Below are positions 1 through 64,000 of a DNA stretch of 64,000 nt, piece after piece. The notes beneath the pieces were generated by a model. It ran no database searches. It had not been told where the DNA came from and worked only from the letters and a program-made list of their open reading frames with translations. The DNA is from Armatimonadia bacterium. GTDB taxonomy: Bacteria; Armatimonadota; Zipacnadia; Zipacnadales; JABUFB01. Positions within the stretch are counted from its first letter, which is position 1. Each line of letters starts with the position of its first letter. Location of the stretch: positions 1 through 64,000 of the forward strand of contig JBDKVB010000067.1 of NCBI GenBank assembly GCA_039679385.1, given 5' to 3'. A program made the position numbers and the translations under genes.

Positions 1-1216
1 CGAAGGCCGCCTGGGCGTTCTCTTTGGCTGAGTAGTGCGGGTCGAGTTTGAGGGTGACGGTGGCCTGATTGGGGTCGTAGTAGTCGGTCACCTCGACCTC
101 TGCAGCCCCTGTCGGGATCGCGTGCAGGTTCGCCAGAATCAGCTCACCGCGACGCCGCAGCCCGTCCGCGTCCTCAGCCTCCGCCAGCGACAACTCCCGC
201 TCTCGCACCCGGGCTTCGGTTCGGGCCAGTGCGCGGGAGAGGAAGGCCGTGAGGTGGTCACGCCCGCTCTGCAGCTCACGGGAGACCAACTGCGTGCCCA
301 CAAGCTCATCCAGGGCCGCACCAAGGTCCTCCACGGGCTGGCACTCGAAGTCCAGGTGGGACTGCAGGACCAGCGGGTAGGCAAACACCTGAGTGCGCTT
401 TCCCCGACGCACGGCGCCCTCATACACGAAGGCAGGCCCTTCAGTCTCTGTCTCGGCAAGAAGGTCCGTTGCAGCTTCACAGACCAGCGACGCCCACACC
501 CCGGGCTGGCTATCGACCGGCTGCTCCCCCTCGAGTCGCGATCGCGTCACCAACTCATCGAGGAACAGGTCGCTCGCACCCATCAGCACACCGCGCAGGT
601 ACTGCCGCAGCGCCATTCCGCCGTGAACCGCAGACGCTTCGTGCTCGTCGTCCACCGGCGGCTCGGGCGGCGAGAGCAGCGCCTCAACGGTCAACTGCCG
701 GGGATCGATCCGGAACCCGCCCGGCGGCGGCACGTAGCGAACGCCGGGCATGATCTCCCGGTACCGGTTCACCTGGCTGTTGATGAGCTTGGCGCAACTG
801 AGGATGATCCCGTCAGGGCCGCGCAGGATCAGGTTCGCATGGCGGCCCATGATCTCGGCCACCAGACTCGCCCGCGAACCGGGTCCCATCCCTTCGCAGT
901 TGGCGAACTCGACTTCAAGAATCCGGTCGAAACCCACCTGACCGCAGGCGGTGATGGTGGCGCCCCGGAGCTCCTTGCGCAGCGAATCCACGAAGGGCAG
1001 GTGCAGGTCCGGCCGGGGCTCATGGTCCGCGGACAGGTGCGCTCGGCCCATCTCAGCGGACCACGAGAACACAAGCTGAGGACGCGGAGCTCGCCGCCGG
1101 AGGTCAAGCACGACCTCATCACGCGAGACCGCAAAGACCCGATCCACGCGGGAGCCCACGATCTGCCGACGCAGGTCGGAGGCCAGACGAGCCAGGATGG
1201 TGGAGTCGAAAACCAT
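1..1216 (-). CDS. rqcH: RqcH / NFACT (Rqc2-FbpA family) ribosome quality control protein, partial
   Basis: This is the family that binds stalled 50S subunits carrying peptidyl-tRNA and promotes C-terminal alanine tailing. The frame is open to the left edge, so only about 405 N-terminal codons are present and no stop is seen. The ATG at 1216 gives MVFDSTILARLASDLRRQ, the usual opening of NFACT-N. Asp97-Arg98 (in GFDRIL) fall at the same positions as the Asp-Arg pair needed for function in Bacillus RqcH. GRHANLIL (about 124) and NRYREIMPGVRYVPPP (about 150) match further family signatures. A charged helical stretch at about 315-370 begins the coiled-coil arm. It is the last visible gene of a leftward series dinG, thioesterase-HAD, rqcH, 71 bases after the previous gene. 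The long open frame on the other strand over this region is antisense shadow. Confidence 0.88.
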   Translation of the reverse strand, partial: MVFDSTILARLASDLRRQIVGSRVDRVFAVSRDEVVLDLRRRAPRPQLVFSWSAEMGRAHLSADHEPRPDLHLPFVDSLRKELRGATITACGQVGFDRILEVEFANCEGMGPGSRASLVAEIMGRHANLILRGPDGIILSCAKLINSQVNRYREIMPGVRYVPPPGGFRIDPRQLTVEALLSPPEPPVDDEHEASAVHGGMALRQYLRGVLMGASDLFLDELVTRSRLEGEQPVDSQPGVWASLVCEAATDLLAETETEGPAFVYEGAVRRGKRTQVFAYPLVLQSHLDFECQPVEDLGAALDELVGTQLVSRELQSGRDHLTAFLSRALARTEARVRERELSLAEAEDADGLRRRGELILANLHAIPTGAAEVEVTDYYDPNQATVTLKLDPHYSAKENAQAAF

Positions 1217-1287
1217 AGCGGTATCCTGATGACAAAGCAGAAAATGGCAGCGCGACTGGGATCCTGCACGGAGACAGGGAGACCGGC

Positions 1288-2427
1288 TTAGCTTGCCTCG
1301 ACAGCCTCCAGCCCGACCAGGGGCAGCACCTGCGTCAGGTCATGTACCACGATGCCGCAGTGTTCGCTCTCGGAGACACGGAAGGCGCTGGTCTCTCCCC
1401 TATCCACCAGGATCGGGCACAGGCCGATCTCCGCGGCGCCCTGGATTTCATTGCTGTCCCCGTCTCCGACGAACACAGCGCGATACGGGTCCACGCCGAG
1501 ACGTTCACACGCCAGTTGGTAGATGCGGGCATCGGGCTTGCGCAACCCAACGGCACAGGACAGCACGGGATCGGGGATGAACTCCGATAGCGGCGTCTCG
1601 TCCCACAGCAGCGGCACCTCGGGCGAGCAGTCGCTGATGAGACCAAGGGGCCGCCCTGCTTCCTTGAGGGCTCGCAGCGTCGCCAGGGCATCAGGATAGG
1701 GGTTCATCACCTGCTCCCGGGTGTAGGCGACGCGTATCCGAGTGGCCTCAGTGATCTGCTCCTCGCTGGCCTCGATCCCGGCCTCGCGGCACAGGTCCCG
1801 CAGGTTCTCCTCAAGGGTCGCCCAGCGCCCAAGCGTGCGTTCATGTGCCACCTTGCGGAACAGATCAGCGAAGTCCGCCGGAGCCATTCCGAGCGCCTGG
1901 CCCATTTCGCCGAGGATGGCGAAGTACTCGTCATGCCGAAACACCGGGACCAGGGTACCGAACAGGTCGAACAGCACCGCCTCCCGGGCCGCCAGGGAAA
2001 GACGTCCGCCGGGCTCATCGGGACCACGGCGTGACACGAAGAACTTGGCCGTCGCCACAGCCGCGACCGACCCGTCGGCCATGATCACCTCGCCCTCGGT
2101 CTCGGCCAGCTTCCCGCGAAGTCTTGTGATGCGACCGCGGACCTTCAGCATGCTCTCCAGCGGGATTGCCTTCTTCAGCCGCACGGTCATCTCGGCCGTT
2201 ACCGCGTCGTACCCGCGCCGGTACAGCACATGGGTCATCATCTCGTCCAGCAGCGTCGAGGTGATGCCGCCGTGGAGGATCTCCGACCACCCCTGGTGGT
2301 GCTTCTGCGGCATGAAGGTGCAGCAGCAGTCCAGACCTTCCAGGTGGATGTCACCCAGACGCAGGCCGTGTGGGTTGTGAGTTCCGCAGGCGAAGCACCA
2401 GCGGTCGTCCTTGAGATTCATCGACAT
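1288..2427 (-). CDS. PaaI-type (4HBT) thioesterase fused to HAD-family hydrolase
   Basis: A 379-residue two-domain protein. Residues 1-135 are a hotdog-fold acyl-CoA thioesterase-like domain: CFACGTHNPHGLRL near the start and HGGITSTLLDEMM at about 52 are PaaI/4HBT hallmarks. Residues 150-370 form a HAD hydrolase: motif I FDLFGTLV (nucleophile Asp154), motif II LISDCS, motif III Lys in LRKPDARIY, motif IV FVGDGDSNE. The second motif-I acid is Phe (D-L-F-G-T), as in dehalogenase-like HADs rather than classical phosphatases. I chose the ATG at 2427 because GAGGGA lies 6 bases upstream; a TTG two codons earlier has no such spacing. It lies 58 bases after dinG on the same strand. The substrate of either half is unknown. 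Confidence 0.8.
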   Translation of the reverse strand: MSMNLKDDRWCFACGTHNPHGLRLGDIHLEGLDCCCTFMPQKHHQGWSEILHGGITSTLLDEMMTHVLYRRGYDAVTAEMTVRLKKAIPLESMLKVRGRITRLRGKLAETEGEVIMADGSVAAVATAKFFVSRRGPDEPGGRLSLAAREAVLFDLFGTLVPVFRHDEYFAILGEMGQALGMAPADFADLFRKVAHERTLGRWATLEENLRDLCREAGIEASEEQITEATRIRVAYTREQVMNPYPDALATLRALKEAGRPLGLISDCSPEVPLLWDETPLSEFIPDPVLSCAVGLRKPDARIYQLACERLGVDPYRAVFVGDGDSNEIQGAAEIGLCPILVDRGETSAFRVSESEHCGIVVHDLTQVLPLVGLEAVEAS

Positions 2428-2485
2428 GGGCAATCCCTCATGGTTCCGGCGTGCTCAGGTCTCGCCGTCGTCTCCAGCGTTCTCA

Positions 2486-5209
2486 TCAGCGCCCAAGCCA
2501 GCCCCGTGCACGATCCAGGCAGTCCTCCAGCGTCTCACGGGCGAACTCGCAACGCTGGATCGACCGGAAGAAGCGACGACCATAGCCCCGGGTCACAATG
2601 CGCTTGTCCAGCACGAAGACCACACCGGTATCGGTGGCCGTCCGAATCAGTCGGCCGAAGCCCTGCTTGAAGGCGACGACGGCCTCGGGCAGATAGTAGT
2701 CCATCATCGGGTCGAGGCCCTTGCGGGCAGCATCCTCCTGCCGGGCCTGGACGACCGGATCACTGGGCACCGCGAAGGGCAGCTTGCAGATGACCACACA
2801 GCGCAGGGCATCGCCGGGGACGTCGACACCCTCCCAGAAGCTCTTGAGGCCGAAGAGAACGGCGCGGTCATCGTGCCGCAGGCGCTCCAGCAGGTCATAG
2901 CGCGGCCCGCTGACGTCCTGACACAGCGGCGTCATGCCCTGTGATCGAAGCGGCTGCTCCAGAGCCCGGAAGGCCTGGCTCATCCGCGAGCGCGCCGTGA
3001 ACAGCGCCAGGGTTCCCCCTTCAGTGACCTCACAGATCTTGCCCAATGCGTCCACCACAGCATCATTGAACCCAAACTGCGAGGCCTCGGGCATGTCACC
3101 GGGCACGCACAGCAGGAGTTGCTCGGTCAGGTCGAAGGGCGACGACGCCGTCACCTCGACCAGCTTGTCCCGGTAGCGGTCCAGTCCCAAACGCTGCCGG
3201 AAGTACCCGAAGCGTCCGTCCACCGTCATTGTTGCCGAGGTGAAGACGATCGCGCTCTTCTTGGAGAACAGCGCCTCCTCGAGCACGGGGCCGATGTCGA
3301 CCGGCGCCGCATGCAGACCCCACGAGGGCCCCGAGCGTGAACGCCAGGCCTCGGCCCAGGTCACGTAGTCCACCTGACTGCTCCCGGAGTCGAGAACCTT
3401 CGCCAGAGCCTCCAGGACGGCCGCGATCCGCATCTTCACGGCATCGGCGTCAGTATCCAGGCCTTCGCTACCGCTCTTTGCGCCTTTGTCGATCGGCTTC
3501 AGTTGTTCGGCAAAGGCCTCGACCGACCGTAGCAGTGTCAGCCCCGCCGATAGAGCCTGCGCACCCAGTTCCGCCAACTCCGCCCACTCCGGCATCTGTC
3601 GCACTTCGTCCGTCAGCCGCACCGCTGCGCGACCTTCTTCAGTGCGCCCATCGTTGGGCATATCGAAGCAGAAGTCGAAGACCAGATCACCCATCTCGGC
3701 GGCGGCATCGGCAAAGGTGTCGGCAAGCGCCGGCAACTGATCCAGGGCCCCGTTCGCCTCAGGCACTCCGGGCCGCTCACCAAGCTCCAGCAGCCGGCGC
3801 TTCATCAGCTCGACGAAGCTACCACGGCTGCCCGAGAAGGCCTGGAGGAGCTGCCGCAGACCGTGACCCGAACACTCCAGGCTCAGCGCATCGGTCGCCA
3901 CGGTCTCCACATTCTGGGCTTCGTCGAAGACCAGGCGGCTGTACTTGGGCAGCACCTGCGAACGCGCATCGGCCATCGTTAGCGCGTGGTTTGCGACGAT
4001 GATGTCCGAGTTCCGCGCGTGAGCCCGTGCGATCTCCACCGGGCACACATCGCCGTAGGAGCAGGCCTTCCCCACGCAGGAATCGCCCTGTGACCGCACA
4101 CGGGCCAGCACACTCGGTAGCTCCGGCAGCAACTGGAACACATCGCCGGGCAGGCTCTCCAGGTCACCGCCGCTACCGTGGGCCAACCAGGAGATCAGGA
4201 AGGCCGCAACGACTCGTTCACCGCGCAGAAGGGAGTTCGCTGCGTCGATGGCGACCGACATGAGCAGGCGAATACAGGGGTAGTTCGCCCGCCCCTTGAG
4301 CAGTGCGGCCTGAAAGCCAAAGGGCAGCGCTCGCTGCAGCAGGGGCAGGTCCTTCTCGATGAGCTGGGCCTGCAGGTTCTTGGTGTTGGTCGAGATCACC
4401 ACCGGCTCGCCCTCACGACATGCCCAGAGCACAGCCGGCACCAGGTAGGCCAGCGACTTCCCTACACCCGTGCCGGCCTCAGCCAGGAGGAACCGCCCGT
4501 CCCGCAGGGCATCGGCTACCTCTCGCGCCATGTCCACCTGCCCCGCGCGATGCTCGTAGGCCGCGAGAGCCTCCGCGATACAGCCACCAGGTGACAGGAC
4601 CTCGATCGACAGGTCACGCAGGTCTCCCGATGGGACCGTGTCGGCACTGTCCCTCTTCCGCACGGGGGGCTTCTGGGGCAGTACCGAGCCGATGCGCATG
4701 AGGTCGGTGCTGCCGGCAACACCCTCTGGCCAGGGCAACCAGGCATGCCCCGGGTCCTGTGCCAGCAAGGGCGACAGCACCCTGAGCAGCCCCTCGGGTG
4801 CATTCTGGATGGCCTCCAGCACACGCTCCCAGAGCAGGCACGTCAGGGCAAGAGGGTCATCGCCCGGGGTGTCGGCAGCCGCCATGTCCTCCGGGCTATG
4901 ACAGGAGACCGTAGGCAACCAGATCAGCGACAGCTCGCGCAAGTCACGCAGTTTTGCCAGGGCGGTCCGCGCGTGAGGAAGCACTTCGGGACGCGAGAGG
5001 AGTTCGCTGAGGTCCTCAGCCTCGAAGCACACAATCGGGGCGTCATCGCAGTGGCGGATCAGCTCACGCAGCGTCTTGTCCAGGTCATGGCCGCGGTCGG
5101 GCAACCGCCATTCACGGCAGGCACCCTCCTGCACACGAGCGTAGAGAGTACGCTCGCGCGAGGGTCCACGAAGGGCGACATAGGCAAGCTTCGGCTGGCT
5201 ATCCTTCAT
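2486..5209 (-). CDS. dinG: DinG/XPD-family ATP-dependent DNA helicase with degenerate N-terminal domain
   Basis: A superfamily 2 helicase of 907 residues. Walker A is EAGTGVGKS at about 244-252 and the DEAH-like box is FDEAQN at about 428-433. Near the C terminus, QGFGRLIRT carries the motif VI arginines. Four cysteines, C312, C378, C383 and C389 (CVGKACSYGDVC), sit between Walker A and the DEAH box, as expected for the 4Fe-4S cluster of DinG/XPD helicases. The N-terminal ~200 residues occupy the place of the DnaQ-like exonuclease found in Firmicute DinG, but I see no DxE exonuclease motif, so it may be a vestigial or different domain. Probable roles are unwinding of DNA damage intermediates or R-loops. 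The start ATG at 5209 lacks a clear Shine-Dalgarno, so the start is less certain than the gene. Confidence 0.87.
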   Translation of the reverse strand: MKDSQPKLAYVALRGPSRERTLYARVQEGACREWRLPDRGHDLDKTLRELIRHCDDAPIVCFEAEDLSELLSRPEVLPHARTALAKLRDLRELSLIWLPTVSCHSPEDMAAADTPGDDPLALTCLLWERVLEAIQNAPEGLLRVLSPLLAQDPGHAWLPWPEGVAGSTDLMRIGSVLPQKPPVRKRDSADTVPSGDLRDLSIEVLSPGGCIAEALAAYEHRAGQVDMAREVADALRDGRFLLAEAGTGVGKSLAYLVPAVLWACREGEPVVISTNTKNLQAQLIEKDLPLLQRALPFGFQAALLKGRANYPCIRLLMSVAIDAANSLLRGERVVAAFLISWLAHGSGGDLESLPGDVFQLLPELPSVLARVRSQGDSCVGKACSYGDVCPVEIARAHARNSDIIVANHALTMADARSQVLPKYSRLVFDEAQNVETVATDALSLECSGHGLRQLLQAFSGSRGSFVELMKRRLLELGERPGVPEANGALDQLPALADTFADAAAEMGDLVFDFCFDMPNDGRTEEGRAAVRLTDEVRQMPEWAELAELGAQALSAGLTLLRSVEAFAEQLKPIDKGAKSGSEGLDTDADAVKMRIAAVLEALAKVLDSGSSQVDYVTWAEAWRSRSGPSWGLHAAPVDIGPVLEEALFSKKSAIVFTSATMTVDGRFGYFRQRLGLDRYRDKLVEVTASSPFDLTEQLLLCVPGDMPEASQFGFNDAVVDALGKICEVTEGGTLALFTARSRMSQAFRALEQPLRSQGMTPLCQDVSGPRYDLLERLRHDDRAVLFGLKSFWEGVDVPGDALRCVVICKLPFAVPSDPVVQARQEDAARKGLDPMMDYYLPEAVVAFKQGFGRLIRTATDTGVVFVLDKRIVTRGYGRRFFRSIQRCEFARETLEDCLDRARGWLGR

Positions 5210-5353
5210 GCGGGGTGAGGGCCGTTGTTGGCGAAGGCGCAGGTAATGTGGGCGAATCGTCAGCGGGGCGTGTCAGGCTCTGCAGGGCCGCAAGCCGCGA
5301 GCGGCACCTCCAGGGCCCACCCCATGTCTGGGGCTATTGTACCTCAAAACACA

Positions 5354-5386
5354 GCGGCCGCCTACTCTCACAGGAGCGGCGGCCGC
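5354..5386 (-). terminator. Probable intrinsic terminator after ssb
   Basis: Perfect 9-bp inverted repeat GCGGCCGCC (5354-5362) / GGCGGCCGC (5378-5386) with a 15-base loop. Read leftward it follows the ssb stop by 22 bases and is followed by TGTGTTTTGAGG, a weak T tract. Confidence 0.45.
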
Positions 5387-5408
5387 CGGGAAAAGCAAGG
5401 GAACAGAA

Positions 5409-5876
5409 CTAGAACTGCGAGGCTGTCTCGTCGTAGTCTTCTTCTGCGTCGCCATTCCGGAGTGCCTGGCCGAGGAGGTCGACGGTGGTGACCAGCATGG
5501 AGCGGTCCCAGCAGTCACGCTTCATGTCTTCAACGTCCACCTGTTCGTCGAGCAAGCCCTGTTCAAGGGGTCGGATGTACTTGGCCTTCACGATGGTGAG
5601 GTGTTCACGGCCGCCCCGGGTGCTGTAGCTCTCCTTATTGAGGGTCCCGATCACCAGCAGGCGGGTTCCCTCCTTGATGTTGTCAACTGCCCAACGCCCC
5701 AACTCCTCCCACACGTCGACGAGAAAGAGATCGGACACCGGTTCGCCCGTAGCTCGGTAGAAGGGCCTGTCCACTTCGAAACTGAACTCTGCCTTGACTT
5801 GGCCGGAGGACTTCTGACGAAGTGTTGCGTCGCGAGTGGCGAATCCCGTCAGTGCTACCAAATTCAGGTCGGCCAA
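5409..5876 (-). CDS. ssb: Single-stranded DNA-binding protein (SSB family)
   Basis: An OB-fold SSB-like protein of 155 residues. The opening LNLVALTGFATRDATLRQ, the run EFSFEVDR, the VDVWEELGRWAVDN segment and GTRLLVIGTL correspond to the strands of the SSB core. The C-terminal end is acidic and finishes in Phe (EEDYDETASQF), like an SSB-interaction tip, but the usual long Gly/Pro/Gln linker is absent. The start is placed at TTG 5876 because GGAGGTG lies 6 bases upstream of it; the in-frame ATG at 5894 would put that Shine-Dalgarno inside the gene. A promoter (6000-6027) and a ~115-base leader with a GC hairpin precede it. Role inferred: protection of ssDNA in replication and repair; it could be a second, repair-type SSB. 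Confidence 0.75.
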   Translation of the reverse strand: MADLNLVALTGFATRDATLRQKSSGQVKAEFSFEVDRPFYRATGEPVSDLFLVDVWEELGRWAVDNIKEGTRLLVIGTLNKESYSTRGGREHLTIVKAKYIRPLEQGLLDEQVDVEDMKRDCWDRSMLVTTVDLLGQALRNGDAEEDYDETASQF

Positions 5877-5964
5877 AACGCCCACCTCCCACATCGATTA
5901 GGCCCCAGTTCACCAACTGCGGCTGTAGATGAACGGCGGCCGAAGGGCCACCGGGCATGGCATC

Positions 5965-5990
5965 GGGGCGACGGCAACGCCTGTCGCCCC
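5965..5990 (-). other. Hairpin in the ssb 5' leader
   Basis: GGGGCGAC (5965-5972) pairs with GTCGCCCC (5983-5990), loop of 10. It lies just downstream of the predicted ssb transcription start and about 90 bases before the TTG start. It could stabilise the mRNA or be a regulatory element; no T tract follows. Confidence 0.4.
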
Positions 5991-5999
5991 GCGACGCGA

Positions 6000-6027
6000 A
6001 TTATAGCACAGGCCCCCTTCGAGTCAA
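6000..6027 (-). promoter_or_regulatory. Sigma-70 promoter for ssb
   Basis: Read leftward: TTGACT (6027-6022), 16-base spacer, TATAAT (6005-6000), with TGC directly before the -10 (extended -10). Predicted start near 5993. Confidence 0.7.
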
Positions 6028-6066
6028 GGGACAAAAGGGTGACGCTCAAGACCTGGTAAAGGCACC

Positions 6067-8574
6067 ATGAAGGTGCCCCAGGGCACCATGCGGAACTGCT
6101 CAACTATCATGTATCGTCGGCTTTTCCCGGCCTTCCTGCTCTTCGCAGCCTATGGCCTCGCCCTCTGGTTCCCGGCGCTTTGCGGACGCCAGGCCTTCTT
6201 TCTGCATGATGTGAGTATCGCCTATCTGCCCTTGCGCACCGCCGCCGCTGATGCCCTCCGTCAGGGCCATCTTCCCCTCTGGGACTCTCGCCTGGGGAAC
6301 GGATTCGCGGTCCTGGCCGAGGGGCAGGCAGGCGTCTTCTACCCACCCCACTGGCTAACCTATCTGGGTGTGCCCCAGTACCACCTCTACGCGCTTCTGA
6401 TCTGGCTGCACTGCGTTCTCGCAGCGTGCTTCATGGCCCTCTTCTGCCGCCTCTGGCGTCTGAGGCCAATGCCCTGCCTCACCGCGGGCATGATCTACGG
6501 CTTCTCGGGCTTCTTCATCACCCACCTGATGCACATCACCATCGTCGAAGCGGCCGCCTGGCTGCCCCTGGCCCTCGTCGGGGCGGAGTGCTGGCTGCGT
6601 TCGCCGCGTTCGCTGGGATGGCTGGCACTGTGCGCCTTCGCCCTCGGGGTGCAAGAGCTTGTGGCCATGCCCCAGGTGTTCTTCTACTCGGTGCTCACCG
6701 TGATCCTGTACTTCCTCGTCGCAGCGGTCCACCGTGCCGCACCTGAGCCACAGCCGGCATCCCCAACGCCGACCGCTTGCACTTCGCGACCACGTGGCCG
6801 GGTGATCCTGCTGGGACTGACCGGTGCTTTGCTCGCCGCCGTCCTGCTGTCGTCTGTGCAGGTCCTTCCGACGCTGGGGCTCATGCGCCAGTCCTCGCGA
6901 ACGACGGTCACCGCCGAGAAGCTGCGCGAGTTGGCCCTGACGCCGCGCAACTTAGCCTACTTCGTCCATCCCTACGTCTTCGGTTCCTACGCCGAGGGCA
7001 ACTACTTCGGCCGCGACCACTACTACGAGGTCTGCGGTTTCGCGGGCACGCTCGCACTGCTGTTCGGACTACTCGGCGCCTGGTTCGCCCGTGGACGTGC
7101 CAGGGCCTTCGCACTCGTCCTGGTACCCCTCTCGCTGTTCCTGGCGCTGGCGAATCAGAACCCGCTCTACGAGCTGTTCCCGCACCTCCCGGGCTTCAGT
7201 TGGTTCCGCGGCGCCGGACGCTATGTTCTCCTGACCACCCTCGGCCTTGCGATTCTGGCGGCCTACGGGATCCATATGGTCGGGGAATCGCGTCGCGTCC
7301 AGCGTGGTGCGATGATGCTGGGCGTTCTCGGCCTGCTGCTCGCACTAACGGTGCCTGTGGGCCTGCGTGCAGCGCGTCCGCTGATCGTGCCCCGGCTAGC
7401 GCGCATGGTGGCCGCCGATCAGCCTGACGAGTCCCTGCGTCACCAGGAGGCCGAGGAGAAGTGGCGGTTCTTCGCGGACCGCCTGAGCCCCAGTGACCCC
7501 AACTACCTCATGCTCTGTCTCTGCCTGGGGCTGGTGGCCGTCGCTTGCGGGATCGTCCAGGCTCCGCAGCAACCGGGCCGCCTCGGACTAAGGGACGCCC
7601 GCTGGATTGGCGAACTGGCTCTCGCCCTGACCGTGGTGCAGCTCTTTGTCTTCGCGCGGGACTACAACCCGACGATCGACACCAGCTACTACACCTCGTC
7701 ACCGCGGCTCGCTGAGGCGCTCAAGGCCACACCGACCGACTGCCTGTACATGCACGATCAGGACGAGGTGCAGCAGTCTCTCACGGGCAACCGCGGCTGG
7801 CTCGGCACCGACAAGGCCTTCTACTGGGAGGAGCGCGAGACGCTGCGTCCCAACCGGCAGGTTCTCTACGGGTTGCGTTCCGCCAACGTGTTCTATGCCC
7901 TGGTGCCCGACCGCTACTGGACGCTCGAGCGCGTCCTCAAGGCGTCGCTGAAGGGCAAGCCCGACGCCGAGACCGGTCTCCAGATCGCCCAGCCACTTCA
8001 GGTTCTCTCGGCCTTGGGTGCCCGCGTTGTCGTAACGAGCCGACCGGAGCTTCTGCCGCAGCTCCCTGTTCTGGAGGACCACCAGACCTGGCTCGCCCGC
8101 GGGAACTCTGACCCGGCGCCGGTTGCTTACTTTGCTCAAGGAGCGGTTCTATGCCCGGAGGCGAGTGCTGCTCTGCGCCGGATGTGTGATGCGGGGTTCA
8201 CGTGGCGCAGGCCGGTCGTGGAGTCAACCGAGACGATAGGCGAAGTGAGTGGCGAAGGACCGGCACGCCTTGCCTCCCTTACCAACGACTGCGGGCACAT
8301 GACGATCGAGTGCGAGACTGCCTCGCGACGGTTGCTGGTTGTTCGCGAGACCTATGACCCGCACTTCGTCTGCCGCGTCGACGGTCGTGTGCAGCCGCTA
8401 CTGAGGGCCAACTACCTGTTTCGGGGAGTGCTGCTCGAACCGGGTCGACACCGCGTCGAGTTCTCCTATGACGCCCGTGATCTGCACCTCGGAATGGTGC
8501 TTTCGGGCCTCGCCTTTATCGCCCTTCTGGGCGTAGCCTGGGCCTTCCGACGAGGCGCGAGATCGACTCTTTGA
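6067..8574 (+). CDS. YfhO-family multi-spanning membrane protein
   Basis: A large (up to 835 residues) integral membrane protein of the YfhO/GT-C-like group implicated in cell-envelope glycosylation. Features: an N-terminal hydrophobic helix followed by an extracytoplasmic loop FFLHDVSIAYLPLRT and WDSRLGNGFAVLAEGQAG typical of YfhO, roughly a dozen hydrophobic segments up to about residue 545, then a soluble C-terminal region and a last helix near the end. The acceptor and donor are not deducible. Start: ATG 6067 (weak AAAGG upstream), ATG 6088 and ATG 6109 are all in frame; the last gives MYRRLFPAFLLF, a compact signal-anchor. The next gene's -35 box overlaps this gene's stop codon. Confidence 0.72.
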   Translation: MKVPQGTMRNCSTIMYRRLFPAFLLFAAYGLALWFPALCGRQAFFLHDVSIAYLPLRTAAADALRQGHLPLWDSRLGNGFAVLAEGQAGVFYPPHWLTYLGVPQYHLYALLIWLHCVLAACFMALFCRLWRLRPMPCLTAGMIYGFSGFFITHLMHITIVEAAAWLPLALVGAECWLRSPRSLGWLALCAFALGVQELVAMPQVFFYSVLTVILYFLVAAVHRAAPEPQPASPTPTACTSRPRGRVILLGLTGALLAAVLLSSVQVLPTLGLMRQSSRTTVTAEKLRELALTPRNLAYFVHPYVFGSYAEGNYFGRDHYYEVCGFAGTLALLFGLLGAWFARGRARAFALVLVPLSLFLALANQNPLYELFPHLPGFSWFRGAGRYVLLTTLGLAILAAYGIHMVGESRRVQRGAMMLGVLGLLLALTVPVGLRAARPLIVPRLARMVAADQPDESLRHQEAEEKWRFFADRLSPSDPNYLMLCLCLGLVAVACGIVQAPQQPGRLGLRDARWIGELALALTVVQLFVFARDYNPTIDTSYYTSSPRLAEALKATPTDCLYMHDQDEVQQSLTGNRGWLGTDKAFYWEERETLRPNRQVLYGLRSANVFYALVPDRYWTLERVLKASLKGKPDAETGLQIAQPLQVLSALGARVVVTSRPELLPQLPVLEDHQTWLARGNSDPAPVAYFAQGAVLCPEASAALRRMCDAGFTWRRPVVESTETIGEVSGEGPARLASLTNDCGHMTIECETASRRLLVVRETYDPHFVCRVDGRVQPLLRANYLFRGVLLEPGRHRVEFSYDARDLHLGMVLSGLAFIALLGVAWAFRRGARSTL

Positions 8575-8599
8575 CACCCGGTAGGGCTGCGTCTATAGT
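8571..8599 (+). promoter_or_regulatory. Sigma-70 promoter for the deacetylase gene
   Basis: TTGACA (8571-8576), 17-base spacer, TATAGT (8594-8599). The -10 abuts the ATG at 8600, so transcripts should begin near 8606 and translation would use ATG 8609 (nearly leaderless). Confidence 0.7.
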
Positions 8600-10198
8600 A
8601 TGGAGGCTATGCGCGAATACGAGTCGGCCGGCACCCTTGGGCCCGGCGTGACCTCCACGCGGGTGCGTCTCCCTAGACGGCGGCCCTTTGGCCCAGGCCG
8701 TCGCCTAGTAGCGTGGGTTCTATGGCTGGCTGCAGTCGTGCTCCTCTGGGTGGCGCTGCACCCCCACAAGATCGAGGTCAACGGTTCGCGTCTCACCCTC
8801 CGCCGCGCCTCAACTGTGGAAGCTCTGGCGCACGAACTCAGGCTTCCGACCGCAAGAGGCAACCTGCTTGATGTCCGCGGAGGGCTCCTTCGGCAAGGCG
8901 CCGGCAAGCCCGCGGAGGCCTGGCGCAATGGCGTGCCCGTCGCCCTCAGCGCCCAGGTGGAGCCCGGCGATCGTCTCGTCATCTCCCCTGCGAGCGACCT
9001 GCGCGAACCTGTGGTTGACCGGGTCACCTACCTGGACTCACCGGCCTTCTCCCTGCGCGGGGAGACTCTGCCGCAGGTCGGTTCAGCGCCGTACTACCCG
9101 GGGCTCCAACGCGAACGCCGTGGGGCCTACAGCGGACTTCCTCTCAGCTACGGAGTCACCTACGCCAGTGCACAGGTCAACCGGACAGCGGAGCACCTCC
9201 GGGCGAAGTCCGTCGCTTTGACCTTCGACGACGGGCCGAACACGGTCTGGACGCCGCAAGTGCTGGCAACGCTGAAGCGCTACGGGGCAAAGGGCACCTT
9301 CTTCGTCCTTGGCCAGGCGGTCAAGCCCGTGTCCAGTATGTTCCGGCGGACGCTCGCCGAGGGGCATGAGGTCGGGACCCATAGCTGGCATCACGATCAG
9401 TTCACCAGAATGAGCCCCGCCGCGATGCGCGCCGACCTCGAACGCTGCCTCAAGGTCATGCAATCGGAGGGCGCGCAGGTGCGCTGGTTCCGCCCTCCCT
9501 ACGGCGCCCACAACAAGCAGGTCGATCAGGTCGCCCAGAGCCTCGGCCTGCATGTCGCCCTGTGGGACATCGACCCGATGGACTGGAAACGCCCCGGTGC
9601 TGATGCGATCTACCAGCGCATCCTGCGGCACGTGACGAACCACTGCATCATCCTGATGCATGACGGTCCACAGCGGAGGGAGCAGACCGTCGCGGCACTG
9701 AACCGGCTCATCCCTGCCCTTCAGGCCCGCGGCTACGATTGCCTCACTCTCTCCGAGGTCAAGGGCCTCGTGCCGATCTACACCGGCGTCGTCGACCTTC
9801 GGGTTGATGGCCGCCGATATCGGCTTGAGCCGCTCTCCGGTGACTGGAAGGTCCTCCTCGACGGCAAGCCCCTCGTACTGCCACTGCGACCTCTGCGCTG
9901 GCAGAACGAGATACTGGTACCGGCCCGAGCTGTCGGCGAGCCCCTGGGCGCCAGTCTCGAGTACGATAAGGCAACGGAGACTTTGACCGTCAGTGGCGAC
10001 GGCGGCACGGTCGTGTTCCGTCTCGATTCGCTCACCTGCGAACTCGACGGCAAGACGGTCCCTCTCCTGGTGCCCGCGATCCTGTGCAACCAGCAGGCTG
10101 TAGTCCCACTGTCCATCCTCAAGCGCGTCTGTGCAGCCAACGCAACCATCGATCAGCTTCAGCACGAGGTGAAGCTGCACAAGCCCGCACGCATCTGA
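8600..10198 (+). CDS. NodB-type polysaccharide deacetylase with N-terminal membrane anchor and C-terminal copper-amine-oxidase-N-like domain
   Basis: Membrane-anchored carbohydrate esterase family 4 enzyme (532 residues), likely acting on peptidoglycan or an exopolysaccharide outside the membrane. One membrane helix lies at about 37-53. The NodB motifs are complete: TFDDGP (208-213), metal-binding H261/H265 in THSWHH, RPPYG (298-302), WDIDPMDW (322-329) and ILMHDG (351-356). Residues ~60-145 form an uncharacterised small beta domain. Residues ~415-530 resemble the copper-amine-oxidase N-terminal (stalk) repeat common in exported wall proteins. ATG 8600 gives the longest frame, but the promoter layout favours ATG 8609, three codons later. 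Convergent with the discoidin-like gene downstream. Confidence 0.88.
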   Translation: MEAMREYESAGTLGPGVTSTRVRLPRRRPFGPGRRLVAWVLWLAAVVLLWVALHPHKIEVNGSRLTLRRASTVEALAHELRLPTARGNLLDVRGGLLRQGAGKPAEAWRNGVPVALSAQVEPGDRLVISPASDLREPVVDRVTYLDSPAFSLRGETLPQVGSAPYYPGLQRERRGAYSGLPLSYGVTYASAQVNRTAEHLRAKSVALTFDDGPNTVWTPQVLATLKRYGAKGTFFVLGQAVKPVSSMFRRTLAEGHEVGTHSWHHDQFTRMSPAAMRADLERCLKVMQSEGAQVRWFRPPYGAHNKQVDQVAQSLGLHVALWDIDPMDWKRPGADAIYQRILRHVTNHCIILMHDGPQRREQTVAALNRLIPALQARGYDCLTLSEVKGLVPIYTGVVDLRVDGRRYRLEPLSGDWKVLLDGKPLVLPLRPLRWQNEILVPARAVGEPLGASLEYDKATETLTVSGDGGTVVFRLDSLTCELDGKTVPLLVPAILCNQQAVVPLSILKRVCAANATIDQLQHEVKLHKPARI

Positions 10199-10292
10199 TC
10201 CTTCGGCGGCCTTCTGTCGGCACGTCCGTCCGCGGCGTTCCCCTGCATGACCCCAGCCAAAGCACCTCAGCGCAGGCCCACACAAACAGTAA

Positions 10293-10322
10293 CGGGCGAC
10301 AGCACAAGGTCTCTGTCGCCCG
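10293..10322. terminator. Hairpin between convergent genes, probable bidirectional terminator
   Basis: Perfect 10-bp stem CGGGCGACAG (10293-10302) / CTGTCGCCCG (10313-10322), loop of 10. The leftward side is followed by TTACTGTTTGTG, a weak U tract; the rightward side has none. Confidence 0.45.
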
Positions 10323-10365
10323 CTCAGATACGTAGCAGGGATTGCCTGTTGTTAGTGGCTCGCGC

Positions 10366-11148
10366 CTACTTGTTGGTGCCTGTCGCCGGGGCAGGAGCGG
10401 TCTCCGCAGGCGGCTCCGGCTTCCGTGTCGCTTCCTCCAGTGACTTGCGAGCTTCCTGGTAGACCTGCGCGTCGCGGTAGCGCTTGAGGTCCTGCAGCAG
10501 GTTCTCCATGCGGATGATCATCTCATCAAGCTGGTTGTCACTGACGATGGCCTCGTAGACTTCGACCTCCCCAAGCTCGACGCACTTGTCCGACCCGTGA
10601 TTGGTCAGCAGCAGCAGCCGCAGGTACTTGCACTCAACGGGTGGGAAATCGAAGGCCTGCTTGATGGGACGATTGACTACCATGAAGCGGCCGATGGTCT
10701 TGTACGGACCGTCCTTCTCATTCGTCGAGACCTGCACCTCGATGTCCTTGGCCCAGCGGCCGATGTAGGACGGGTCGTCGGTGGTCGGGTCGATGACCAC
10801 ACGGCTGATGAGGTGAGGCTTCGCGTCGGCGCCGAAGCTGAGGATGATCCACTCCGGGTTGCCCGGCGTCGGCGGGATGTTGCTTGACCAACCGTACGAA
10901 TCCTTGGGCGTGTGGTTGCCAACCACGTAAAGGCCGTCGATCGCATTGGTGGCTTGCCAGTGCGGCATCGGGTGCCCGGTGTCATCCTTGGCTTGCCCCG
11001 ACACGGCCACGACACGCCCACCGTTTGCCGCGGCGACGATGTTGGTGCTCCCGGCGACTACAGAGCTCGCCGCCGAGGCGACGCCCAGGGAGAGGGCGGC
11101 CATCAAGAAGACTACAAGGGCCAGAGCCCACAGGGTGCGGTGCTGCAT
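10366..11148 (-). CDS. Exported protein with F5/8 type C (discoidin)-like domain
   Basis: A 260-residue exported protein: signal peptide with hydrophobic core LWALALVVFLMAALSLGVA and cleavage after ASA. Then a discoidin/galactose-binding-like beta domain (about 35-200) in which WILSFGADAKPHLISRVVID and YLRLLLLTNHG mark strands typical of F5/8C domains. A helical, Pro/Ala/Glu-rich tail (about 200-260) ends the protein. Binding to carbohydrate is suggested by the family, not shown. The start is ambiguous: ATG 11148 is 12 bases from GGAGG while TTG 11157 is 3 bases from it. It follows pknB on the same strand by 97 bases and might be the last gene of that transcript. Confidence 0.68.
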   Translation of the reverse strand: MQHRTLWALALVVFLMAALSLGVASAASSVVAGSTNIVAAANGGRVVAVSGQAKDDTGHPMPHWQATNAIDGLYVVGNHTPKDSYGWSSNIPPTPGNPEWIILSFGADAKPHLISRVVIDPTTDDPSYIGRWAKDIEVQVSTNEKDGPYKTIGRFMVVNRPIKQAFDFPPVECKYLRLLLLTNHGSDKCVELGEVEVYEAIVSDNQLDEMIIRMENLLQDLKRYRDAQVYQEARKSLEEATRKPEPPAETAPAPATGTNK

Positions 11149-11245
11149 GGTCTGCAAGTTCCTCCACTCCGGTACGTGTGTTATCTGCGGTGTTTGGACA
11201 CCGCCGCGAGGCAGTGGTTCCGGGTCTGCGCAGGGCCTCCGGTGA

Positions 11246-13171
11246 CTAGTCCGGCCCGGTGCCTGAAGGCCGGTCCGTGTCGCTGGGCAAGTTCGGGGCC
11301 TGCTCCTCCTGCCTGTAGACCACCTTGCCCTCGTGGATCACCTCGATGGTGGCCGAGCCCTGCGTATCGACGCTAACGCGCTGGGACTGGTTCGGATTCA
11401 GCTTGGCTCGCATCACCACTGTCGGCCCGCCCCGGTCATCCGTCTTCACGACCTGGATCGACTGCCCCGGTTGCTGCCCCTGGACGGTCACGGTGACGAT
11501 GAAGCGACGCTGCGCCGGGTCGCTGGGTGTGAAGGTCTCGTCGCGGACCACGGTCACATCCGGCTCGACGGGTTCCAGATTGCCCTGTCCGCCCCCCGGA
11601 GGCGGAGTGATGGTAGCCGGCTCGGGCCCCTTACTGACCGTCAGGTCGATGGCAGTCCCGGCCTCCACCTTAGTCGCGGGCTTGATGGCCTGCTTGATCA
11701 CGCGACCGGCCGGAGCGGTGGCGTGGTAGACCTGCGAGACATCCCCGACCTTCAGCTTCGCGCGCTCCAGCGTCTCGTTGGCCTCAGTCAGGGACATGCC
11801 TTCCACCGGCACCACAATCACCAGTTCTTTGCCCTGGTTGACGACGACATCGACGGCGCTACCGGACTCCACCGTTTGCCCTTCCGGCGGGTTCTGGCGG
11901 ATGACGGTGCCCTCGGATCCCATCGGCACTGACTCGAACTTGATCTCCCCCACCTTGAGCCCGTTGGCTTCCAGTGCCGAGCGCGCCTGGGCAAGTGACA
12001 TGCCCTTGACCATCGGCACCTGGACCTTCTTGTTGCCCTCCGGGTAGAAGGCCATGCGTGCCAGCCACACGACGATGATGAGCGCGAGCACGGCGATAAC
12101 GACCGCGCCGAGGGCACTCCAGGGATTCGTCTTGGGCTCGGCCGGTGGTCGCAGAACCGGTGTGATCTCCGAGCCGTCTTCGGCAGAGCGCGGACCAGGT
12201 CGAGACATGCCGGGTGCCCGGGCCGCCAGGTCAGGGCGTGAACCGGCAACCGGAGTCAGGTCTCTGCGCGGCGCGACGGGCGCCTGCAGCACCGCTGTCG
12301 CACCTTCGGGCGCCGTGAATACCCCGGTGCGGTCCAGCCCTTGCCCACCGGAGAGCTTGCCCAAGTCGACCAGCATCTCCTCGGCACTGCGATACCTCTG
12401 GGAGACCTCGCGAGCCATGGCCTTGTTGACGACGAACTCAACCGCCGGCGACACGTTGGGATTGAGTGTGCGCAGAGGCGTCGGACGTTCCCGCAGGTGC
12501 TTCGAGGCGATCTCCGTTTCCGAACTGCCCTGGAAGGGAGTGCGGCCCGTGAGGGACTCGTACATCACGCAGCCCAGGGAGTACAAGTCGGAGTGAGGCC
12601 CCGCCGGGCTGCCCTGAACCTGCTCGGGCGCCATGTAGTGGGCCGAGCCCAGTACGAAGCCACCCGGTCCCGTCCCCGCTGCCCCAACGGCTGCGGCGAT
12701 TCCGAAATCCGAGAGCTTGGCCCGGCCATCATCGGTGAACAGGATGTTGTGCGGCTTCACGTCGCGGTGCACGATCCCGTTGCGGTGAGCATAGGCGAGG
12801 GCTTTGCAGCACTGCACCGCTACGTCGATGACCTTGGCAACCGGAAGGGGCGCCCAGTCCTTGATGATCCTCTTCAGGTCGGGCTCCGGAAGGTACTCGA
12901 TGACCATGTAGTAAATCGTGCCGTCCACGCCGGTATCGTAGACCTGCACGATGTGGGGATGGTTGAGCTTCGCGGCGGCATGGGCCTCGCGGCGGAAGCG
13001 GGAGACGGACTCAGGCTGAAGGGCGATCTCATCCCGGAGGATCTTGACCGCGACCTCCCGGGACAGCGTCAGGTCCATACCCCGCCAGACGGTGGACATG
13101 CCACCTTCGCCGATCAGCGCGTCGATGCGATAGCGACCCGCGATGACAAGACCCGGCTTGAGTTCACTCAT
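11246..13171 (-). CDS. pknB: PASTA-domain serine/threonine protein kinase (PknB-like)
   Basis: Hanks-type kinase of 641 residues controlling cell-wall growth. Kinase domain ~12-275: glycine loop GEGGMSTVW (21-29), Lys43 in VAVKIL, catalytic loop HRDVKPHN (135-142), DFG (155-157), APEQ (181-184). A Pro-rich juxtamembrane linker leads to one membrane helix (~352-372), then two extracellular PASTA domains (~382-446 and ~449-516), which bind muropeptides or lipid II in this family. A further beta-rich domain lies at ~540-630. Start ATG 13171 with GGAG upstream. It ends an apparent fhaA-fhaB-rodA-pbpA-pknB series; the PP2C phosphatase (pstP) usually found with it in Actinobacteria is missing here. 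Confidence 0.93.
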   Translation of the reverse strand: MSELKPGLVIAGRYRIDALIGEGGMSTVWRGMDLTLSREVAVKILRDEIALQPESVSRFRREAHAAAKLNHPHIVQVYDTGVDGTIYYMVIEYLPEPDLKRIIKDWAPLPVAKVIDVAVQCCKALAYAHRNGIVHRDVKPHNILFTDDGRAKLSDFGIAAAVGAAGTGPGGFVLGSAHYMAPEQVQGSPAGPHSDLYSLGCVMYESLTGRTPFQGSSETEIASKHLRERPTPLRTLNPNVSPAVEFVVNKAMAREVSQRYRSAEEMLVDLGKLSGGQGLDRTGVFTAPEGATAVLQAPVAPRRDLTPVAGSRPDLAARAPGMSRPGPRSAEDGSEITPVLRPPAEPKTNPWSALGAVVIAVLALIIVVWLARMAFYPEGNKKVQVPMVKGMSLAQARSALEANGLKVGEIKFESVPMGSEGTVIRQNPPEGQTVESGSAVDVVVNQGKELVIVVPVEGMSLTEANETLERAKLKVGDVSQVYHATAPAGRVIKQAIKPATKVEAGTAIDLTVSKGPEPATITPPPGGGQGNLEPVEPDVTVVRDETFTPSDPAQRRFIVTVTVQGQQPGQSIQVVKTDDRGGPTVVMRAKLNPNQSQRVSVDTQGSATIEVIHEGKVVYRQEEQAPNLPSDTDRPSGTGPD

Positions 13172-13288
13172 GCTATTTCACTCCACGCCCGGCGCTGAGT
13201 GCGGTACCTTCTCCTGTTGGTGCGCCGGCGCATGACGACACATACCAGCATGGCCTCTGGACAGCACCTGCACGGCAGTCGAAACGGG

Positions 13289-14704
13289 TTACCGTTCTTC
13301 CTGTTCCCGCAGCAGCGCCTCCAGCACCTGGCGGGCAATCGGACCTGCCACCTCGCCACCAGCGCCTCCGTTCTCCACAACCACGGTCACGACTGCCGTC
13401 GGGTTGTCCGCCGGCGCGAAGCAGGTGAACCAGGCATGGGGCAGGCCGGTCGGGTTCTCCGCAGAGCCCGTCTTCCCCGCCACGGCCACACCACGGATCG
13501 CTGCCTCTCCAGCAGTGCCGCGGTTGACCGTCTCGACCATCATCTTCGTGACTGCCTTCGCCGCCGCCGCAGATACGGCCTGCCCTTCGGCCTCAGGCTT
13601 CAGCCGCGCCAGCAGACGTCCACGAGCGCTCTTCACCTGCTCCAGCAGCTTCGGAACCGGCACAGCACCGCCGGCGGCTATGGTGGCCGTCATCCTCGCG
13701 ATGGCCAGAGGCGAGGTGAGCGTCGCGCCCTGCCCAAAGGCAGCCTCGGCGCACTCCACCTCCGCCTTCGGGCCTGCCATGTTCGCCATGCGACCACCGC
13801 GGGCGGGCAAGGACAGCGCCGGAGCATCGAGCAGATGGAAGCGGCTCACGTACTCGCGGAACTTGGCTGGTCCCATTCCCCGGCCAACCTCGGCGAAGAT
13901 CACGTTGCACGAATCGGCCAGCGCCCACGTGAAGGAGATGCGACCGTGTCCCTTCGGCAATCGACAACGGATCTCGGAACCGCTGATCGTGGCCTTGCCG
14001 GCGCAGGTGAACTTGTCGTCGGGCTTCACGACGCCCATGTCCAGGGCTGCCGCAGCGGTCAGAATCTTCAGCACTGAGCCCGGCGCGTACTGCCCCAACA
14101 GCGCACGGTTCAGTTCAGGTTTGTCCGGGTGGTTCTGGAAGATCATGAAGTCGTCCGGCGACTCGAGAACCCTGGGCGGGTCGTAACCGGGTGAGCTCAC
14201 CAGGGTCCGGATCGAACCATCCCGCGGGTCCATCGCCACCACTGCCCCGACCTTGTCCTGCATCAGTCGGTGTGCGACTTCCTGGGCCTTTGCATCGATC
14301 GTCAGGGTTATCTGGCACCCCTGAGGCTGGCCGCGCAGAAGGGCGACGATCGGGTCCTCGTACTTGCCCAGACCGTAGAGGGCGTCATGCAAGGTCGCCT
14401 GCAGGCCGGTCTTGAGGTTGTACCCCGTGAGGTGGCAGTAGGTCTCGTGTCCCGGGTACTCGAAGTACCAGCCTTCCTCACCGCGTTCGCCCGTGAGGAT
14501 CGTCACGCCGTCGTGCGTCATGAGCTTGCCCGGCTCAATCACCTTGAGGCGGTCGCGCGTTCGGGGATTCTGAGTATCGGCCCGAAGCTCGGGAGCCCGA
14601 ACCACGTGCCAGTAGGCAAGCCACACTGACAACGCTAGGAAGCCCATGAGCAGCCCGCGGCAGAGTCGCGTCACATTGATTCGGAGTTGCTCGACGTCAT
14701 GCAT
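13289..14704 (-). CDS. pbpA: Class B penicillin-binding protein transpeptidase (PbpA/FtsI-like)
   Basis: Monofunctional peptidoglycan transpeptidase, 471 residues, with a single N-terminal membrane anchor (about residues 12-33). All active-site motifs are present: S210-V-L-K213 in YAPGSVLK, S265-C-N267 in ADSCN, K411-T-G in AGKTGSAEN. The N-terminal domain is short, as in mycobacterial PbpA. The start is ATG 14704, which overlaps the end of the upstream ftsW/rodA gene by 8 bases (ATGCATGA), implying translational coupling and a matched SEDS glycosyltransferase/PBP pair. Followed after 117 bases by pknB. A 17-codon upstream extension in this frame would lie inside ftsW and is rejected. Confidence 0.92.
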   Translation of the reverse strand: MHDVEQLRINVTRLCRGLLMGFLALSVWLAYWHVVRAPELRADTQNPRTRDRLKVIEPGKLMTHDGVTILTGERGEEGWYFEYPGHETYCHLTGYNLKTGLQATLHDALYGLGKYEDPIVALLRGQPQGCQITLTIDAKAQEVAHRLMQDKVGAVVAMDPRDGSIRTLVSSPGYDPPRVLESPDDFMIFQNHPDKPELNRALLGQYAPGSVLKILTAAAALDMGVVKPDDKFTCAGKATISGSEIRCRLPKGHGRISFTWALADSCNVIFAEVGRGMGPAKFREYVSRFHLLDAPALSLPARGGRMANMAGPKAEVECAEAAFGQGATLTSPLAIARMTATIAAGGAVPVPKLLEQVKSARGRLLARLKPEAEGQAVSAAAAKAVTKMMVETVNRGTAGEAAIRGVAVAGKTGSAENPTGLPHAWFTCFAPADNPTAVVTVVVENGGAGGEVAGPIARQVLEALLREQEER

Positions 14705-15989
14705 GGTTGCGCAAGGGCCTCTCGGGCGCACCGGTACAGTCGCGTGAAACGGCAAGCAGCAGCCCGATGGAGATGAAGTTGACCACTACAGAAGTGCCGC
14801 CGTAGCTTACAAAGGGCAGGGTGATACCGGTCAGAGGAAAGGCCCGAATCACGCCGCCGACAATCACCAGCGTCTGCAGGGCGAAAACGGTGGTCAGCGA
14901 AGCGGCCAGAAGCATCCCGAAACGATCCCGTGACCGCCAGGCGATCATGAAACCGTTGAAGGTGGCCATGGCGAAGAGGGTGAGCAAGGCCAGGGTTCCG
15001 GCGAGACCCAGCTCCTCCCCTACTGCGCCGAAGATGAGGTCCGTGGCGACCGCCGGCATCTTCTGCGGCATCCCCAGTCCCAGGCCGGTGCCCAGAACCC
15101 CGCCTTCGCCAAGGCCATACATCACCCGAAGGGTCTGCAGGCCGGCTCCGCTCGGGTCGCTCTGGGGGTAGAGCCAGGCCACCATGCGCCGGTGCACATG
15201 CGGGAACATATTGCTGGCAAGCAGCGCCCCACCGGCGAAGGCGATGAGCCCCAAAAGCACATAGGTGCGGCGTCCGGTGCTCAGATAGATGACGGCGACC
15301 GCGAGCCCGAAGAAGAGCACCGCCGCTCCCAGGTCGCGCTGCGTCACGAACAAGGCCAGGCAGAAAAGCACCAGGATTCCGATGGGCCCCAGGTACTTGA
15401 TCTCGACCAGCGGCAACCCCCAGCGGTCACGCCCGCCCTGACTGATGATCTGTCCGCGGTCGGCCGCATAGCCCGCCAGCGAGATGGCCATCAGTATCTT
15501 CGCGAACTCCCCGGGCTGCAGCGAGAGGTTGCCGACGGCGATCCACAGACGGGCGCCATAGCGCTCCTGGCCCCAGATCATGGTGACCATCAGCAGCAAC
15601 ACGGCACCAGCGCCCGCAATGTACTTGAAGCGGCTCAGGCTGCGGACATCGACGACTACCAGGTACGTGGCCAGCATCAGGCCCGCGCCGATCGTCATCC
15701 ACACAATCTGCTTCGAGGCCTGGAAGGAACGCGGACCTTCGAGCCGCCACAACATGATGATCCCGATTCCGCAGATCATCGCCACAATCGGCAGCAGTGT
15801 TCGGTCGCGGCCCTTTCCGGTGAGGTCCATCAGGAAGCTCACCAGCAGCAGGATGGCCACAGGCACTACGCCACGGGTGGCCCGTACGGCGCTGTTGTGG
15901 AGGGCGGCGCACGTCAAGGCCATGCCCAGAGCCGTGATCACGGCCACCAGACACAGCAGCACAATCTCTCGACGTCGTGCGACGCTCAT
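14697..15989 (-). CDS. rodA: SEDS-family peptidoglycan glycosyltransferase (FtsW/RodA)
   Basis: Polytopic SEDS protein (430 residues, ~12 hydrophobic segments) that polymerises lipid II. Signature stretches: LSLQPGEFAKILMAI, VTQRDLGAAVLFFGL, and near the C terminus LTGITLPFVSYGGTSVV. These include the Glu and Asp regions conserved in RodA/FtsW and the PFVSYGG loop. The choice between FtsW and RodA rests on context: in Actinobacteria the same cluster position holds RodA. Start ATG 15989 gives MSVARRREIVLL. Lies 90 bases after fhaB and overlaps pbpA by 8 bases. Confidence 0.92.
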   Translation of the reverse strand: MSVARRREIVLLCLVAVITALGMALTCAALHNSAVRATRGVVPVAILLLVSFLMDLTGKGRDRTLLPIVAMICGIGIIMLWRLEGPRSFQASKQIVWMTIGAGLMLATYLVVVDVRSLSRFKYIAGAGAVLLLMVTMIWGQERYGARLWIAVGNLSLQPGEFAKILMAISLAGYAADRGQIISQGGRDRWGLPLVEIKYLGPIGILVLFCLALFVTQRDLGAAVLFFGLAVAVIYLSTGRRTYVLLGLIAFAGGALLASNMFPHVHRRMVAWLYPQSDPSGAGLQTLRVMYGLGEGGVLGTGLGLGMPQKMPAVATDLIFGAVGEELGLAGTLALLTLFAMATFNGFMIAWRSRDRFGMLLAASLTTVFALQTLVIVGGVIRAFPLTGITLPFVSYGGTSVVVNFISIGLLLAVSRDCTGAPERPLRNHA

Positions 15990-16079
15990 GATTTCGACCG
16001 TTCAAAGCCAGGATGACTGCAGGACTGGCGAGGCGGGGAATCGCCGGCGATGCGAGAGCAGGAAAACCGGGGCAGCACC

Positions 16080-17003
16080 TCAGCCACCATGCCCCTCGCG
16101 GCCCTCGTGGAAGGCGAACACGCTAGTACCGATACCAAGGCGATCGCCTTCGCGCAAGGATGCCTGACGCTCGACGCGCAGCCCGTTGAGGAAGGTGCCA
16201 TTGGTGCTCCCCAGGTCCCGCAGCGTGTACCCGTCGCCCTCCTTGCGCACTTCGGCGTGATGAGAGGACACGAAGCGGTCCTTGAGCACCAGGTCGTTGT
16301 CGTCGGCTCGTCCCAGACGCGCGACCGGGCCAAGCTCAATCTGCTGCCCTTGTTGCAGACTTGCCTCCGGGGCCGCCAGCACGACCAGAACTGGCACTGG
16401 TTCCGGCTCAGGTTCAGGTTCGGGTTCCGGCTCGGGCTCCGGTTCAGGTTCCGGCTCTGGCTGCGGTTCAGGTTCCGGCTCGGGCTCGGGCGCAACTACG
16501 GGAAGGGCAACCGCCTCGAGATCCTCGATATCTACAGGTTCCGGCTCGGCATCGAAGAGTGCGGGCATCGTCTTCTGCGACTCCGGCGGCGTCAGGACGA
16601 TGGGCACGGCGGGTTCCGCAACCGGAGGCTCAAGCACGATCGGCTCACCCTCCAGCTTCACGTCAATGGGAGGCAGCGCATCTTCCTGCGGATGGACGAT
16701 CTCCGGCGCAAGGACAGCCGGCCCTGGCAGGGGTGGTATAGGAGGAGGAGTGAGAACCACAGGACCAGGAGGCGGCGCTACCGGTGTCGCCACGGGACCT
16801 GCCGCAACACCGCCCCCACCGGGTCGCAGCTCCCACTGGGTGACGATCTCGCGCTCGCCACGTCCCGTAGCCGGGCTGGGGCGTCCGCCTCTTCTGGACT
16901 CTGCCATCAGCCCGCGAAAAACCACCATTACGAACCCATAGAGGGCCGCAAGGAAGGCAAGCTTGCCGATCAGCACAATGGTACCAGGGACGAACTCGCT
17001 CAC
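16080..17003 (-). CDS. fhaB: Membrane-anchored FHA-domain protein with Pro/Glu-Pro repeat linker (FhaB-like)
   Basis: A 307-residue protein with an N-terminal hydrophobic helix (about 9-31), a long Pro-rich linker including about 20 Glu-Pro type repeats (~170-203), and a C-terminal FHA domain (~220-295) with GRADDNDLVL, SSHHAEV and LRDLGSTNGTFLNG, the residues that read phosphothreonine. FHA proteins in this context are substrates and partners of PknB and couple the kinase to RodA/PbpA. The Glu-Pro repeat is encoded by a GC-rich hexamer-like repeat (16394-16494) likely to vary in length. Compared with actinobacterial FhaB the linker is much longer. Confidence 0.82.
   Translation of the reverse strand: MSEFVPGTIVLIGKLAFLAALYGFVMVVFRGLMAESRRGGRPSPATGRGEREIVTQWELRPGGGGVAAGPVATPVAPPPGPVVLTPPPIPPLPGPAVLAPEIVHPQEDALPPIDVKLEGEPIVLEPPVAEPAVPIVLTPPESQKTMPALFDAEPEPVDIEDLEAVALPVVAPEPEPEPEPQPEPEPEPEPEPEPEPEPEPEPVPVLVVLAAPEASLQQGQQIELGPVARLGRADDNDLVLKDRFVSSHHAEVRKEGDGYTLRDLGSTNGTFLNGLRVERQASLREGDRLGIGTSVFAFHEGREGHGG
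16394..16494 (+). repeat. Imperfect GGTTCN/GGCTCN hexamer repeat in fhaB
   Basis: About 100 bases of tandem GGTTCAGGTTCC/GGCTCGGGCTCC-type units on the + strand, encoding Glu-Pro repeats on the - strand. Likely prone to slippage in units of six. Confidence 0.8.
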
Positions 17004-17068
17004 TGGCGCTGTGTCCTCTCCGGTGGTACGACGACTCTACGACCCATCTGGCACTCTGACCGCGAGCC

Positions 17069-17728
17069 CTACACCTCGTAGCGGAACCTGAACTGGCTGG
17101 TCCCCACTCCCACCACATCGTTGTCGCTCAGCACGTATGCGAAGACTCGAACACCGTTGACAAAGGTTCCGTTCCGACTGTCCAGATCCGAGACCTGGTA
17201 CCCCTCAAACCGCCAGTCGAACCGGCAGTGATGGCGCGAGACGTTCTCGTCGGGAACAAGGAGATCGACGTCGGCCGCTCGGCCCAGAACCACACCCGGC
17301 CTGAGTGCGCATCTTTGACCGGCGGCAGGTCCGTTCTCAAACACCAGCGCCGCCGCAAGGGGCGTCTCGTCGATCTGGGCCTCGACCGACACACGCCCGG
17401 AGCGCACGCTCTCGTCGGCAGTCAGGCGCACAAGCACCTTCGCGCCGTAGTTCCAGCCACTCAGTCGCGACTCCTGCTCTAGACCCCGTGCGGTCTCCTG
17501 CTCCAGTTGCTGCTGTGCTTCTCTCAGGTGCTGCAGATCTAGTGGATTCAGGATCGCGCACAGCCGGTTGGGTACCCGCGTGACGCCTGCCACGACCACG
17601 CGATGGTCCGACATCGCCTGCCACAGGGCTCGAGTGACCTCCACCGGGTGCATCGTGCCCGGGAAGGCGCGGTCAAAGGTTCCCTCGAGCAGGTTGGCGA
17701 GGGCCTCTTCAAGTCTGCGCAGACCCAC
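17069..17728 (-). CDS. fhaA: FhaA-like protein: DUF3662 domain plus FHA domain
   Basis: A 219-residue protein. Residues 1-120 match the FhaA N-terminal domain (DUF3662): the opening GLRRLEEALANLLEGTFDRAF and the VTRVPNRLCAILNP segment are characteristic. Residues ~128-215 form an FHA domain with LGRAADVDLLV, NVSRHHCRF and DLDSRNGTFVNG. In mycobacteria FhaA binds phosphorylated MurJ (MviN) and regulates wall synthesis. The start is GTG 17728, 9 bases after GGAG. First gene of the leftward cluster, served by the promoter at 17814-17843. It lacks the long disordered linker between the two domains seen in Mycobacterium. Confidence 0.85.
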   Translation of the reverse strand: MGLRRLEEALANLLEGTFDRAFPGTMHPVEVTRALWQAMSDHRVVVAGVTRVPNRLCAILNPLDLQHLREAQQQLEQETARGLEQESRLSGWNYGAKVLVRLTADESVRSGRVSVEAQIDETPLAAALVFENGPAAGQRCALRPGVVLGRAADVDLLVPDENVSRHHCRFDWRFEGYQVSDLDSRNGTFVNGVRVFAYVLSDNDVVGVGTSQFRFRYEV

Positions 17729-17813
17729 TCGAACTCACTCCGACCCGGCGGTGTACACGCACGCCACAAGCACCAACAAATGGCGGACGCCAGGGGCGCC
17801 CGCACTTCACACG

Positions 17814-17843
17814 ATTATAGCATACGTCCTTTTCCACTGTCAC
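17814..17843 (-). promoter_or_regulatory. Sigma-70 promoter for the fhaA-pknB cluster
   Basis: Read leftward: GTGACA (17843-17838), 18-base spacer, TATAAT (17819-17814) preceded by TGC (extended -10). Start near 17807, leader of about 79 bases to the fhaA GTG. Confidence 0.72.
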
Positions 17844-18001
17844 TAGCGGTACTGCGCTCTCCGGGGCGCGCCGGCGCCGCTCTGCGTGCCCTTCTCAGGA
17901 CGGCAGCGTCCCCACAGAGGCAAAGCCGGGGCTCCAAGAGGAGAGAAGCTCCCGGGCGGCGAATAGCGCCCAATCCTGACGCCCTGAGAGCAGCAAACAC
18001 C

Positions 18002-18544
18002 ATGCGCGTGATCGCGGGTTCCGCCCGCTCCCTTTCCCTGAGTTTCCCAGAAGGTACCCACACCCGGCCAACCACTGACGCCATGCGGGAGGCGCTCTTT
18101 GCTAGCCTCGCGGAACGGGTGGAGCAGGCCCGGTTCGCCGACCTGTACGCCGGCTCCGGAAGTGTCGGCATCGAGGCGCTTAGCCGGGGTGCTGATTACG
18201 CCGTGTTCCTGGAGAAGGACAACCGCTGCGTCGAGGCCCTGCGACGGAACCTGCACTCGACCCACCTGGAAGAGGCGGCGACGGTGATCCGCGGCCCGGT
18301 GGAGCGTCACTGGAGTCGTGTGGCCGCTCAACACGGCCCCTTCGACATCGTCTTCGCAGACCCGCCTTACGACCTTGCCGGCTTCGAGAAGGTCGTGATA
18401 CGCTTGGTGGCCGACTGGGAGGGTGTGGCAGACGGTGGCCTCGTCGTGATACAATGCGCCACGACCTTTGGTACCGACGAGATCCCGCAGCCGTCGCGTG
18501 TGCGACGCTACGGGGAGTCGGAGTTCCGTTTCTACGAGAGGTAG
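18002..18544 (+). CDS. rsmD: 16S rRNA (guanine-966-N2)-methyltransferase RsmD
   Basis: SAM-dependent rRNA methyltransferase of 180 residues. Starts MRVIAGSARSLSL, the canonical RsmD opening; then TRPTTDAMREALF, SAM motif DLYAGSGSVGIEALSRGA, and catalytic FADPPYDL (the N/DPPY motif for exocyclic amine methylation). ATG 18002 is chosen because it gives the full family length and no more; the frame continues upstream but without family similarity. Only a weak Shine-Dalgarno is seen. coaD begins 20 bases after the stop, the common rsmD-coaD pairing. Confidence 0.94.
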   Translation: MRVIAGSARSLSLSFPEGTHTRPTTDAMREALFASLAERVEQARFADLYAGSGSVGIEALSRGADYAVFLEKDNRCVEALRRNLHSTHLEEAATVIRGPVERHWSRVAAQHGPFDIVFADPPYDLAGFEKVVIRLVADWEGVADGGLVVIQCATTFGTDEIPQPSRVRRYGESEFRFYER

Positions 18545-18564
18545 CGAGTCCCCAGCGGCAACCC

Positions 18565-19077
18565 ATGGCTCAGCAGATCCCGACAAAACACATCGCGGTA
18601 TACCCCGGCAGCTTCGACCCGATCACCGTGGGCCATATGGAGGTGGCTGCCCGTGCCAGCCGTCTCTTCGGCGAAGTGATCGTGGCCATCGCCGCGGATG
18701 CCGACAAGACGCACCTGTTCACCCTCGAAGAGCGCGTTACCATGGCAACCGATGCCTGCAGGGATTACGATAACATTCGCGTGGATTGTTTTGAGGGACT
18801 TGTGGTAAACTATGCGCACGCTCAGGGAGCCCAGGTGCTTGTCCGTGGGCTTCGTGCTGTTTCGGACTACGAACGCGAAATCCAGATGGCGGTCATGAAC
18901 CGCGAGCTCGCGCCGGAGATCGATACCCTGTACTTCGCCGCGACCTCGGCCTACACGTTCCTGAGCTCCAGCCTGGTCAAGCACGTTCACTCTCTGGGTG
19001 GCGATGTATCGCGCTTTGTGACTCCGCTGGTGCTGAGCATGCTGGACAAGAAGCTGGTGCCCTCGCGCCACGACTAG
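18565..19077 (+). CDS. coaD: Phosphopantetheine adenylyltransferase
   Basis: Fourth step of coenzyme A synthesis: 4'-phosphopantetheine + ATP to dephospho-CoA. 170 residues, the usual length. Nucleotidyltransferase signature YPGSFDPITVGHMEV near the N terminus (TxGH motif), RGLRAVSDYEREIQMA in the middle (substrate site), and TSAYTFLSSSLVKHV, equivalent to the ISSTxVR motif. Start ATG 18565 gives MAQQIPTKHIAVYPGSFDP. Downstream of rsmD in the same transcript. Confidence 0.95.
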   Translation: MAQQIPTKHIAVYPGSFDPITVGHMEVAARASRLFGEVIVAIAADADKTHLFTLEERVTMATDACRDYDNIRVDCFEGLVVNYAHAQGAQVLVRGLRAVSDYEREIQMAVMNRELAPEIDTLYFAATSAYTFLSSSLVKHVHSLGGDVSRFVTPLVLSMLDKKLVPSRHD

Positions 19078-19193
19078 TCGGCAGCTCTGCGCCCAGGCAT
19101 CGTTGGCTGTGACATCTGCTTTCGGCACACCGGCGCGTCCCCCCTCGTGGGTCGGAGCGTCTTGTTGTGTGCCTGGTGAATGGAGGCTCTCCG

Positions 19194-19709
19194 ATGGAGA
19201 TCCTTGAGCTGCTCAAAGACCTGGCGGCCATGGGCGAAGAGGGAGAGAAGTGGTACCGCGTCATCTTCCCCTTCCTGTGGGGCAAGACGATCGTCGATGC
19301 CAATGAGTTCTTCGATGTCATCAACCGCTTCGAGTCGAGCCTGCCTGACGAGCTGAGCACTGCGAATCAGGTTGCTCGCGACCGGGACAAGATCGTCCGC
19401 GAGGCCCACGAAGAGCGGGCCAAGATCCTCGAGTCTGCCCGCGAACAAGCGCAGCTCCTCATCTCCAACGATGAGCTGGTCCGCCAGGCCGAGCGCCGCC
19501 GTGAAGAGATTCTGCACGAAGCCCAGGTGGAGGCCGACGCGATCCGTGCCGAGGCCGAGGCGTGGGCACGCGGCGTCATCGAGCGCCTGGAGAACTACAT
19601 GACCCGCACCCAGTCCACCCTGGACAAGGCGAAGAAGGCCCTCGCTGCCCCGGCGGTCCCGACGGCAACCTCACGCACCGAGACGCGGCCAATGGGTGAG
19701 ACCGAGTAG
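19194..19709 (+). CDS. Coiled-coil protein of the coaD-ackA locus
   Basis: A soluble, highly charged 171-residue protein. Residues ~1-50 are a short globular N terminus; ~60-150 are a continuous heptad-like coiled coil rich in Glu, Arg and Ala (DKIVREAHEERAKILE, QAERRREEILHEAQVEAD), similar in style to F0F1 ATP synthase subunit b or DivIVA proteins, hence the 'ATPase-like' names such proteins often receive. No catalytic motif is visible. The start is ATG 19194, with GGAGG 7 bases upstream; an earlier in-frame GTG (19167) lacks this. Located between coaD and ackA. Function not known. Confidence 0.75.
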   Translation: MEILELLKDLAAMGEEGEKWYRVIFPFLWGKTIVDANEFFDVINRFESSLPDELSTANQVARDRDKIVREAHEERAKILESAREQAQLLISNDELVRQAERRREEILHEAQVEADAIRAEAEAWARGVIERLENYMTRTQSTLDKAKKALAAPAVPTATSRTETRPMGETE

Positions 19710-19820
19710 AAGAAGCCTGGATCGACCCGGCCGCCGATGCCGGACAGTTGACAGCTACGCCGTGCCGTCTCGTGTGCCGGTTCAGCATAACCTAACCTTA
19801 CCCTCTTAGGAGCCCTCCCC

Positions 19821-21062
19821 GTGATCGTCCTGGTCATCAACTGTGGTAGTTCGTCCCTCAAGTACCAAGTCTACGACATGAGCACTGAGACCGCACTGGC
19901 AGACGGCCTTGCAGACCGTGTCGGTATCAACAACGGCACTCAGGCCATCCTCAAGCACCGCCCGGTGGGCAAGCCGGCCTTCGAAGTCGAGGAGCCGATG
20001 GCCGACCACACCGCGGCCGTCAAGCACGTCTTCGCGGCGCTCACCGACCCGGAGCACGGAGTCCTGAAGTCCCTCTCCGATATCGCTGCCGTCGGGCATC
20101 GCGTCCTGCACGGTGGCGCCAAGTTCTCGGCCTCGGTTCTCGTTGATGACGACGTCATCCAGGCGATCAAGGAGTGCATCGTCCTCGGCCCGCTGCACAA
20201 CCCCGGCAACCTGCAGGGAATCCAGGCCTGTGCCAAGGCCCTCCCGGGCGTGCCGCAGGTGGCAGTGTTCGACACCGCCTTCCACCAGACGATGCCGCAG
20301 CACGCTTTCCTCTATGGCGTGCCCTGGGAGTACTACGTCGAGCACAACATCCGCCGCTACGGTTTCCACGGCACCTCGCACCGCTATGTGACCCTCAAGG
20401 CCACCCAGTGGCTCAGGGACGTCAAGGGGATCCCAGTTGAAGACCAGCGCGTCGTCACCTGCCACCTGGGCAACGGCGCGAGCATGGCCGCTGTGAAGGC
20501 CGGCAAGTGCATCGACACCAGCATGGGCCTTACCCCTCAGGAAGGCCTGCTCATGGGCACACGCGCCGGCGATATGGACCCGGCGATCGTGGGCATCATC
20601 ATGCAGATGAAGGGGTATGACCCCCAGCGGATCGACACGCTGCTCAACAAGGAGAGCGGCCTGCTGGGCCTCACCGGCGTCAGCAGTGACATGCGCGACG
20701 TGAAGGCTGCAGCCCTTGCTGATCCACCGAACTCCCGGGCCGTCGCTGCCCTGGAGGTCTTCTGCTACCGGATCGTCAAGTACTTCGGAGCCTATGCCGC
20801 GGCTCTGGGTGGGCTCGACGCTATCGTCTTCACGGCCGGCATCGGCGAGAACGAGCCCATGGTGCGCGAGCGCACGACGGGCAAGCTGGGATTCCTGGGC
20901 ATCGGCGTCGACCCGGCCAAGAACGCCAAGGTTGACAAGAGCCAGGACGTCATCGACATTTCGGCGGAGGGCACGACCGTCTCGACAGTCATCATCCCGA
21001 CCAACGAGGAACTGATGATCGCCCGGGACACTGCCGAAATAGTTGCGGAAAAAAGTGTATAG
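19821..21062 (+). CDS. ackA: Acetate kinase
   Basis: Reversible ATP + acetate to acetyl phosphate + ADP; 413 residues, full length. ASKHA-fold signatures are intact: VLVINCGSSSLKYQV at the N terminus, HRVLHGG, FDTAFHQTMP, YGFHGTSHRYV, HLGNGASMAAV, DTSMGLTPQEGLLMGTR and FTAGIGENEP. Start GTG 19821 with AGGAG 8 bases upstream. No phosphotransacetylase gene is visible in the window. A promoter (21067) and structured leader lie directly after its stop. Confidence 0.97.
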   Translation: MIVLVINCGSSSLKYQVYDMSTETALADGLADRVGINNGTQAILKHRPVGKPAFEVEEPMADHTAAVKHVFAALTDPEHGVLKSLSDIAAVGHRVLHGGAKFSASVLVDDDVIQAIKECIVLGPLHNPGNLQGIQACAKALPGVPQVAVFDTAFHQTMPQHAFLYGVPWEYYVEHNIRRYGFHGTSHRYVTLKATQWLRDVKGIPVEDQRVVTCHLGNGASMAAVKAGKCIDTSMGLTPQEGLLMGTRAGDMDPAIVGIIMQMKGYDPQRIDTLLNKESGLLGLTGVSSDMRDVKAAALADPPNSRAVAALEVFCYRIVKYFGAYAAALGGLDAIVFTAGIGENEPMVRERTTGKLGFLGIGVDPAKNAKVDKSQDVIDISAEGTTVSTVIIPTNEELMIARDTAEIVAEKSV

Positions 21063-21066
21063 GCCC

Positions 21067-21095
21067 TTATCACGGGGCCCAGTCTTGGCTATAAT
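21067..21095 (+). promoter_or_regulatory. Sigma-70 promoter for the structured leader / sigma-like gene
   Basis: TTATCA (21067-21072), 17-base spacer, TATAAT (21090-21095). Predicted start about 21101-21102, 5 bases after the ackA stop begins the -35. Confidence 0.75.
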
Positions 21096-21184
21096 AGTGT
21101 GAAAGTGATCTTGCATTAACAGCCGGGCCAGTGCAGTCTGGCCGTCGTTTTGCCTGGAGCGCCGCACAGCAGCGATACTTTCGG

Positions 21185-21193
21185 AAGGAGGTG
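21185..21193 (+). promoter_or_regulatory. Strong Shine-Dalgarno inside the leader
   Basis: AAGGAGGTG, complementary to the 16S 3' end, 7 bases before GTG 21201. Its GGTG is part of the 8-bp stem 21190-21197/21277-21284, so it can be occluded. Confidence 0.65.
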
Positions 21194-21200
21194 CACAACG

Positions 21201-21305
21201 GTGAGAGTAAGCATGGCCGTCCACGTAGTTACTTCCCACTACCTGGGGCTTATTGCGTCCCCAGACTCGTGGCCGGTGTGCACCCCTGACAGGGAGCTCA
21301 CCTAG
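21201..21305 (+). CDS. Small leader ORF (34 codons)
   Basis: GTG 21201 to TAG 21305 encodes a 34-residue peptide (MRVSMAVHVV... ending DRELT). The frame is supported mainly by the excellent Shine-Dalgarno 7 bases upstream; an internal ATG (21213) is also in frame. It overlaps the pairing segments at 21215-21225 and 21266-21275, so translating ribosomes would change the fold of the leader. No run of a single amino acid typical of amino-acid attenuators is present, and no homologue is known to me. It may be a leader peptide or just a coincidental frame in a structured RNA. Confidence 0.35.
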   Translation: MRVSMAVHVVTSHYLGLIASPDSWPVCTPDRELT

Positions 21306-21363
21306 GCAAGCCCCCTCCCGCATTACGTAGCGGACGGCCACGAGCAAACTCAGCTCGTGGCCG
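21266..21363 (+). repeat. 10-base direct repeat forming terminator/antiterminator alternatives
   Basis: CTCGTGGCCG at 21266-21275 and 21354-21363. Either copy can pair with CGGCCACGAG at 21335-21344. Confidence 0.8.
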
Positions 21364-21372
21364 TTTTGTTTT
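21334..21372 (+). terminator. Strong intrinsic terminator upstream of the sigma-like gene
   Basis: Perfect 12-bp stem ACGGCCACGAGC (21334-21345) / GCTCGTGGCCGT (21353-21364), 7-base loop, then TTTGTTTTTCT. It ends 27 bases before the downstream start codon. Confidence 0.88.
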
Positions 21373-21398
21373 TCTCTGAGGTTGGTTCGGGAGGCACC

Positions 21399-21941
21399 AT
21401 GATGAAGCAGCTCATCGCACGTGCGCAAAAGGGTGACCCAGAGGCCAGGCAAGGCCTTGTGGCGGCCCTGCGCCCTCGCCTGACCAGTATGGCGCGCTAC
21501 TACGCCCGGTGCTGCCATGAGGACTACGACGACCTGCTGGGCGAAGCCTGGTTCGCGGTCTTCGATGCCCTGGGCATCACCAACCTGAGCATCGGTGAAC
21601 CCGACCAGTTCCTGCTCAAGCGCGCTCGCTGGCGGATCCTGGACTACATCAAGTGGGCCCGGCGCCGACGCTGCGGCGAGTATGAACCCGACCGCGCGCC
21701 GGAGACCACCGCCGATGTCGCCCCGGCTGTCATGGAAGAGGCGCTCATCGCCAAGATCGCCGAGGGGCTGTCCGATACCCAGCAGGCCGTCCTGCAGCAC
21801 CTGCTTCGCGGCGAGACCTGGCGCGAGGTCGCCGGTCACCTGGGTTGCAGCAGCGCGAACGTCGCCTACCACGTCCGCCAGATCCGCTCACGGGCGGCCG
21901 AGGTCGCGGGAGAGCTCCCGCTCAACGGCATGGCCTTCTGA
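21399..21941 (+). CDS. Sigma-70/ECF-like RNA polymerase sigma factor
   Basis: A 180-residue protein with an N-terminal region resembling sigma region 2 (IARAQKGDPEARQGLVAAL, then YDDLLGEAWFAVFDALG and RARWRILDYIKWARRRR) and a C-terminal helix-turn-helix like region 4 (LSDTQQAVLQHLLRGETWREV, HLGCSSANVAYHVRQIRSR). Length and layout fit a minimal ECF-type sigma factor; no anti-sigma gene is next to it. Start is ATG 21399 or 21402; GGGAGG (21389-21394) favours 21402 by spacing (7 bases). It is preceded by its own promoter, a structured leader and a terminator, so its expression probably depends on read-through. Promoter targets are unknown. Confidence 0.65.
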   Translation: MMKQLIARAQKGDPEARQGLVAALRPRLTSMARYYARCCHEDYDDLLGEAWFAVFDALGITNLSIGEPDQFLLKRARWRILDYIKWARRRRCGEYEPDRAPETTADVAPAVMEEALIAKIAEGLSDTQQAVLQHLLRGETWREVAGHLGCSSANVAYHVRQIRSRAAEVAGELPLNGMAF

Positions 21942-21970
21942 GCGCCGCAACCCCTTCGCACGGCTATCGC

Positions 21971-22005
21971 GAGCCGGCTCCGAACCAGGGGCCGGCTCTT
22001 TCCTT
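21971..22005 (+). terminator. Intrinsic terminator after the sigma-like gene
   Basis: 8-bp stem GAGCCGGC (21971-21978) / GCCGGCTC (21991-21998), loop of 12, followed by TTTCCTT. Confidence 0.62.
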
Positions 22006-22149
22006 AGCCTCCTCCGCAGGGACGCCCCAGGGCAGCGGCGAACCACTGCTCCAGCGGCAGCAAGTCTGCCCCGGCGTGCGGTGCCGGATTGCCGCCCGCC
22101 GGTGTCTGAGCCGCTGACGCCTATCCCCTCACAGGAGGAGCAGATCCCC

Positions 22150-23022
22150 ATGGGTGTTTCCGCCACTTCCGCTTCGAAGGCTGCTGCTGGTTCCCGTCCA
22201 ATGAACGTGCTGGTGTTCGGCGCCCACCCGGATGACTGTGATTTCCGCTGCGGCGGCATCGCCCTCAAGTACCGGGCCCTCGGCCACCGTGTGAAGTTCG
22301 TCTCCATGGCGAACGGCGACGCCGGGCACTTTTCCATGGGAGGTGGGCCACTCGCAATTCGCCGCTATCAGGAGGCCCAGGCCTCGGCACGCATCGCGGA
22401 CATCGAGTACGAGGTGCTCGACCTCCATGATGGCGAACTCGAGGCCACCGTGCTCATGCGCAAGTGGGTCATCCAGATCATGCGCCGTTGGGAGGCCGAC
22501 CTCGTCATCTGCCATCGTCCCAATGACTACCATCCCGATCACCGCGCCGTCGGCGAGCTGGTCCAAGATGCCTCCTACACGGTCACGGTGCCCAACATCG
22601 CGCCACTTACCCCGCCTCTGAAGCGGGCTCCGGTGGTTGCCTATGCCTGGGACGGCTTCCAGCTTCCGAACCCCTTTGTTGCCGATGTGGCGGTCGACAC
22701 CGACGATGTCTTCGATCGCAAGGTCGACATGCTCCACTGCCACGTCTCCCAGGTCTACGAGTGGCTGCCCTACAGCAGCGGCGAGCTTGAGCGCGTGCCG
22801 GTTCCGGAGGTAGAGCGCCGCGAATGGCAGAAGCAGAGGATGCTGCGCCGCTTCGGAACCCAGGCCGATGCGGTCCGAGACAAGCTGGTACAGCTCTATG
22901 GTCCCACGCGGGGCCAGGCCGTGAAGACCTCCGAGGCCTTCATGATCTCGGAGTACGGACGGCGCCCTGCTGCGGAGGAACTGCCGGTCCTGTTCCCGTT
23001 CCTCCCCGCTCAGACCGGCTAG
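22150..23022 (+). CDS. PIG-L/LmbE-family zinc-dependent N-deacetylase (copy 1)
   Basis: A 290-residue zinc hydrolase of the LmbE/PIG-L fold, which removes N-acetyl groups from sugar amines and related small molecules. Zinc and catalytic residues sit in FGAHPDDCDF near residue 25 and in NDYHPDHRAVG at about 120 (HPDH). GDAGHFSMGG and EVLDLHDGELE are family blocks. The start is ATG 22150, 9 bases after AGGAGGAG. The frame runs on upstream through the previous gene in another phase and is not coding there. Closely related to the next gene (23243), so a tandem duplication. Substrate not known. Confidence 0.88.
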   Translation: MGVSATSASKAAAGSRPMNVLVFGAHPDDCDFRCGGIALKYRALGHRVKFVSMANGDAGHFSMGGGPLAIRRYQEAQASARIADIEYEVLDLHDGELEATVLMRKWVIQIMRRWEADLVICHRPNDYHPDHRAVGELVQDASYTVTVPNIAPLTPPLKRAPVVAYAWDGFQLPNPFVADVAVDTDDVFDRKVDMLHCHVSQVYEWLPYSSGELERVPVPEVERREWQKQRMLRRFGTQADAVRDKLVQLYGPTRGQAVKTSEAFMISEYGRRPAAEELPVLFPFLPAQTG

Positions 23023-23088
23023 CGGGAACTGCGCACAAACCCACCCTCCTGTGAGACAAAAGGGGGAGCCAAACCACCGGCAGAAGTG

Positions 23089-23094
23089 TATAAT
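23089..23094 (+). promoter_or_regulatory. Putative -10 element for PIG-L copy 2
   Basis: TATAAT preceded by GTG, in the 220-base gap between the two PIG-L genes; no good -35 box at 16-18 bases. Predicted start near 23101 gives a leader of about 140 bases. Confidence 0.45.
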
Positions 23095-23103
23095 CTGCTC
23101 AGT

Positions 23104-23140
23104 CTGCAAGGACGACTGGGAGTTTGCCGTCCCCTTGCAG
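23104..23140 (+). other. Hairpin in the leader of PIG-L copy 2
   Basis: CTGCAAGG (23104-23111) pairs with CCTTGCAG (23133-23140), extended by ACG/CGT across a small bulge. Sits directly after the predicted transcription start. No T tract follows, so it is not an obvious terminator. Confidence 0.4.
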
Positions 23141-23242
23141 GGCTGAAGACCAAGGATCAGGGCCCAAACGCCCCGTTCTGAACATGTCGGGATCGCCTGG
23201 CCCCACGTCTGCCACCGTCCCCCGTCACAGGAGTGAAAACAG

Positions 23243-24112
23243 ATGGGTCTCTACTCGAACTTCGGAGCCACCTCCGAGGACGCTAAGCGGCGTCTCAATG
23301 TATTGGTGTTTGGCGCGCATCCGGATGACTGCGACCTGGGTTTCGCAGGAAGCGCCATCAAGTACCGGGCCCTCGGGCACCGGGTGAAGTTCGTCTCCCT
23401 CACCAATGGTGATAGCGGCCACTCCTCCATGGGCGGAGGGCCCCTGGCGATTCGCCGCTACCATGAAGCCCAGGCTGCCGGTCGGGTCTCGGGCATCGAA
23501 TACGAAGTGCTCGACGTCCACGATGGCGACCTGACGCCGAACGTGTTCATGCGCAACTGGGTCATCAAGATCATCCGCGATTTCCGGGCCGACATCGTCC
23601 TGTGCCCGCGCCCGAACGACTACCATCCCGACCACCGGGCGACCGGCGTCCTCGTGCAGGACGCTTCGTACCTGGTCACGGTGCCGAATGTCGCCGCGCT
23701 GTCGCCGATCCTCGAGGTTCCGCCGGTAGTCGGTTATACCTATGATTCCTTCACGATCCCTTCGCCCTTCGTGGCCGACGTGGCAATCGACACCGATGAC
23801 GTGCTGGAGCGCAAGCGCGACGTCCTGCATTGCCATGAGTCGCAGGTCTACGAGTGGATGCCGACCAATGGCGGCTACCTTGACGAGATCTCCAGCGACG
23901 ACGAGGAGCGCCGGCAGTGGCTGCTCGAACGATCCTACAGGAAGTTCTCCGCCGTGGCCGACAGCGTGCGTGAGAGCCTTATCAAGTTCTATGGACCGGA
24001 GCACGGCAAGGCTGTGAAGACCGCCGAGGCCGTCATGGTCTCCGAGTACGGACGCTATCCGGCGCCCGAGGAGCTCAAGAGCCTGTTCCCGTTCTTCCCA
24101 GAGCAGGCCTAA
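23243..24112 (+). CDS. PIG-L/LmbE-family zinc-dependent N-deacetylase (copy 2)
   Basis: 289 residues, paralogous to the gene just upstream along its whole length. Shared blocks include NVLVFGAHPDDCDLG, KYRALGHRVKFVSL, GGGPLAIRRYHEAQA, NDYHPDHRATG, FVADVAIDTDDV and VSEYGRYPAPEEL. The zinc ligands (AHPDD, HPDH) are intact. Copy 2 differs mostly at its N terminus and in the loops around 215-230 (GGYLDEISSDDEE). The start ATG 23243 follows AGGAGTG. Separate -10 element and leader hairpin suggest it is regulated independently of copy 1. Confidence 0.88.
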   Translation: MGLYSNFGATSEDAKRRLNVLVFGAHPDDCDLGFAGSAIKYRALGHRVKFVSLTNGDSGHSSMGGGPLAIRRYHEAQAAGRVSGIEYEVLDVHDGDLTPNVFMRNWVIKIIRDFRADIVLCPRPNDYHPDHRATGVLVQDASYLVTVPNVAALSPILEVPPVVGYTYDSFTIPSPFVADVAIDTDDVLERKRDVLHCHESQVYEWMPTNGGYLDEISSDDEERRQWLLERSYRKFSAVADSVRESLIKFYGPEHGKAVKTAEAVMVSEYGRYPAPEELKSLFPFFPEQA

Positions 24113-24144
24113 CCCGCATCTTTGCGGACAGTATCTTGCGTGCG

Positions 24145-24203
24145 CGGGCTGGGGAGGGTTCGAGACGACTGCTCTAGAGCCGCCGAAGCCTTCCCCAGTC
24201 CCG
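24145..24203 (+). terminator. Weak candidate hairpin after PIG-L copy 2
   Basis: CGGGCTGGGGA (24145-24155) pairs with TCCCCAGTCCCG (24192-24203) with one bulged T; loop of 36 bases and no T tract. Confidence 0.22.
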
Positions 24204-24272
24204 CACCGCTTCGCCCACCTTCAGCCCTCATCATCCTCGAGTCCGACCCGGGAGCCGGTCACCCTCAGGACC

Positions 24273-25124
24273 ATGGACGACACCTCTTCCCCAAGGCTGG
24301 TCATCACCACTGCTCGGCGACCCACGGACGAGATGCTCGCCCGGGCTGACCGCTGGGCGAACTGGCTCCAGGCCCCGATCATCGACCGCCGGGGTCGAAG
24401 TGTGGCTGCCCTCTGCCGGGACGAGAAGGTGGAGGGCGCGCTGGTGTTGCAGGCCGACCGCACCATCTACTTCCAGCCCACTGAGGGCATCGAGTACTTC
24501 TTCCATCCCAACCTGGCCTCCGTGCGCATCCACAACCTCCTCCGCGGCGCGGGCGACCACATGATCAACGCCATGCGGCTGCAGCCGGGTGACGAAGTCC
24601 TGGACTGCACCCTTGGCCGGGCCTCGGACGCCCTCATCTGTGCCCATGTGGTCTTCGGCCAGACGCCCGAGGAGGCCGACGAAGCTGACGACAGCAACAC
24701 TCAGCAAGGCCGTGTAGTCGGTATCGAGAAGGTCCCGCTCCTCGCCTACCTGACCATCGACGGCCTCCAGAACACCAGCTTCGTGAGCAAGCGCTTCACC
24801 GCCCTCATGCGCCGGATCGAGGCCTACTGCGCAGGCTACGAGGAGTTTCTCGCCCAGTGCTCGAAGGACTCCTTTGATGTGGTGTACTTCGACCCGATCT
24901 TCCACGCGCCGGTCGAAGAGTCACAGAGCATGGAGGATTTGCGGGCGCTCGCGCACAAGCATCCCCTTTCCACTGAGGCCGTGGAGAACGCTCTACGAGT
25001 GGCTCGAAGGTGCGTCGTGATCAAGCAGCGGCGCCAGACACCACTGTGGGACCAACTCGGAGTGACCGAGACACACGGGGGAAAGCAGAGCCGGGTGGAG
25101 TATGGCGTCTTGCCCGCTCGTTAG
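24273..25124 (+). CDS. Class I SAM-dependent methyltransferase-like protein (RsmJ/DUF548-type)
   Basis: A 283-residue protein with a Rossmann-type methyltransferase core. The stretch EYFFHPNLASVRIHNLLRG followed by GDEVLDCTLGRASDAL matches the SAM-binding region of DUF548-like proteins of Firmicutes; VVYFDPIFHAP provides the DPx[FY] motif expected at the active site. The N-terminal ~70 residues (LVITTARRPTDEMLARAD) form a separate small domain, as in these relatives. By homology it may modify rRNA or another nucleic acid, but the substrate is not established. ATG 24273 has only a weak AGGA upstream. The heparinase-like gene starts 39 bases downstream and may be co-transcribed. Confidence 0.6.
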   Translation: MDDTSSPRLVITTARRPTDEMLARADRWANWLQAPIIDRRGRSVAALCRDEKVEGALVLQADRTIYFQPTEGIEYFFHPNLASVRIHNLLRGAGDHMINAMRLQPGDEVLDCTLGRASDALICAHVVFGQTPEEADEADDSNTQQGRVVGIEKVPLLAYLTIDGLQNTSFVSKRFTALMRRIEAYCAGYEEFLAQCSKDSFDVVYFDPIFHAPVEESQSMEDLRALAHKHPLSTEAVENALRVARRCVVIKQRRQTPLWDQLGVTETHGGKQSRVEYGVLPAR

Positions 25125-25163
25125 CCTCGGCCGGACGATCGTGACGGCCCTGGAGGAGCCCAG

Positions 25164-27824
25164 ATGAACCTGCTTGCCGTCCTGTGTCTGTGCCTGGGAG
25201 GAACTGCGATCGCCCAAGAGCCCATGCCCTTACGACTGGTGCCCCAGATCGACCAGACGGGCGTTACCTCGCGGGTCACCGAGTTCGACCTGACCACCCT
25301 CACGCAGGAGGCACTGGGCAAGCAGGCCGCTGAGGTCTCGCGGCGTCTTGGCTACGGAAAGCCCCCGCTGGTGTTCAAGACCAACTTCGAGCACCAGGGG
25401 CGCCTCGCGATCCACCTCGCAAAGGCCTCCGTAGGTGGAGCGACCTTGCGGGTGAGCCTGCGCGACCTGGTCTACGAGCTGACCTGGCCGGCGGCAGCCG
25501 CGACACACCAGGTCGGTGTTACCTACTTCCTTCCCTTGCCGCCCGGACCGAACGTGATCACGGTCGGCGCGCCCAGTGGCGTCGTGGTCATCGACCGCTA
25601 TGACTTCTACCCGACAGACAAGCCCGTCGCAGATGAGGTGATGCTGCCCATGCCCTCCGGAGAAGGCAACGCCTGGCAGGCCCCACAGCGGACGACCGAG
25701 GCGACCGAACTGACTGCACCTTTGCGTGAGTGCGTCGCCGGTTTCGATGCAGCTCACGGAGCCTTAGGATGGCCTTACAACCTGTCACCCCATGACAGTG
25801 GGATGGCGATCGAGGATGTCTGGCCTTCCATCTACTTTGGCAAGGAGTGGCTGCCCGAGATCCGGCGCAAGATCGATGCGCTGCCCTGGGCGAAGGCAGC
25901 CTTTGAGCAGATGCTGCGTGAGGCCGAGGCTGTGCTGAAGACCGAACCCCTGCAGCCAATCGAGCGTGTCGGCTGGCGGCATGACTTCTACTCGCGGAAG
26001 AGCGGCGAGCACCTGGTCTACGATCCGGCAAGCCCCGATCTCTTCCTCGACCCCTGGTTCGGCGGCTTCGAGAAGGATCCCGCACAGCACCGAGCCTGGG
26101 TTCTCTTCACCCATGAGCGGACCCATCGGCTGATGCACAGTCTGGCGCTGCTCTACGGCCTCACCGGCGACGAGCGCTATGCGCAATGGGTTGCCGACGG
26201 GATGCGCCGGGCGGTGGAGATGTTCAAGCACCGGGAACTGCGCGAGGGCAATAACTCCGAGGCGCTGTACTTCCAGCCCCTGTATGACGCGCCGGTGCTG
26301 ATGATGCTGTGCGATTGCTACGACCTGACCAAGTCCAGCGCTGCCTACACAGCCGAGGACCATGCAGCGATCAAGACCGGGATCTTCGAGGAGGGCATCC
26401 CCTACCAGATCCGCTTCCAGGACAAGGCGGGCGTGCACAACATGTCCTGCTTCGTCTCCCCGGCGCTGGTCATGGCAGGGCTGGAGTTTGGGCATGACGA
26501 GTGGGTGCAGCGCGGCCTGCGCGACGAGCGCAACGGTCTGCGCACGCTGCTTACGGGTGGCGTTCGGGCCGACGAGGCCACCGGCGAAGTCGATGGCTTC
26601 TGGTTCGAGGGGACCATGTTCTACCACCACTACTCCCTGTGCCCGCTGGTGACGCTCTGGGAGATCGATAAGCGCCTCGGCGGCGATGCTACCAAGGACC
26701 CCGAGGTCGCCCGCCGCTTCGAGGAGATGTTTGCCGCGCCGGTGAAGCTCGCCGACCAGTTCCTGCGGCTGCCCACCGTCGGCGATCTTGGCGCGCCGAA
26801 GTTCATGAGCGTGCGCCAGTACCGCCACCTGTATGAGTATGCGGCCGGACAGGTGAACCCGGAACGGTTCGGGCCGACTCTATCGGCCTGCTACGCTGAC
26901 GGCACACCGCGCAACTCCTGGGCTGCGTTGGCCTTCGGGCCGGATACTCTTCCTGCAGCCAAGACGCCCGCGGGGGACGATCTGCTGAAGCGGCCGGGAA
27001 TGGGTGTGCTGCGACGGACCGTGCGCCTGGGCGATACCGACGAGCCCTGGTACCTGCTTTTCAAGGCCGGACCACACGGCGCAGGCCATGACCATCAGGA
27101 CAAGCTGGAGATCGCCTTCAACGCGCTGGGGCAGGTGATCGCGCCAGACATCGGCACCGCGGGCTACGCACTGACGAGCATCCATCCGTTCTACCGGAGC
27201 ACCTTCTCCCACAGCACGCTCTTCGTGGATGAGAAGGACCAGGCGAACGTCAAGGACGCCAGCCTCGAATGGAAGCCCGAGGCATCGCCGGCCTATGGCC
27301 ATGGCACGGTTCGCGACGCTTACCCGGGTGTCGTTCTCGACCGCAAGGTCTGGTTTGATGCACCCTACCTCGTCATAGCTGACACGCTGACTTCCGAGGA
27401 GGAGCACCGCTTTGGCGCGCTCTTCCATGCGTACGGGAGTCTCCACGGCAGTGTCTCGAAGGCCATGGCGGCGCCCGCCGAGCTACCGAAGATCCCGCGG
27501 CTCGAGCCCCATCTGACCGCCGCTCAGTCGGCCTGGACGGAGGGCGAGATGGAGGCCGATTGGCGCGTCTGCCAGGGCGTGTGGCTGCGCCTGGTTGCCA
27601 CCTCCGACGGTCCCTTCGAGGCCACACTGGGACGGACGTCGGGCAACCCGATGCCGGACTCCCGAGGCACCGTGATGCTCCGTGCCCTCGGGAAGACCCG
27701 GCGGTTCTGGTCGGTGTTCGAGGTACATCGCGGCAGTCCCACTGTTTCGTCGGTGAAGGTAGACGGAGACGGACTGTCGATCACACTCCGGGACGGCGCC
27801 CTGCGGCGCTACGCCCCCAGGTAG
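25164..27824 (+). CDS. Secreted heparinase II/III-family protein (polysaccharide lyase-like)
   Basis: An 886-residue protein with a short signal peptide (NLLAVLCLCLGGTAIAQ). Residues ~25-165 are a beta domain; ~200-570 an alpha/alpha toroid with HERTHRLMHSLALLYGLTGD and YHHYSLCPL. Residues ~620-885 contain the heparinase II/III C-terminal block: HGAGHDHQDKLEIAFNALGQ, APDIGTAGY and FSHSTLFVDEKDQ, equivalent to the HxHxD...DxGT...HNTxxVD signature. Such enzymes cleave uronic-acid polysaccharides (heparin, alginate, ulvan and similar). The start ATG 25164 has GGAGGAG 5 bases upstream. Substrate is not deducible; the PIG-L deacetylases just upstream could act on the same glycan. Confidence 0.78.
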   Translation: MNLLAVLCLCLGGTAIAQEPMPLRLVPQIDQTGVTSRVTEFDLTTLTQEALGKQAAEVSRRLGYGKPPLVFKTNFEHQGRLAIHLAKASVGGATLRVSLRDLVYELTWPAAAATHQVGVTYFLPLPPGPNVITVGAPSGVVVIDRYDFYPTDKPVADEVMLPMPSGEGNAWQAPQRTTEATELTAPLRECVAGFDAAHGALGWPYNLSPHDSGMAIEDVWPSIYFGKEWLPEIRRKIDALPWAKAAFEQMLREAEAVLKTEPLQPIERVGWRHDFYSRKSGEHLVYDPASPDLFLDPWFGGFEKDPAQHRAWVLFTHERTHRLMHSLALLYGLTGDERYAQWVADGMRRAVEMFKHRELREGNNSEALYFQPLYDAPVLMMLCDCYDLTKSSAAYTAEDHAAIKTGIFEEGIPYQIRFQDKAGVHNMSCFVSPALVMAGLEFGHDEWVQRGLRDERNGLRTLLTGGVRADEATGEVDGFWFEGTMFYHHYSLCPLVTLWEIDKRLGGDATKDPEVARRFEEMFAAPVKLADQFLRLPTVGDLGAPKFMSVRQYRHLYEYAAGQVNPERFGPTLSACYADGTPRNSWAALAFGPDTLPAAKTPAGDDLLKRPGMGVLRRTVRLGDTDEPWYLLFKAGPHGAGHDHQDKLEIAFNALGQVIAPDIGTAGYALTSIHPFYRSTFSHSTLFVDEKDQANVKDASLEWKPEASPAYGHGTVRDAYPGVVLDRKVWFDAPYLVIADTLTSEEEHRFGALFHAYGSLHGSVSKAMAAPAELPKIPRLEPHLTAAQSAWTEGEMEADWRVCQGVWLRLVATSDGPFEATLGRTSGNPMPDSRGTVMLRALGKTRRFWSVFEVHRGSPTVSSVKVDGDGLSITLRDGALRRYAPR

Positions 27825-27875
27825 TGCGGGCCTGATTCCCGCACAGCCGCACCCCATCACCAGGGAGGGAACCTG

Positions 27876-29747
27876 ATGGCCGTTCATACGCTAAGTCTGG
27901 AGACATACCGCCGCAAGGTGCTGGGCTGCTGGCTCGGCAAGAACGTCGGCGGGACGCTTGGGCAGCCCCACGAAGGTAAGCCCGGGCCACTGAGCCTGAC
28001 CTTCTACGATCCGGTACCCGACGGCGCCATCGCCAACGATGACCTCGATCTGCAACTCGTGTGGCTGGCCAAGCTACGCGAGGTCGGCCCGATGATCACC
28101 GAACGCGACCTTGGACAAGCCTGGCGCGACAGTCTCACCTACCCCTGGGACGAGTACGGCCTGGGCAAGGCCAACCTGTTCCTCGGCATCGAGCCGCCCG
28201 TCTCCGGCCAGCACAACAACTGGTTCACCGACAGCATGGGCGCTCCAATCCGCAGCGAGATCTGGGCCTGCGCAGCACCAGGCTGCCCGGACCTTGCAGC
28301 GGCCCTGGCCTACCAGGACGGTTGCGTGGATCATGGCGGCGAAGGCCTCTTCGGCGAGATCTTCTTTGCGGCCATGGAGTCCGCGGCCTTCGTCATCGAG
28401 GACCGCGAGACGCTGCTCGACCTCGGTCTGAGCTTCCTGCCGCCTGACTGCCGCACGGCCAAGGCAATCCGCATCTGCCGCGAGCGCTACGCCGCCGGTG
28501 ACGACTGGCTCCAGTGCCGCCAGGTCATCCTCGACCAGGCAGGGCACGTCAACTTCACCGACGCACCGCAGAACATCGCCTTCAGCGTCCTCGGATGGCT
28601 CTATGGCGAGGACGCCGGCGACGGCATGTGCAAGGCCGTCAACTGCGGTCAGGATACCGACTGCACCGGCGCGACCCTGGGCTCGATCTACGGCTTGCTG
28701 TACGGCCCGGAGTACTTCGAGGAGAAGTGGACCAAGCCGGTCGGCGACGAGATCAAGGTCGGCTACGGGGTCATCAACTGCGAGGTGCCCGCGACGCTGC
28801 AGGAGTTGGCGGATTGGACCGAGCAGGCTGCACGCGAGATCCTGGAGGCCCACAACGCACCGGTGCGTCTCGGTGACGCCGACGATCTGGCCGGTCTGAC
28901 CCTCGACGACCTCAAGGGGCAGGCACGCTGCAGCGCCAAGCTGGAGAACCTCGACTGGAAGGTCACCAAGATCGCCGACAAGGTGAAGCTGGTCAGCGAC
29001 TACGGCGGCGAGCCGACCATAGCTCCGGGCGAGAGCCTCACTGTCACTCTCTCGGCGACCGGCGACATCCCCGAGGGCGCCGAGCTGTCCGTCAAGGCTC
29101 CCGAGGGCTGGAGCGTCCGGCCGGGAGCTTCGCACCGCGCACCAGGTCTCGTGCGTCGCCCCTTCACCGTAGCGATGCCCGCTGGTGCCGGCATGGCCGC
29201 CCGGTATGAGCTGCAGGTGTCCGTCACAGCGGCCGGCAAGGTCCTGGCCGACGATACCCTCACCGTCGCCGGGAAGCAGTCCTGGAAGATCACCGGGCCG
29301 ATCCCCGTCAGCGATCTGGCTGCAGCCCTGGAGGCGGAAGCGCCTGTCGACGGATGGCGGACGGTCCTCACCGACGGTCACGCCCTGGTGCTCGATCCGG
29401 GTCTGGATTTCGACCGCGTGTACTTCATCGAGGCTGTCGTCAACAACCCTGAGCCGCAGATCGGGCGCATCGTCTGCGCAACCCAGGAGATGCAGCGCGT
29501 CGCCCTGGCCGGCCAGGAGATCCTCCGCAAGACCGAGCCGACTCGCTTCGTCCCGGCTCCGCATCGCTCGGGCGCAGGCACTACCTACGCCATGGAACAG
29601 CTACCGGCAAGGCTTCCCCTGACCATCACGCTGGTCGCGCGCGCCGGGCAGCAGGCTGAGATACACCTGTTCCTGACTGAGCCCAGTGGCGACCAGTACC
29701 TGCGCCGCAACTGCCCGATCGTTGGCGCCTTCGTCACCGCACCCTAA
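27876..29747 (+). CDS. ADP-ribosylglycohydrolase-family protein with C-terminal beta domains
   Basis: A 623-residue protein. Residues ~8-330 are a DraG/ARH-type fold: RRKVLGCWLGKNVGGTLG (start), NDDLDLQLVWL (metal site), and NCGQDTDCTGATLGSIYGLL (second metal site). Residues ~370-470 resemble an immunoglobulin-like/NPCBM-type beta domain (SLTVTLSATGDIPEGAEL) and ~480-620 another beta region. No signal peptide is visible. The family removes ADP-ribose from proteins, but many bacterial members next to glycoside hydrolases probably have other substrates; a role in glycan or nucleoside metabolism is possible here. ATG 27876 with GGGAGGG 6 bases upstream. 51 bases after the heparinase-like gene. 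Confidence 0.72.
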   Translation: MAVHTLSLETYRRKVLGCWLGKNVGGTLGQPHEGKPGPLSLTFYDPVPDGAIANDDLDLQLVWLAKLREVGPMITERDLGQAWRDSLTYPWDEYGLGKANLFLGIEPPVSGQHNNWFTDSMGAPIRSEIWACAAPGCPDLAAALAYQDGCVDHGGEGLFGEIFFAAMESAAFVIEDRETLLDLGLSFLPPDCRTAKAIRICRERYAAGDDWLQCRQVILDQAGHVNFTDAPQNIAFSVLGWLYGEDAGDGMCKAVNCGQDTDCTGATLGSIYGLLYGPEYFEEKWTKPVGDEIKVGYGVINCEVPATLQELADWTEQAAREILEAHNAPVRLGDADDLAGLTLDDLKGQARCSAKLENLDWKVTKIADKVKLVSDYGGEPTIAPGESLTVTLSATGDIPEGAELSVKAPEGWSVRPGASHRAPGLVRRPFTVAMPAGAGMAARYELQVSVTAAGKVLADDTLTVAGKQSWKITGPIPVSDLAAALEAEAPVDGWRTVLTDGHALVLDPGLDFDRVYFIEAVVNNPEPQIGRIVCATQEMQRVALAGQEILRKTEPTRFVPAPHRSGAGTTYAMEQLPARLPLTITLVARAGQQAEIHLFLTEPSGDQYLRRNCPIVGAFVTAP

Positions 29748-29790
29748 GGTCACTGCGGGCCAATCGGCCCTGAATCAGACATGCCGAAAC

Positions 29791-29820
29791 ACAGGAGCCC
29801 CCGGAAACGGGGGCTCCTGT
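29791..29820. terminator. Terminator between convergent genes
   Basis: Perfect 13-bp stem ACAGGAGCCCCCG (29791-29803) / CGGGGGCTCCTGT (29808-29820) closed by a GAAA tetraloop. Lies between the convergent ends at 29747 and 29849; T tract weak in both directions. Confidence 0.65.
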
Positions 29821-29848
29821 TGCATCCTCTCGCGGTCTGTCTGACGGG

Positions 29849-31282
29849 TTACGAAGAGGAGAGGTCGGACTCCGCCTCGGTAACAGCATTGCAGACCGGC
29901 AGCGGCACGCCCGCTTCCTCCTCCGGGTGAACCCCGAGCTTACGCAACACGAAGTACATCCACACGATCGAGATGCCCGCGCTCAGCAGCGTGGAGGTCG
30001 GGAAGGACCAGAACACCCCGAGAAGCCCCCAGATTGCGGCGAACCAGTAGGCGAAGGGAAGCCGGAGTACCAGATTCCGATACATGTGCATCAGCATGGC
30101 GATCCACGACTTGCCAAGGCCCTGGAAGCCGGCCGACATCATGATGGAGCCGCCGACGAGCGGATACACAGGCATGTTGATGCGCAGGTACTGAACCCCC
30201 AGGGGCAGCATCTGCGGGTCGCTGTTGAAGAGCCCGAAGAAGAAGCCAGGGAAGGTGAGGACGATCGCGCCCACGGCGCCCATCAGGACCGAGGCCATGC
30301 CCGCCGCCGCCCAGATCACCTTCTTGCATCGCACGTACTGACAGGCCCCCAGGTTGTAACCGACCATCGGCACCACGGCGCTGAAGAGGCCGAAGACCGG
30401 CGTGAAAGCGAAACCCTCCAGCCGCATTGCGACACCCATGACACCGACGGAGAAGGGGTTCAGGCTCATGAGCAGCTTGTTGGTGAACAGTCCGGCCGCC
30501 GCCATGCTCAGCGTGCCCACGCTGACCGGGATCCCGATCCAGTAGATGTCCTTGATGACTGACCAGCGCAGGAACAGGGGTAGCCCCGGGATGCGCCCGG
30601 GACGAACCTCGGAGTGCGGTGACCAGAGCTGAGCCAGGAGCGCCGCGGTCATCAGCGTGCGTGTGATCAGCGTCCCGAGCGCGGAGCCCCGGACACCCAT
30701 GTGCAGGCCGTAGATCAGCAGGGGATTCAGGATCGCGTTCACGATGTTGGCGAGGATGCTGATCTTCATCGGCGCAATGGTGTTGCCCTGCGCTCGCAGG
30801 GCACCGTCGGCCGCGACCCCAAGGTGCATCGTGCACAGCCCCAGCAGGGCGATGTGCGTGAACTGGCGAGCCGGAGTGAGCACGCTCTCCTCCTTGCCCA
30901 TGAACAGCAGAATGGGCTCGAGGAAGGCCAGCATCCCAAGGGTCAGGACGACCCCAATGACGCTGGCGGAAAGCAGGGCGTGGTTCACCACATCGCGCGC
31001 CTGGTCAGGACGTCTCTGCCCCAGCCGGCGTGACACGAGAGCCGAGGTGCCGACCTGGATCGCGCTGGCGATGGCATAGGAGAAGAAGAACAGCGGGCCT
31101 ACGAGAGCGACGCCACTGACCTGCTCCTTGCCCAACTGCCCGATGAAGATGAAGTCTACCATCTCGAACAGGGTCTGCGTGAGCCCGGCTGTTGCGGCCG
31201 GCACTCCGAGGGCAACCAGCGTGGGCAGGACTCGCCCGGTCCCCATTTCGTGCGACTCAATTCTGCGTATCCAACGTGCCAT
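29849..31282 (-). CDS. MATE-family efflux transporter
   Basis: A 477-residue polytopic protein with twelve hydrophobic segments in two similar halves, as in MATE (multi-antimicrobial extrusion) transporters that export drugs or metabolites using Na+ or H+. Family-like segments: LFEMVDFIFIGQLGKEQVSG, GTSALVSRRLGQRRPDQA, ALRAQGNTIAPMKISIL, and in the second half FSAVVPMVGYNLGACQ and SAGFQGLGKSW. The start is ATG 31282 with AGGA 5 bases upstream; a longer in-frame start (31390) would overlap the upstream terminator. Cargo unknown. It follows the xylanase gene, separated by a hairpin, so it probably has its own promoter. Confidence 0.88.
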   Translation of the reverse strand: MARWIRRIESHEMGTGRVLPTLVALGVPAATAGLTQTLFEMVDFIFIGQLGKEQVSGVALVGPLFFFSYAIASAIQVGTSALVSRRLGQRRPDQARDVVNHALLSASVIGVVLTLGMLAFLEPILLFMGKEESVLTPARQFTHIALLGLCTMHLGVAADGALRAQGNTIAPMKISILANIVNAILNPLLIYGLHMGVRGSALGTLITRTLMTAALLAQLWSPHSEVRPGRIPGLPLFLRWSVIKDIYWIGIPVSVGTLSMAAAGLFTNKLLMSLNPFSVGVMGVAMRLEGFAFTPVFGLFSAVVPMVGYNLGACQYVRCKKVIWAAAGMASVLMGAVGAIVLTFPGFFFGLFNSDPQMLPLGVQYLRINMPVYPLVGGSIMMSAGFQGLGKSWIAMLMHMYRNLVLRLPFAYWFAAIWGLLGVFWSFPTSTLLSAGISIVWMYFVLRKLGVHPEEEAGVPLPVCNAVTEAESDLSSS

Positions 31283-31327
31283 CGTCGTCCTACTTCCGAG
31301 CAAGACTCTTCGCGAACTCAAACAGAG

Positions 31328-31351
31328 GGGCCCGACACCTGAGTCGGGCCC
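31328..31351 (-). terminator. Intrinsic terminator after the GH10 gene
   Basis: 9-bp stem GGGCCCGAC (31328-31336) / GTCGGGCCC (31343-31351), 6-base loop; leftward tail CTCTGTTTGAG. Confidence 0.5.
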
Positions 31352-31405
31352 GTTCGTTAGCGTGTAGTGCGTCAGCGCTCCGGGGCGCAAGTGGCCCCGG
31401 GGTCG

Positions 31406-33661
31406 CTAGGGTAGCTTGACCTCAACCATACCGTCCCCTCCCGGCACGAGGTTGACCGTCGCCGTCACCTTCTTGCCCTGCGCCTCCACCGTGACCTGAT
31501 GTCGCCCGTAGAAGGCCCGGAGCGTGGCGTCACCGGCTGCGTTCGTCTTGCCCTGCCAGTTGGTCCACCACTGGCGGAAGACGAGGTCCTGGTAGATATC
31601 GGCTGCCGGGCGGTTGCTCCAGTCGCGTCGCACCATCGCACCGCCGTCTCTGGCGCGCCAGTGCGAGCCTTCCCAGAACCCCCACATGATGAAGCTCTTC
31701 ACCGAGGGATGGCTGAAGGCTGCAGTCAGGAGGTCTCGCGTGTACTCGGCGTGCATCTGGTCGTCACGAAGGCCCACGTCGTACTCGGTGATCTCCAGGT
31801 CTTTGCCGAAGGCCGCCCACTCATCGAGGATCTCCAGAACCCGCACAATCGGCGTCAGCGGCGAGTGCATGTGACCCTGGATTCCGAGGGCGTCCACCGG
31901 CGCCCCATGGTCGAGAAGGTAGCGTATCCGCTGCGCGACCTTCGCCCGGTACTCGGGCCGCTCGTCGATGATACCATAGTCGTTGTAGCAAAGCTTCACG
32001 TCAGGATCAGCCGCGCGAGCCCACCGGAAGGAATCGGCAAAGCTCTCCCACCCGAGGTTGTCCCAGACTTCGACGTTGCTGCCCGCCTCGTTCACCACGT
32101 CCCACAGGTACACCTTGCCTCGCATGCGAGTGGCGTAGTCGGTGACGTGGGCCTTGCAGGCCGCCAGGAGCTCCTCGCCACGGAGTTCGCGCAGCGCCGG
32201 CGGCAGGTGCTTGTAGGATCCCCAGAGCAGGCAGTGGCCACGCACGTCGATGTCGTGGGCCTTCAGCCAGTCGATGGCGCGGTTCACGGTGCTCAGGCTG
32301 CCGTCGCCGATCGCAGGCCACTTGAGGTCGTTCTCAAAGGTCACGGTGTTGAAGAGACGGGCGACTTCCTCCTGGAAGCGCAGGTTGTCCGGGTTCACTG
32401 TGTCCAGCAGCCGGCTGGCCGGAACGGCGCTGCCGAAGCGGAAGAAGTGGCGCTGTTGGTCGACCTTCACGACCGCATCCGGAACGATAGCACCGTCTAG
32501 GCCCCTGACACATACTGTCAGGTTGCCCTTGCGAATCTTCTCGATACGTTCCAGCGCAGAAGCCCGCCAGGTGTCCCGGTTCTCGCGTCCGCCCCAGTAG
32601 TCGATGGTCTCGCTGAAGGTGTGGTCTGTTGCCGGTCCGTAGTTCTCGACGCGGACCCCGGCGACTTCGACGGTACCCTTGTCATGGCCCAGGAACCACT
32701 TGGCCTGCGTCTCCTCGGGACCGAAGCTCTGGAAGGCCCTGCCCAGGAATCGGTACTCCTTCCACTCGGGCGTGAGCCGTACCATCTGGCTGATCCCCTT
32801 GGTGTTCGGGGCTTCCGCCATCTCCCAGACGAAGGTGACTCGCACCTTGTCCGGGCTGCGCATCCAGGCCTGGAAGTAGACGGCGTCGCCCTTGCGCACA
32901 CCGACCTTGCAGCGCTGGCCGAAGCCGACGCTCCAGCCCTGGGAGTCAGGCGGCGGCGACGTAACCAGGCGAAGGCCCTTCGGATAGCCGGTCACCTCGG
33001 TGCTAAGGGGAGTGACCTGCAGCTTCTGGCCGTCGCCCATGCCCCAGTTGCCCTCAAGGGGACCAGAGAAGTCCCCATTGTCAACCATGCTGACGGGCTG
33101 GTCCACGGTGGGTCGCTCCCTCCCCGGTACTGGTTTGGCCTCGGGGTCGTAGAACCGGATGCCGGTCAACTCGATGACGCCCGGGGCGAAACCGAGATGG
33201 AAGACGACTTGCGCATCGCCGGCCTTGTAGTCCTGCACGGCCTTGCTGCTAAGGACGTATTCCTTCCACTCGGGAGTGAGGGTGACCGTCTCCCCCACCG
33301 TCTTTGTGTAGGGGTCGCGGGATAACTCGACGTAGGCGTTGATCCGGTTCGACTGGGGACTGCGAGCCCAGAAGCTGAGGACGAGTGGCTCGCCCTGAAC
33401 CAGGCGCTCATCGACCTTCTGGTTCAGCACAAGGCTATGGGGCTGGCTGCCGGGTTCGGGTCGAACCGTGAGCTGCAAGGCCTTCGCGTAGGGTCCAGCG
33501 GAGACGTCGATGACCTTCGCCAGGCAGGCCTGCGATTGCGGAACCGACCACTCTTCCATTTGGTTCGTGAAGCCGCCGTTGAGTACCAGGTTAGCCGGCT
33601 CTTCCTGGGCGCAGCCGACACAGGCGAGCGCCGTCAGTATCACCGCAAGAAGCTGACGCAT
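31406..33661 (-). CDS. Lipoprotein GH10 endo-1,4-beta-xylanase with N-terminal CBM-like domains
   Basis: A 751-residue surface lipoprotein: signal peptide RQLLAVILTALACVGC with lipobox Cys at about 17. Two carbohydrate-binding-like beta domains follow (about 22-175 and 195-345), each with an ETVTLTPEWKEY/MVRLTPEWKEY block. The GH10 barrel (~420-690) has acid/base Glu525 in WDVVNEAG and nucleophile Glu626 in LEITEYDVG; GHCLLWG and QGHMHSPLTP are further GH10 markers. A short beta tail ends the protein. It would cut xylan backbones outside the cell. Start ATG 33661, 6 bases after GGGAGG; a 36-codon upstream extension lacks support. Next to DUF5060-GH and GH2-like genes. Confidence 0.9.
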   Translation of the reverse strand: MRQLLAVILTALACVGCAQEEPANLVLNGGFTNQMEEWSVPQSQACLAKVIDVSAGPYAKALQLTVRPEPGSQPHSLVLNQKVDERLVQGEPLVLSFWARSPQSNRINAYVELSRDPYTKTVGETVTLTPEWKEYVLSSKAVQDYKAGDAQVVFHLGFAPGVIELTGIRFYDPEAKPVPGRERPTVDQPVSMVDNGDFSGPLEGNWGMGDGQKLQVTPLSTEVTGYPKGLRLVTSPPPDSQGWSVGFGQRCKVGVRKGDAVYFQAWMRSPDKVRVTFVWEMAEAPNTKGISQMVRLTPEWKEYRFLGRAFQSFGPEETQAKWFLGHDKGTVEVAGVRVENYGPATDHTFSETIDYWGGRENRDTWRASALERIEKIRKGNLTVCVRGLDGAIVPDAVVKVDQQRHFFRFGSAVPASRLLDTVNPDNLRFQEEVARLFNTVTFENDLKWPAIGDGSLSTVNRAIDWLKAHDIDVRGHCLLWGSYKHLPPALRELRGEELLAACKAHVTDYATRMRGKVYLWDVVNEAGSNVEVWDNLGWESFADSFRWARAADPDVKLCYNDYGIIDERPEYRAKVAQRIRYLLDHGAPVDALGIQGHMHSPLTPIVRVLEILDEWAAFGKDLEITEYDVGLRDDQMHAEYTRDLLTAAFSHPSVKSFIMWGFWEGSHWRARDGGAMVRRDWSNRPAADIYQDLVFRQWWTNWQGKTNAAGDATLRAFYGRHQVTVEAQGKKVTATVNLVPGGDGMVEVKLP

Positions 33662-33786
33662 GGACAACCTCCCGTTGGGTGTTCGCCTTCCCCCATCTCG
33701 GCATGCTACCGGGGCGACCAAGGGGACAGGGGCCGTCCCCGGGGAGACGACCTCTGTCGTGAAACGCAAGAGTCACGGACAACGGA

Positions 33787-36651
33787 CTAGAGCTTCCAGA
33801 GCTTCACAGCCAGGTCCGAGGCCAGCTCGGGAAGCTTGAGTTCGAGCTTGCCCCCTGTCACAGTGACGCTCTCGGAGCGTTCTAGTTCACCCTTCCAGGT
33901 CTTCCACCGCTCCAGGCGGTATGCGCCGTCTGCAAGGCCACTGACCTGCAACACGCTGGGAGCGATCGGCTTGACCTCGCCCTGGGAGTAGTTGTACCAG
34001 TCGCTGTCGCGATTCTGGATCCACAGGATCGAGACCGGGTCGGACTTCATCCCGGCAACCAGCAGCCGCGGACGCGCGATGAGCTGACAGCCCGTGAAGG
34101 TCAGGCGCGTTACCTTGACCCAGTCCTTGCCGTCGTTGTCCACGCGGATGCGGTGCTTACCGGCAGGGATGGTGACGCTCAGGTCTGTATCATAGGTTGT
34201 CTCCCACAGCGTCCACTGCTCACGCCAGACACTGCTCTTGCCCAGGTTCTCGCCGCAGGGCAGGTCGAACTGGGCCACCTGCTGATCATCAACCCACACC
34301 TTCAGCAGGCCGGAGTTGGACACCGTCGAGATGTGCAGGACAAACTTGCCCTCCTGTGGGTAGTTGACCACAAAGGTGGGCGGGTTCTTGAGGTCCGCGT
34401 GGCCCTGACCCTGGAGGAGCATCTCGACGGCCGGCTCTCCCTCGACCGTGCCGTCCGGAAGGACAACATACTCGTTGCGGGCGGGCTTGCCCCAGCTCAT
34501 GGCTGTGTTGAGGGCGATATCGCGGGTCTCGACTTGGCGGCTGCGATCCTGGAACTCCGGCTGGGTGGTTTCGAGGGGCTCCCAACGGGTCGTGCCCAGA
34601 GGCAGGTTCTTGGTGAAGTTGGCGATGGCAGTGAAGTGGAAGTAGAGGTCGAGGGGCTCGATGTAGTTCTCGTGCCACCAGGGCATCGGGCCGCCGGCAC
34701 AGAAGCTCGTGAGGCCTGCCCAGAGGGCGTTGTGGATGCCCCAGCCCTGCGGGTCGGTCTTCTCAAAGCCGCCCCTGGCGTTGATGCCGAACTCGCCGAA
34801 GATGTGAGGCTTGGCGAAGCTGTTCCACTGCAGCAGGCTCATCTGCCGCACCGGTTCGGCGACGTTGCCGTCGTTATTGGTGTAAAGGTGAGTTTGCACA
34901 ATATCTATATCCGGGAGTTTCCAATAATCCGGTGGGCCGGTGTGGCCCCAGAAGCTCGTGGTGATCATGTGGCCAAAGGGATCGAGGCCGCGCAGGTACT
35001 CGGACATCTCCCTGGTCCAGGGGAGCTTCTGCTCGTCGGTCGAGCCCTCCCAGCCTTCGATCTCGTTGCCGAACTCCCAGCACAGAACGTTGGGGCTGTA
35101 GCCCCAGCGGGCGACGGTGTAGCGCAGGCGCTTGCGGTAGAGCTCTTTGGCCGTCGGGTTCGTGAAGAAGTCCGCGGGCTTCGCACAAGGGCCGCCGTTG
35201 GCGGCGTTGAAGGGATTGCGGCCCCAGTTGTTCTGCGACCGGAAGTCCTGATGGGTGTCCATGCACATCATGTAGTACATGCCCACCTGCTTCGCCAGGT
35301 CGAGTGAACAGTCCACTCGGGCGGCCGTGTCCTGGCGATACCACCCGAGCTTGTCCGTCCACTCAATGCCCAGGCTTCCCGAGTGCATCCACCAGCGGTT
35401 GTAGTTCTCGCCGGCAGCCGCCATCTTCCGCACGGCCTCCTCGGCGAGCTGGCCCGTGGTGTGATAGGTCGGGAGGTTGTGGCCGATGGCGAAGTACCCG
35501 TCGCCGTTGTCGAAGGCGAAGTAGTGGGGATCGGCCTTGCCGGGACGCAGGAAGCCCTTGCTGTCGCCCGTCACGCACTCGAAGGAGCCAGAACCACCAG
35601 ACACCTTGCCGGTGCGGTCCTTGAGGGTCAGGGTCCAGGTGTACTTGCCCACTTCGGTTGGCGCGAAGCGCACCTGCCACACACCATTCCCGACCGGGCG
35701 CATCATCTCGCGGCCTTCCGAGGCTTCCCGCTGCTGCTGAACCATGAAGAAGCCCGGCACCTGCAGGCGCTTGCCGGAAGGCGCGATGAACTCGGCATCG
35801 AGGGCAACCTGATCGGGGTCGTAGGGGTTCTCGTAGGTCGCGCCCAGGTCAACCGTCAGGTCCAGTCTCTCGTAGCGGCCGACGCGGTCGGCGTTCTGCG
35901 AGACCCCGCGCAGAGCCAAGGGCTCCGTTCCCGCAGTGATCTCGCCCGGGAATCTGTCGGGCAGGTCGGCGAAGGTGACCATGAACTCGCCCTCCACTTT
36001 CTCGGCGGGGTCGAAGTCGGAGGTCAGCAGGCCCATCCGGAAGCCGAAGCTGTCGCCCAGGCTCTCCCGTTCGATGGGACAGGGCTTTGCAGGAATCAGA
36101 CACAAGGCGCGCTTGCCGCCGAGCCCCAGGTACAGCTTCTCCCCCACCGTGTTCACCGGGCTGACCAGCGTCCCAAAGGCCGAAGGAGGCACCCAGAGAC
36201 GCTCCTGACCGGTGAAGGCCGGCTTCTCGCCGAAGAGGTGGAGCCAGAGGGGACCGCGGCTCAACTTCAGGGCCGCCGACTTCTCCAACTGTATCTTGAC
36301 GCGCACGCCTGCCTCTGCCGGGATCATCTGCAAAGAGTACTTGAGGGGCGCTGAGCCGTCCCGTGCGGAGAAGGTACCAGCCATGGAGAGGCTGCCATCG
36401 GCGGCAAGGGTCGCCGGCGTTTCGACCTTGCCACCGGCGAGGGTCTCGTAGAGGTAGTTGTCATGCCACAGGAAGGCGAAGAACCGGACCGTCTTGTCGG
36501 CGGTCCCGGCGTACCAGATGCCTTTGTCGAAGCGGACCACCTCATCCCCGCGTTTGAGGACGAAACCTGATCCATCGGCCTGGAAACCTTGCTGAGCGTT
36601 GGCGAGGAGCGGTAGGGACACGAGAAGAGCGACGATCCAGCGGCTCGGCAT
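33787..36651 (-). CDS. Secreted DUF5060-containing glycoside hydrolase (clan GH-A-like barrel)
   Basis: A 954-residue exported protein (signal peptide WIVALLVSLPLLANAQ). Residues ~20-240 are a beta-rich N-terminal module; ~255-370 match DUF5060 (YERLDLTVDLGATYENPYDP, EVGKYTWTLTLKDRTGK). A TIM-barrel follows (~380-690) with CWEFGNEIEGW (Glu530, likely acid/base) and HIFGEFGINARGG (Glu620, likely nucleophile), as in GH5-like enzymes. Residues ~710-860 resemble a carbohydrate-binding jelly roll (AGKHRIRVDNDGKDWV). The linkage cut is not deducible; xylan, mannan or a glucan are possible. Start ATG 36651, 5 bases after GGGAGG. In a leftward series with GH10 downstream and a DUF1559-like gene upstream. 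Confidence 0.75.
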   Translation of the reverse strand: MPSRWIVALLVSLPLLANAQQGFQADGSGFVLKRGDEVVRFDKGIWYAGTADKTVRFFAFLWHDNYLYETLAGGKVETPATLAADGSLSMAGTFSARDGSAPLKYSLQMIPAEAGVRVKIQLEKSAALKLSRGPLWLHLFGEKPAFTGQERLWVPPSAFGTLVSPVNTVGEKLYLGLGGKRALCLIPAKPCPIERESLGDSFGFRMGLLTSDFDPAEKVEGEFMVTFADLPDRFPGEITAGTEPLALRGVSQNADRVGRYERLDLTVDLGATYENPYDPDQVALDAEFIAPSGKRLQVPGFFMVQQQREASEGREMMRPVGNGVWQVRFAPTEVGKYTWTLTLKDRTGKVSGGSGSFECVTGDSKGFLRPGKADPHYFAFDNGDGYFAIGHNLPTYHTTGQLAEEAVRKMAAAGENYNRWWMHSGSLGIEWTDKLGWYRQDTAARVDCSLDLAKQVGMYYMMCMDTHQDFRSQNNWGRNPFNAANGGPCAKPADFFTNPTAKELYRKRLRYTVARWGYSPNVLCWEFGNEIEGWEGSTDEQKLPWTREMSEYLRGLDPFGHMITTSFWGHTGPPDYWKLPDIDIVQTHLYTNNDGNVAEPVRQMSLLQWNSFAKPHIFGEFGINARGGFEKTDPQGWGIHNALWAGLTSFCAGGPMPWWHENYIEPLDLYFHFTAIANFTKNLPLGTTRWEPLETTQPEFQDRSRQVETRDIALNTAMSWGKPARNEYVVLPDGTVEGEPAVEMLLQGQGHADLKNPPTFVVNYPQEGKFVLHISTVSNSGLLKVWVDDQQVAQFDLPCGENLGKSSVWREQWTLWETTYDTDLSVTIPAGKHRIRVDNDGKDWVKVTRLTFTGCQLIARPRLLVAGMKSDPVSILWIQNRDSDWYNYSQGEVKPIAPSVLQVSGLADGAYRLERWKTWKGELERSESVTVTGGKLELKLPELASDLAVKLWKL

Positions 36652-36739
36652 GGGAACCTCCCTGGTGAAGACGCGCAACCGCTCACGGCAGTCAAAGAGG
36701 GCTGCCGTGAGCCGGTCGGGTGCTATAAGCTGGGGTATC

Positions 36740-37636
36740 TTAGGGCTTGGCGCGCTGGAGTATCTCCCTGGCTTCCAGCACGGTCACCCACTTGCAGTGT
36801 CCATCGGCGAAGCCAAGGTTCACCCCGCCGTTGTGGACTCCTCCTTCAGGGATATCTTTCGCGCTCCCCAGCGGATTCCCATCCTGGAGGTTCGCCTCGA
36901 GGAGCAGAACCGTCTCAGCCGGCGCGTCGATCTTCTTGAGGTTCACGCCGACCAGGGCCTCGTTGAAGGCGTAGCCGATCTTCTGCCCCGGCCGCGAGGG
37001 ACAGAGGAGGACCTGCGCATTGCCGAGGTAAGGGGCGGTGTCCTTCACCCAGGTCTTCGTCGGCAGGCGTTCGTCCCAGTCCTGGGCGTACATGAGGAAG
37101 GCGAGGCAGAGCTGCTTGAGGTTGGACAAGCACGAGGACTGCTGCGCCTTCTCCTTCGCTTGCCCCATCATGGGCTCGAGTATGGCCTTCAGCGCGGGGT
37201 TGTCGGTGCCCTGGCGGTAGGGGAGCTTCGCCTCGACCTTCATGGTCGCTGTGTTGATCTTGTACAGGACACCATTCTCGGCGATGAAGGCGAAGTCGCC
37301 CTCATGCCACGAGACGGGTTGCCCCGCGGGCTGGCTCATGGCGTTCTTCATGAACATCAGGCCCATGAAGTCCTCAGGACTGCCGCCGCCCTCACGCGAC
37401 ATCATCAGGTACGGGATGAGCCAGGAAGTGTCACCGCCCTGGGTCAGGAGCGAGAGCAGAAGGGCTTCGTTGTCCATTGCCGCCCCGGGGCCCTGGCCCT
37501 GGAACTCACCTGGAGGACCTGGTGGTCCGCCCGCTGGTCCCCCCGGCGGTGGAGGTGGCGGTTCGGGCGGCTGAGCTAGAGCAAGGGAGCAGAGGCACAC
37601 GGCGATCGCACAGGTCAACAGCACTATCCTCGACAT
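36740..37636 (-). CDS. Exported DUF1559-like (H-X9-DG) protein
   Basis: A 298-residue protein. It opens with an ordinary Sec signal peptide (MSRIVLLTCAIAVCLCSLALAQ) and a Pro/Gly-rich stretch (about 23-55), not a type IV prepilin leader. Residues ~165-290 look like the C-terminal half of DUF1559/prepilin-like proteins: QSSCLSNLKQLCLAFLMYAQ, DWDERLPT, VLLCPSRPG, and the closing H-X9-DG motif in HNGGVNLGFADGHCKWV. Residues ~60-160 are unique. Proteins of this type are abundant in Planctomycetes, Verrucomicrobia and Armatimonadota, with unknown roles near carbohydrate genes. Start ATG 37636 with a GGGGG tract 7 bases upstream; a longer start (37687) has no such site. Confidence 0.7.
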   Translation of the reverse strand: MSRIVLLTCAIAVCLCSLALAQPPEPPPPPPGGPAGGPPGPPGEFQGQGPGAAMDNEALLLSLLTQGGDTSWLIPYLMMSREGGGSPEDFMGLMFMKNAMSQPAGQPVSWHEGDFAFIAENGVLYKINTATMKVEAKLPYRQGTDNPALKAILEPMMGQAKEKAQQSSCLSNLKQLCLAFLMYAQDWDERLPTKTWVKDTAPYLGNAQVLLCPSRPGQKIGYAFNEALVGVNLKKIDAPAETVLLLEANLQDGNPLGSAKDIPEGGVHNGGVNLGFADGHCKWVTVLEAREILQRAKP

Positions 37637-37821
37637 CGTGTTTCCCCCTGTCATGGGGCCACCGCATGGGTGGCTGAACTGGTACAATCCTCGTCCCTCT
37701 TCAACACAACTTGTGAACCGAAAGCCTGACGAGGAACGCCCGCGTGGCGTTCGGAGTCGTCCACCATGGAAGAGACGCTCAGGCAGTGCTCTTTTGTCTG
37801 CCCCGTGGCGTGTGCGGAGGG

Positions 37822-40800
37822 TTAGCGCTCTGAACTCAGGTAAGCCTTCAGGTTCGCCAGGTAGCGCGTCGCCACGGGGTCATGTTGCAGCGCGTAGTCT
37901 GACAGTTCCACGGCAATCAGTGTTCCCGCACCTTTCCTCATCTCGAAACAGGTGACGCCGTAGTGCGACTGTAGGTCCTGCGGCTTCTTGAGGTACCCGT
38001 GCGGCCAGACTGTGTAGGCCAGAGTTCTCACTTTGGCCTGGGGCTTGAGCACATAGGCACCTTCGCACACGTGGGGCACGCCGTCACCCTCTACGCTCAG
38101 CCAGGATAGGTCCAGAGGTTCGAGGCCGTCGAAGACCCGATGGGTCTCGTCGTCAAGGTTGGCGATCTCAACGACCCGCGCGCGGTAGTCTGCGACGACG
38201 TCGGGAAGCAGGCTCTTGAGCGCGCTCCCCGCATTCAGCACCAGAACCTTGCCACCAGCCTCCACGAAGCGAGACAGTTCACCGGGGTCCTGACCCGCTG
38301 CCTCCTGGGGTCCTCGGATCACTCGCAGCCCCGGCGCCGAGGGGAGCTGTGCCCAGGAAGGCATCGCCAACAAGAGTTCATAGGTGTTCTCAGAAACGAC
38401 CTCCTTCCTAGACCTCAACTCCAGGCGCAGCCGATACGTTCCCCTGGGCGCGGGGAGATTCTCCGGGAGCTTCAGCGAGAGGTCGCGCCAGGTGTTCCCG
38501 TAGTAGGGAATCGCCGGTACGGCTACCTCGGTCTGTGCAAGGGAGTGGCCGTCGGGGTCCTCCAGTCGGACCAGGAGGGCGCCTTCGGGAAGGTCGCCGC
38601 GGATCCGGTCGTCGTTGACCACGCACACACGACCTGAGAGGGTGTCTCCGGCGAAGTAGTGGCGGTTGCGTAGCTCCAGGCTCACGAGCACGGGCTGCAG
38701 CGCCGTCTGCATGGCCTTGTACGCCGGATAGGGCGCGATCCGGTCGGCGTCGTAGCTGTTACGCCACCAGTTCGTGTTGGCGAAGTGCAGCAGACCGCAG
38801 AGCTTGTCGCGCTCACGCCGAGCCAACTCGGCCAGTTCCTTGCTCAGGAAAGCATGGCGCGATAGGAACAGCCCGGCGTCGCGGTCCTCGTAGGCCCAGT
38901 CGCCGCACCAGGCCTGCGGCACGTAGTGCAGGTCGATGTACTTGCGGGTTGGATGGCCGGAGTCGTTGTTGGGGTACCCCTGGCTGAACTCCTGGCTGAT
39001 GGCGGGCCGTGTGCCGGTGAAACGTGCCTCGATCTTGCGCCCGTACAGAGCGAAGGGCGAGGCCGAATACCATCCGAAGTACTGGTGGGTGTCGTCGATG
39101 TCGCCGTCGTCGTAGCCTGCGGGACCGACCTCCCGGGCGTAGACCGCCGCATCGCGCACATAGCCGGAGTCGGGCACGATCGGTCGCGAGGGATCAGCCT
39201 GCCGCATCGCGTGGATCAGCTCGGTCGCGATGCGCCACTTCTCCGCACGTCTGGCCGGGTCGGTGTCGCGGTACCAATAGCTCTCGTTGTTGAGCGTCCA
39301 CATCAGAATGCAGGGGTGGTTGCGCATTGCGCGGAGGATGTCGGTCCACTCGGTCTTCCAGGCCTGCACGAGTTCGGGTGAGATGACCGCGCTGTTGTCG
39401 ATGTTCACCCAGGGCCAGATGCCCTCCATGCTTACGCCAACACCCTCCTCGTCGGCGGCGTTCAGCCAAGTCTCCGTGAAGGAGGACCCGTGTGTACGCG
39501 TGACCAGGGTGTTGCCCTCGTGCATCAGGCGTAGGAAGGTGTGGGCGAGCTTGGGGTCGTTGGGTTTGAGGCCACTGGGGCAATGGTTCGCGCCCCGCAG
39601 CCAGTAGGGCTGGCCGTTGAGGTAGAGGCGGTTGCCCCGCACCTCGAAGGTCCGGAAGCCGACGGGAACCTTGACCCGGTCGAGGACTTTGCCCGAAGCT
39701 GCCTCGGACAGGGCCAACTCGAGGCCATACAGATTCGGTTGTTCGGGGCTCCACAGCTTCGGCTTGAGGTCGGCGACCTGGAGCCGGTACCGGTCTTGCG
39801 GTGTCTGGCCGACGGTCACGGGCCTGGCATCGCGGTACAGCGTCTCACCGGTCTTGCGGTCGGTGATGACTGCCGCCAGTTGACAGGCGACTGGTGCCGT
39901 CTGGGCGCCACCGAAGGTCACGTCGGCGTCGAGTCCCGTCAGCGAAGGCGTCACCTGGACCTCGCGCAGGTAGCGGGGATCGGTGACGACCAGCTCCACC
40001 GGCTGCCAGATGCCCAGGTTGCGGTTGTACATGCCATGGGGCAACCCGGTGAGCATGTCGCGGGTGATCTGCATGGTCACCGCCACTCCCAGGACCTCGG
40101 CGGGATCGCCCGCTCCCTGGTAGTTGGCCTGGCTCGCGAGGACAGTCAGGCAGTTGAGCTCCCCCGGGCGGAGGGCTGAGGTCGCGTCCAGCTCGAAGGG
40201 CGCGAACATGCCCACATGCCCGCCGAGGTGCTGACCATTGAGCCAGACCTCACAGGTGGCGGCGACGGCCCCGAACCGCAGACGCACGCTCTTGCCGGAG
40301 TAGTCGGCCGGCACCTGCAGCCACTGGCGATACCAGGCCGAAGTGGTGCGGTCGTAGTCGAAGGTCAGGGCATCACAGCGTGCCTTCTCCTGGCGAACCC
40401 AGTTGTCGGAGGTGCCCTCGCTGGGCGCATAGATCCACCAGTTGGCGGGCTTGAGGAAGGCCGGAACCGGCATCACGTGCCAGCCATCGTCTGCGGCGGT
40501 CGGGTCGTAGGGGTGCAGGCCGGCAGGCCGGTCCTGATCCGGCAGTAGCAGCCAGTTCCCGCCCAGATCGACGCGGGTTCGTCCTGGCAGAGCCGAAGGA
40601 AGCTGAAGTGGACGGTATGCTGCCCGGGCACCGGCTCTTGATAGACGGGAGGCCTCGGCCCTGGCCTCAGCATCCGCCTGCGTCAGCGCCTGGGCTGCCT
40701 GCTCGGCCCGCCACTGCTCCGAGGTGACGGCGAACTTGTCCGGGACCGCCGCTCGGGGCTCCAGCGAGAACCAATTGAGGGCGCCGCCGGAACCACTCTC

Positions 40801-41817
40801 AGGGTGCCTGGCTCGGAAGATGAACTGGAACTTGCCGTCGGCGACCGTAACCGGGCGCTGCAGAACATGATAGGTATCAGCTCGTAGCTCCAGGTTCACG
40901 CTGGGAACCATCTCCCCCTGGACGTAGACCTCCATGTGTGAGGCGAAGCCGGGGTCTCCACCAACCATCGTCAGCACGTAGTCGCCCCGTCGGCACTCCA
41001 GCACGAAGCCGGCGCTGTAGGTGCCATGGGCGAGTGCAGCCACGGTGTCCCGGCGCTTGTCGGGGTTCAGCTTGCGTTCGCGCATCAGGGAGGTCATGTC
41101 GGAGGTCCAGCCGTAGCCGCGCTCGTGGGTGTAGGGAGAGCCATCGGCCGGCAGGTACCCGTCCACAAGGGTATAGGACATCGGCTGGAAGTTGACTCGC
41201 AGCGCTTCGGGTGAGGGCTCCTCTTCGGTGCCGGTGGAGACTGTTGGTTGCCCGGTGACCTGCACGCTTTCGAACCGTGCGGAGAAGGGGCCACCACCGA
41301 GGCCAATCAGGCCAGGACCTAGCGGCCGGTCATCGGTGACACGCAGGCTTGGTCGCGGGTCATCGCCCACCCAGACCGACAGGAAGGCGCCCTTCGCCAC
41401 AACTCGGATCTGGTAGGTCACCTCAGGCTGCGGCGTGAACCCGAGGGGCTGCGCAGCCAGGGCGCGATCCTCACCGCCGGGGCTGAAGCGGAAGAGGAGC
41501 AGGTCGTTGCAGTTGTTCCCGCGCAGGGCCAGGGCGTAGTGGGTATCGTCGTCGGTGTAGCGGAAGCGCAGCCAGATCTCGCCGTCGGAGTGCATCCGCG
41601 CGCGCACGGTCAAGTCCAGGTCACCGAAGCGCTGCTGCGGCCACAGCGCCATCTTGCCCCGCAACTCAAGAGCGCCCTGGGACACGGTGGCCTCGCCCCG
41701 ACGGGTGAGGCTCCATTGAGACAGGTCCTTCACGGGCAGTTGGGCGGAAGAGGCAGAGGAGACGGCCAGGGTCAGCAGGGATAGGGGAATCGCAGCCCGA
41801 CAGAAGCGTCGCAACAC
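37822..41817 (-). CDS. Secreted multidomain GH2-like beta-glycosidase
   Basis: A 1331-residue exported enzyme. Signal peptide LRRFCRAAIPLSLLTLAVSSASSAQ region; ~35-190 a LamG/DUF1080-like beta sandwich (FGDLDLTVRARMHSDGEIW); ~200-420 further beta modules; ~480-640 the GH2 sugar-binding domain (WYRQWLQVPADYSGKSVRL, GHVGMFAPFELDATSA); then GH2 immunoglobulin-like and TIM-barrel domains. Likely acid/base is Glu845 in WTLNNESYW and likely nucleophile Glu943 in AISQEFSQG. The final ~250 residues are accessory. Specificity (galactosidase, mannosidase, glucuronidase) cannot be set. Start: GTG 41817 with GAGGGA 9 bases upstream; the frame continues to 42258 but there it overlaps the phosphoesterase gene and is not coding. 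Confidence 0.8.
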   Translation of the reverse strand: MLRRFCRAAIPLSLLTLAVSSASSAQLPVKDLSQWSLTRRGEATVSQGALELRGKMALWPQQRFGDLDLTVRARMHSDGEIWLRFRYTDDDTHYALALRGNNCNDLLLFRFSPGGEDRALAAQPLGFTPQPEVTYQIRVVAKGAFLSVWVGDDPRPSLRVTDDRPLGPGLIGLGGGPFSARFESVQVTGQPTVSTGTEEEPSPEALRVNFQPMSYTLVDGYLPADGSPYTHERGYGWTSDMTSLMRERKLNPDKRRDTVAALAHGTYSAGFVLECRRGDYVLTMVGGDPGFASHMEVYVQGEMVPSVNLELRADTYHVLQRPVTVADGKFQFIFRARHPESGSGGALNWFSLEPRAAVPDKFAVTSEQWRAEQAAQALTQADAEARAEASRLSRAGARAAYRPLQLPSALPGRTRVDLGGNWLLLPDQDRPAGLHPYDPTAADDGWHVMPVPAFLKPANWWIYAPSEGTSDNWVRQEKARCDALTFDYDRTTSAWYRQWLQVPADYSGKSVRLRFGAVAATCEVWLNGQHLGGHVGMFAPFELDATSALRPGELNCLTVLASQANYQGAGDPAEVLGVAVTMQITRDMLTGLPHGMYNRNLGIWQPVELVVTDPRYLREVQVTPSLTGLDADVTFGGAQTAPVACQLAAVITDRKTGETLYRDARPVTVGQTPQDRYRLQVADLKPKLWSPEQPNLYGLELALSEAASGKVLDRVKVPVGFRTFEVRGNRLYLNGQPYWLRGANHCPSGLKPNDPKLAHTFLRLMHEGNTLVTRTHGSSFTETWLNAADEEGVGVSMEGIWPWVNIDNSAVISPELVQAWKTEWTDILRAMRNHPCILMWTLNNESYWYRDTDPARRAEKWRIATELIHAMRQADPSRPIVPDSGYVRDAAVYAREVGPAGYDDGDIDDTHQYFGWYSASPFALYGRKIEARFTGTRPAISQEFSQGYPNNDSGHPTRKYIDLHYVPQAWCGDWAYEDRDAGLFLSRHAFLSKELAELARRERDKLCGLLHFANTNWWRNSYDADRIAPYPAYKAMQTALQPVLVSLELRNRHYFAGDTLSGRVCVVNDDRIRGDLPEGALLVRLEDPDGHSLAQTEVAVPAIPYYGNTWRDLSLKLPENLPAPRGTYRLRLELRSRKEVVSENTYELLLAMPSWAQLPSAPGLRVIRGPQEAAGQDPGELSRFVEAGGKVLVLNAGSALKSLLPDVVADYRARVVEIANLDDETHRVFDGLEPLDLSWLSVEGDGVPHVCEGAYVLKPQAKVRTLAYTVWPHGYLKKPQDLQSHYGVTCFEMRKGAGTLIAVELSDYALQHDPVATRYLANLKAYLSSER

Positions 41818-41873
41818 CTTGCTCACTCCCTCAAGGTCTGATGGCAACTCCAGGCTGACGTGTGACAGCTTCG

Positions 41874-42737
41874 TCAACCCAGCACGGCAGACCTGCGGGG
41901 AGCACGAACCTGCGCCTGTTTCTGGGTGCGGAGAAGGGGCTGAAAGGGGGTGAACCGGTACCCTAGGCCGCGGTCGCGCGAACGGCACTTCAGATAGCCC
42001 TTCTGGGTGGTGGCGTCGTGGTTGGCCTTCCACGGGGACAGGCAGGTGCAGGTGGTCAGGCCCACAGACCCGTGGGTGCCGGAGGTCTGGGCGTGGAAGT
42101 GGCCGCTGAGAATGTGGCGCAGATCGTGGCCGGAGAAGAGGGCGAAGACCTCGTCGGCATTGGCCAGGCAACCGGGGACGCTGGCTGCAAGGGGGAAATG
42201 CGTGAAAGCGACGATCGGACGGTCTGAGGGCAGTTCGGCGATCTGGGTCGCCAGCCACTGCAGCACCTCGTCGGTCACCTCGACCCGAGTCACTTGTCCG
42301 CCGCGCGTGGAGTCGAAGCCCAGGAAGGTCCAGCCGTCATGCTCAAAGGCCACGTTTCTGACCCCCAGCACCGTATCCCAGGTCGTCTGCTGGGTGAGGT
42401 TGTCATGGTTGCCCGGGACCGCATACCAGGGCTTGCCGATGCCGTCGAGAAGCGACTTGATGGTCAGCAACTGGGCTGAGGAGCCGTTCTCGGTCAGATC
42501 GCCGGAGATCGTGACGAACTCGACCTCAGGGTCGGCGCCAAGCTTCGCTGCAAGGGCCTCGAAGTACACCACATCGGCCTCATCGCGGAAGTGCAGGTCG
42601 TTGAGAGCGGCAAAGCCAAAACCGGCACTGGGTGGCCCACCCTTGCCACTGCCGCAACCGCCCAGCGCGGCACCCAACAGCGATAGGCCACAAGAGCGCA
42701 GGAACAGGCGTCGGTTGAAGGTCCTTGGCTGCGAAAT
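41874..42737 (-). CDS. Tat-exported calcineurin-like metallophosphoesterase lipoprotein, ATT start
   Basis: A 287-residue phosphoesterase. Signal: RTFNRRLFLRSCGLSLLGAA has a twin-arginine motif and is followed by LGGC, a lipobox. Metal motifs: NDLHFRDE (D-x-H), ISGDLTENG (GD), VPGNHD (GNH), FTHFPL (H) and LSGHFHAQ (GHxH). Substrate unknown (nucleotide, sugar phosphate or phospholipid). No ATG, GTG or TTG lies between GGAGG (42745-42749) and the signal peptide; the in-frame codon 7 bases after it is ATT 42737. The alternative, TTG 42800, lacks a Shine-Dalgarno and would add 21 non-signal residues. It starts 70 bases after cysK on the same strand. Confidence 0.8.
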   Translation of the reverse strand: MSQPRTFNRRLFLRSCGLSLLGAALGGCGSGKGGPPSAGFGFAALNDLHFRDEADVVYFEALAAKLGADPEVEFVTISGDLTENGSSAQLLTIKSLLDGIGKPWYAVPGNHDNLTQQTTWDTVLGVRNVAFEHDGWTFLGFDSTRGGQVTRVEVTDEVLQWLATQIAELPSDRPIVAFTHFPLAASVPGCLANADEVFALFSGHDLRHILSGHFHAQTSGTHGSVGLTTCTCLSPWKANHDATTQKGYLKCRSRDRGLGYRFTPFQPLLRTQKQAQVRAPRRSAVLG

Positions 42738-42744
42738 GGCGCTT

Positions 42745-42749
42745 CCTCC
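42745..42749 (-). promoter_or_regulatory. Shine-Dalgarno positioned for an ATT start codon
   Basis: GGAGG read leftward, 7 bases before ATT 42737. It is the only good ribosome-binding site near the 5' end of the phosphoesterase gene. Confidence 0.55.
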
Positions 42750-42807
42750 GTTCCTGTCGAGGGCAGTCCAACTCGGCAAGCGGGCCCTGCCGCATCCCAA
42801 GAGTCAC

Positions 42808-43716
42808 TCAGTCTTGGAACAGGGGCGTGCTGAAGTACCGTTCGGCGCGATCCGGCATCAGGGTGACGACGTTCTTGTCCGGGCCCAGACGCCCTGCGAC
42901 CTGCACTGCGGCCCATACGTTCGCGCCTGAGGAGATGCCCACGAGGCAGGCCTCCTTGCGTGCGAGTTCTCGTGCGGTCTGGATGGCGTCCTCGTTCGTC
43001 ACCTCGACCACTTCGTCCACGAGGCTCACATCCAGGACTGCGGGAACGAAGCCATCGCCGATGCCCTGGATCTCGTGCGGCCCGGGTCCGTGACCACGCA
43101 GCGCCGATACGTTCGCCGGCTCCACGGCTACGCCCAGGATCTCCGGGCGCTTCTCTTTGAGGAACCGCACCACACCTGCCAACGTTCCGCCACTTCCGAC
43201 CCCGGCAACGAAGGCATCGACCCTACCTTCCATCTGTTCCCAGATCTCGGCAGCGGTCTGCTCGTAGTGAATGCCGGGGTTGTCTGGGTTCTCGAACTGC
43301 TGGGGCACGAACACGCAAGGGTTGGCGGCCTGGATCTCGTTGACCTTGTCGACGGCGCCCCGAACACTCTCCTCCGCCGGCGTGAGCACCAACTCGCCGC
43401 CCAGCGCCTGGATGATGCTCTTGCGTTCATCACTCATGTTCTCGGGCATGACGATGATGACGCGATAGCCCTTGTGGACGCCGACGAGGGTGATGCCGAT
43501 GCCCGTGTTGCCGGAGGTCGGTTCGCAGATGATGCAGCCGGGCTTCAGCTTGCCGGCCTGCTCGGCCCTCTCGATCATGTTGAGGGCGATTCGGTCCTTG
43601 ACGCTCCCACCGGGGTTCAGGAACTCGGCTTTGGCGAAGACGTTGGAGGGCGTGAGCCTCGACAAGCGCACCATCGGGGTACCACCGATGGCGTGGAGGA
43701 TCGTGGACAGCCACAT
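42808..43716 (-). CDS. cysK: Cysteine synthase A (O-acetylserine sulfhydrylase)
   Basis: PLP-dependent enzyme making cysteine from O-acetylserine and sulfide, 302 residues. Motifs: IGGTPMVRL, PLP lysine Lys40 in NPGGSVKDRIA, TSGNTGIGI (substrate loop), GVGSGGTLAG (phosphate-binding loop) and VGISSGANVWAA near the C terminus. Start ATG 43716, 9 bases after GGAGG; an in-frame start 12 codons upstream is unlikely. Promoter at 43788-43816. No cysE is visible nearby. It leads a leftward run of genes, but the downstream phosphoesterase is unrelated in function. Confidence 0.95.
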   Translation of the reverse strand: MWLSTILHAIGGTPMVRLSRLTPSNVFAKAEFLNPGGSVKDRIALNMIERAEQAGKLKPGCIICEPTSGNTGIGITLVGVHKGYRVIIVMPENMSDERKSIIQALGGELVLTPAEESVRGAVDKVNEIQAANPCVFVPQQFENPDNPGIHYEQTAAEIWEQMEGRVDAFVAGVGSGGTLAGVVRFLKEKRPEILGVAVEPANVSALRGHGPGPHEIQGIGDGFVPAVLDVSLVDEVVEVTNEDAIQTARELARKEACLVGISSGANVWAAVQVAGRLGPDKNVVTLMPDRAERYFSTPLFQD

Positions 43717-43787
43717 GGGACAAGACCTCCGGTCGGTATGGGGACGGAGCAACTCATCACGGCACGGGCCCCGGTCGGTGTCAGCGG

Positions 43788-43816
43788 ATGATACACCGCC
43801 TCTGCTGCATCGTCAA
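43788..43816 (-). promoter_or_regulatory. Sigma-70 promoter for cysK
   Basis: Read leftward: TTGACG (43816-43811), 17-base spacer, TATCAT (43793-43788) with TG just before the -10. Start near 43781, leader about 65 bases. Between this and the rightward promoter at 43968 (43817-43967) I see no other feature. Confidence 0.68.
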
Positions 43817-43967
43817 CGCGGGCTGCCACAATCTGGGCAGAGCGAAAGATAATGTCTATGAACAGGAAGGAGAGGGCATCGTCAAGGGAGAAAGGGGATA
43901 CTGACAGCGCGGGCCGCGGAGGGTCAGGGCACCTGTGATGGGTGTCAGGGACCGGAGGCGGGTCGCG

Positions 43968-43996
43968 TTGACAGCCGCTAGATATTGCCATATAAT
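43968..43996 (+). promoter_or_regulatory. Perfect-consensus sigma-70 promoter for the TPR gene
   Basis: TTGACA (43968-43973), 17-base spacer, TATAAT (43991-43996): exact match at both hexamers. Start near 44003. Confidence 0.85.
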
Positions 43997-44010
43997 CGCA
44001 AGGTTACAGC

Positions 44011-44070
44011 ATGCGACCCAGCAATCTAGCGTTTGCTGACCCTGAATATCGAGGGGGAGCTGTCCGATGA
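44011..44070 (+). CDS. Upstream leader ORF (19 codons) overlapping the TPR gene start
   Basis: ATG 44011 begins about 8 bases after the predicted transcription start and encodes 19 residues (MRPSNLAFADPEYRGGAVR). Its TGA stop (44068-44070) overlaps the next gene's ATG (44067) as ATGA, so translation of the two may be coupled. It has no Shine-Dalgarno of its own and would have to be read near-leaderless. The downstream gene's GGGGGAG site lies inside it. Possibly coincidental. Confidence 0.35.
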   Translation: MRPSNLAFADPEYRGGAVR

Positions 44071-46286
44071 CGAGGGCTTTGGGCCCCGTTGTCGTGGCGC
44101 TGGCAGCCCTTTGTGTACTGCTGCCAGGCGCTCCGGCGACCGCGCAAGCACAGGCCGACCATTTCGTCACTGGTACCGAGAAGTTCGAGCGTGGCGAGTA
44201 CAACGAGGCGGTCAACGACCTGCTGCAGGCCGTACAGGAGCATCCGGACTGGGAGGCTGCCTGGTACTATCTGGGCGCAGCCCAGTTCGAGGTGGCCTTC
44301 CAGAACCTGGGCACCGTCGGTGAGCCCGGGGCACGGGATTACTCCGCGGCCAAGCAGTCTCTGCTCAAGGCTCTCGAGCTAGCCCCCTCACGTCCAGGTA
44401 CAAGAATGTACCTGGGACGCATCGAGGAGGACACGGGGGCCTGCACCGAGGCCCTTCGGCTCTATCGCGAGGAGCTGTCGCTGAAGCGTCTGGTGGATCG
44501 CAAGCCGGCGAATGTTGCCCTCGGGCGCGTGAGCTACAAGCTCGGCCGGTATGACGACGCCATGACGCTGCTGAACAGCGTGCTGTCTGCGGAGCCGAAG
44601 TACGTGGAGGCGCGCTACGTTCTCGGCCTCTGCCAGGTTGCCAAGCAGCGGCCGGAGGACGCCCTCGAGAGCTACAAGTCGGCCACCAAGACCCTCACCG
44701 AGTGGCTTGAGGGGGTCTACCACCTCCTGCGCGTCCAGTTCGCAGAGACCGATCCCACCGACTACTCTACGCGGGTTACTCGCGTGGTGGAGGACTGGGA
44801 CCAACTGCGCAAGGAGTTGTGGGCACTTCGTACGGCCAAGGCCCGCCCCACTACGAAGACCCTTGAGCAGCACACGCAGACCTATGCCAGGGCCCAGGAG
44901 TTCGCCCTGGACCTGCATCTGTGGCCTGCTCTGAACAAGGCCACCGGCGATGCCTACATCATTACGAAGGACTGGGCCGCCGCACGCAACGCCTACCGCC
45001 ACGCGACGAAGTCGCGCGAAGGTGAGGGCTCTGAGGACGATCCCGACGCCTGGGCGCGGATCGGCCGGGCCTACCACAAGCAGGCAATGCAGACCTTCGC
45101 CGATACCGGCCAACTGCTTCGCACGGCCGCGGAGTTGAAGGCTGCAGAGGGCGATACGGACACCGATCCACTCAAGTGGGACGGCTACGGTCGCGCGCTC
45201 TACGCAGCCGGCATCAATCACAAGGCCCGGCTCTCCGACATGCAGGCTCCTCGCGAGCCCGAGCCGGACATTGCCAAGATCTTCTCGGGTCTGGGCGAGG
45301 TCTATCTCTTTGAGGCCAACACCTACGTCACCGACCCGACGAGAGACATCAAGTCACATACCTACGACGAGGCCATTGAGGCCTTCGACAAGGCGCTCCT
45401 CTACGATGCGTCCTGCGTGCCCGCCATGTTGCACAAGGGCGAGGCAATGATCGACCGCGCGGAGCGCGAGAAGCTGCCCTCGGACAAGATCGACGGGTTC
45501 ATGAACGCTCGCGATCTGCTTGAGGGGCAGGCCCTGAAGCTTGACGCCAAGGACCCGACGCTCTGGGCCGCGCTGGCCAGAGCCTACCTGGGCTTGGACG
45601 AGTTGGACAAGGCCGAGCAGGCCGCCAAGTCAGCCCTAACGCTCGACAGGAAGAACCTTGTGGCGCTGAACATGGCCGGCCTGGTGAGGTACTACCGGAA
45701 CGATTGCATCGGTGCTGTCGATGACTTCACAACGGCCATCGAGACAGCTCCGAAGGACTTCCAGTCCTACCTGAATCTGGGCAACGCTCTGTACGGACTG
45801 CGGTCCTGGGGTCGTGCGCAGCGCGAGTACAACCGGGCTCTGGAGCTCGTGCCTCAGTCGTCGGTCTCCAACACGGGCAGCCAGCGTCCGTACGTGAAGT
45901 ACCTTATCGCACGGACACAGCACGAGTTGGGTGACTACCAACTCGCGGTGAACACCCTCTCTGAGGCGCTCAGCATGCGCACCGACTTCTACGATGCGCA
46001 GCGGCTTCTCGGTGCCTCCTACAGCGGTCTGCGTCAGTGGCGGGCGGCCGAAGAGGCAGTCAAGGGTGCCATCAAGAGTGCCCCGAGGGACGACGTCGAG
46101 AAGCAGGCCAGCAGTCACACGCATCTGGGCGAGCTCTATGAGGTGGAAGGGCGGTACCACGAGGCGATGGCCGAGTACCGCACGGCGCTCTCGTACTCAC
46201 CGGACTATCTTCGGGCGCAGGAGGGTGTTCGCCGGCTGACCTGGCAGGAGAAGAAGCGGCCGGCGACCTCGGCCTCGACTCAGTAG
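44067..46286 (+). CDS. Exported tetratricopeptide-repeat protein
   Basis: A 739-residue exported protein: N-terminal signal peptide (ALGPVVVALAALCVLLPGAPATAQA) followed by many TPR units. Clear examples: FERGEYNEAVNDLLQAVQEHP, KLGRYDDAMTLLNSVL, YLGLDELDKAEQAAKSALTLD, CIGAVDDFTTAIETAPKDF, LGDYQLAVNTLSEALSMR, YEVEGRYHEAMAEYRTALSY. No enzyme motif. TPR solenoids scaffold envelope complexes; the neighbouring exported PQQ-propeller protein and LapA-like protein suggest an envelope assembly role, which is inference. Start ATG 44067 with GGGGGAG 6 bases upstream. Confidence 0.85.
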   Translation: MTRALGPVVVALAALCVLLPGAPATAQAQADHFVTGTEKFERGEYNEAVNDLLQAVQEHPDWEAAWYYLGAAQFEVAFQNLGTVGEPGARDYSAAKQSLLKALELAPSRPGTRMYLGRIEEDTGACTEALRLYREELSLKRLVDRKPANVALGRVSYKLGRYDDAMTLLNSVLSAEPKYVEARYVLGLCQVAKQRPEDALESYKSATKTLTEWLEGVYHLLRVQFAETDPTDYSTRVTRVVEDWDQLRKELWALRTAKARPTTKTLEQHTQTYARAQEFALDLHLWPALNKATGDAYIITKDWAAARNAYRHATKSREGEGSEDDPDAWARIGRAYHKQAMQTFADTGQLLRTAAELKAAEGDTDTDPLKWDGYGRALYAAGINHKARLSDMQAPREPEPDIAKIFSGLGEVYLFEANTYVTDPTRDIKSHTYDEAIEAFDKALLYDASCVPAMLHKGEAMIDRAEREKLPSDKIDGFMNARDLLEGQALKLDAKDPTLWAALARAYLGLDELDKAEQAAKSALTLDRKNLVALNMAGLVRYYRNDCIGAVDDFTTAIETAPKDFQSYLNLGNALYGLRSWGRAQREYNRALELVPQSSVSNTGSQRPYVKYLIARTQHELGDYQLAVNTLSEALSMRTDFYDAQRLLGASYSGLRQWRAAEEAVKGAIKSAPRDDVEKQASSHTHLGELYEVEGRYHEAMAEYRTALSYSPDYLRAQEGVRRLTWQEKKRPATSASTQ

Positions 46287-46363
46287 CTGTGTCCAACTAA
46301 GCATACAGAACATGCCAGGACCGACTGCCTAACATCGGTGTGTTGACCCGCAGGAGGCCTTTG

Positions 46364-48736
46364 ATGATGCGCGTCCCCGCAGCTCTTGCCGTGGTGGCAG
46401 TGCTCGCCGCGTCCGTGCTTCTTACGGCCGTCGCCACAGCTCAGGAAACCCTTCAACCGGCCATGTTCCTGCGCGACGCCGCACACACGGGCGTGGGTGA
46501 GCCGACCCTCGCGACTCCCCTGGTCCTCGAATGGAAACACACCATCGACGGAGCCAGTGGGCAGCGAATGATCAGCTCCCCCGTGTGCGATGAGGACACG
46601 GTGTACTTCTTTGTCGGCAAGTCCATGCACGCCGTCTCGCGCACGACGGGTGCCCCCAGGTGGGAGAAGACTCTGGATTTGCCGGACACTGTCGACTCGA
46701 CGCCGCTCATTGTCGACAAGCAGGCAGTCGTCGGGTGCCGTGACGGCAAGCTCTACTTCATCGATGTCCGCGGCTCCAAGGGCAACATCACCGGCAGCTT
46801 CGATATCAGCCAACAGAACAAGGGGCTCGCGAAGCCGGCCGCAACCACGACACCAACGCAGCCGATGATGGGTATGCCCTTCCCCATGATGAGGCAGGCG
46901 CAGACGCAGACCACAGCAAAGTACGTCGAGGCCTCCGCCACGTACAACGACGGAACCATCTATGTTGGCGCCGATGACGGATGGGTCTACGCCATCAACC
47001 TCGCGACCAAAGAGAGGGAATGGGGGTTCCGCACGAACGCCGCGATTAAGGCCTCCCCGGCCTACTGGAATCACGGCGTATACGTTGCCTCCACTGACGG
47101 CTACCTGTACGGTCTCTCAGCGAAGACCGGCAAACTGCGGTGGCGGTCCAAGCTCGACACCTTTGACAACTTCACCTCACCCGTCGTAGCCTACTCCAAG
47201 GTCTTCGCGGCCTCGGGCAAGTACATGTACGCCTGCGACTTCGGTAGCAATGGCTACGTGCGCTGGCGCTTTGAAGCCAAGGACAAGATCGTTGGCTCGC
47301 CTGCAGTCTATGGTAACATGGTCATGTTCGGTGACGCTGCCGGCAAGTTCTACGGCGTGAGCACCGGCGCCGACGGGAACATGAAGTACACGGATAGCGA
47401 TTCAGCCGCCTTCTGGCAGGTCCCGCCGGAACCCCCTGCCGACGGCAAGGAGCCGGCCCTCGCAGAGGGCGAGGTTTCCGTTGGCGGGATGGACAAGCCG
47501 GTAAAGAGCTCCCCGATTGTGATCGGCGACGTGGTCATCTACCGGCCAGGGCCACGGCAGATCAATGCCCTCAGCCTGAAGGACCACTCACTCGTCTGGC
47601 ACTACAACCTCCCGGAGGACGCAGCCAACGCCACGGCGTCTGTCTCACGCGGCTTTGGAGGCCGCTTCGGTGGTCGACGCTTCAGGCAACAGCAGCAGGA
47701 GGGCTCGGGGTCCATGGAACCCGGCGCTGGCGGCATGTTTGCACCGGGCATGGGTGGCGGCATGGCCGAACCTGGAATGGGCATGCCCTTCCAGCAGGAA
47801 TTCCAGCCCCCCTCCTTCGACATGGGAGGCGCGCCACCCCCCAGTGGCGGCTCAATGGACGCATCGAGTGCAGAACCCGGCGCGGGCATGGGGATGGGGG
47901 CGCCGCTCGGTGTGGGTGGGCCCGGGGGCTCAGGCTTCCCCGGTATGCCGGGTTTCGGTGGCACGACCAGCACAACGACACAGCCCACTGGCCCGACACT
48001 GGTATTCGAGAACGAACTGATGGCCAGCCCCTTCGTGGCCGGCAACCAGGTCTTCGTTCTTGCTGACGACGGCGCCCTGTACTGCTTCTGTGGCACCTCG
48101 GCAGACGCGATCGCCCCCGGGTTCTCCAGTCCGGAACTTGAGATACCGGCGCAGGGCGGCTCCCGCCATCAGCAGGATCTGACCCTCAAGGGGAAGGGAG
48201 CCGAGGGCGCTCAGCCGACGAAGATCAACGGCGCGCCACCGGTCTACATCCGGGTCAAGGTCTCCGACGTGGGCAGTGGCATCAACCCGCAGTCGCTCAC
48301 CATCACTGAAGACGAGGGCGGCGGCGCAAAGTGGGTACCCGCCTACGACACCTCCACGGGTCACGTCTGGGCGGCCTATGAGGGCACGGGCAGGGGTGGC
48401 GGCCGGAGCCTACCTGAGGGCGTCTACTCCCTGACTTTCGCCGTGTGCGACTGGTCGGGCAACCAGGCCCAGGCAACGGTCAGCTTCGAGGTGGACTACA
48501 ACACGGCCGCACCTGCCGGTGCGCGACCGCGTGGTTTCTTCCCGGGCGGCGGGTTCCAGGGCGGTGGGATGTACCCGGGCATGGAGGGCATGACTGGCGC
48601 GGAGGGCGGCGGAGCCCTGATGGAGCCAGGCACCGGGGGTGTCTTCCCAGGCTACGTCGGTCCTGAGGGTGGCGGGATGGGCATGCAGGGCCTTCCTGGT
48701 CTTCCAGGGATGCCATCTCCCATGGTTGGGCCGTAG
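46364..48736 (+). CDS. Exported PQQ-like beta-propeller protein with Met/Gly/Pro-rich insertions
   Basis: A 790-residue exported protein (signal peptide AALAVVAVLAASVLLTAVATAQ). Propeller blades are marked by repeats such as DEDTVYFFVGKSMHAVSRTTGAPRW, split here as DTVYFFVGKSMHAV, GTIYVGADDGWVYAINLATK, GVYVASTDGYLYGLSAKTGK and VFVLADDGALYCFCG. Between blades lie long low-complexity loops rich in Met, Gly, Pro and Gln (about 175-190, 435-540) and a similar C-terminal tail (720-790). A beta domain at ~570-710 (VYIRVKVSDVGSGINPQSL) resembles cadherin/invasin-type folds. No PQQ-dehydrogenase catalytic set is seen, so a BamB-like scaffold or adhesion role is more likely. Start ATG 46364, 6 bases after AGGAGG. 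Confidence 0.75.
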   Translation: MMRVPAALAVVAVLAASVLLTAVATAQETLQPAMFLRDAAHTGVGEPTLATPLVLEWKHTIDGASGQRMISSPVCDEDTVYFFVGKSMHAVSRTTGAPRWEKTLDLPDTVDSTPLIVDKQAVVGCRDGKLYFIDVRGSKGNITGSFDISQQNKGLAKPAATTTPTQPMMGMPFPMMRQAQTQTTAKYVEASATYNDGTIYVGADDGWVYAINLATKEREWGFRTNAAIKASPAYWNHGVYVASTDGYLYGLSAKTGKLRWRSKLDTFDNFTSPVVAYSKVFAASGKYMYACDFGSNGYVRWRFEAKDKIVGSPAVYGNMVMFGDAAGKFYGVSTGADGNMKYTDSDSAAFWQVPPEPPADGKEPALAEGEVSVGGMDKPVKSSPIVIGDVVIYRPGPRQINALSLKDHSLVWHYNLPEDAANATASVSRGFGGRFGGRRFRQQQQEGSGSMEPGAGGMFAPGMGGGMAEPGMGMPFQQEFQPPSFDMGGAPPPSGGSMDASSAEPGAGMGMGAPLGVGGPGGSGFPGMPGFGGTTSTTTQPTGPTLVFENELMASPFVAGNQVFVLADDGALYCFCGTSADAIAPGFSSPELEIPAQGGSRHQQDLTLKGKGAEGAQPTKINGAPPVYIRVKVSDVGSGINPQSLTITEDEGGGAKWVPAYDTSTGHVWAAYEGTGRGGGRSLPEGVYSLTFAVCDWSGNQAQATVSFEVDYNTAAPAGARPRGFFPGGGFQGGGMYPGMEGMTGAEGGGALMEPGTGGVFPGYVGPEGGGMGMQGLPGLPGMPSPMVGP

Positions 48737-48831
48737 CGCCAGAGACCAAGGGCTCGCCCGATGCCGTTAGGTTCGCGCATCTGAATCCATGAACACTCAG
48801 CTCCACCGCGTCCCGTTTCGGAGGGAACAGG

Positions 48832-49299
48832 GTGGTACGATCCATCATCATTGTTGCTTTGCTTCTGGTCGGTCTGCTCTATGCCTCCCTATTCCTGATG
48901 TGGAATGCGGAGACGAAAGTAGACCTCGTCACCTGGGGTAGTCTGGGCGGCCCGCTTTGGATCGGCGGAGTGCCGGCGGGCTTCCTGCCACTGGTGGGTG
49001 CCCTGATCGGTGCGGCTGTCATGGCTATCGCAGCGTGGCTCCCCTGGGCGGCCCAGCGTAGGGCCACACGGTCGGCCGAAGCAAAGCTCGCGAAGGTTAT
49101 TGAGAAGTTCAACGAGCAGAAGAAGCTGCTCGGCGCGCGCAAGCAGGAGCTTGCCGACCTTCAGGCTCGTGTCGACGAACTCGAGGGGACCTCGGCACCG
49201 GCGTCGGTGACCGAGGTCGCGGAGGAGGCCGGAGAGGGCTCACCCGTGGTGGCAACGGCAGACCTGGCCTCCGACGAAGAACCGGAGGCAATCCAGTAG
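48832..49299 (+). CDS. LapA-domain (DUF1049) membrane protein
   Basis: A small (155 residues) inner-membrane protein with two membrane helices (about 2-24 and 44-70) around a short loop NAETKVDLVTWGS, the layout of the LapA/DUF1049 family, followed by a cytoplasmic coiled coil (75-120) and an acidic tail. In Escherichia coli LapA works with LapB in lipopolysaccharide assembly control; no lapB is visible here, though TPR protein genes are near. Start GTG 48832 with GGAGG 7 bases upstream. A terminator follows. Confidence 0.72.
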   Translation: MVRSIIIVALLLVGLLYASLFLMWNAETKVDLVTWGSLGGPLWIGGVPAGFLPLVGALIGAAVMAIAAWLPWAAQRRATRSAEAKLAKVIEKFNEQKKLLGARKQELADLQARVDELEGTSAPASVTEVAEEAGEGSPVVATADLASDEEPEAIQ

Positions 49300-49340
49300 G
49301 ACCGATGTGCAGGCAGCGCGACACAGTCCATGATGCCCGA

Positions 49341-49376
49341 GACGGCAGGAGCTCGCGGGCCCCTGGCGTCTTTTTT
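49341..49376 (+). terminator. Intrinsic terminator after the LapA-like gene
   Basis: Stem GACG-g-CAGG (49341-49349) / CCTG-g-CGTC (49362-49370) with one internal G-G mismatch, loop of 12, then TTTTTT (49371-49376). Confidence 0.7.
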
Positions 49377-49405
49377 GGTGGGCCGCCAAGGCGCTCTGCG
49401 ATTCC

Positions 49406-50503
49406 GTGATATCACTCCCCGACACCGAGATTGACGCCTTTCTGACGCTCAACGCCAGCGGCCTGTCCCCTCTGCGCCAGTTTGCCCTGCTCGCTGCCTT
49501 CGGGACGGCAACCCAGATACTCGCCGCCTCCGATGGGGAGCTTGCCGAGGTCCAGGGGGTCAAGACGGACCACATCCGACGCCTGCGTGAGGCACAGCAG
49601 GTCGTCGACCTTGCGGCGGTGTGGGCAAAGTGTCGCGAGTACGGAGTCACGCCGGTCCCGTGCACCGCTCCTGAGTTCCCCCCACTCCTGCGCGCTTCGA
49701 CCGACGGGACCCCTCTGCTGTTCGTCCAGGGCACCCTTGAGAAACGTGACGATCTCGCCGTCGCCATTGTGGGTACCCGCAAGTGCACGCCCTACGGCAT
49801 GACCGTGGCGCGGCGGCTTGCCGGCGATCTGGCTCGGCGCGGGTTCACCATCGTGAGCGGCATGGCCCGGGGCATTGACGCAGAGGCTCACCTGGGGGCA
49901 CTGGAGGCCGGAGGGCGGACAATCGCCGCCATGGGCTCGGGGCCGGACATCACCTTCCCGCGAGGTCACGTCGAGCTCCGCGAACGGATTGTTGCCTCGG
50001 GCGCTGTGATCACCGAGTACGGGTTCGGCTCTCCGCCACTCAAAGAGCATTTCCCTGAGCGCAACCGTATTGTCGCCGGCCTCAGTCTCGGCGTCCTTGT
50101 GGTCGAGGCACCCGCTGCAAGTGGTGCGCTCATTACGGCTCGGTTGGCCGGTGAGATCGGGCGGGAAGTCTTCGCCGTGCCCGGCGACGTTAACAGCCCT
50201 CTGAGCCACGGTGCGCACGCTCTGATCAAGGACGGTGCCAGGCTGGTGGAGTATGCGGAGGATGTTGTCGAGGGGCTGGGTATACTGCTCACTGCGGTGC
50301 CCGACCGTCCACAGGTGCCTGCTCCCGATCTGCCGTCCGAGGAGCAAGCGGTCGTTGACGCTCTTTCCCACCAACCACGACGCGTGGACGAGGTCGTGGC
50401 TAGCTGCAATCTCGGTCCGGCACAGGTGACGGCCGCCCTCATGGTCCTTGAGATGAAGGGCCTGGTGCGGCGTCTGCCGGGAAGTACCTTCGTCCGACTA
50501 TAG
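49406..50503 (+). CDS. dprA: DNA processing protein DprA
   Basis: DNA-uptake/recombination mediator that loads RecA on incoming ssDNA; 365 residues. N-terminal SAM-like domain (LTLNASGLSPLRQFALLAAFG) then the Rossmann-like DprA core: VAIVGTRKCTPYG, GFTIVSGMARGIDAEAHLGAL, PERNRIVAGLSLGVLVVEAP, SGALITARLAGEIGREVFAVPGD, HGAHALIKDGARLV. The C terminus is a winged helix (~300-365). Start GTG 49406 has no clear Shine-Dalgarno and the next in-frame candidates are too late. Followed by topA, the usual dprA-topA pairing. Other competence genes are not visible here. Confidence 0.93.
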   Translation: MISLPDTEIDAFLTLNASGLSPLRQFALLAAFGTATQILAASDGELAEVQGVKTDHIRRLREAQQVVDLAAVWAKCREYGVTPVPCTAPEFPPLLRASTDGTPLLFVQGTLEKRDDLAVAIVGTRKCTPYGMTVARRLAGDLARRGFTIVSGMARGIDAEAHLGALEAGGRTIAAMGSGPDITFPRGHVELRERIVASGAVITEYGFGSPPLKEHFPERNRIVAGLSLGVLVVEAPAASGALITARLAGEIGREVFAVPGDVNSPLSHGAHALIKDGARLVEYAEDVVEGLGILLTAVPDRPQVPAPDLPSEEQAVVDALSHQPRRVDEVVASCNLGPAQVTAALMVLEMKGLVRRLPGSTFVRL

Positions 50504-50615
50504 CCTACGGGGGCACCTCCCCTCTGCTTCGGCAAGCTGCGTGGAGTTTCTCGTGGCGGCCCAGGCGCAGAGGGCTGCCCCTTCTGACCATCCGGTCATT
50601 CTGGAGTGTATGTGT

Positions 50616-53003
<2,388 letters not shown>

Positions 53004-53085
53004 CCCGGCGGTCGAGCGACAGGTTAGCACTCCGTGTCCCGGGATGTCCCGGCTACTACTCGCAGACCGTCGGAGAGAGGCACCG

Positions 53086-55518
53086 GTGCCCGTGACTGAG
53101 CTTTGCGATCAGCCCCGGCAGTCCCGGCCGTCCCCTGCGCTGTTGATTGCGGTGTTCGCGGTCTCAATGGCGGTGCTTGGCTTTGAGGTGTCGCTGACCC
53201 GCGCCTTCTCTGTGCTCCTGCGCTTCCACTTCGTCTTCCTGGCGGTCTCCATTGCCACCTGCGGCACCGGTCTCGGCGGGCTAGTCGACTTCCTGCTGCG
53301 CCGTGGTCCGCTCCGGAAGGCTTCGCCTCCGGTGGTGCTGGTGATTACCGGCAGCCTCAGCGCTCTGCTGATGCCGCTGACCTTCCTCCTGCTGTTTGCG
53401 AGCCCGCTGTCGGCCAAGCTCACTTCGGTGTGGGTGGTGACCGCTCTCTGTCTCCCGCCTTTCCTGGCCACGGGCGCCTTCCTGTCGCACGCTTTCGCCT
53501 GGTTCTCGGCTCAGGGAGGTCGGCTGTACTTCGCGGACCTCACCGGGGCCGCCCTGGGCAGTTTCCTGGTGATCGGGGCGCTCCAGCTCCTCGGCGGGAT
53601 CAATGCCGGGATCCTGTGGGGTGCCGGGATCGCGGTCGGGATGCTCGTCCTGTGCTCTCAACTGGAGCCCCGTCGGCGAGCGGCGTTGGCCTGGCTTCCG
53701 GTGTGCCTCGTTCTGGCTGTTGGGGGGCTGCTCGTCGCCAACCGCAGCGGGGCAGTGGTGAACCTGCCGGTACTCCCGCTGACTGACGACCCCAATGCCA
53801 AGCCCTTGTACCAGGAACTGGGCGACCCCAAGGTTGGAGCCAAGATCGTCGACACGGAGTGGAACGCCTTCGCCCGTACGGACGTGGTCTCCAACCGCGG
53901 TGTAGAGGACTTGTATGTCTACACCGACGGCGAAGTGCCGACGAACATGCTGCGGTTCAACGGTGACCTGCAGGCTCTCCTCCCCCGGCTGCAGGAGTTC
54001 ATTGGCTACTACGCTTTCCAGGAACTGAGGCCCGACAAGGTCATGCTCATCGGCCCCGGCGGTGGCCTCGACATCCTGCTTTCGCTGGCCGTCGACGCGA
54101 AACAGATCGACGGCGCCGAGCTGAACCCCTCCATCCCGCGCCTGGTGAGGAAGTACGGGAAGCTCACGGGTCACGTCTATGACCTGGAGGGCGTGAACAT
54201 CCGGGTGGACGAGGGCCGCAGCTTCATCAGCCGCAGCCGCCAGCAGTATGACCTGATCTACATGGCGCTGACCAAGACCGCCACGACGACCAGCTCGAGC
54301 CTGGCCCTGCTGGAGAGCTACATCCACACCACTGAGGCCTTCGAGCAAATGCTGCGGCACCTCTCGGATCGTGGGGCCATCGCTTTCGTGTCGGAGCACC
54401 CACTGATCCTGATGCGGGCCATGCTCACCGCGGTGCAGGCGCTGGAGACACTTGGTACGCCACGTCAGGAGGCGCTGGCGCACTGCTGCCTGCTGAGCGT
54501 TCAGCCGGAGTACATGGCCTATGGGCCGTACCGCTACCTGATGATCGTGGGACGGCAGGCCATCAGCCCTGAACGCAGCCGGCAACTCGCTGCGGACTGC
54601 ATCGGCACGCACCTGGTGCCGGTATACTTCCCCGGCGCCTTTGAGCCCGAGCCCTTCCCGCAACTGACGCGTAAGGGTATGTCGGACGCACAGTTCGTCG
54701 ACTGGTGGAATCAGTGGCAGGGGTATGAGGGCAGTCAGCGTCTTGACTTCCGTCCGTGCACCGACGATCGGCCCTTCGTGGTCGACATGAGCGTCGGCAT
54801 TCCGCCCCAATTCACGCGCTTCCTGTGGGCGGTTCTCCTTCTGGCTGCGTTGTTGACCGTCTGTGTTACGGTCTGGATGCGACGCACGGCCCCCGAGAGC
54901 TATCCGGGAGTCGGGCCCCTGGGTGGTTCGGCCCTGTACTTCTCCTTGCTTGGCGTTGGGTTCATGCTCGTTGAGGTGGTGCTCACCCAGCGCCTGGTGC
55001 TGTATCTCGGCTACCCGGTTCTGACTCTCTCCGTCATCCTGTTCTCGCTACTCCTGGGCGGCGGGCTGGGAAGTCTGTGGAGCCAGTCGTGGCCCGCAGG
55101 AGCGGGACTTGCCAAGCGTGCGGCGGTAGCGGCCCTGGTGGTGGCAGTGGGCGCGCTGTTGGTGTACAAGCTGCAACCGGTGATCGTGGCGTCGACGCTG
55201 GCCTGGGACCTGCGGCTGCGGTGCGCGGTTACCATGGCGCTCCTGATCCCGCTGGGCTTCGCGATGGGCACTCCCTTCCCCACCGGCATTCGTGTCGTGG
55301 GTGCGTGGTCGGCCGACCTGGTGCCGTGGATGTGGGGGCTGAATGGCGTCAACTCCGTGGTTGGCTCGGTGGCAGCGATGTCGCTGGCCAAACTGTACGG
55401 CTTCGGCAGCGTGTTCATGGTGGGCATCGTGGTGTATGCTCTCGCGGCGGTTGTCGCGGTGATGCTCTCGAAGTCAAAGGCTGTGTGTGAGGCGGAGGCG
55501 GCCGCAGCGGAGCCCTAG
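53086..55518 (+). CDS. Polytopic membrane protein with spermidine-synthase-like domain
   Basis: An 810-residue protein: about seven hydrophobic segments (N-terminal ~18-230), a central soluble Rossmann domain (~250-600) like spermidine synthases, and about six more hydrophobic segments (~625-795). The SAM-site-like motif is VMLIGPGGGLDILLSL. The position where polyamine synthases have a catalytic Asp (D-x-x-D/S) reads DLIYMALTKTAT, so polyamine synthesis is unlikely. Such 'fused MFS/spermidine synthase' proteins are common in bacteria with unknown roles. The start is GTG 53086, 5 bases after GAGAGG; the frame before it overlaps topA. A terminator follows. Confidence 0.75.
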   Translation: MPVTELCDQPRQSRPSPALLIAVFAVSMAVLGFEVSLTRAFSVLLRFHFVFLAVSIATCGTGLGGLVDFLLRRGPLRKASPPVVLVITGSLSALLMPLTFLLLFASPLSAKLTSVWVVTALCLPPFLATGAFLSHAFAWFSAQGGRLYFADLTGAALGSFLVIGALQLLGGINAGILWGAGIAVGMLVLCSQLEPRRRAALAWLPVCLVLAVGGLLVANRSGAVVNLPVLPLTDDPNAKPLYQELGDPKVGAKIVDTEWNAFARTDVVSNRGVEDLYVYTDGEVPTNMLRFNGDLQALLPRLQEFIGYYAFQELRPDKVMLIGPGGGLDILLSLAVDAKQIDGAELNPSIPRLVRKYGKLTGHVYDLEGVNIRVDEGRSFISRSRQQYDLIYMALTKTATTTSSSLALLESYIHTTEAFEQMLRHLSDRGAIAFVSEHPLILMRAMLTAVQALETLGTPRQEALAHCCLLSVQPEYMAYGPYRYLMIVGRQAISPERSRQLAADCIGTHLVPVYFPGAFEPEPFPQLTRKGMSDAQFVDWWNQWQGYEGSQRLDFRPCTDDRPFVVDMSVGIPPQFTRFLWAVLLLAALLTVCVTVWMRRTAPESYPGVGPLGGSALYFSLLGVGFMLVEVVLTQRLVLYLGYPVLTLSVILFSLLLGGGLGSLWSQSWPAGAGLAKRAAVAALVVAVGALLVYKLQPVIVASTLAWDLRLRCAVTMALLIPLGFAMGTPFPTGIRVVGAWSADLVPWMWGLNGVNSVVGSVAAMSLAKLYGFGSVFMVGIVVYALAAVVAVMLSKSKAVCEAEAAAAEP

Positions 55519-55551
55519 TGCGACGACTCGCTCTGACTGGTGCGCGAAGTG

Positions 55552-55579
55552 AACAGGGGCCCCGGCTGGGGCCCCTGTT
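55552..55579. terminator. Terminator between convergent genes
   Basis: Perfect 12-bp stem AACAGGGGCCCC (55552-55563) / GGGGCCCCTGTT (55568-55579), GGCT loop. Tail GTGTTCC rightward; lies between the ends at 55518 and 55611. Confidence 0.6.
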
Positions 55580-55610
55580 GTGTTCCGGCTGAGTAGCTGT
55601 TCTGGGCTGA

Positions 55611-56810
55611 CTAAGGCTGGGGCTGAGCGGGCGCCTGGACAGCACCCGCGCCGGCACCCTGACGGGCACGGCGACGACCGGCACGGGCTCCGGCTGCCTG
55701 ACCTGCTGCAGCACCTACAGCAGCCCGCGGCTTGGCCAGATTGGCGGGCTTGGTTGCCGGAGCCTTGCGTTCGGGCGCCTGCTCGTCATAGGGGATGCCG
55801 TCTAGGGCCGGCTGGATTGCCTTGAGGTCGATGCCGAAGCGCTTCAAGACCTGCGCGGCGATGTCCTCTCGGGCACCTTCCTTGCGCACGAAGGTCTTGT
55901 CGTTCGTCCCCACAAAGACGTAGGGGGCATAGGAGTGCCCGGTCTGGCCCTCGTTGAAGCCATGATCGACGACCACGTAGACCAGGGTCTGGTCGTAGAT
56001 CCCCAGGTCCTTGAGCTTCTGAATGATCTTGCCGGTGCAGGCGTCGTCATCCTTGAGGGCGTCGGTGTATTCCTGGGAGTTCTCACCCTTGGCGTGCCCG
56101 GCGTGGTCGGGCTCGGCGAAGTGGATGAAGAGGAACATCCGCTTGTCTTTGTTCTCTTCGAGCTTCTGCAGGGCGGTGCTGGTCACCACCGAGTTCTTGT
56201 TCAGGCCGTTAATGAACAGGTCCATGTGCTTGCTGGCGTTGTACCACGGCTTGCCGGGCAGATCCACGAACTTCTGACCGTTCTCCTCCACGACCTTGCC
56301 CTGCGCAAGGTCGGCAATCCCCGCAGCCTTCTTCTCCCGCTTGCGCGCCTTGTCCAGCATGGTCTGGTACTGGTCGTAGGGGATGTGTCGCGGGGCATCG
56401 TTGTCGACGTGGCCCTTCTTGCCGATGATACCCATCGTCACGATGTTATCCGGGCCGAAGAAGCCCTCCAGCCGCTCGAAGACCGAGTAGCCTTCGGGAA
56501 TCGGCTGGTAGCGGCTGTTGCTGAAGACGCCGGTGGTCTGGGGCTTGTAGCCGGTGAGGATCTGCGTCCATCCGGCCTTGGTGTCCGTGGCGCCCGAGGT
56601 GACGTCAACGTCGACCAGCGATCCCTCGTTGGACAGGGCCACCAGGTTGGGCAGCTCGTTGCGGGCCACCATCTCCTTCATGTGGTCCCGCTGGGCACCG
56701 TCCCAACCAATCACGAGGATGTTGCGGGGAGGCTCTGCGGCAAGGGCCTGTGTGGCTCCCCAGAGGATGGACAAGACCACGAGCACTGCCAAGAAGCGAC
56801 GATCACGCAT
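55611..56810 (-). CDS. Exported alkaline-phosphatase-superfamily phosphodiesterase/phosphatase
   Basis: A 399-residue exported enzyme (signal peptide FLAVLVVLSILWGATQALAA). Type I phosphodiesterase/nucleotide pyrophosphatase-like core: ILVIGWDGAQRDHMKEM (first metal Asp), ATDTKAGWTQILTGY (Thr nucleophile region), HFAEPDHAGHAKG and YVVVDHGFNEGQTGHSY (metal His/Asp). The C-terminal ~55 residues are an Ala/Pro/Arg-rich basic tail (GARAGRRRARQGAGAG) with no domain. Substrate unknown: phosphodiesters, nucleotides or phosphoglycans. Start ATG 56810, 8 bases after GGAGG; 25 codons of upstream frame are not supported. Confidence 0.8.
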   Translation of the reverse strand: MRDRRFLAVLVVLSILWGATQALAAEPPRNILVIGWDGAQRDHMKEMVARNELPNLVALSNEGSLVDVDVTSGATDTKAGWTQILTGYKPQTTGVFSNSRYQPIPEGYSVFERLEGFFGPDNIVTMGIIGKKGHVDNDAPRHIPYDQYQTMLDKARKREKKAAGIADLAQGKVVEENGQKFVDLPGKPWYNASKHMDLFINGLNKNSVVTSTALQKLEENKDKRMFLFIHFAEPDHAGHAKGENSQEYTDALKDDDACTGKIIQKLKDLGIYDQTLVYVVVDHGFNEGQTGHSYAPYVFVGTNDKTFVRKEGAREDIAAQVLKRFGIDLKAIQPALDGIPYDEQAPERKAPATKPANLAKPRAAVGAAAGQAAGARAGRRRARQGAGAGAVQAPAQPQP

Positions 56811-56963
56811 GACGCATCCCTCCAGACGGAAGTCGTGATCCCGCCGGAGGGTCGGCGCCTCTGCCCCACTCCCCGCGCGGGCCATCAGGTAAGCACGCTA
56901 CTGATGACGCTGCACAGAGGTTGTGAGTTCGGCAGTCGCTAGCTGATGGGGCGCGGGGTCAGG

Positions 56964-58373
56964 TCAGTCCTTGTCCGCAGCAGGCGTGTTCGTCAGCAGC
57001 ACTTCGGCGATGTCGCCCAGCTTGTCGCCCTTCTCGGTGCACAGCGTCAGCATGCCCTTCGTGGCACCGGTCGGAGGCGTTGCCGTGAGCTTCAGGACCA
57101 CCGACTTGGCCGGCGAGACCTTGAGGGGTGGCACCGAGGACGGCAATGACTTGCCGGCGCCGTCGCTGAAGGTCAGCTCAACCTGGCCGGAGGCGAAGAC
57201 GCCGAACTCGCCGCTCACCACGATCTGCTTGCCCTTCCAGGCAGCGGCCGGGAAGGTCTTGAGGGCGGCGACCGAGGTGATCTTGAGCGTCGGGCCGCCG
57301 ACCTGGGCACAGTGCCAGTCGAGGTCGAAGCTGCACTCCTCACCGGGTGCGAGCTTCTTCAGCGGTGCCAAGGTCTCGAGTTCCATGTAGGGTACGTCCG
57401 CCGAGGACTGGGTGAAGACCTCCGTCGTGCTGCCCTGATCGGGGTACTCTGCGCCAGGGGTGACGGTGTAGGTCTGGGCGAAGGTGAAGCCGTGGAGCTC
57501 GTCGACGTAGGTGGCCCAGCCGGCATCGGAGTCCGTGCCGATCTTGCCGACCTTGCCGCCGTAGCTGGTCTGGAGGATACGACCGTTGGCGATCTTGGTC
57601 CACTGATCGGTCTTCTCGGCGATCAGGTAGCAGAATCCGTCGGCGTGGGCGCTCTTCGGATTCAGGGGGATATAGACGCGGGCCTCGCGGCTGAAGGGCT
57701 GACTGGGCTCGAGCTGCCCGGGTACCTGGCAGATGCCCCAGATGCTCCAGGTGAGCTCGCGCTGGCTGATGTTGCGGAAGGTCTCGTGGATCTGCAGACT
57801 TGTGCTGCCAGCGGAGAGGGCCAGTTCGCGAGTGAGCTGCAGGCCGGTGACCGGGTCCTCAGGGCTCGTCATGGTGATGCGGACGGTCGGGCCTGAGGAC
57901 GTCAGGATCTTGCCGGACCAGCGAGCCGCCTCAAGCTGGCTGCCCAGGGGATCGGGAGGTCCGCCCCATTTGGACTGGGGTGCCGGCCAAGTCTTGTAGC
58001 CGCCGAAGTTGTGCCACTTGCGCTCCGCGGCCGTCTTGGGTGGTTCGTAGAGCTTGCCATACTCCGCGGGGTTGGTCCAGATGAAGGGATGCGACCCGAG
58101 GCGGTACTCCATCACACGACCGCCGATGTCGGGAACGGCAACGACGGTGACGAGGCCGTTGGTGAGCTGATAGGCCTTCCAGCCCTGGTAGTCGGTCTCG
58201 GTGGCCTTGGCCTCAGGAGCCGCAACCGCCTGTGAGGCATCGCCATAGCCGCCGCCGATGGTCGGGCGGGAGTCTGCATCAGGACGCATCTGCTGAACAC
58301 CTGCCCCGCAACCCAGGAGCGAGAGAAGGGTGAAGGATAGACAGACCAGGCTCAAGCCGTAGCGGAAAGCCAT
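56964..58373 (-). CDS. DUF4380-family lipoprotein
   Basis: A 469-residue lipoprotein: FRYGLSLVCLSFTLLSLLGC has a lipobox Cys at about 22. Residues ~60-345 match DUF4380, a galactose-mutarotase-like beta sandwich: YQLTNGLVTVVAVPDIGGRVMEY, split as LTNGLVTVVAVPDIGG and RVMEYRLGSHPFIWTNP, then HNFGGYKTWPAPQSKWGG. The C-terminal ~100 residues form a beta domain (VVLKLTATPPTGATKGML). Sugar binding or epimerisation is suggested by the fold; the mutarotase catalytic residues cannot be checked by eye. Starts on ATG 58373 after a weak AGGCG. It precedes the phosphodiesterase gene on the same strand by 153 bases. Confidence 0.72.
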   Translation of the reverse strand: MAFRYGLSLVCLSFTLLSLLGCGAGVQQMRPDADSRPTIGGGYGDASQAVAAPEAKATETDYQGWKAYQLTNGLVTVVAVPDIGGRVMEYRLGSHPFIWTNPAEYGKLYEPPKTAAERKWHNFGGYKTWPAPQSKWGGPPDPLGSQLEAARWSGKILTSSGPTVRITMTSPEDPVTGLQLTRELALSAGSTSLQIHETFRNISQRELTWSIWGICQVPGQLEPSQPFSREARVYIPLNPKSAHADGFCYLIAEKTDQWTKIANGRILQTSYGGKVGKIGTDSDAGWATYVDELHGFTFAQTYTVTPGAEYPDQGSTTEVFTQSSADVPYMELETLAPLKKLAPGEECSFDLDWHCAQVGGPTLKITSVAALKTFPAAAWKGKQIVVSGEFGVFASGQVELTFSDGAGKSLPSSVPPLKVSPAKSVVLKLTATPPTGATKGMLTLCTEKGDKLGDIAEVLLTNTPAADKD

Positions 58374-58500
58374 TGCAAGGCGCCTCCGGGTACATCATGG
58401 TCATTCCTTGAGATTCTACGACCGGGGGAGTTGCCCGTCAAGCACGGTGCCTGCGTCACCTGCAACCGACCTGTGGGGTACTCGCCAATCGGCGGGATTG

Positions 58501-58509
58501 TGCTATAAT
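58501..58509 (+). promoter_or_regulatory. Extended -10 promoter for nadD (leaderless transcript)
   Basis: TGCTATAAT, with the -10 hexamer at 58504-58509. No convincing -35. Seven bases later (58516-58517) transcription should begin at the nadD ATG itself. Confidence 0.68.
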
Positions 58510-58516
58510 CCGCGCA

Positions 58517-59158
58517 ATGACACCGGGAGCGCAGGATGTGCAACCCTGTGGTGCGCTGGGAGTGCTTGGGGGAACCTTCGACCCCATTCATCTCGGGCAC
58601 CTGATTCTGGGCGAGCAAGTACGCGAGCAACTCGGGCTCGATCGCGTGCTGTTCGTGCCGAGTGCACGGCCTCCCCATAAGCTGCGGGACCGCCTAGCGG
58701 ACGCAGAGCATCGTCTGGCAATGGTGGAGTTAGCCGTTGCCTCGAATCCGCGCTTTGAGGTGTCGCGCAGGGAACTAGATCGGATCGGACCCTCTTATAC
58801 TATAACGACGATCAAGGAACTGCGTTCCCAGGGTCATGAACAGGTCTACTTCGTGCTGGGAGCCGATGCCGTCCTGGACCTGATGTCCTGGCGCGAGCCC
58901 GATGAGTTGCTGCGGGTGTGTCAGGTCGTTGCGGCGGCACGCCCGGGGTTCGATCTGGGACGGATCCCGCGGGCCCTCGGGGCTGAGCGTGCAAGTCGAG
59001 TGCGGGTGCTGGACATCCCGCAGATTGACATATCCTCCACGGACCTTCGCCAGCGGGTGGCGGCCGGTCGCAGCCTTCGGTATCTTGTGCCGGACGCCGT
59101 TGGAGACTACATCGCCGAAAAGGGACTGTACCGCGCCGGCGCCGACCAGGACAACTGA
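58517..59158 (+). CDS. nadD: Nicotinate-nucleotide adenylyltransferase
   Basis: NAD biosynthesis: nicotinate mononucleotide + ATP to deamido-NAD. 213 residues. Signatures: GVLGGTFDPIHLGHLILGE (nucleotidyltransferase GTFDPIHxGH), FVPSARPPHK, RRELDRIGPSYTITTI, FVLGADAVLDLMSWRE, and DISSTDLRQRVAAGRSLRYLVP (ISSTxIR-type motif). There is no Shine-Dalgarno; the -10 at 58504-58509 places the transcription start at the ATG. Followed by an LCP gene and rsfS, the common nadD-rsfS neighbourhood. Confidence 0.95.
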   Translation: MTPGAQDVQPCGALGVLGGTFDPIHLGHLILGEQVREQLGLDRVLFVPSARPPHKLRDRLADAEHRLAMVELAVASNPRFEVSRRELDRIGPSYTITTIKELRSQGHEQVYFVLGADAVLDLMSWREPDELLRVCQVVAAARPGFDLGRIPRALGAERASRVRVLDIPQIDISSTDLRQRVAAGRSLRYLVPDAVGDYIAEKGLYRAGADQDN

Positions 59159-59204
59159 CAGGCCGGCGCGGCTTGGACAGTTGACGGGAAGGCCCGCCCA
59201 AACC

Positions 59205-60494
59205 ATGCGACGAGGAACGGGGCTTGTTGACGTCACGTTGTGTCTGTTCGCAGCGGTTCTGGCGGTTGCCGGGACGCTGGGCGTTCGTGACGCCCTGGGA
59301 AAGGCGCCCGTGGCAGAGCCGGGGCAGATGCCCTATCTGCTGACCCCACCGAGTATCGCGCCGGGCATTGGCGGTCCGATCAGCGTCCTGCTCATCGGGG
59401 CCGATGACCGCAAGGACCGGGGCCGATCCGACACGCTCATTGTGGCCTACGTGAACCCGAAGGTCGGGCGTGCAGCGCTGCTTTCCATCCCCCGTGATAC
59501 GCGTGTGGAGATCCCGGGGCATACCCGGACCAAGATCAACCACGCCTATCGTTTTGGCGGCGTGCCGCTGGTGCGACAGACGGTGGAGGGACTGCTTGGA
59601 GAGTCGCTGCCGCGGTACGCAAAGCTCGACTTCGAGACCTTCAAGCGGGTGGTGGATGTCCTCGGTGGGGTGACCCTCAAGGTCGAGGACGTGGAGGGTC
59701 ACGGCCGGGGCATGAACTACGACGACAACTGGGACGGCCTGCACATCCACCTGAAGCCAGGGACCCAGAAGCTCAACGGCGAAAAGGCGATGGGGTTCGT
59801 CCGCTACCGGCGTGACGGGGACCTTCAGCGTGGAGCACGACAGCGGCAGTTCCTGCGGGCCATGGTCGAGCAGCACGTCAGGGCCAGCAACATGTTCCGT
59901 CTGATACGGGCCGCACGTGTGATCACCAGCCGCATGGACACGAACCTGCCGACTGCGGAGGCCGTGCGGCTGGCGGTGACCCTGCGACGCATCTCGCCGG
60001 ACCGGATCATGACGGCGGCGCTGCCGGTGAAGCCGGCTCCCTCTCACGGCGTGTACTACAGCGAGGTCGAGGAGAGCCAGGCGCAGGCACTGCGGGAGCA
60101 GATGAGGCAGTTTGTGGCCGGCCAGACACAGGTTGCCGCCGGTGGAGATGAGCTATCGGCACCCGTGAACCGCGCCAGGGCTGAGCGACCAGAGGCGGAA
60201 CTCAAGGCCTGTCGCGTGGCGATCTTGAACGGCACTGGAACGCCGGGAATCGGGAAGTCGGCGGGCGAGCAACTGCGGCGTGGGGGCGCTGTGGTCACTT
60301 CCACCGGCAACGCTCAGAAGTTCGACTATCTGCGGACCGAGATCCGCTACCATGTAGGGACCCGCCAGGCAGCCGAGGAGGTCAAAGGGCTGCTCGGCAC
60401 GCCCTTTGCAGCCGTTGAAGAGGACGACAAGTTCGACGCACCCGGAGCGGCGAACATCATGGTGACGCTGGGTAAGGACTTCCGTCCCCATTAG
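59205..60494 (+). CDS. LytR-CpsA-Psr (LCP) family cell-wall ligase with LytR_C domain
   Basis: Membrane-anchored phosphotransferase (429 residues) that attaches polymers from polyprenyl carriers to peptidoglycan. One membrane helix (about 9-28). LCP domain ~60-260: ISVLLIGADDRKDRGRSDTL, Arg/Asp-rich SIPRDTRVEIPG, KINHAYRFGG, YAKLDFETFKRVVDVLGGV, and GFVRYRRDGDLQRGARQRQF, all typical. The C-terminal LytR_C domain (~330-425) has VAILNGTGTPGIGKSAGEQL. Start ATG 59205; the Shine-Dalgarno is weak (GGAAGG, 13 bases). Located between nadD and rsfS, an arrangement seen in Firmicutes and Actinobacteria. Confidence 0.92.
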   Translation: MRRGTGLVDVTLCLFAAVLAVAGTLGVRDALGKAPVAEPGQMPYLLTPPSIAPGIGGPISVLLIGADDRKDRGRSDTLIVAYVNPKVGRAALLSIPRDTRVEIPGHTRTKINHAYRFGGVPLVRQTVEGLLGESLPRYAKLDFETFKRVVDVLGGVTLKVEDVEGHGRGMNYDDNWDGLHIHLKPGTQKLNGEKAMGFVRYRRDGDLQRGARQRQFLRAMVEQHVRASNMFRLIRAARVITSRMDTNLPTAEAVRLAVTLRRISPDRIMTAALPVKPAPSHGVYYSEVEESQAQALREQMRQFVAGQTQVAAGGDELSAPVNRARAERPEAELKACRVAILNGTGTPGIGKSAGEQLRRGGAVVTSTGNAQKFDYLRTEIRYHVGTRQAAEEVKGLLGTPFAAVEEDDKFDAPGAANIMVTLGKDFRPH

Positions 60495-60546
60495 CCGCGA
60501 CGGCATCTGACTGGACCAAGAGCCGCGAAGAGGCATCACAGGCCCC

Positions 60547-60553
60547 AAGGAGG
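60547..60553 (+). promoter_or_regulatory. Shine-Dalgarno positioned for a CTG start codon of rsfS
   Basis: AAGGAGG, 6 bases before CTG 60560, which is in frame with rsfS. The first in-frame ATG (60587) is 33 bases away. Confidence 0.6.
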
Positions 60554-60559
60554 GACAAT

Positions 60560-60946
60560 CTGAACCCGGATCCCCTGGAAAAAGCAATGCTGATCGCTCA
60601 GGGCATGGAGAAGCGCCGAGCACTCGAGGTGATGGTGCTCGACATGCGCGAACTGATGGCGATCACTGACTATTTCATTCTCTGCCACGGGCGCTCGCAT
60701 ACCCATGTGGAGGCCATCGGCTCGTCCGTGGAGGAGTACATGGAGGAGCACGGCCTTCGCCCCGACCACCGAGAGGGAGGTCGTGGGGCTCGCTGGCTCA
60801 TTCTGGATTACGGCAGCGCGGTGGCTCACGTGTTCACCGAGGAAGCGCGAGACTTCTACGACCTGGAGCGGCTGTGGGAAGACGCCCCGGTAGTGGAGCA
60901 TGTCTCGCTTGACAGTGCCGCTGAGATGCCGTCGGAGGAGAGCTGA
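60560..60946 (+). CDS. rsfS: Ribosomal silencing factor RsfS, probable CTG start
   Basis: Binds L14 (uL14) and blocks 30S-50S joining under starvation; 128 residues if started at CTG 60560. Family blocks: EKRRALEVMVLDMREL, TDYFILCHGRSHTHVEAI, EGGRGARWLILDYGSAVAHVF and EEARDFYDLERLW. The CTG start gives an N terminus NPDPLEKAMLIAQGMEK, the length and sequence style usual for RsfS, and is preceded by AAGGAGG at 6 bases. The ATG at 60587 would remove nine residues of the first helix and lacks a site. Third gene of nadD-LCP-rsfS. Confidence 0.92.
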   Translation: MNPDPLEKAMLIAQGMEKRRALEVMVLDMRELMAITDYFILCHGRSHTHVEAIGSSVEEYMEEHGLRPDHREGGRGARWLILDYGSAVAHVFTEEARDFYDLERLWEDAPVVEHVSLDSAAEMPSEES

Positions 60947-61015
60947 ACTACCGGCCAGATCGCGGGCTGCTCAAGACGGACTGTCGGTAGAAGGGGACCG
61001 ACGCCGAGGGAACCC

Positions 61016-61044
61016 TTGACAGGCAGGCGTCGCGACAGGATACT
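61016..61044 (+). promoter_or_regulatory. Sigma-70 promoter for the TPR/TM gene
   Basis: TTGACA (61016-61021), 17-base spacer, GATACT (61039-61044; 4 of 6). Start near 61051, leader about 68 bases. Confidence 0.5.
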
Positions 61045-61118
61045 TGGTTGCTCGGCCGTTCACAGGAGCCGCGGGTTTGGCACCGTGCCGGTAAGGGCGC
61101 GGTCAGACGAGGGAAGCC

Positions 61119-61793
61119 ATGGATGACGCCGACTGCCTGGACGGAGAGCTTCAGCCCGACGAGATGGGGCGACTGTTCGAGACGGTGCGCCGGGAGCTTT
61201 TCCTGGGGCGAACCAGTCTGGCAGCCCAGGCTGCCCAGGAACTGTTAGGCTCTCACCCGGACTCAACCACTGCTCATGAGCTCATGGGCGACGTGCTTGC
61301 GGCGCAGGGGAAGCGCTCGCAGGCCAAGGAAGAGTACCGCAAGGCCCTGGACCTGGAGCCCGCGAACGCAGATGCGGAGCGCAAATGGGCGCAGGTGATG
61401 CTGATCCTCGGCGAGGCCAACCGGACCCGCGCGCTACTGGAGAGCGGCCGGTATGAGGAGATTCGCGGGGCGGTTCACAAGGATCCGGGCGGCGCGGCGA
61501 TCCGCTCGATGTTCTTCCCCGGCCTCGGGCAACTGTACAACGGCGAGTATGAGAAGGGGATCGTGACCGTTCTGGTCGGGCTCCCCTTGTTTGGCTTGGC
61601 CCTGTGGGGGATCGTCGCCTGCCTTGCCTCGGTGTTCCCCAGCAGCCCTGAGCCCATGACGGGCTTTGACCTTGCGCTGGCCCTCACGGGCATCTTTGGC
61701 TACGGCGTCTTGCTGGTCTGGAGCGCCTGGGATGCATGGCAAGGCGGCGGCACGAAGAAGCAGGAGGGACCCCAGGAACCTCCGCGGCCTTAG
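61119..61793 (+). CDS. TPR-containing protein with C-terminal membrane helices
   Basis: A 224-residue protein. Residues ~15-110 hold about two TPR units (TSLAAQAAQELLGSHPDSTT, AQGKRSQAKEEYRKALDLEP). Residues ~125-215 have two to three hydrophobic segments; SMFFPGLGQLYNGEYEKG resembles the start of TM2/DUF5683-type membrane domains (PGLGQxYxGxxxKG). So TPRs are cytoplasmic and tethered to the membrane. Role unknown. Start ATG 61119 with GGGA upstream; promoter at 61016. Confidence 0.65.
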   Translation: MDDADCLDGELQPDEMGRLFETVRRELFLGRTSLAAQAAQELLGSHPDSTTAHELMGDVLAAQGKRSQAKEEYRKALDLEPANADAERKWAQVMLILGEANRTRALLESGRYEEIRGAVHKDPGGAAIRSMFFPGLGQLYNGEYEKGIVTVLVGLPLFGLALWGIVACLASVFPSSPEPMTGFDLALALTGIFGYGVLLVWSAWDAWQGGGTKKQEGPQEPPRP

Positions 61794-61893
61794 TCAGGGC
61801 ACATCTGCCGGGACTATGGAACGCCGGGCCCTCATATCACTCCGGGCGCCAGTGTGGCACGCCTGTCTGTCAGGAAAGACCGTGGGAGTACGA

Positions 61894-62631
61894 ATGCCAG
61901 GATACGGCAAGACAGCGCCGCGGCCGGCTTCAGAGTCGGGAACCGCGACGAGCTATGGACTTTCCGAGGTGGAGAGGACAACCTGCGCGGGTTCTGCGCG
62001 GGTTGAGGACTGCGCCAACAACCCCTTCGCGAGTTGCTGGGCGCGGTACTATGACCGTCTCCTGACGGCCCCGCTGATCGGCGCGATCCGTCACAGTGAG
62101 GAGCGGACGCTTGCCGACCTCATGGCGCAGACGGTTCAGCCCACCGATCACGTGTTGGAGATCGGTCCGGGAACGGGGCACTACACGGTGTCGCTGTGTC
62201 AGCAGGCCGCACAGGTAACGGCGGTGGAGCAGTCGGCGGAGATGCTCAGTCTGCTGGACAAGAGGCTGGAGGGTGTGGGGGCGACCAACTGCACGATGAT
62301 TCGCGACGATTTCCTGCGCGTCGGTTTCGACGAGACCTTCGACGTTGTGGTGCTGATGGGGGTGCTCGACTACGTGACAGAGCCTGCGGAGTTCCTGTCT
62401 GAAGCGGCCGCACTGGCCCGTCGTGCGCTGATCTTCACGACCCCGTTCTGTGGGTTCCTCGCCAAGGTACACCGCACGTGCAACCGCCTGCGTGGAGTCG
62501 CCATCTCGACGTACACCCCCGGGCGCATCCGTTCGTACCTTCCCGACTTCGACGTGGACATCCAGGAGACAGGCCGCTGCAGTCGTTTGTGGCGGGGCAT
62601 GACCCTGGCTTGCCAGGCAGTGCGTAGCTGA
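61894..62631 (+). CDS. Class I SAM-dependent methyltransferase
   Basis: A 245-residue methyltransferase. Core motifs: HVLEIGPGTGHYTVSLC (SAM motif I), VTAVEQSAEMLSLL (motif II acid), DETFDVVVLMGVLDYV (motif IV) and LARRALIFTTPF. The C-terminal region (GRIRSYLPDFDVDIQE, CSRLWRGMTL) resembles small-molecule methyltransferases of the UbiE/ubiG type, but substrate is unknown. Start ATG 61894, with GGGAG 5 bases upstream; the longer frame before it has no family similarity. Its TGA overlaps the ATG of the DedA gene by one base (TGATGG), so the two are translationally coupled. Confidence 0.72.
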   Translation: MPGYGKTAPRPASESGTATSYGLSEVERTTCAGSARVEDCANNPFASCWARYYDRLLTAPLIGAIRHSEERTLADLMAQTVQPTDHVLEIGPGTGHYTVSLCQQAAQVTAVEQSAEMLSLLDKRLEGVGATNCTMIRDDFLRVGFDETFDVVVLMGVLDYVTEPAEFLSEAAALARRALIFTTPFCGFLAKVHRTCNRLRGVAISTYTPGRIRSYLPDFDVDIQETGRCSRLWRGMTLACQAVRS

Positions 62632-63311
62632 TGGAGCATTTCTACACGACCTTGCTGGTGTGGGCCCAAGCCCATGGGATGAAGGCCGTCTTCGTGTTCA
62701 TGGCGGTCGAGAACCTCGGCGTGCCCTGGCCGACGGAGGTCGGGTTCGTCGCCGCCCAGGGGCTTATCCGCGCGAAGGCTGTAAGCTACTGGTGGGCGTA
62801 CGCGGTCATCACCCTGGGCCACCTCTTCGGCGCGGGCGTGTCCTACTACATAGGCCGCGCAGGCGACAGCGCCTTCGCACGGCACTTCACCCACAGCCCT
62901 CGCCTGATGCGCGCCCGCGACAAGCTCCAACACTGGTATGAACGCTACGGGCCCTTCACCCTCCTGTTCGGGCGTCTCGTGGGCCAGGTGCGGCCCTGGG
63001 CCTCCATCGTCGCGGGAATGGCTCGTGTGCCCCAGCCGACCTTCTGGCTCTGGACCATCATTGGCTCGCTCGTCTACAGCGCCCTTGCCATGTGGATGAC
63101 CGCCTGGGGCTGGGGACTGTGGGAAAAGTACCCGCAGCTACGGACACCCGGCGTCGCTGGTGTGCTGCTGGTCTTCTACGGTGTGGCGCTGTACGCCGTC
63201 ACGGTGAAGCTTGTGCAGCGCGCCAAGCGCAAGAAGGCAGCAGCCAAGGCCCTACAGGAGAGCGCCACGGAGGACGAACCCGCGGAGTCAGCCAAGAGCG
63301 AGATGGAGTAA
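62631..63311 (+). CDS. DedA/VTT-family membrane protein
   Basis: A 226-residue polytopic protein of the DedA (SNARE-associated/VTT) family, which includes undecaprenyl-phosphate and phospholipid flippases. Diagnostic features: ENLGVPWPTEVGFVAAQG (E...P.P.E re-entrant helix), GHLFGAGVSYYIGRAGD (G..G..YyiGr), and GRLVGQVRPWASIVAGMARV (second re-entrant motif with conserved Arg). A charged Lys/Glu-rich C-terminal tail follows. Starts at ATG 62631, sharing its first base with the methyltransferase stop. Coupling suggests lipid-related chemistry, which is inference. Confidence 0.88.
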   Translation: MEHFYTTLLVWAQAHGMKAVFVFMAVENLGVPWPTEVGFVAAQGLIRAKAVSYWWAYAVITLGHLFGAGVSYYIGRAGDSAFARHFTHSPRLMRARDKLQHWYERYGPFTLLFGRLVGQVRPWASIVAGMARVPQPTFWLWTIIGSLVYSALAMWMTAWGWGLWEKYPQLRTPGVAGVLLVFYGVALYAVTVKLVQRAKRKKAAAKALQESATEDEPAESAKSEME

Positions 63312-63389
63312 CCTGCCGCGGCAGTCACTGGCCTGGCTTTCCGTACCAGACCTGCATCATAGGCAAGACGTGCTGATCTGGAGGCAATC

Positions 63390-64000
63390 GTGAATATCCT
63401 GTTCATCGCCATCGACACGCTGAGGGCGGACCGGCTTGGCTGCTATGGTCACAGCCGCCCCACAAGCCCGCACCTGGATCGCTTTGCCCAGCAGGGCGTG
63501 GTGTTCGAGGAGTTCATCGCCCCGCACATCCCCACCCATCCGGGCTACACCACGATGTTCACCGGCGTGGATGTGTTCAGTCACCAGGTGGTCACCCAGG
63601 GCAGCAAGGTGGAGCTGCCGGAGAGCATCAAGACGCTCCCCCAGATCCTGCAGGAGCGAGGGTACTTCACCGCCTCAGCCTGCAATCTGGGCCGCTGGTT
63701 CCACCGGGGCTACGAGGTGAAGGAGAGCTACCGCTGGAGCGCCGATCCAACCCAGTCCTGGCGCAAGGCGGAGGCCGTCAACGAGGCGGCCTTCCGGGTT
63801 CTGGATGCCTGCGAGGGTCAGGACAAGCCCTGGTTCGCCTTCCTGCACTACTGGGACCCGCATACCCCGTACCTGCCGCCCGCTCCCTTTGACCGCATGT
63901 TCTACCACGACGACCCAACCGATGAGCGTCACACCAGCGCCCTGGAGATGATGACGAACTACCCGGCCTTCCAGTACTACTTCGACACCTGGATGCCCGG
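63390..64000 (+). CDS. Sulfatase-fold hydrolase (alkaline phosphatase superfamily), partial
   Basis: The frame is open to the right edge; 203 codons are visible. Starts NILFIAIDTLRADRLGCYGH, the metal-binding block of sulfatases and related phosphodiesterases. Where true sulfatases have the formylglycine motif C-x-P-x-R, this protein has T49-H-P-G-Y (PTHPGYTTMFTG), so the nucleophile would be Thr49, as in phosphonate/phosphodiester hydrolases and phosphoglycerol transferases. WDPHTPYLPP supplies another conserved loop. Start GTG 63390 with GGAGG 5 bases upstream. Cytosolic as far as seen: no signal peptide. Confidence 0.82.
   Translation, partial: MNILFIAIDTLRADRLGCYGHSRPTSPHLDRFAQQGVVFEEFIAPHIPTHPGYTTMFTGVDVFSHQVVTQGSKVELPESIKTLPQILQERGYFTASACNLGRWFHRGYEVKESYRWSADPTQSWRKAEAVNEAAFRVLDACEGQDKPWFAFLHYWDPHTPYLPPAPFDRMFYHDDPTDERHTSALEMMTNYPAFQYYFDTWMP

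Follow-up and report, generated by a model that had tools for sequence, protein, structure and literature searches.

What controls the sigma-70/ECF-like gene that lies behind a long leader in the window, i.e. the whole 64-kb stretch of DNA that we analysed? The first-pass annotation had placed a terminator/antiterminator switch in front of this gene. Direct reading and scans confirmed the parts that it had named, that is, a promoter, a 34-codon ORF with a strong Shine-Dalgarno sequence (SD), a direct repeat and an intrinsic terminator (Table 1). The repeat CTCGTGGCCG is read at 21266-21275 and again at 21354-21363; CGGCCACGAG, its complement, stands at 21335-21344, and the flanking pair GGTGCACA/TGTGCACC is present at 21190-21197/21277-21284. 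The small ORF (uORF) has AAGGAGG as its SD (21185-21191). A promoter scan of the leader gave a single promoter-like site, TTATCA-17-TATAAT (0.2 in shuffles), and a terminator scan gave a 14-pair terminator with a T-rich tail, 27 nt upstream of the sigma start. Against 200 shuffles, the 273-nt leader transcript has the better fold (z -3.2), and the element occurs once in its own genome. For the small hairpin in the 5' UTR the support is not strong (across families, the fold z averages -1.3).

Table 1. Parts of the leader and the sigma gene, in positions of the window
Feature	Position	Orientation	Basis
Promoter CTTATCA-N16-CTATAAT	21066..21095	+	direct reading and promoter scan
Small 5' UTR hairpin	21122..21143	+	common at this place, weakly supported
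Strand S: SD and uORF start; partner is the uORF 3' part	21185..21203	+	folding, swap test
uORF, 34 codons, VRVSMAVHVVTSHYLGLIASPDSWPVCTPDRELT, GTG start; putative ribosome-progress sensor	21201..21305	+	direct reading
Strand 2: CTCGTGGCCG, antiterminator strand within the uORF	21266..21275	+	kept in f1, f3 and f4 relatives
TGTGCACC, pairs with strand S at 21190-21197; immediately 3' of strand 2	21277..21284	+	
Strand 3: CGGCCACGAG, terminator 5' arm; alternative partner of strand 2	21335..21344	+	
Strand 4: CTCGTGGCCG and T-rich terminator tail	21354..21373	+	terminator scan
Sigma-70/ECF-like gene, start 21399 or 21402	21399..21941	+	Pfam/TIGR profiles

The sigma product (180 aa) matches Pfam Sigma70_r2 (30.8 bits, cut-off 24) and TIGR02937 (sigma70-ECF; 45.0 bits, cut-off 42.9). 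Region 4 is weaker, with Sigma70_r4_2 at 20.2 bits, below the cut-off of 25.7. Using a profile built from ten ortholog sequences, we searched 291 Armatimonadota genomes and found orthologs in 67 of them, nearly always in single copy; the named relatives are mostly labelled Armatimonadota. The genes adjoining sigma, among which an ECF sigma factor may have its anti-sigma gene, vary in strand and size, and none recurs across the genomes compared. The position downstream of ackA, to which the first-pass annotation had tied the leader, is incidental, and the link was dropped. In the window, two alike neighbouring ORFs are found downstream of sigma (22150-23022 and 23243-24112); the first matches PIG-L and the second is similar by eye. 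On the minus strand, at 16080-17728, there are two ORFs with FHA-like ends, the first of which has a long Glu-Pro repeat (both by eye).

Are the pairing strands of the leader kept in its relatives? In each of eight leaders from the order of the window (G000-G003, G007, G008, G009 and G014), a promoter is followed by a small ORF and by the terminator GGCCACGAG...CTCGTGGCC, and the repeat is found in both uORF and terminator in seven of the eight. In G008 it reads CTCGCGG: all three strands, in the uORF and in both terminator arms, are altered jointly (CTCGTGG to CTCGCGG, CCACGAG to CCGCGAG). The exception, G007, has an alternative, longer possible pairing, GCCTGCTCATGG x CCACGAGCAGGC, which the folding test does not favour. 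The two sides of the proposed flanking stem at the SD also change together locally, as GGTGCACA/TGTGCACC in G000, GGGGGCATCACC/GGTGATGGCCCCC in G001 and GGGGTGCGCC/GGCGCACTCC in G014. Further local co-changes are seen in G248 (CCGGTAGC/GCTACCGG), G250 (TCCGGCAGC/GCTGCCGGG) and G249 (CCCGGCGGTT/AACTGCCGGG).

Not all of the proposed 1:2 / 2:3 / 3:4 geometry came through unchanged. The 2:3 and 1:2 pairings are kept, and co-change was found at 21266-21275 and in the terminator strands, but 21215-21225, originally taken as segment 1, has no counterpart even between the closest relatives (G001 and G002). It was dropped, and its place is taken by the SD and start of the uORF itself.

A common layout is also found in other families: a promoter, about 100 nt, a uORF with a strong SD, again about 100 nt, and sigma. 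Of 63 sigma leaders, 44 have the promoter [CT]TTA[AGT]CA-N16-C[TG]ATA, where 0.02 would be expected, and 45 have a strong-SD uORF, where 2.3 would be expected. A spacer of 15 nt occurs in one of these leaders, and spacers of 13, 14, 17, 18 or 19 nt in none. An intrinsic terminator between uORF and sigma is present in the window and its order; in some distant families it is weak or missing, and the terminator search gave no recognisable one in G043, G073-75, G248 and G261. This distribution bears on one alternative, namely that we see a mere ackA or leader terminator, or a free-standing small RNA of about 270 nt as the first-pass annotation had considered, with sigma uncontrolled. The element does have its own promoter, and a good terminator precedes the sigma start by 27 nt; yet promoter, uORF and pairing strands remain upstream of sigma throughout the phylum while the other neighbours vary, and we hold this alternative to be very improbable.

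To compare the two long-range helices across families, we used a swap test on 55 leaders from 20 families, in which a leader's own partner strands were set against partners exchanged between families, with row and column effects removed and 2000 permutations per helix. With uORFs that were partly chosen by eye, the pairing of SD/start with the uORF 3' part (S:2) had a mean residual of -4.2 kcal/mol (null -0.2 +/- 0.5, z -8.3), and that of the uORF 3' part with the downstream terminator region (2:3) one of -3.9 (null -0.3 +/- 0.7, z -5.3); 0 of the 2000 permutations reached either value. Five families (f1, f4, f15, f20 and f42) have positive residuals for 2:3. In f1 and f4 the test of this helix is weakened, since both share strand sequences. 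A comparison of RNAduplex energies with shuffles over long windows was too noisy and was replaced by ungapped helices, and then by the swap test. Strand conservation and co-change, both in the order and phylum-wide, support the switch that had been proposed before the sigma gene.

How would such a leader work? RNA polymerase would start at the TTA.CA-N16-CTATA promoter and transcribe a leader that contains a small ORF with strong initiation. As long as the uORF is free of ribosomes, SD/start would pair with the uORF 3' part, strand 2 would be hidden and the terminator would form (OFF). A ribosome that reaches the end of the uORF would sit on strand 2 during the synthesis of strands 3 and 4, and the terminator would form as well (OFF). 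A ribosome that stalls early, on the other hand, would keep the SD region open and leave strand 2 free to pair with the terminator 5' arm, giving read-through (ON). Possible causes of such general stalls are lack of charged tRNA, drugs and RNA damage. On the comparative sequence evidence, we think it quite probable that the leader is a ribosome-mediated transcription attenuator tuned to stalling in general.

Folding with a ribosome footprint predicts the 2:3 helix to be mostly likely with the ribosome early in the uORF and absent with the ribosome near strand 2, where the block by a ribosome covering strand 2 is true by construction; G007 does not fit. At equilibrium and without a ribosome, predictions often come out in favour of 2:3, so that the OFF state without translation would depend on the order of folding. 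We infer that this order is set kinetically and that stalling is the signal.

The same geometry of terminator and antiterminator would fit a ligand-binding riboswitch with the 5' part of the leader as aptamer, and the 5' UTR of about 100 nt does have some structure. However, no common 5' fold is seen across the leaders, the structured parts coincide with the translated ORF and its SD, and Rfam has no known class that matches. The Rfam search of the window bore out what had been stated from the first reading: zero families matched at the gathering score, and a relaxed threshold gave two weak antisense chance matches. A riboswitch is very unlikely, and we prefer a ribosome-mediated attenuator because the small ORF is the likely sensor.

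If the uORF is the sensor, does the leader respond to a particular peptide or to translation as such? Between the uORFs of G001 and G002 there are 3 synonymous and 20 nonsynonymous codon changes (of 23; 12/12/8 by codon position), with frame, start and the length of 59 codons unchanged. In the sigma gene of the same two genomes the changes by codon position are 6/4/34, and the final 140 nt of the leader, from strand 2 through the terminator, are nearly identical. Since frame and length are kept while 20 of the 23 codon changes are nonsynonymous, it seems that translation is selected and not the peptide: as judged from these sequences, selection seems to act on the uORF being translated and on RNA pairing, leaving the peptide itself free.

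Such changes argue against a specific nascent-peptide or single-amino-acid attenuator, in which the peptide or the codons of the uORF would stall the ribosome on one signal. Recurring C-terminal motifs in the uORFs (SPRSG-like in many families, SW in f1, f3 and f4) could be taken as a sign of such a mechanism, and so could a composition unlike that of the sigma proteins, with F, N, P and S over-represented. On the other hand, the SPRSG-like motif (CCTCGTTTCGG) is a near-complement of the SD region and can be explained by RNA pairing, and in G008 the uORF has SR in place of SW with the RNA pairing nonetheless kept. With the peptide hardly constrained and the motif explained in this way, we set aside the idea of a conserved arrest peptide. 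We were not able to find any run of codons for a single amino acid in the uORFs, and four identical residues within six occur in only two of them. Control by one specific signal is unlikely. Because there is no amino-acid run and the peptide is hardly constrained, the uORF should report stalling in general.

What, then, would the sigma factor do? We searched TTTAGCA-N16-CGATA in 291 genomes, with the reversed pattern as control. In sigma-positive genomes there are about 121 matches (sigma leaders included) against about 19 for the control; in sigma-negative genomes there are about 45 against about 46, and 16 of the 45 come from G062 and one G251 repeat. The excess is greatest in family f15, and in single genomes it amounts to 15 vs 1 (G053), 9 vs 0 (G054) and 13 vs 2 (G061). 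G062 has ten matches, yet no sigma gene at E<=1e-12; its genome is 82% complete, and the sigma gene is probably missing from the assembly. This recurrence suggests an autoregulated translation-stress sigma factor, which would recognise its own promoter type.

The list of candidate targets is a reading of the first genes behind the promoter, and many matches stand before other genes. Among the first genes are those for HflX (G053, G092, G254), RsgA (G249, G254) and MutS-domain-V proteins resembling MutS2 (G054, G099), which make up the proposed rescue set. The RNA repair set consists of RtcB (G063), RNA ligase (G053; G054 by similarity), KptA (G062) and Thg1 (G053). TROVE (G061), a RIO kinase, several GNATs, and ABC and MFS transporters are also found behind the promoter. 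So are tRNA genes, with 11 in G061, 3 tRNA-Leu in G062 and others in G053 and G054; the loci where tRNA genes follow the promoter include L266 (11 in a row), L272, L194, L199 and L218.

It is in families related to the window's that HflX, GNAT, transporter and tRNA genes stand behind the promoter. In the eight sigma-positive genomes of f1, f3 and f4, CTTADCA-N16-CTATA has 9 matches, 7 of which are leaders (reversed control 0); across the window's order, sigma-positive genomes have the pattern at their sigma leaders and at only two other sites. The one further match in the window's own genome is L232. Its product has Pfam matches ordered as in the Eis layout, all of them sub-threshold, and no PDB relative by sequence. 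We found no clear promoter before its orthologs in a check where L285, and perhaps other loci, are oriented otherwise than assumed. Since the promoter is not clearly kept in relatives, we rejected L232 as a sigma target and keep it only as a hint.

Behind the same promoter type we also see a second short transcript, whose mini-ORF has about 13-17 codons (e.g. MEYVTPAPEAGRRR), at L206, L205, L207, L204, L200, L213, L219 and L277. The end of the mini-ORF, CACCCGCCTCC, is the complement of its SD, GGAGGTGGGTG, and a hairpin usually comes next. A model of this RNA (R1) has matches at E<1e-10 in 18 of the 291 genomes. The sigma gene is present in 16 of these, and the match often lies next to it; in G286, G287 and G290 it lies upstream of sigma. 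It has no match in Rfam.

We consider it somewhat better than an even guess that this is a phylum-wide translation-stress sigma factor, whose uORF would sense any stall and which would drive its own promoter, tRNA arrays, RNA repair, ribosome-rescue GTPases, acetyltransferases, transporters and the mini-ORF RNA. That sigma governs a regulon for translation stress and RNA repair is a proposal which we reason mainly from other families of the phylum and judge slightly more plausible than not. If it is true, a largely unstudied phylum gains a stress response that is defined and has a readable promoter; the replacement of tRNAs, the repair of RNA and the rescue of ribosomes are brought under one sensor, and control of a master regulator by stall sensing has evolved more than once. 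The candidate target list is directly testable.

In a literature search that drew mostly on open-access papers, no sigma factor under such a uORF attenuator was found. Known systems share parts of the design. In the trp attenuator, three mutually exclusive pairings are set by the position of the ribosome on the leader ORF. Exclusive pairings are likewise decided by ribosome position in ilvB1 (PMC13236596). Our leader is like these in having three such pairings, and unlike them in that it lacks a run of regulatory codons, the SD/start of the uORF serves as segment 1, and the controlled gene is itself a regulator. The toiL (topAI) uORF senses translation stress from several antibiotic classes (PMC12121999), and the vmlR uORF senses translation stress too (PMC9226507); what lies under their control is a toxin-antitoxin pair or a single ABCF gene and no sigma factor. 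In the Anabaena trn operon with TrcR, a 26-tRNA array is switched on by translation stress (PMC10272220), and the RtcR-RtcB RNA repair operon is regulated by damaged tRNAs (PMC7790460). Both use protein regulators and no attenuated sigma factor, and tRNA array and RNA repair are controlled separately.

A close parallel in the way of working is WhiB7 (WblC) of the Actinobacteria, a transcription regulator behind a uORF attenuator that is induced by ribosome stalling in the uORF (PMC13236596), with a regulon that includes hflX, eis, other GNATs, ABC and MFS transporters and tRNAs (PMC7157823). Both have a regulator under a stall-responsive uORF, putatively so in our case, and the categories of the candidate regulon are similar. 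The regulator there is of the WhiB type, whereas here it is an unrelated, ECF-like sigma factor that has a promoter type of its own; the candidate targets here also include MutS2 and enzymes of RNA repair. Since we deal with a sigma factor, and with another phylum, the likeness is one of working and not of membership; if our reading is right, the system would be a counterpart of WhiB7 with an independent origin and would combine resistance and RNA repair in one regulon.
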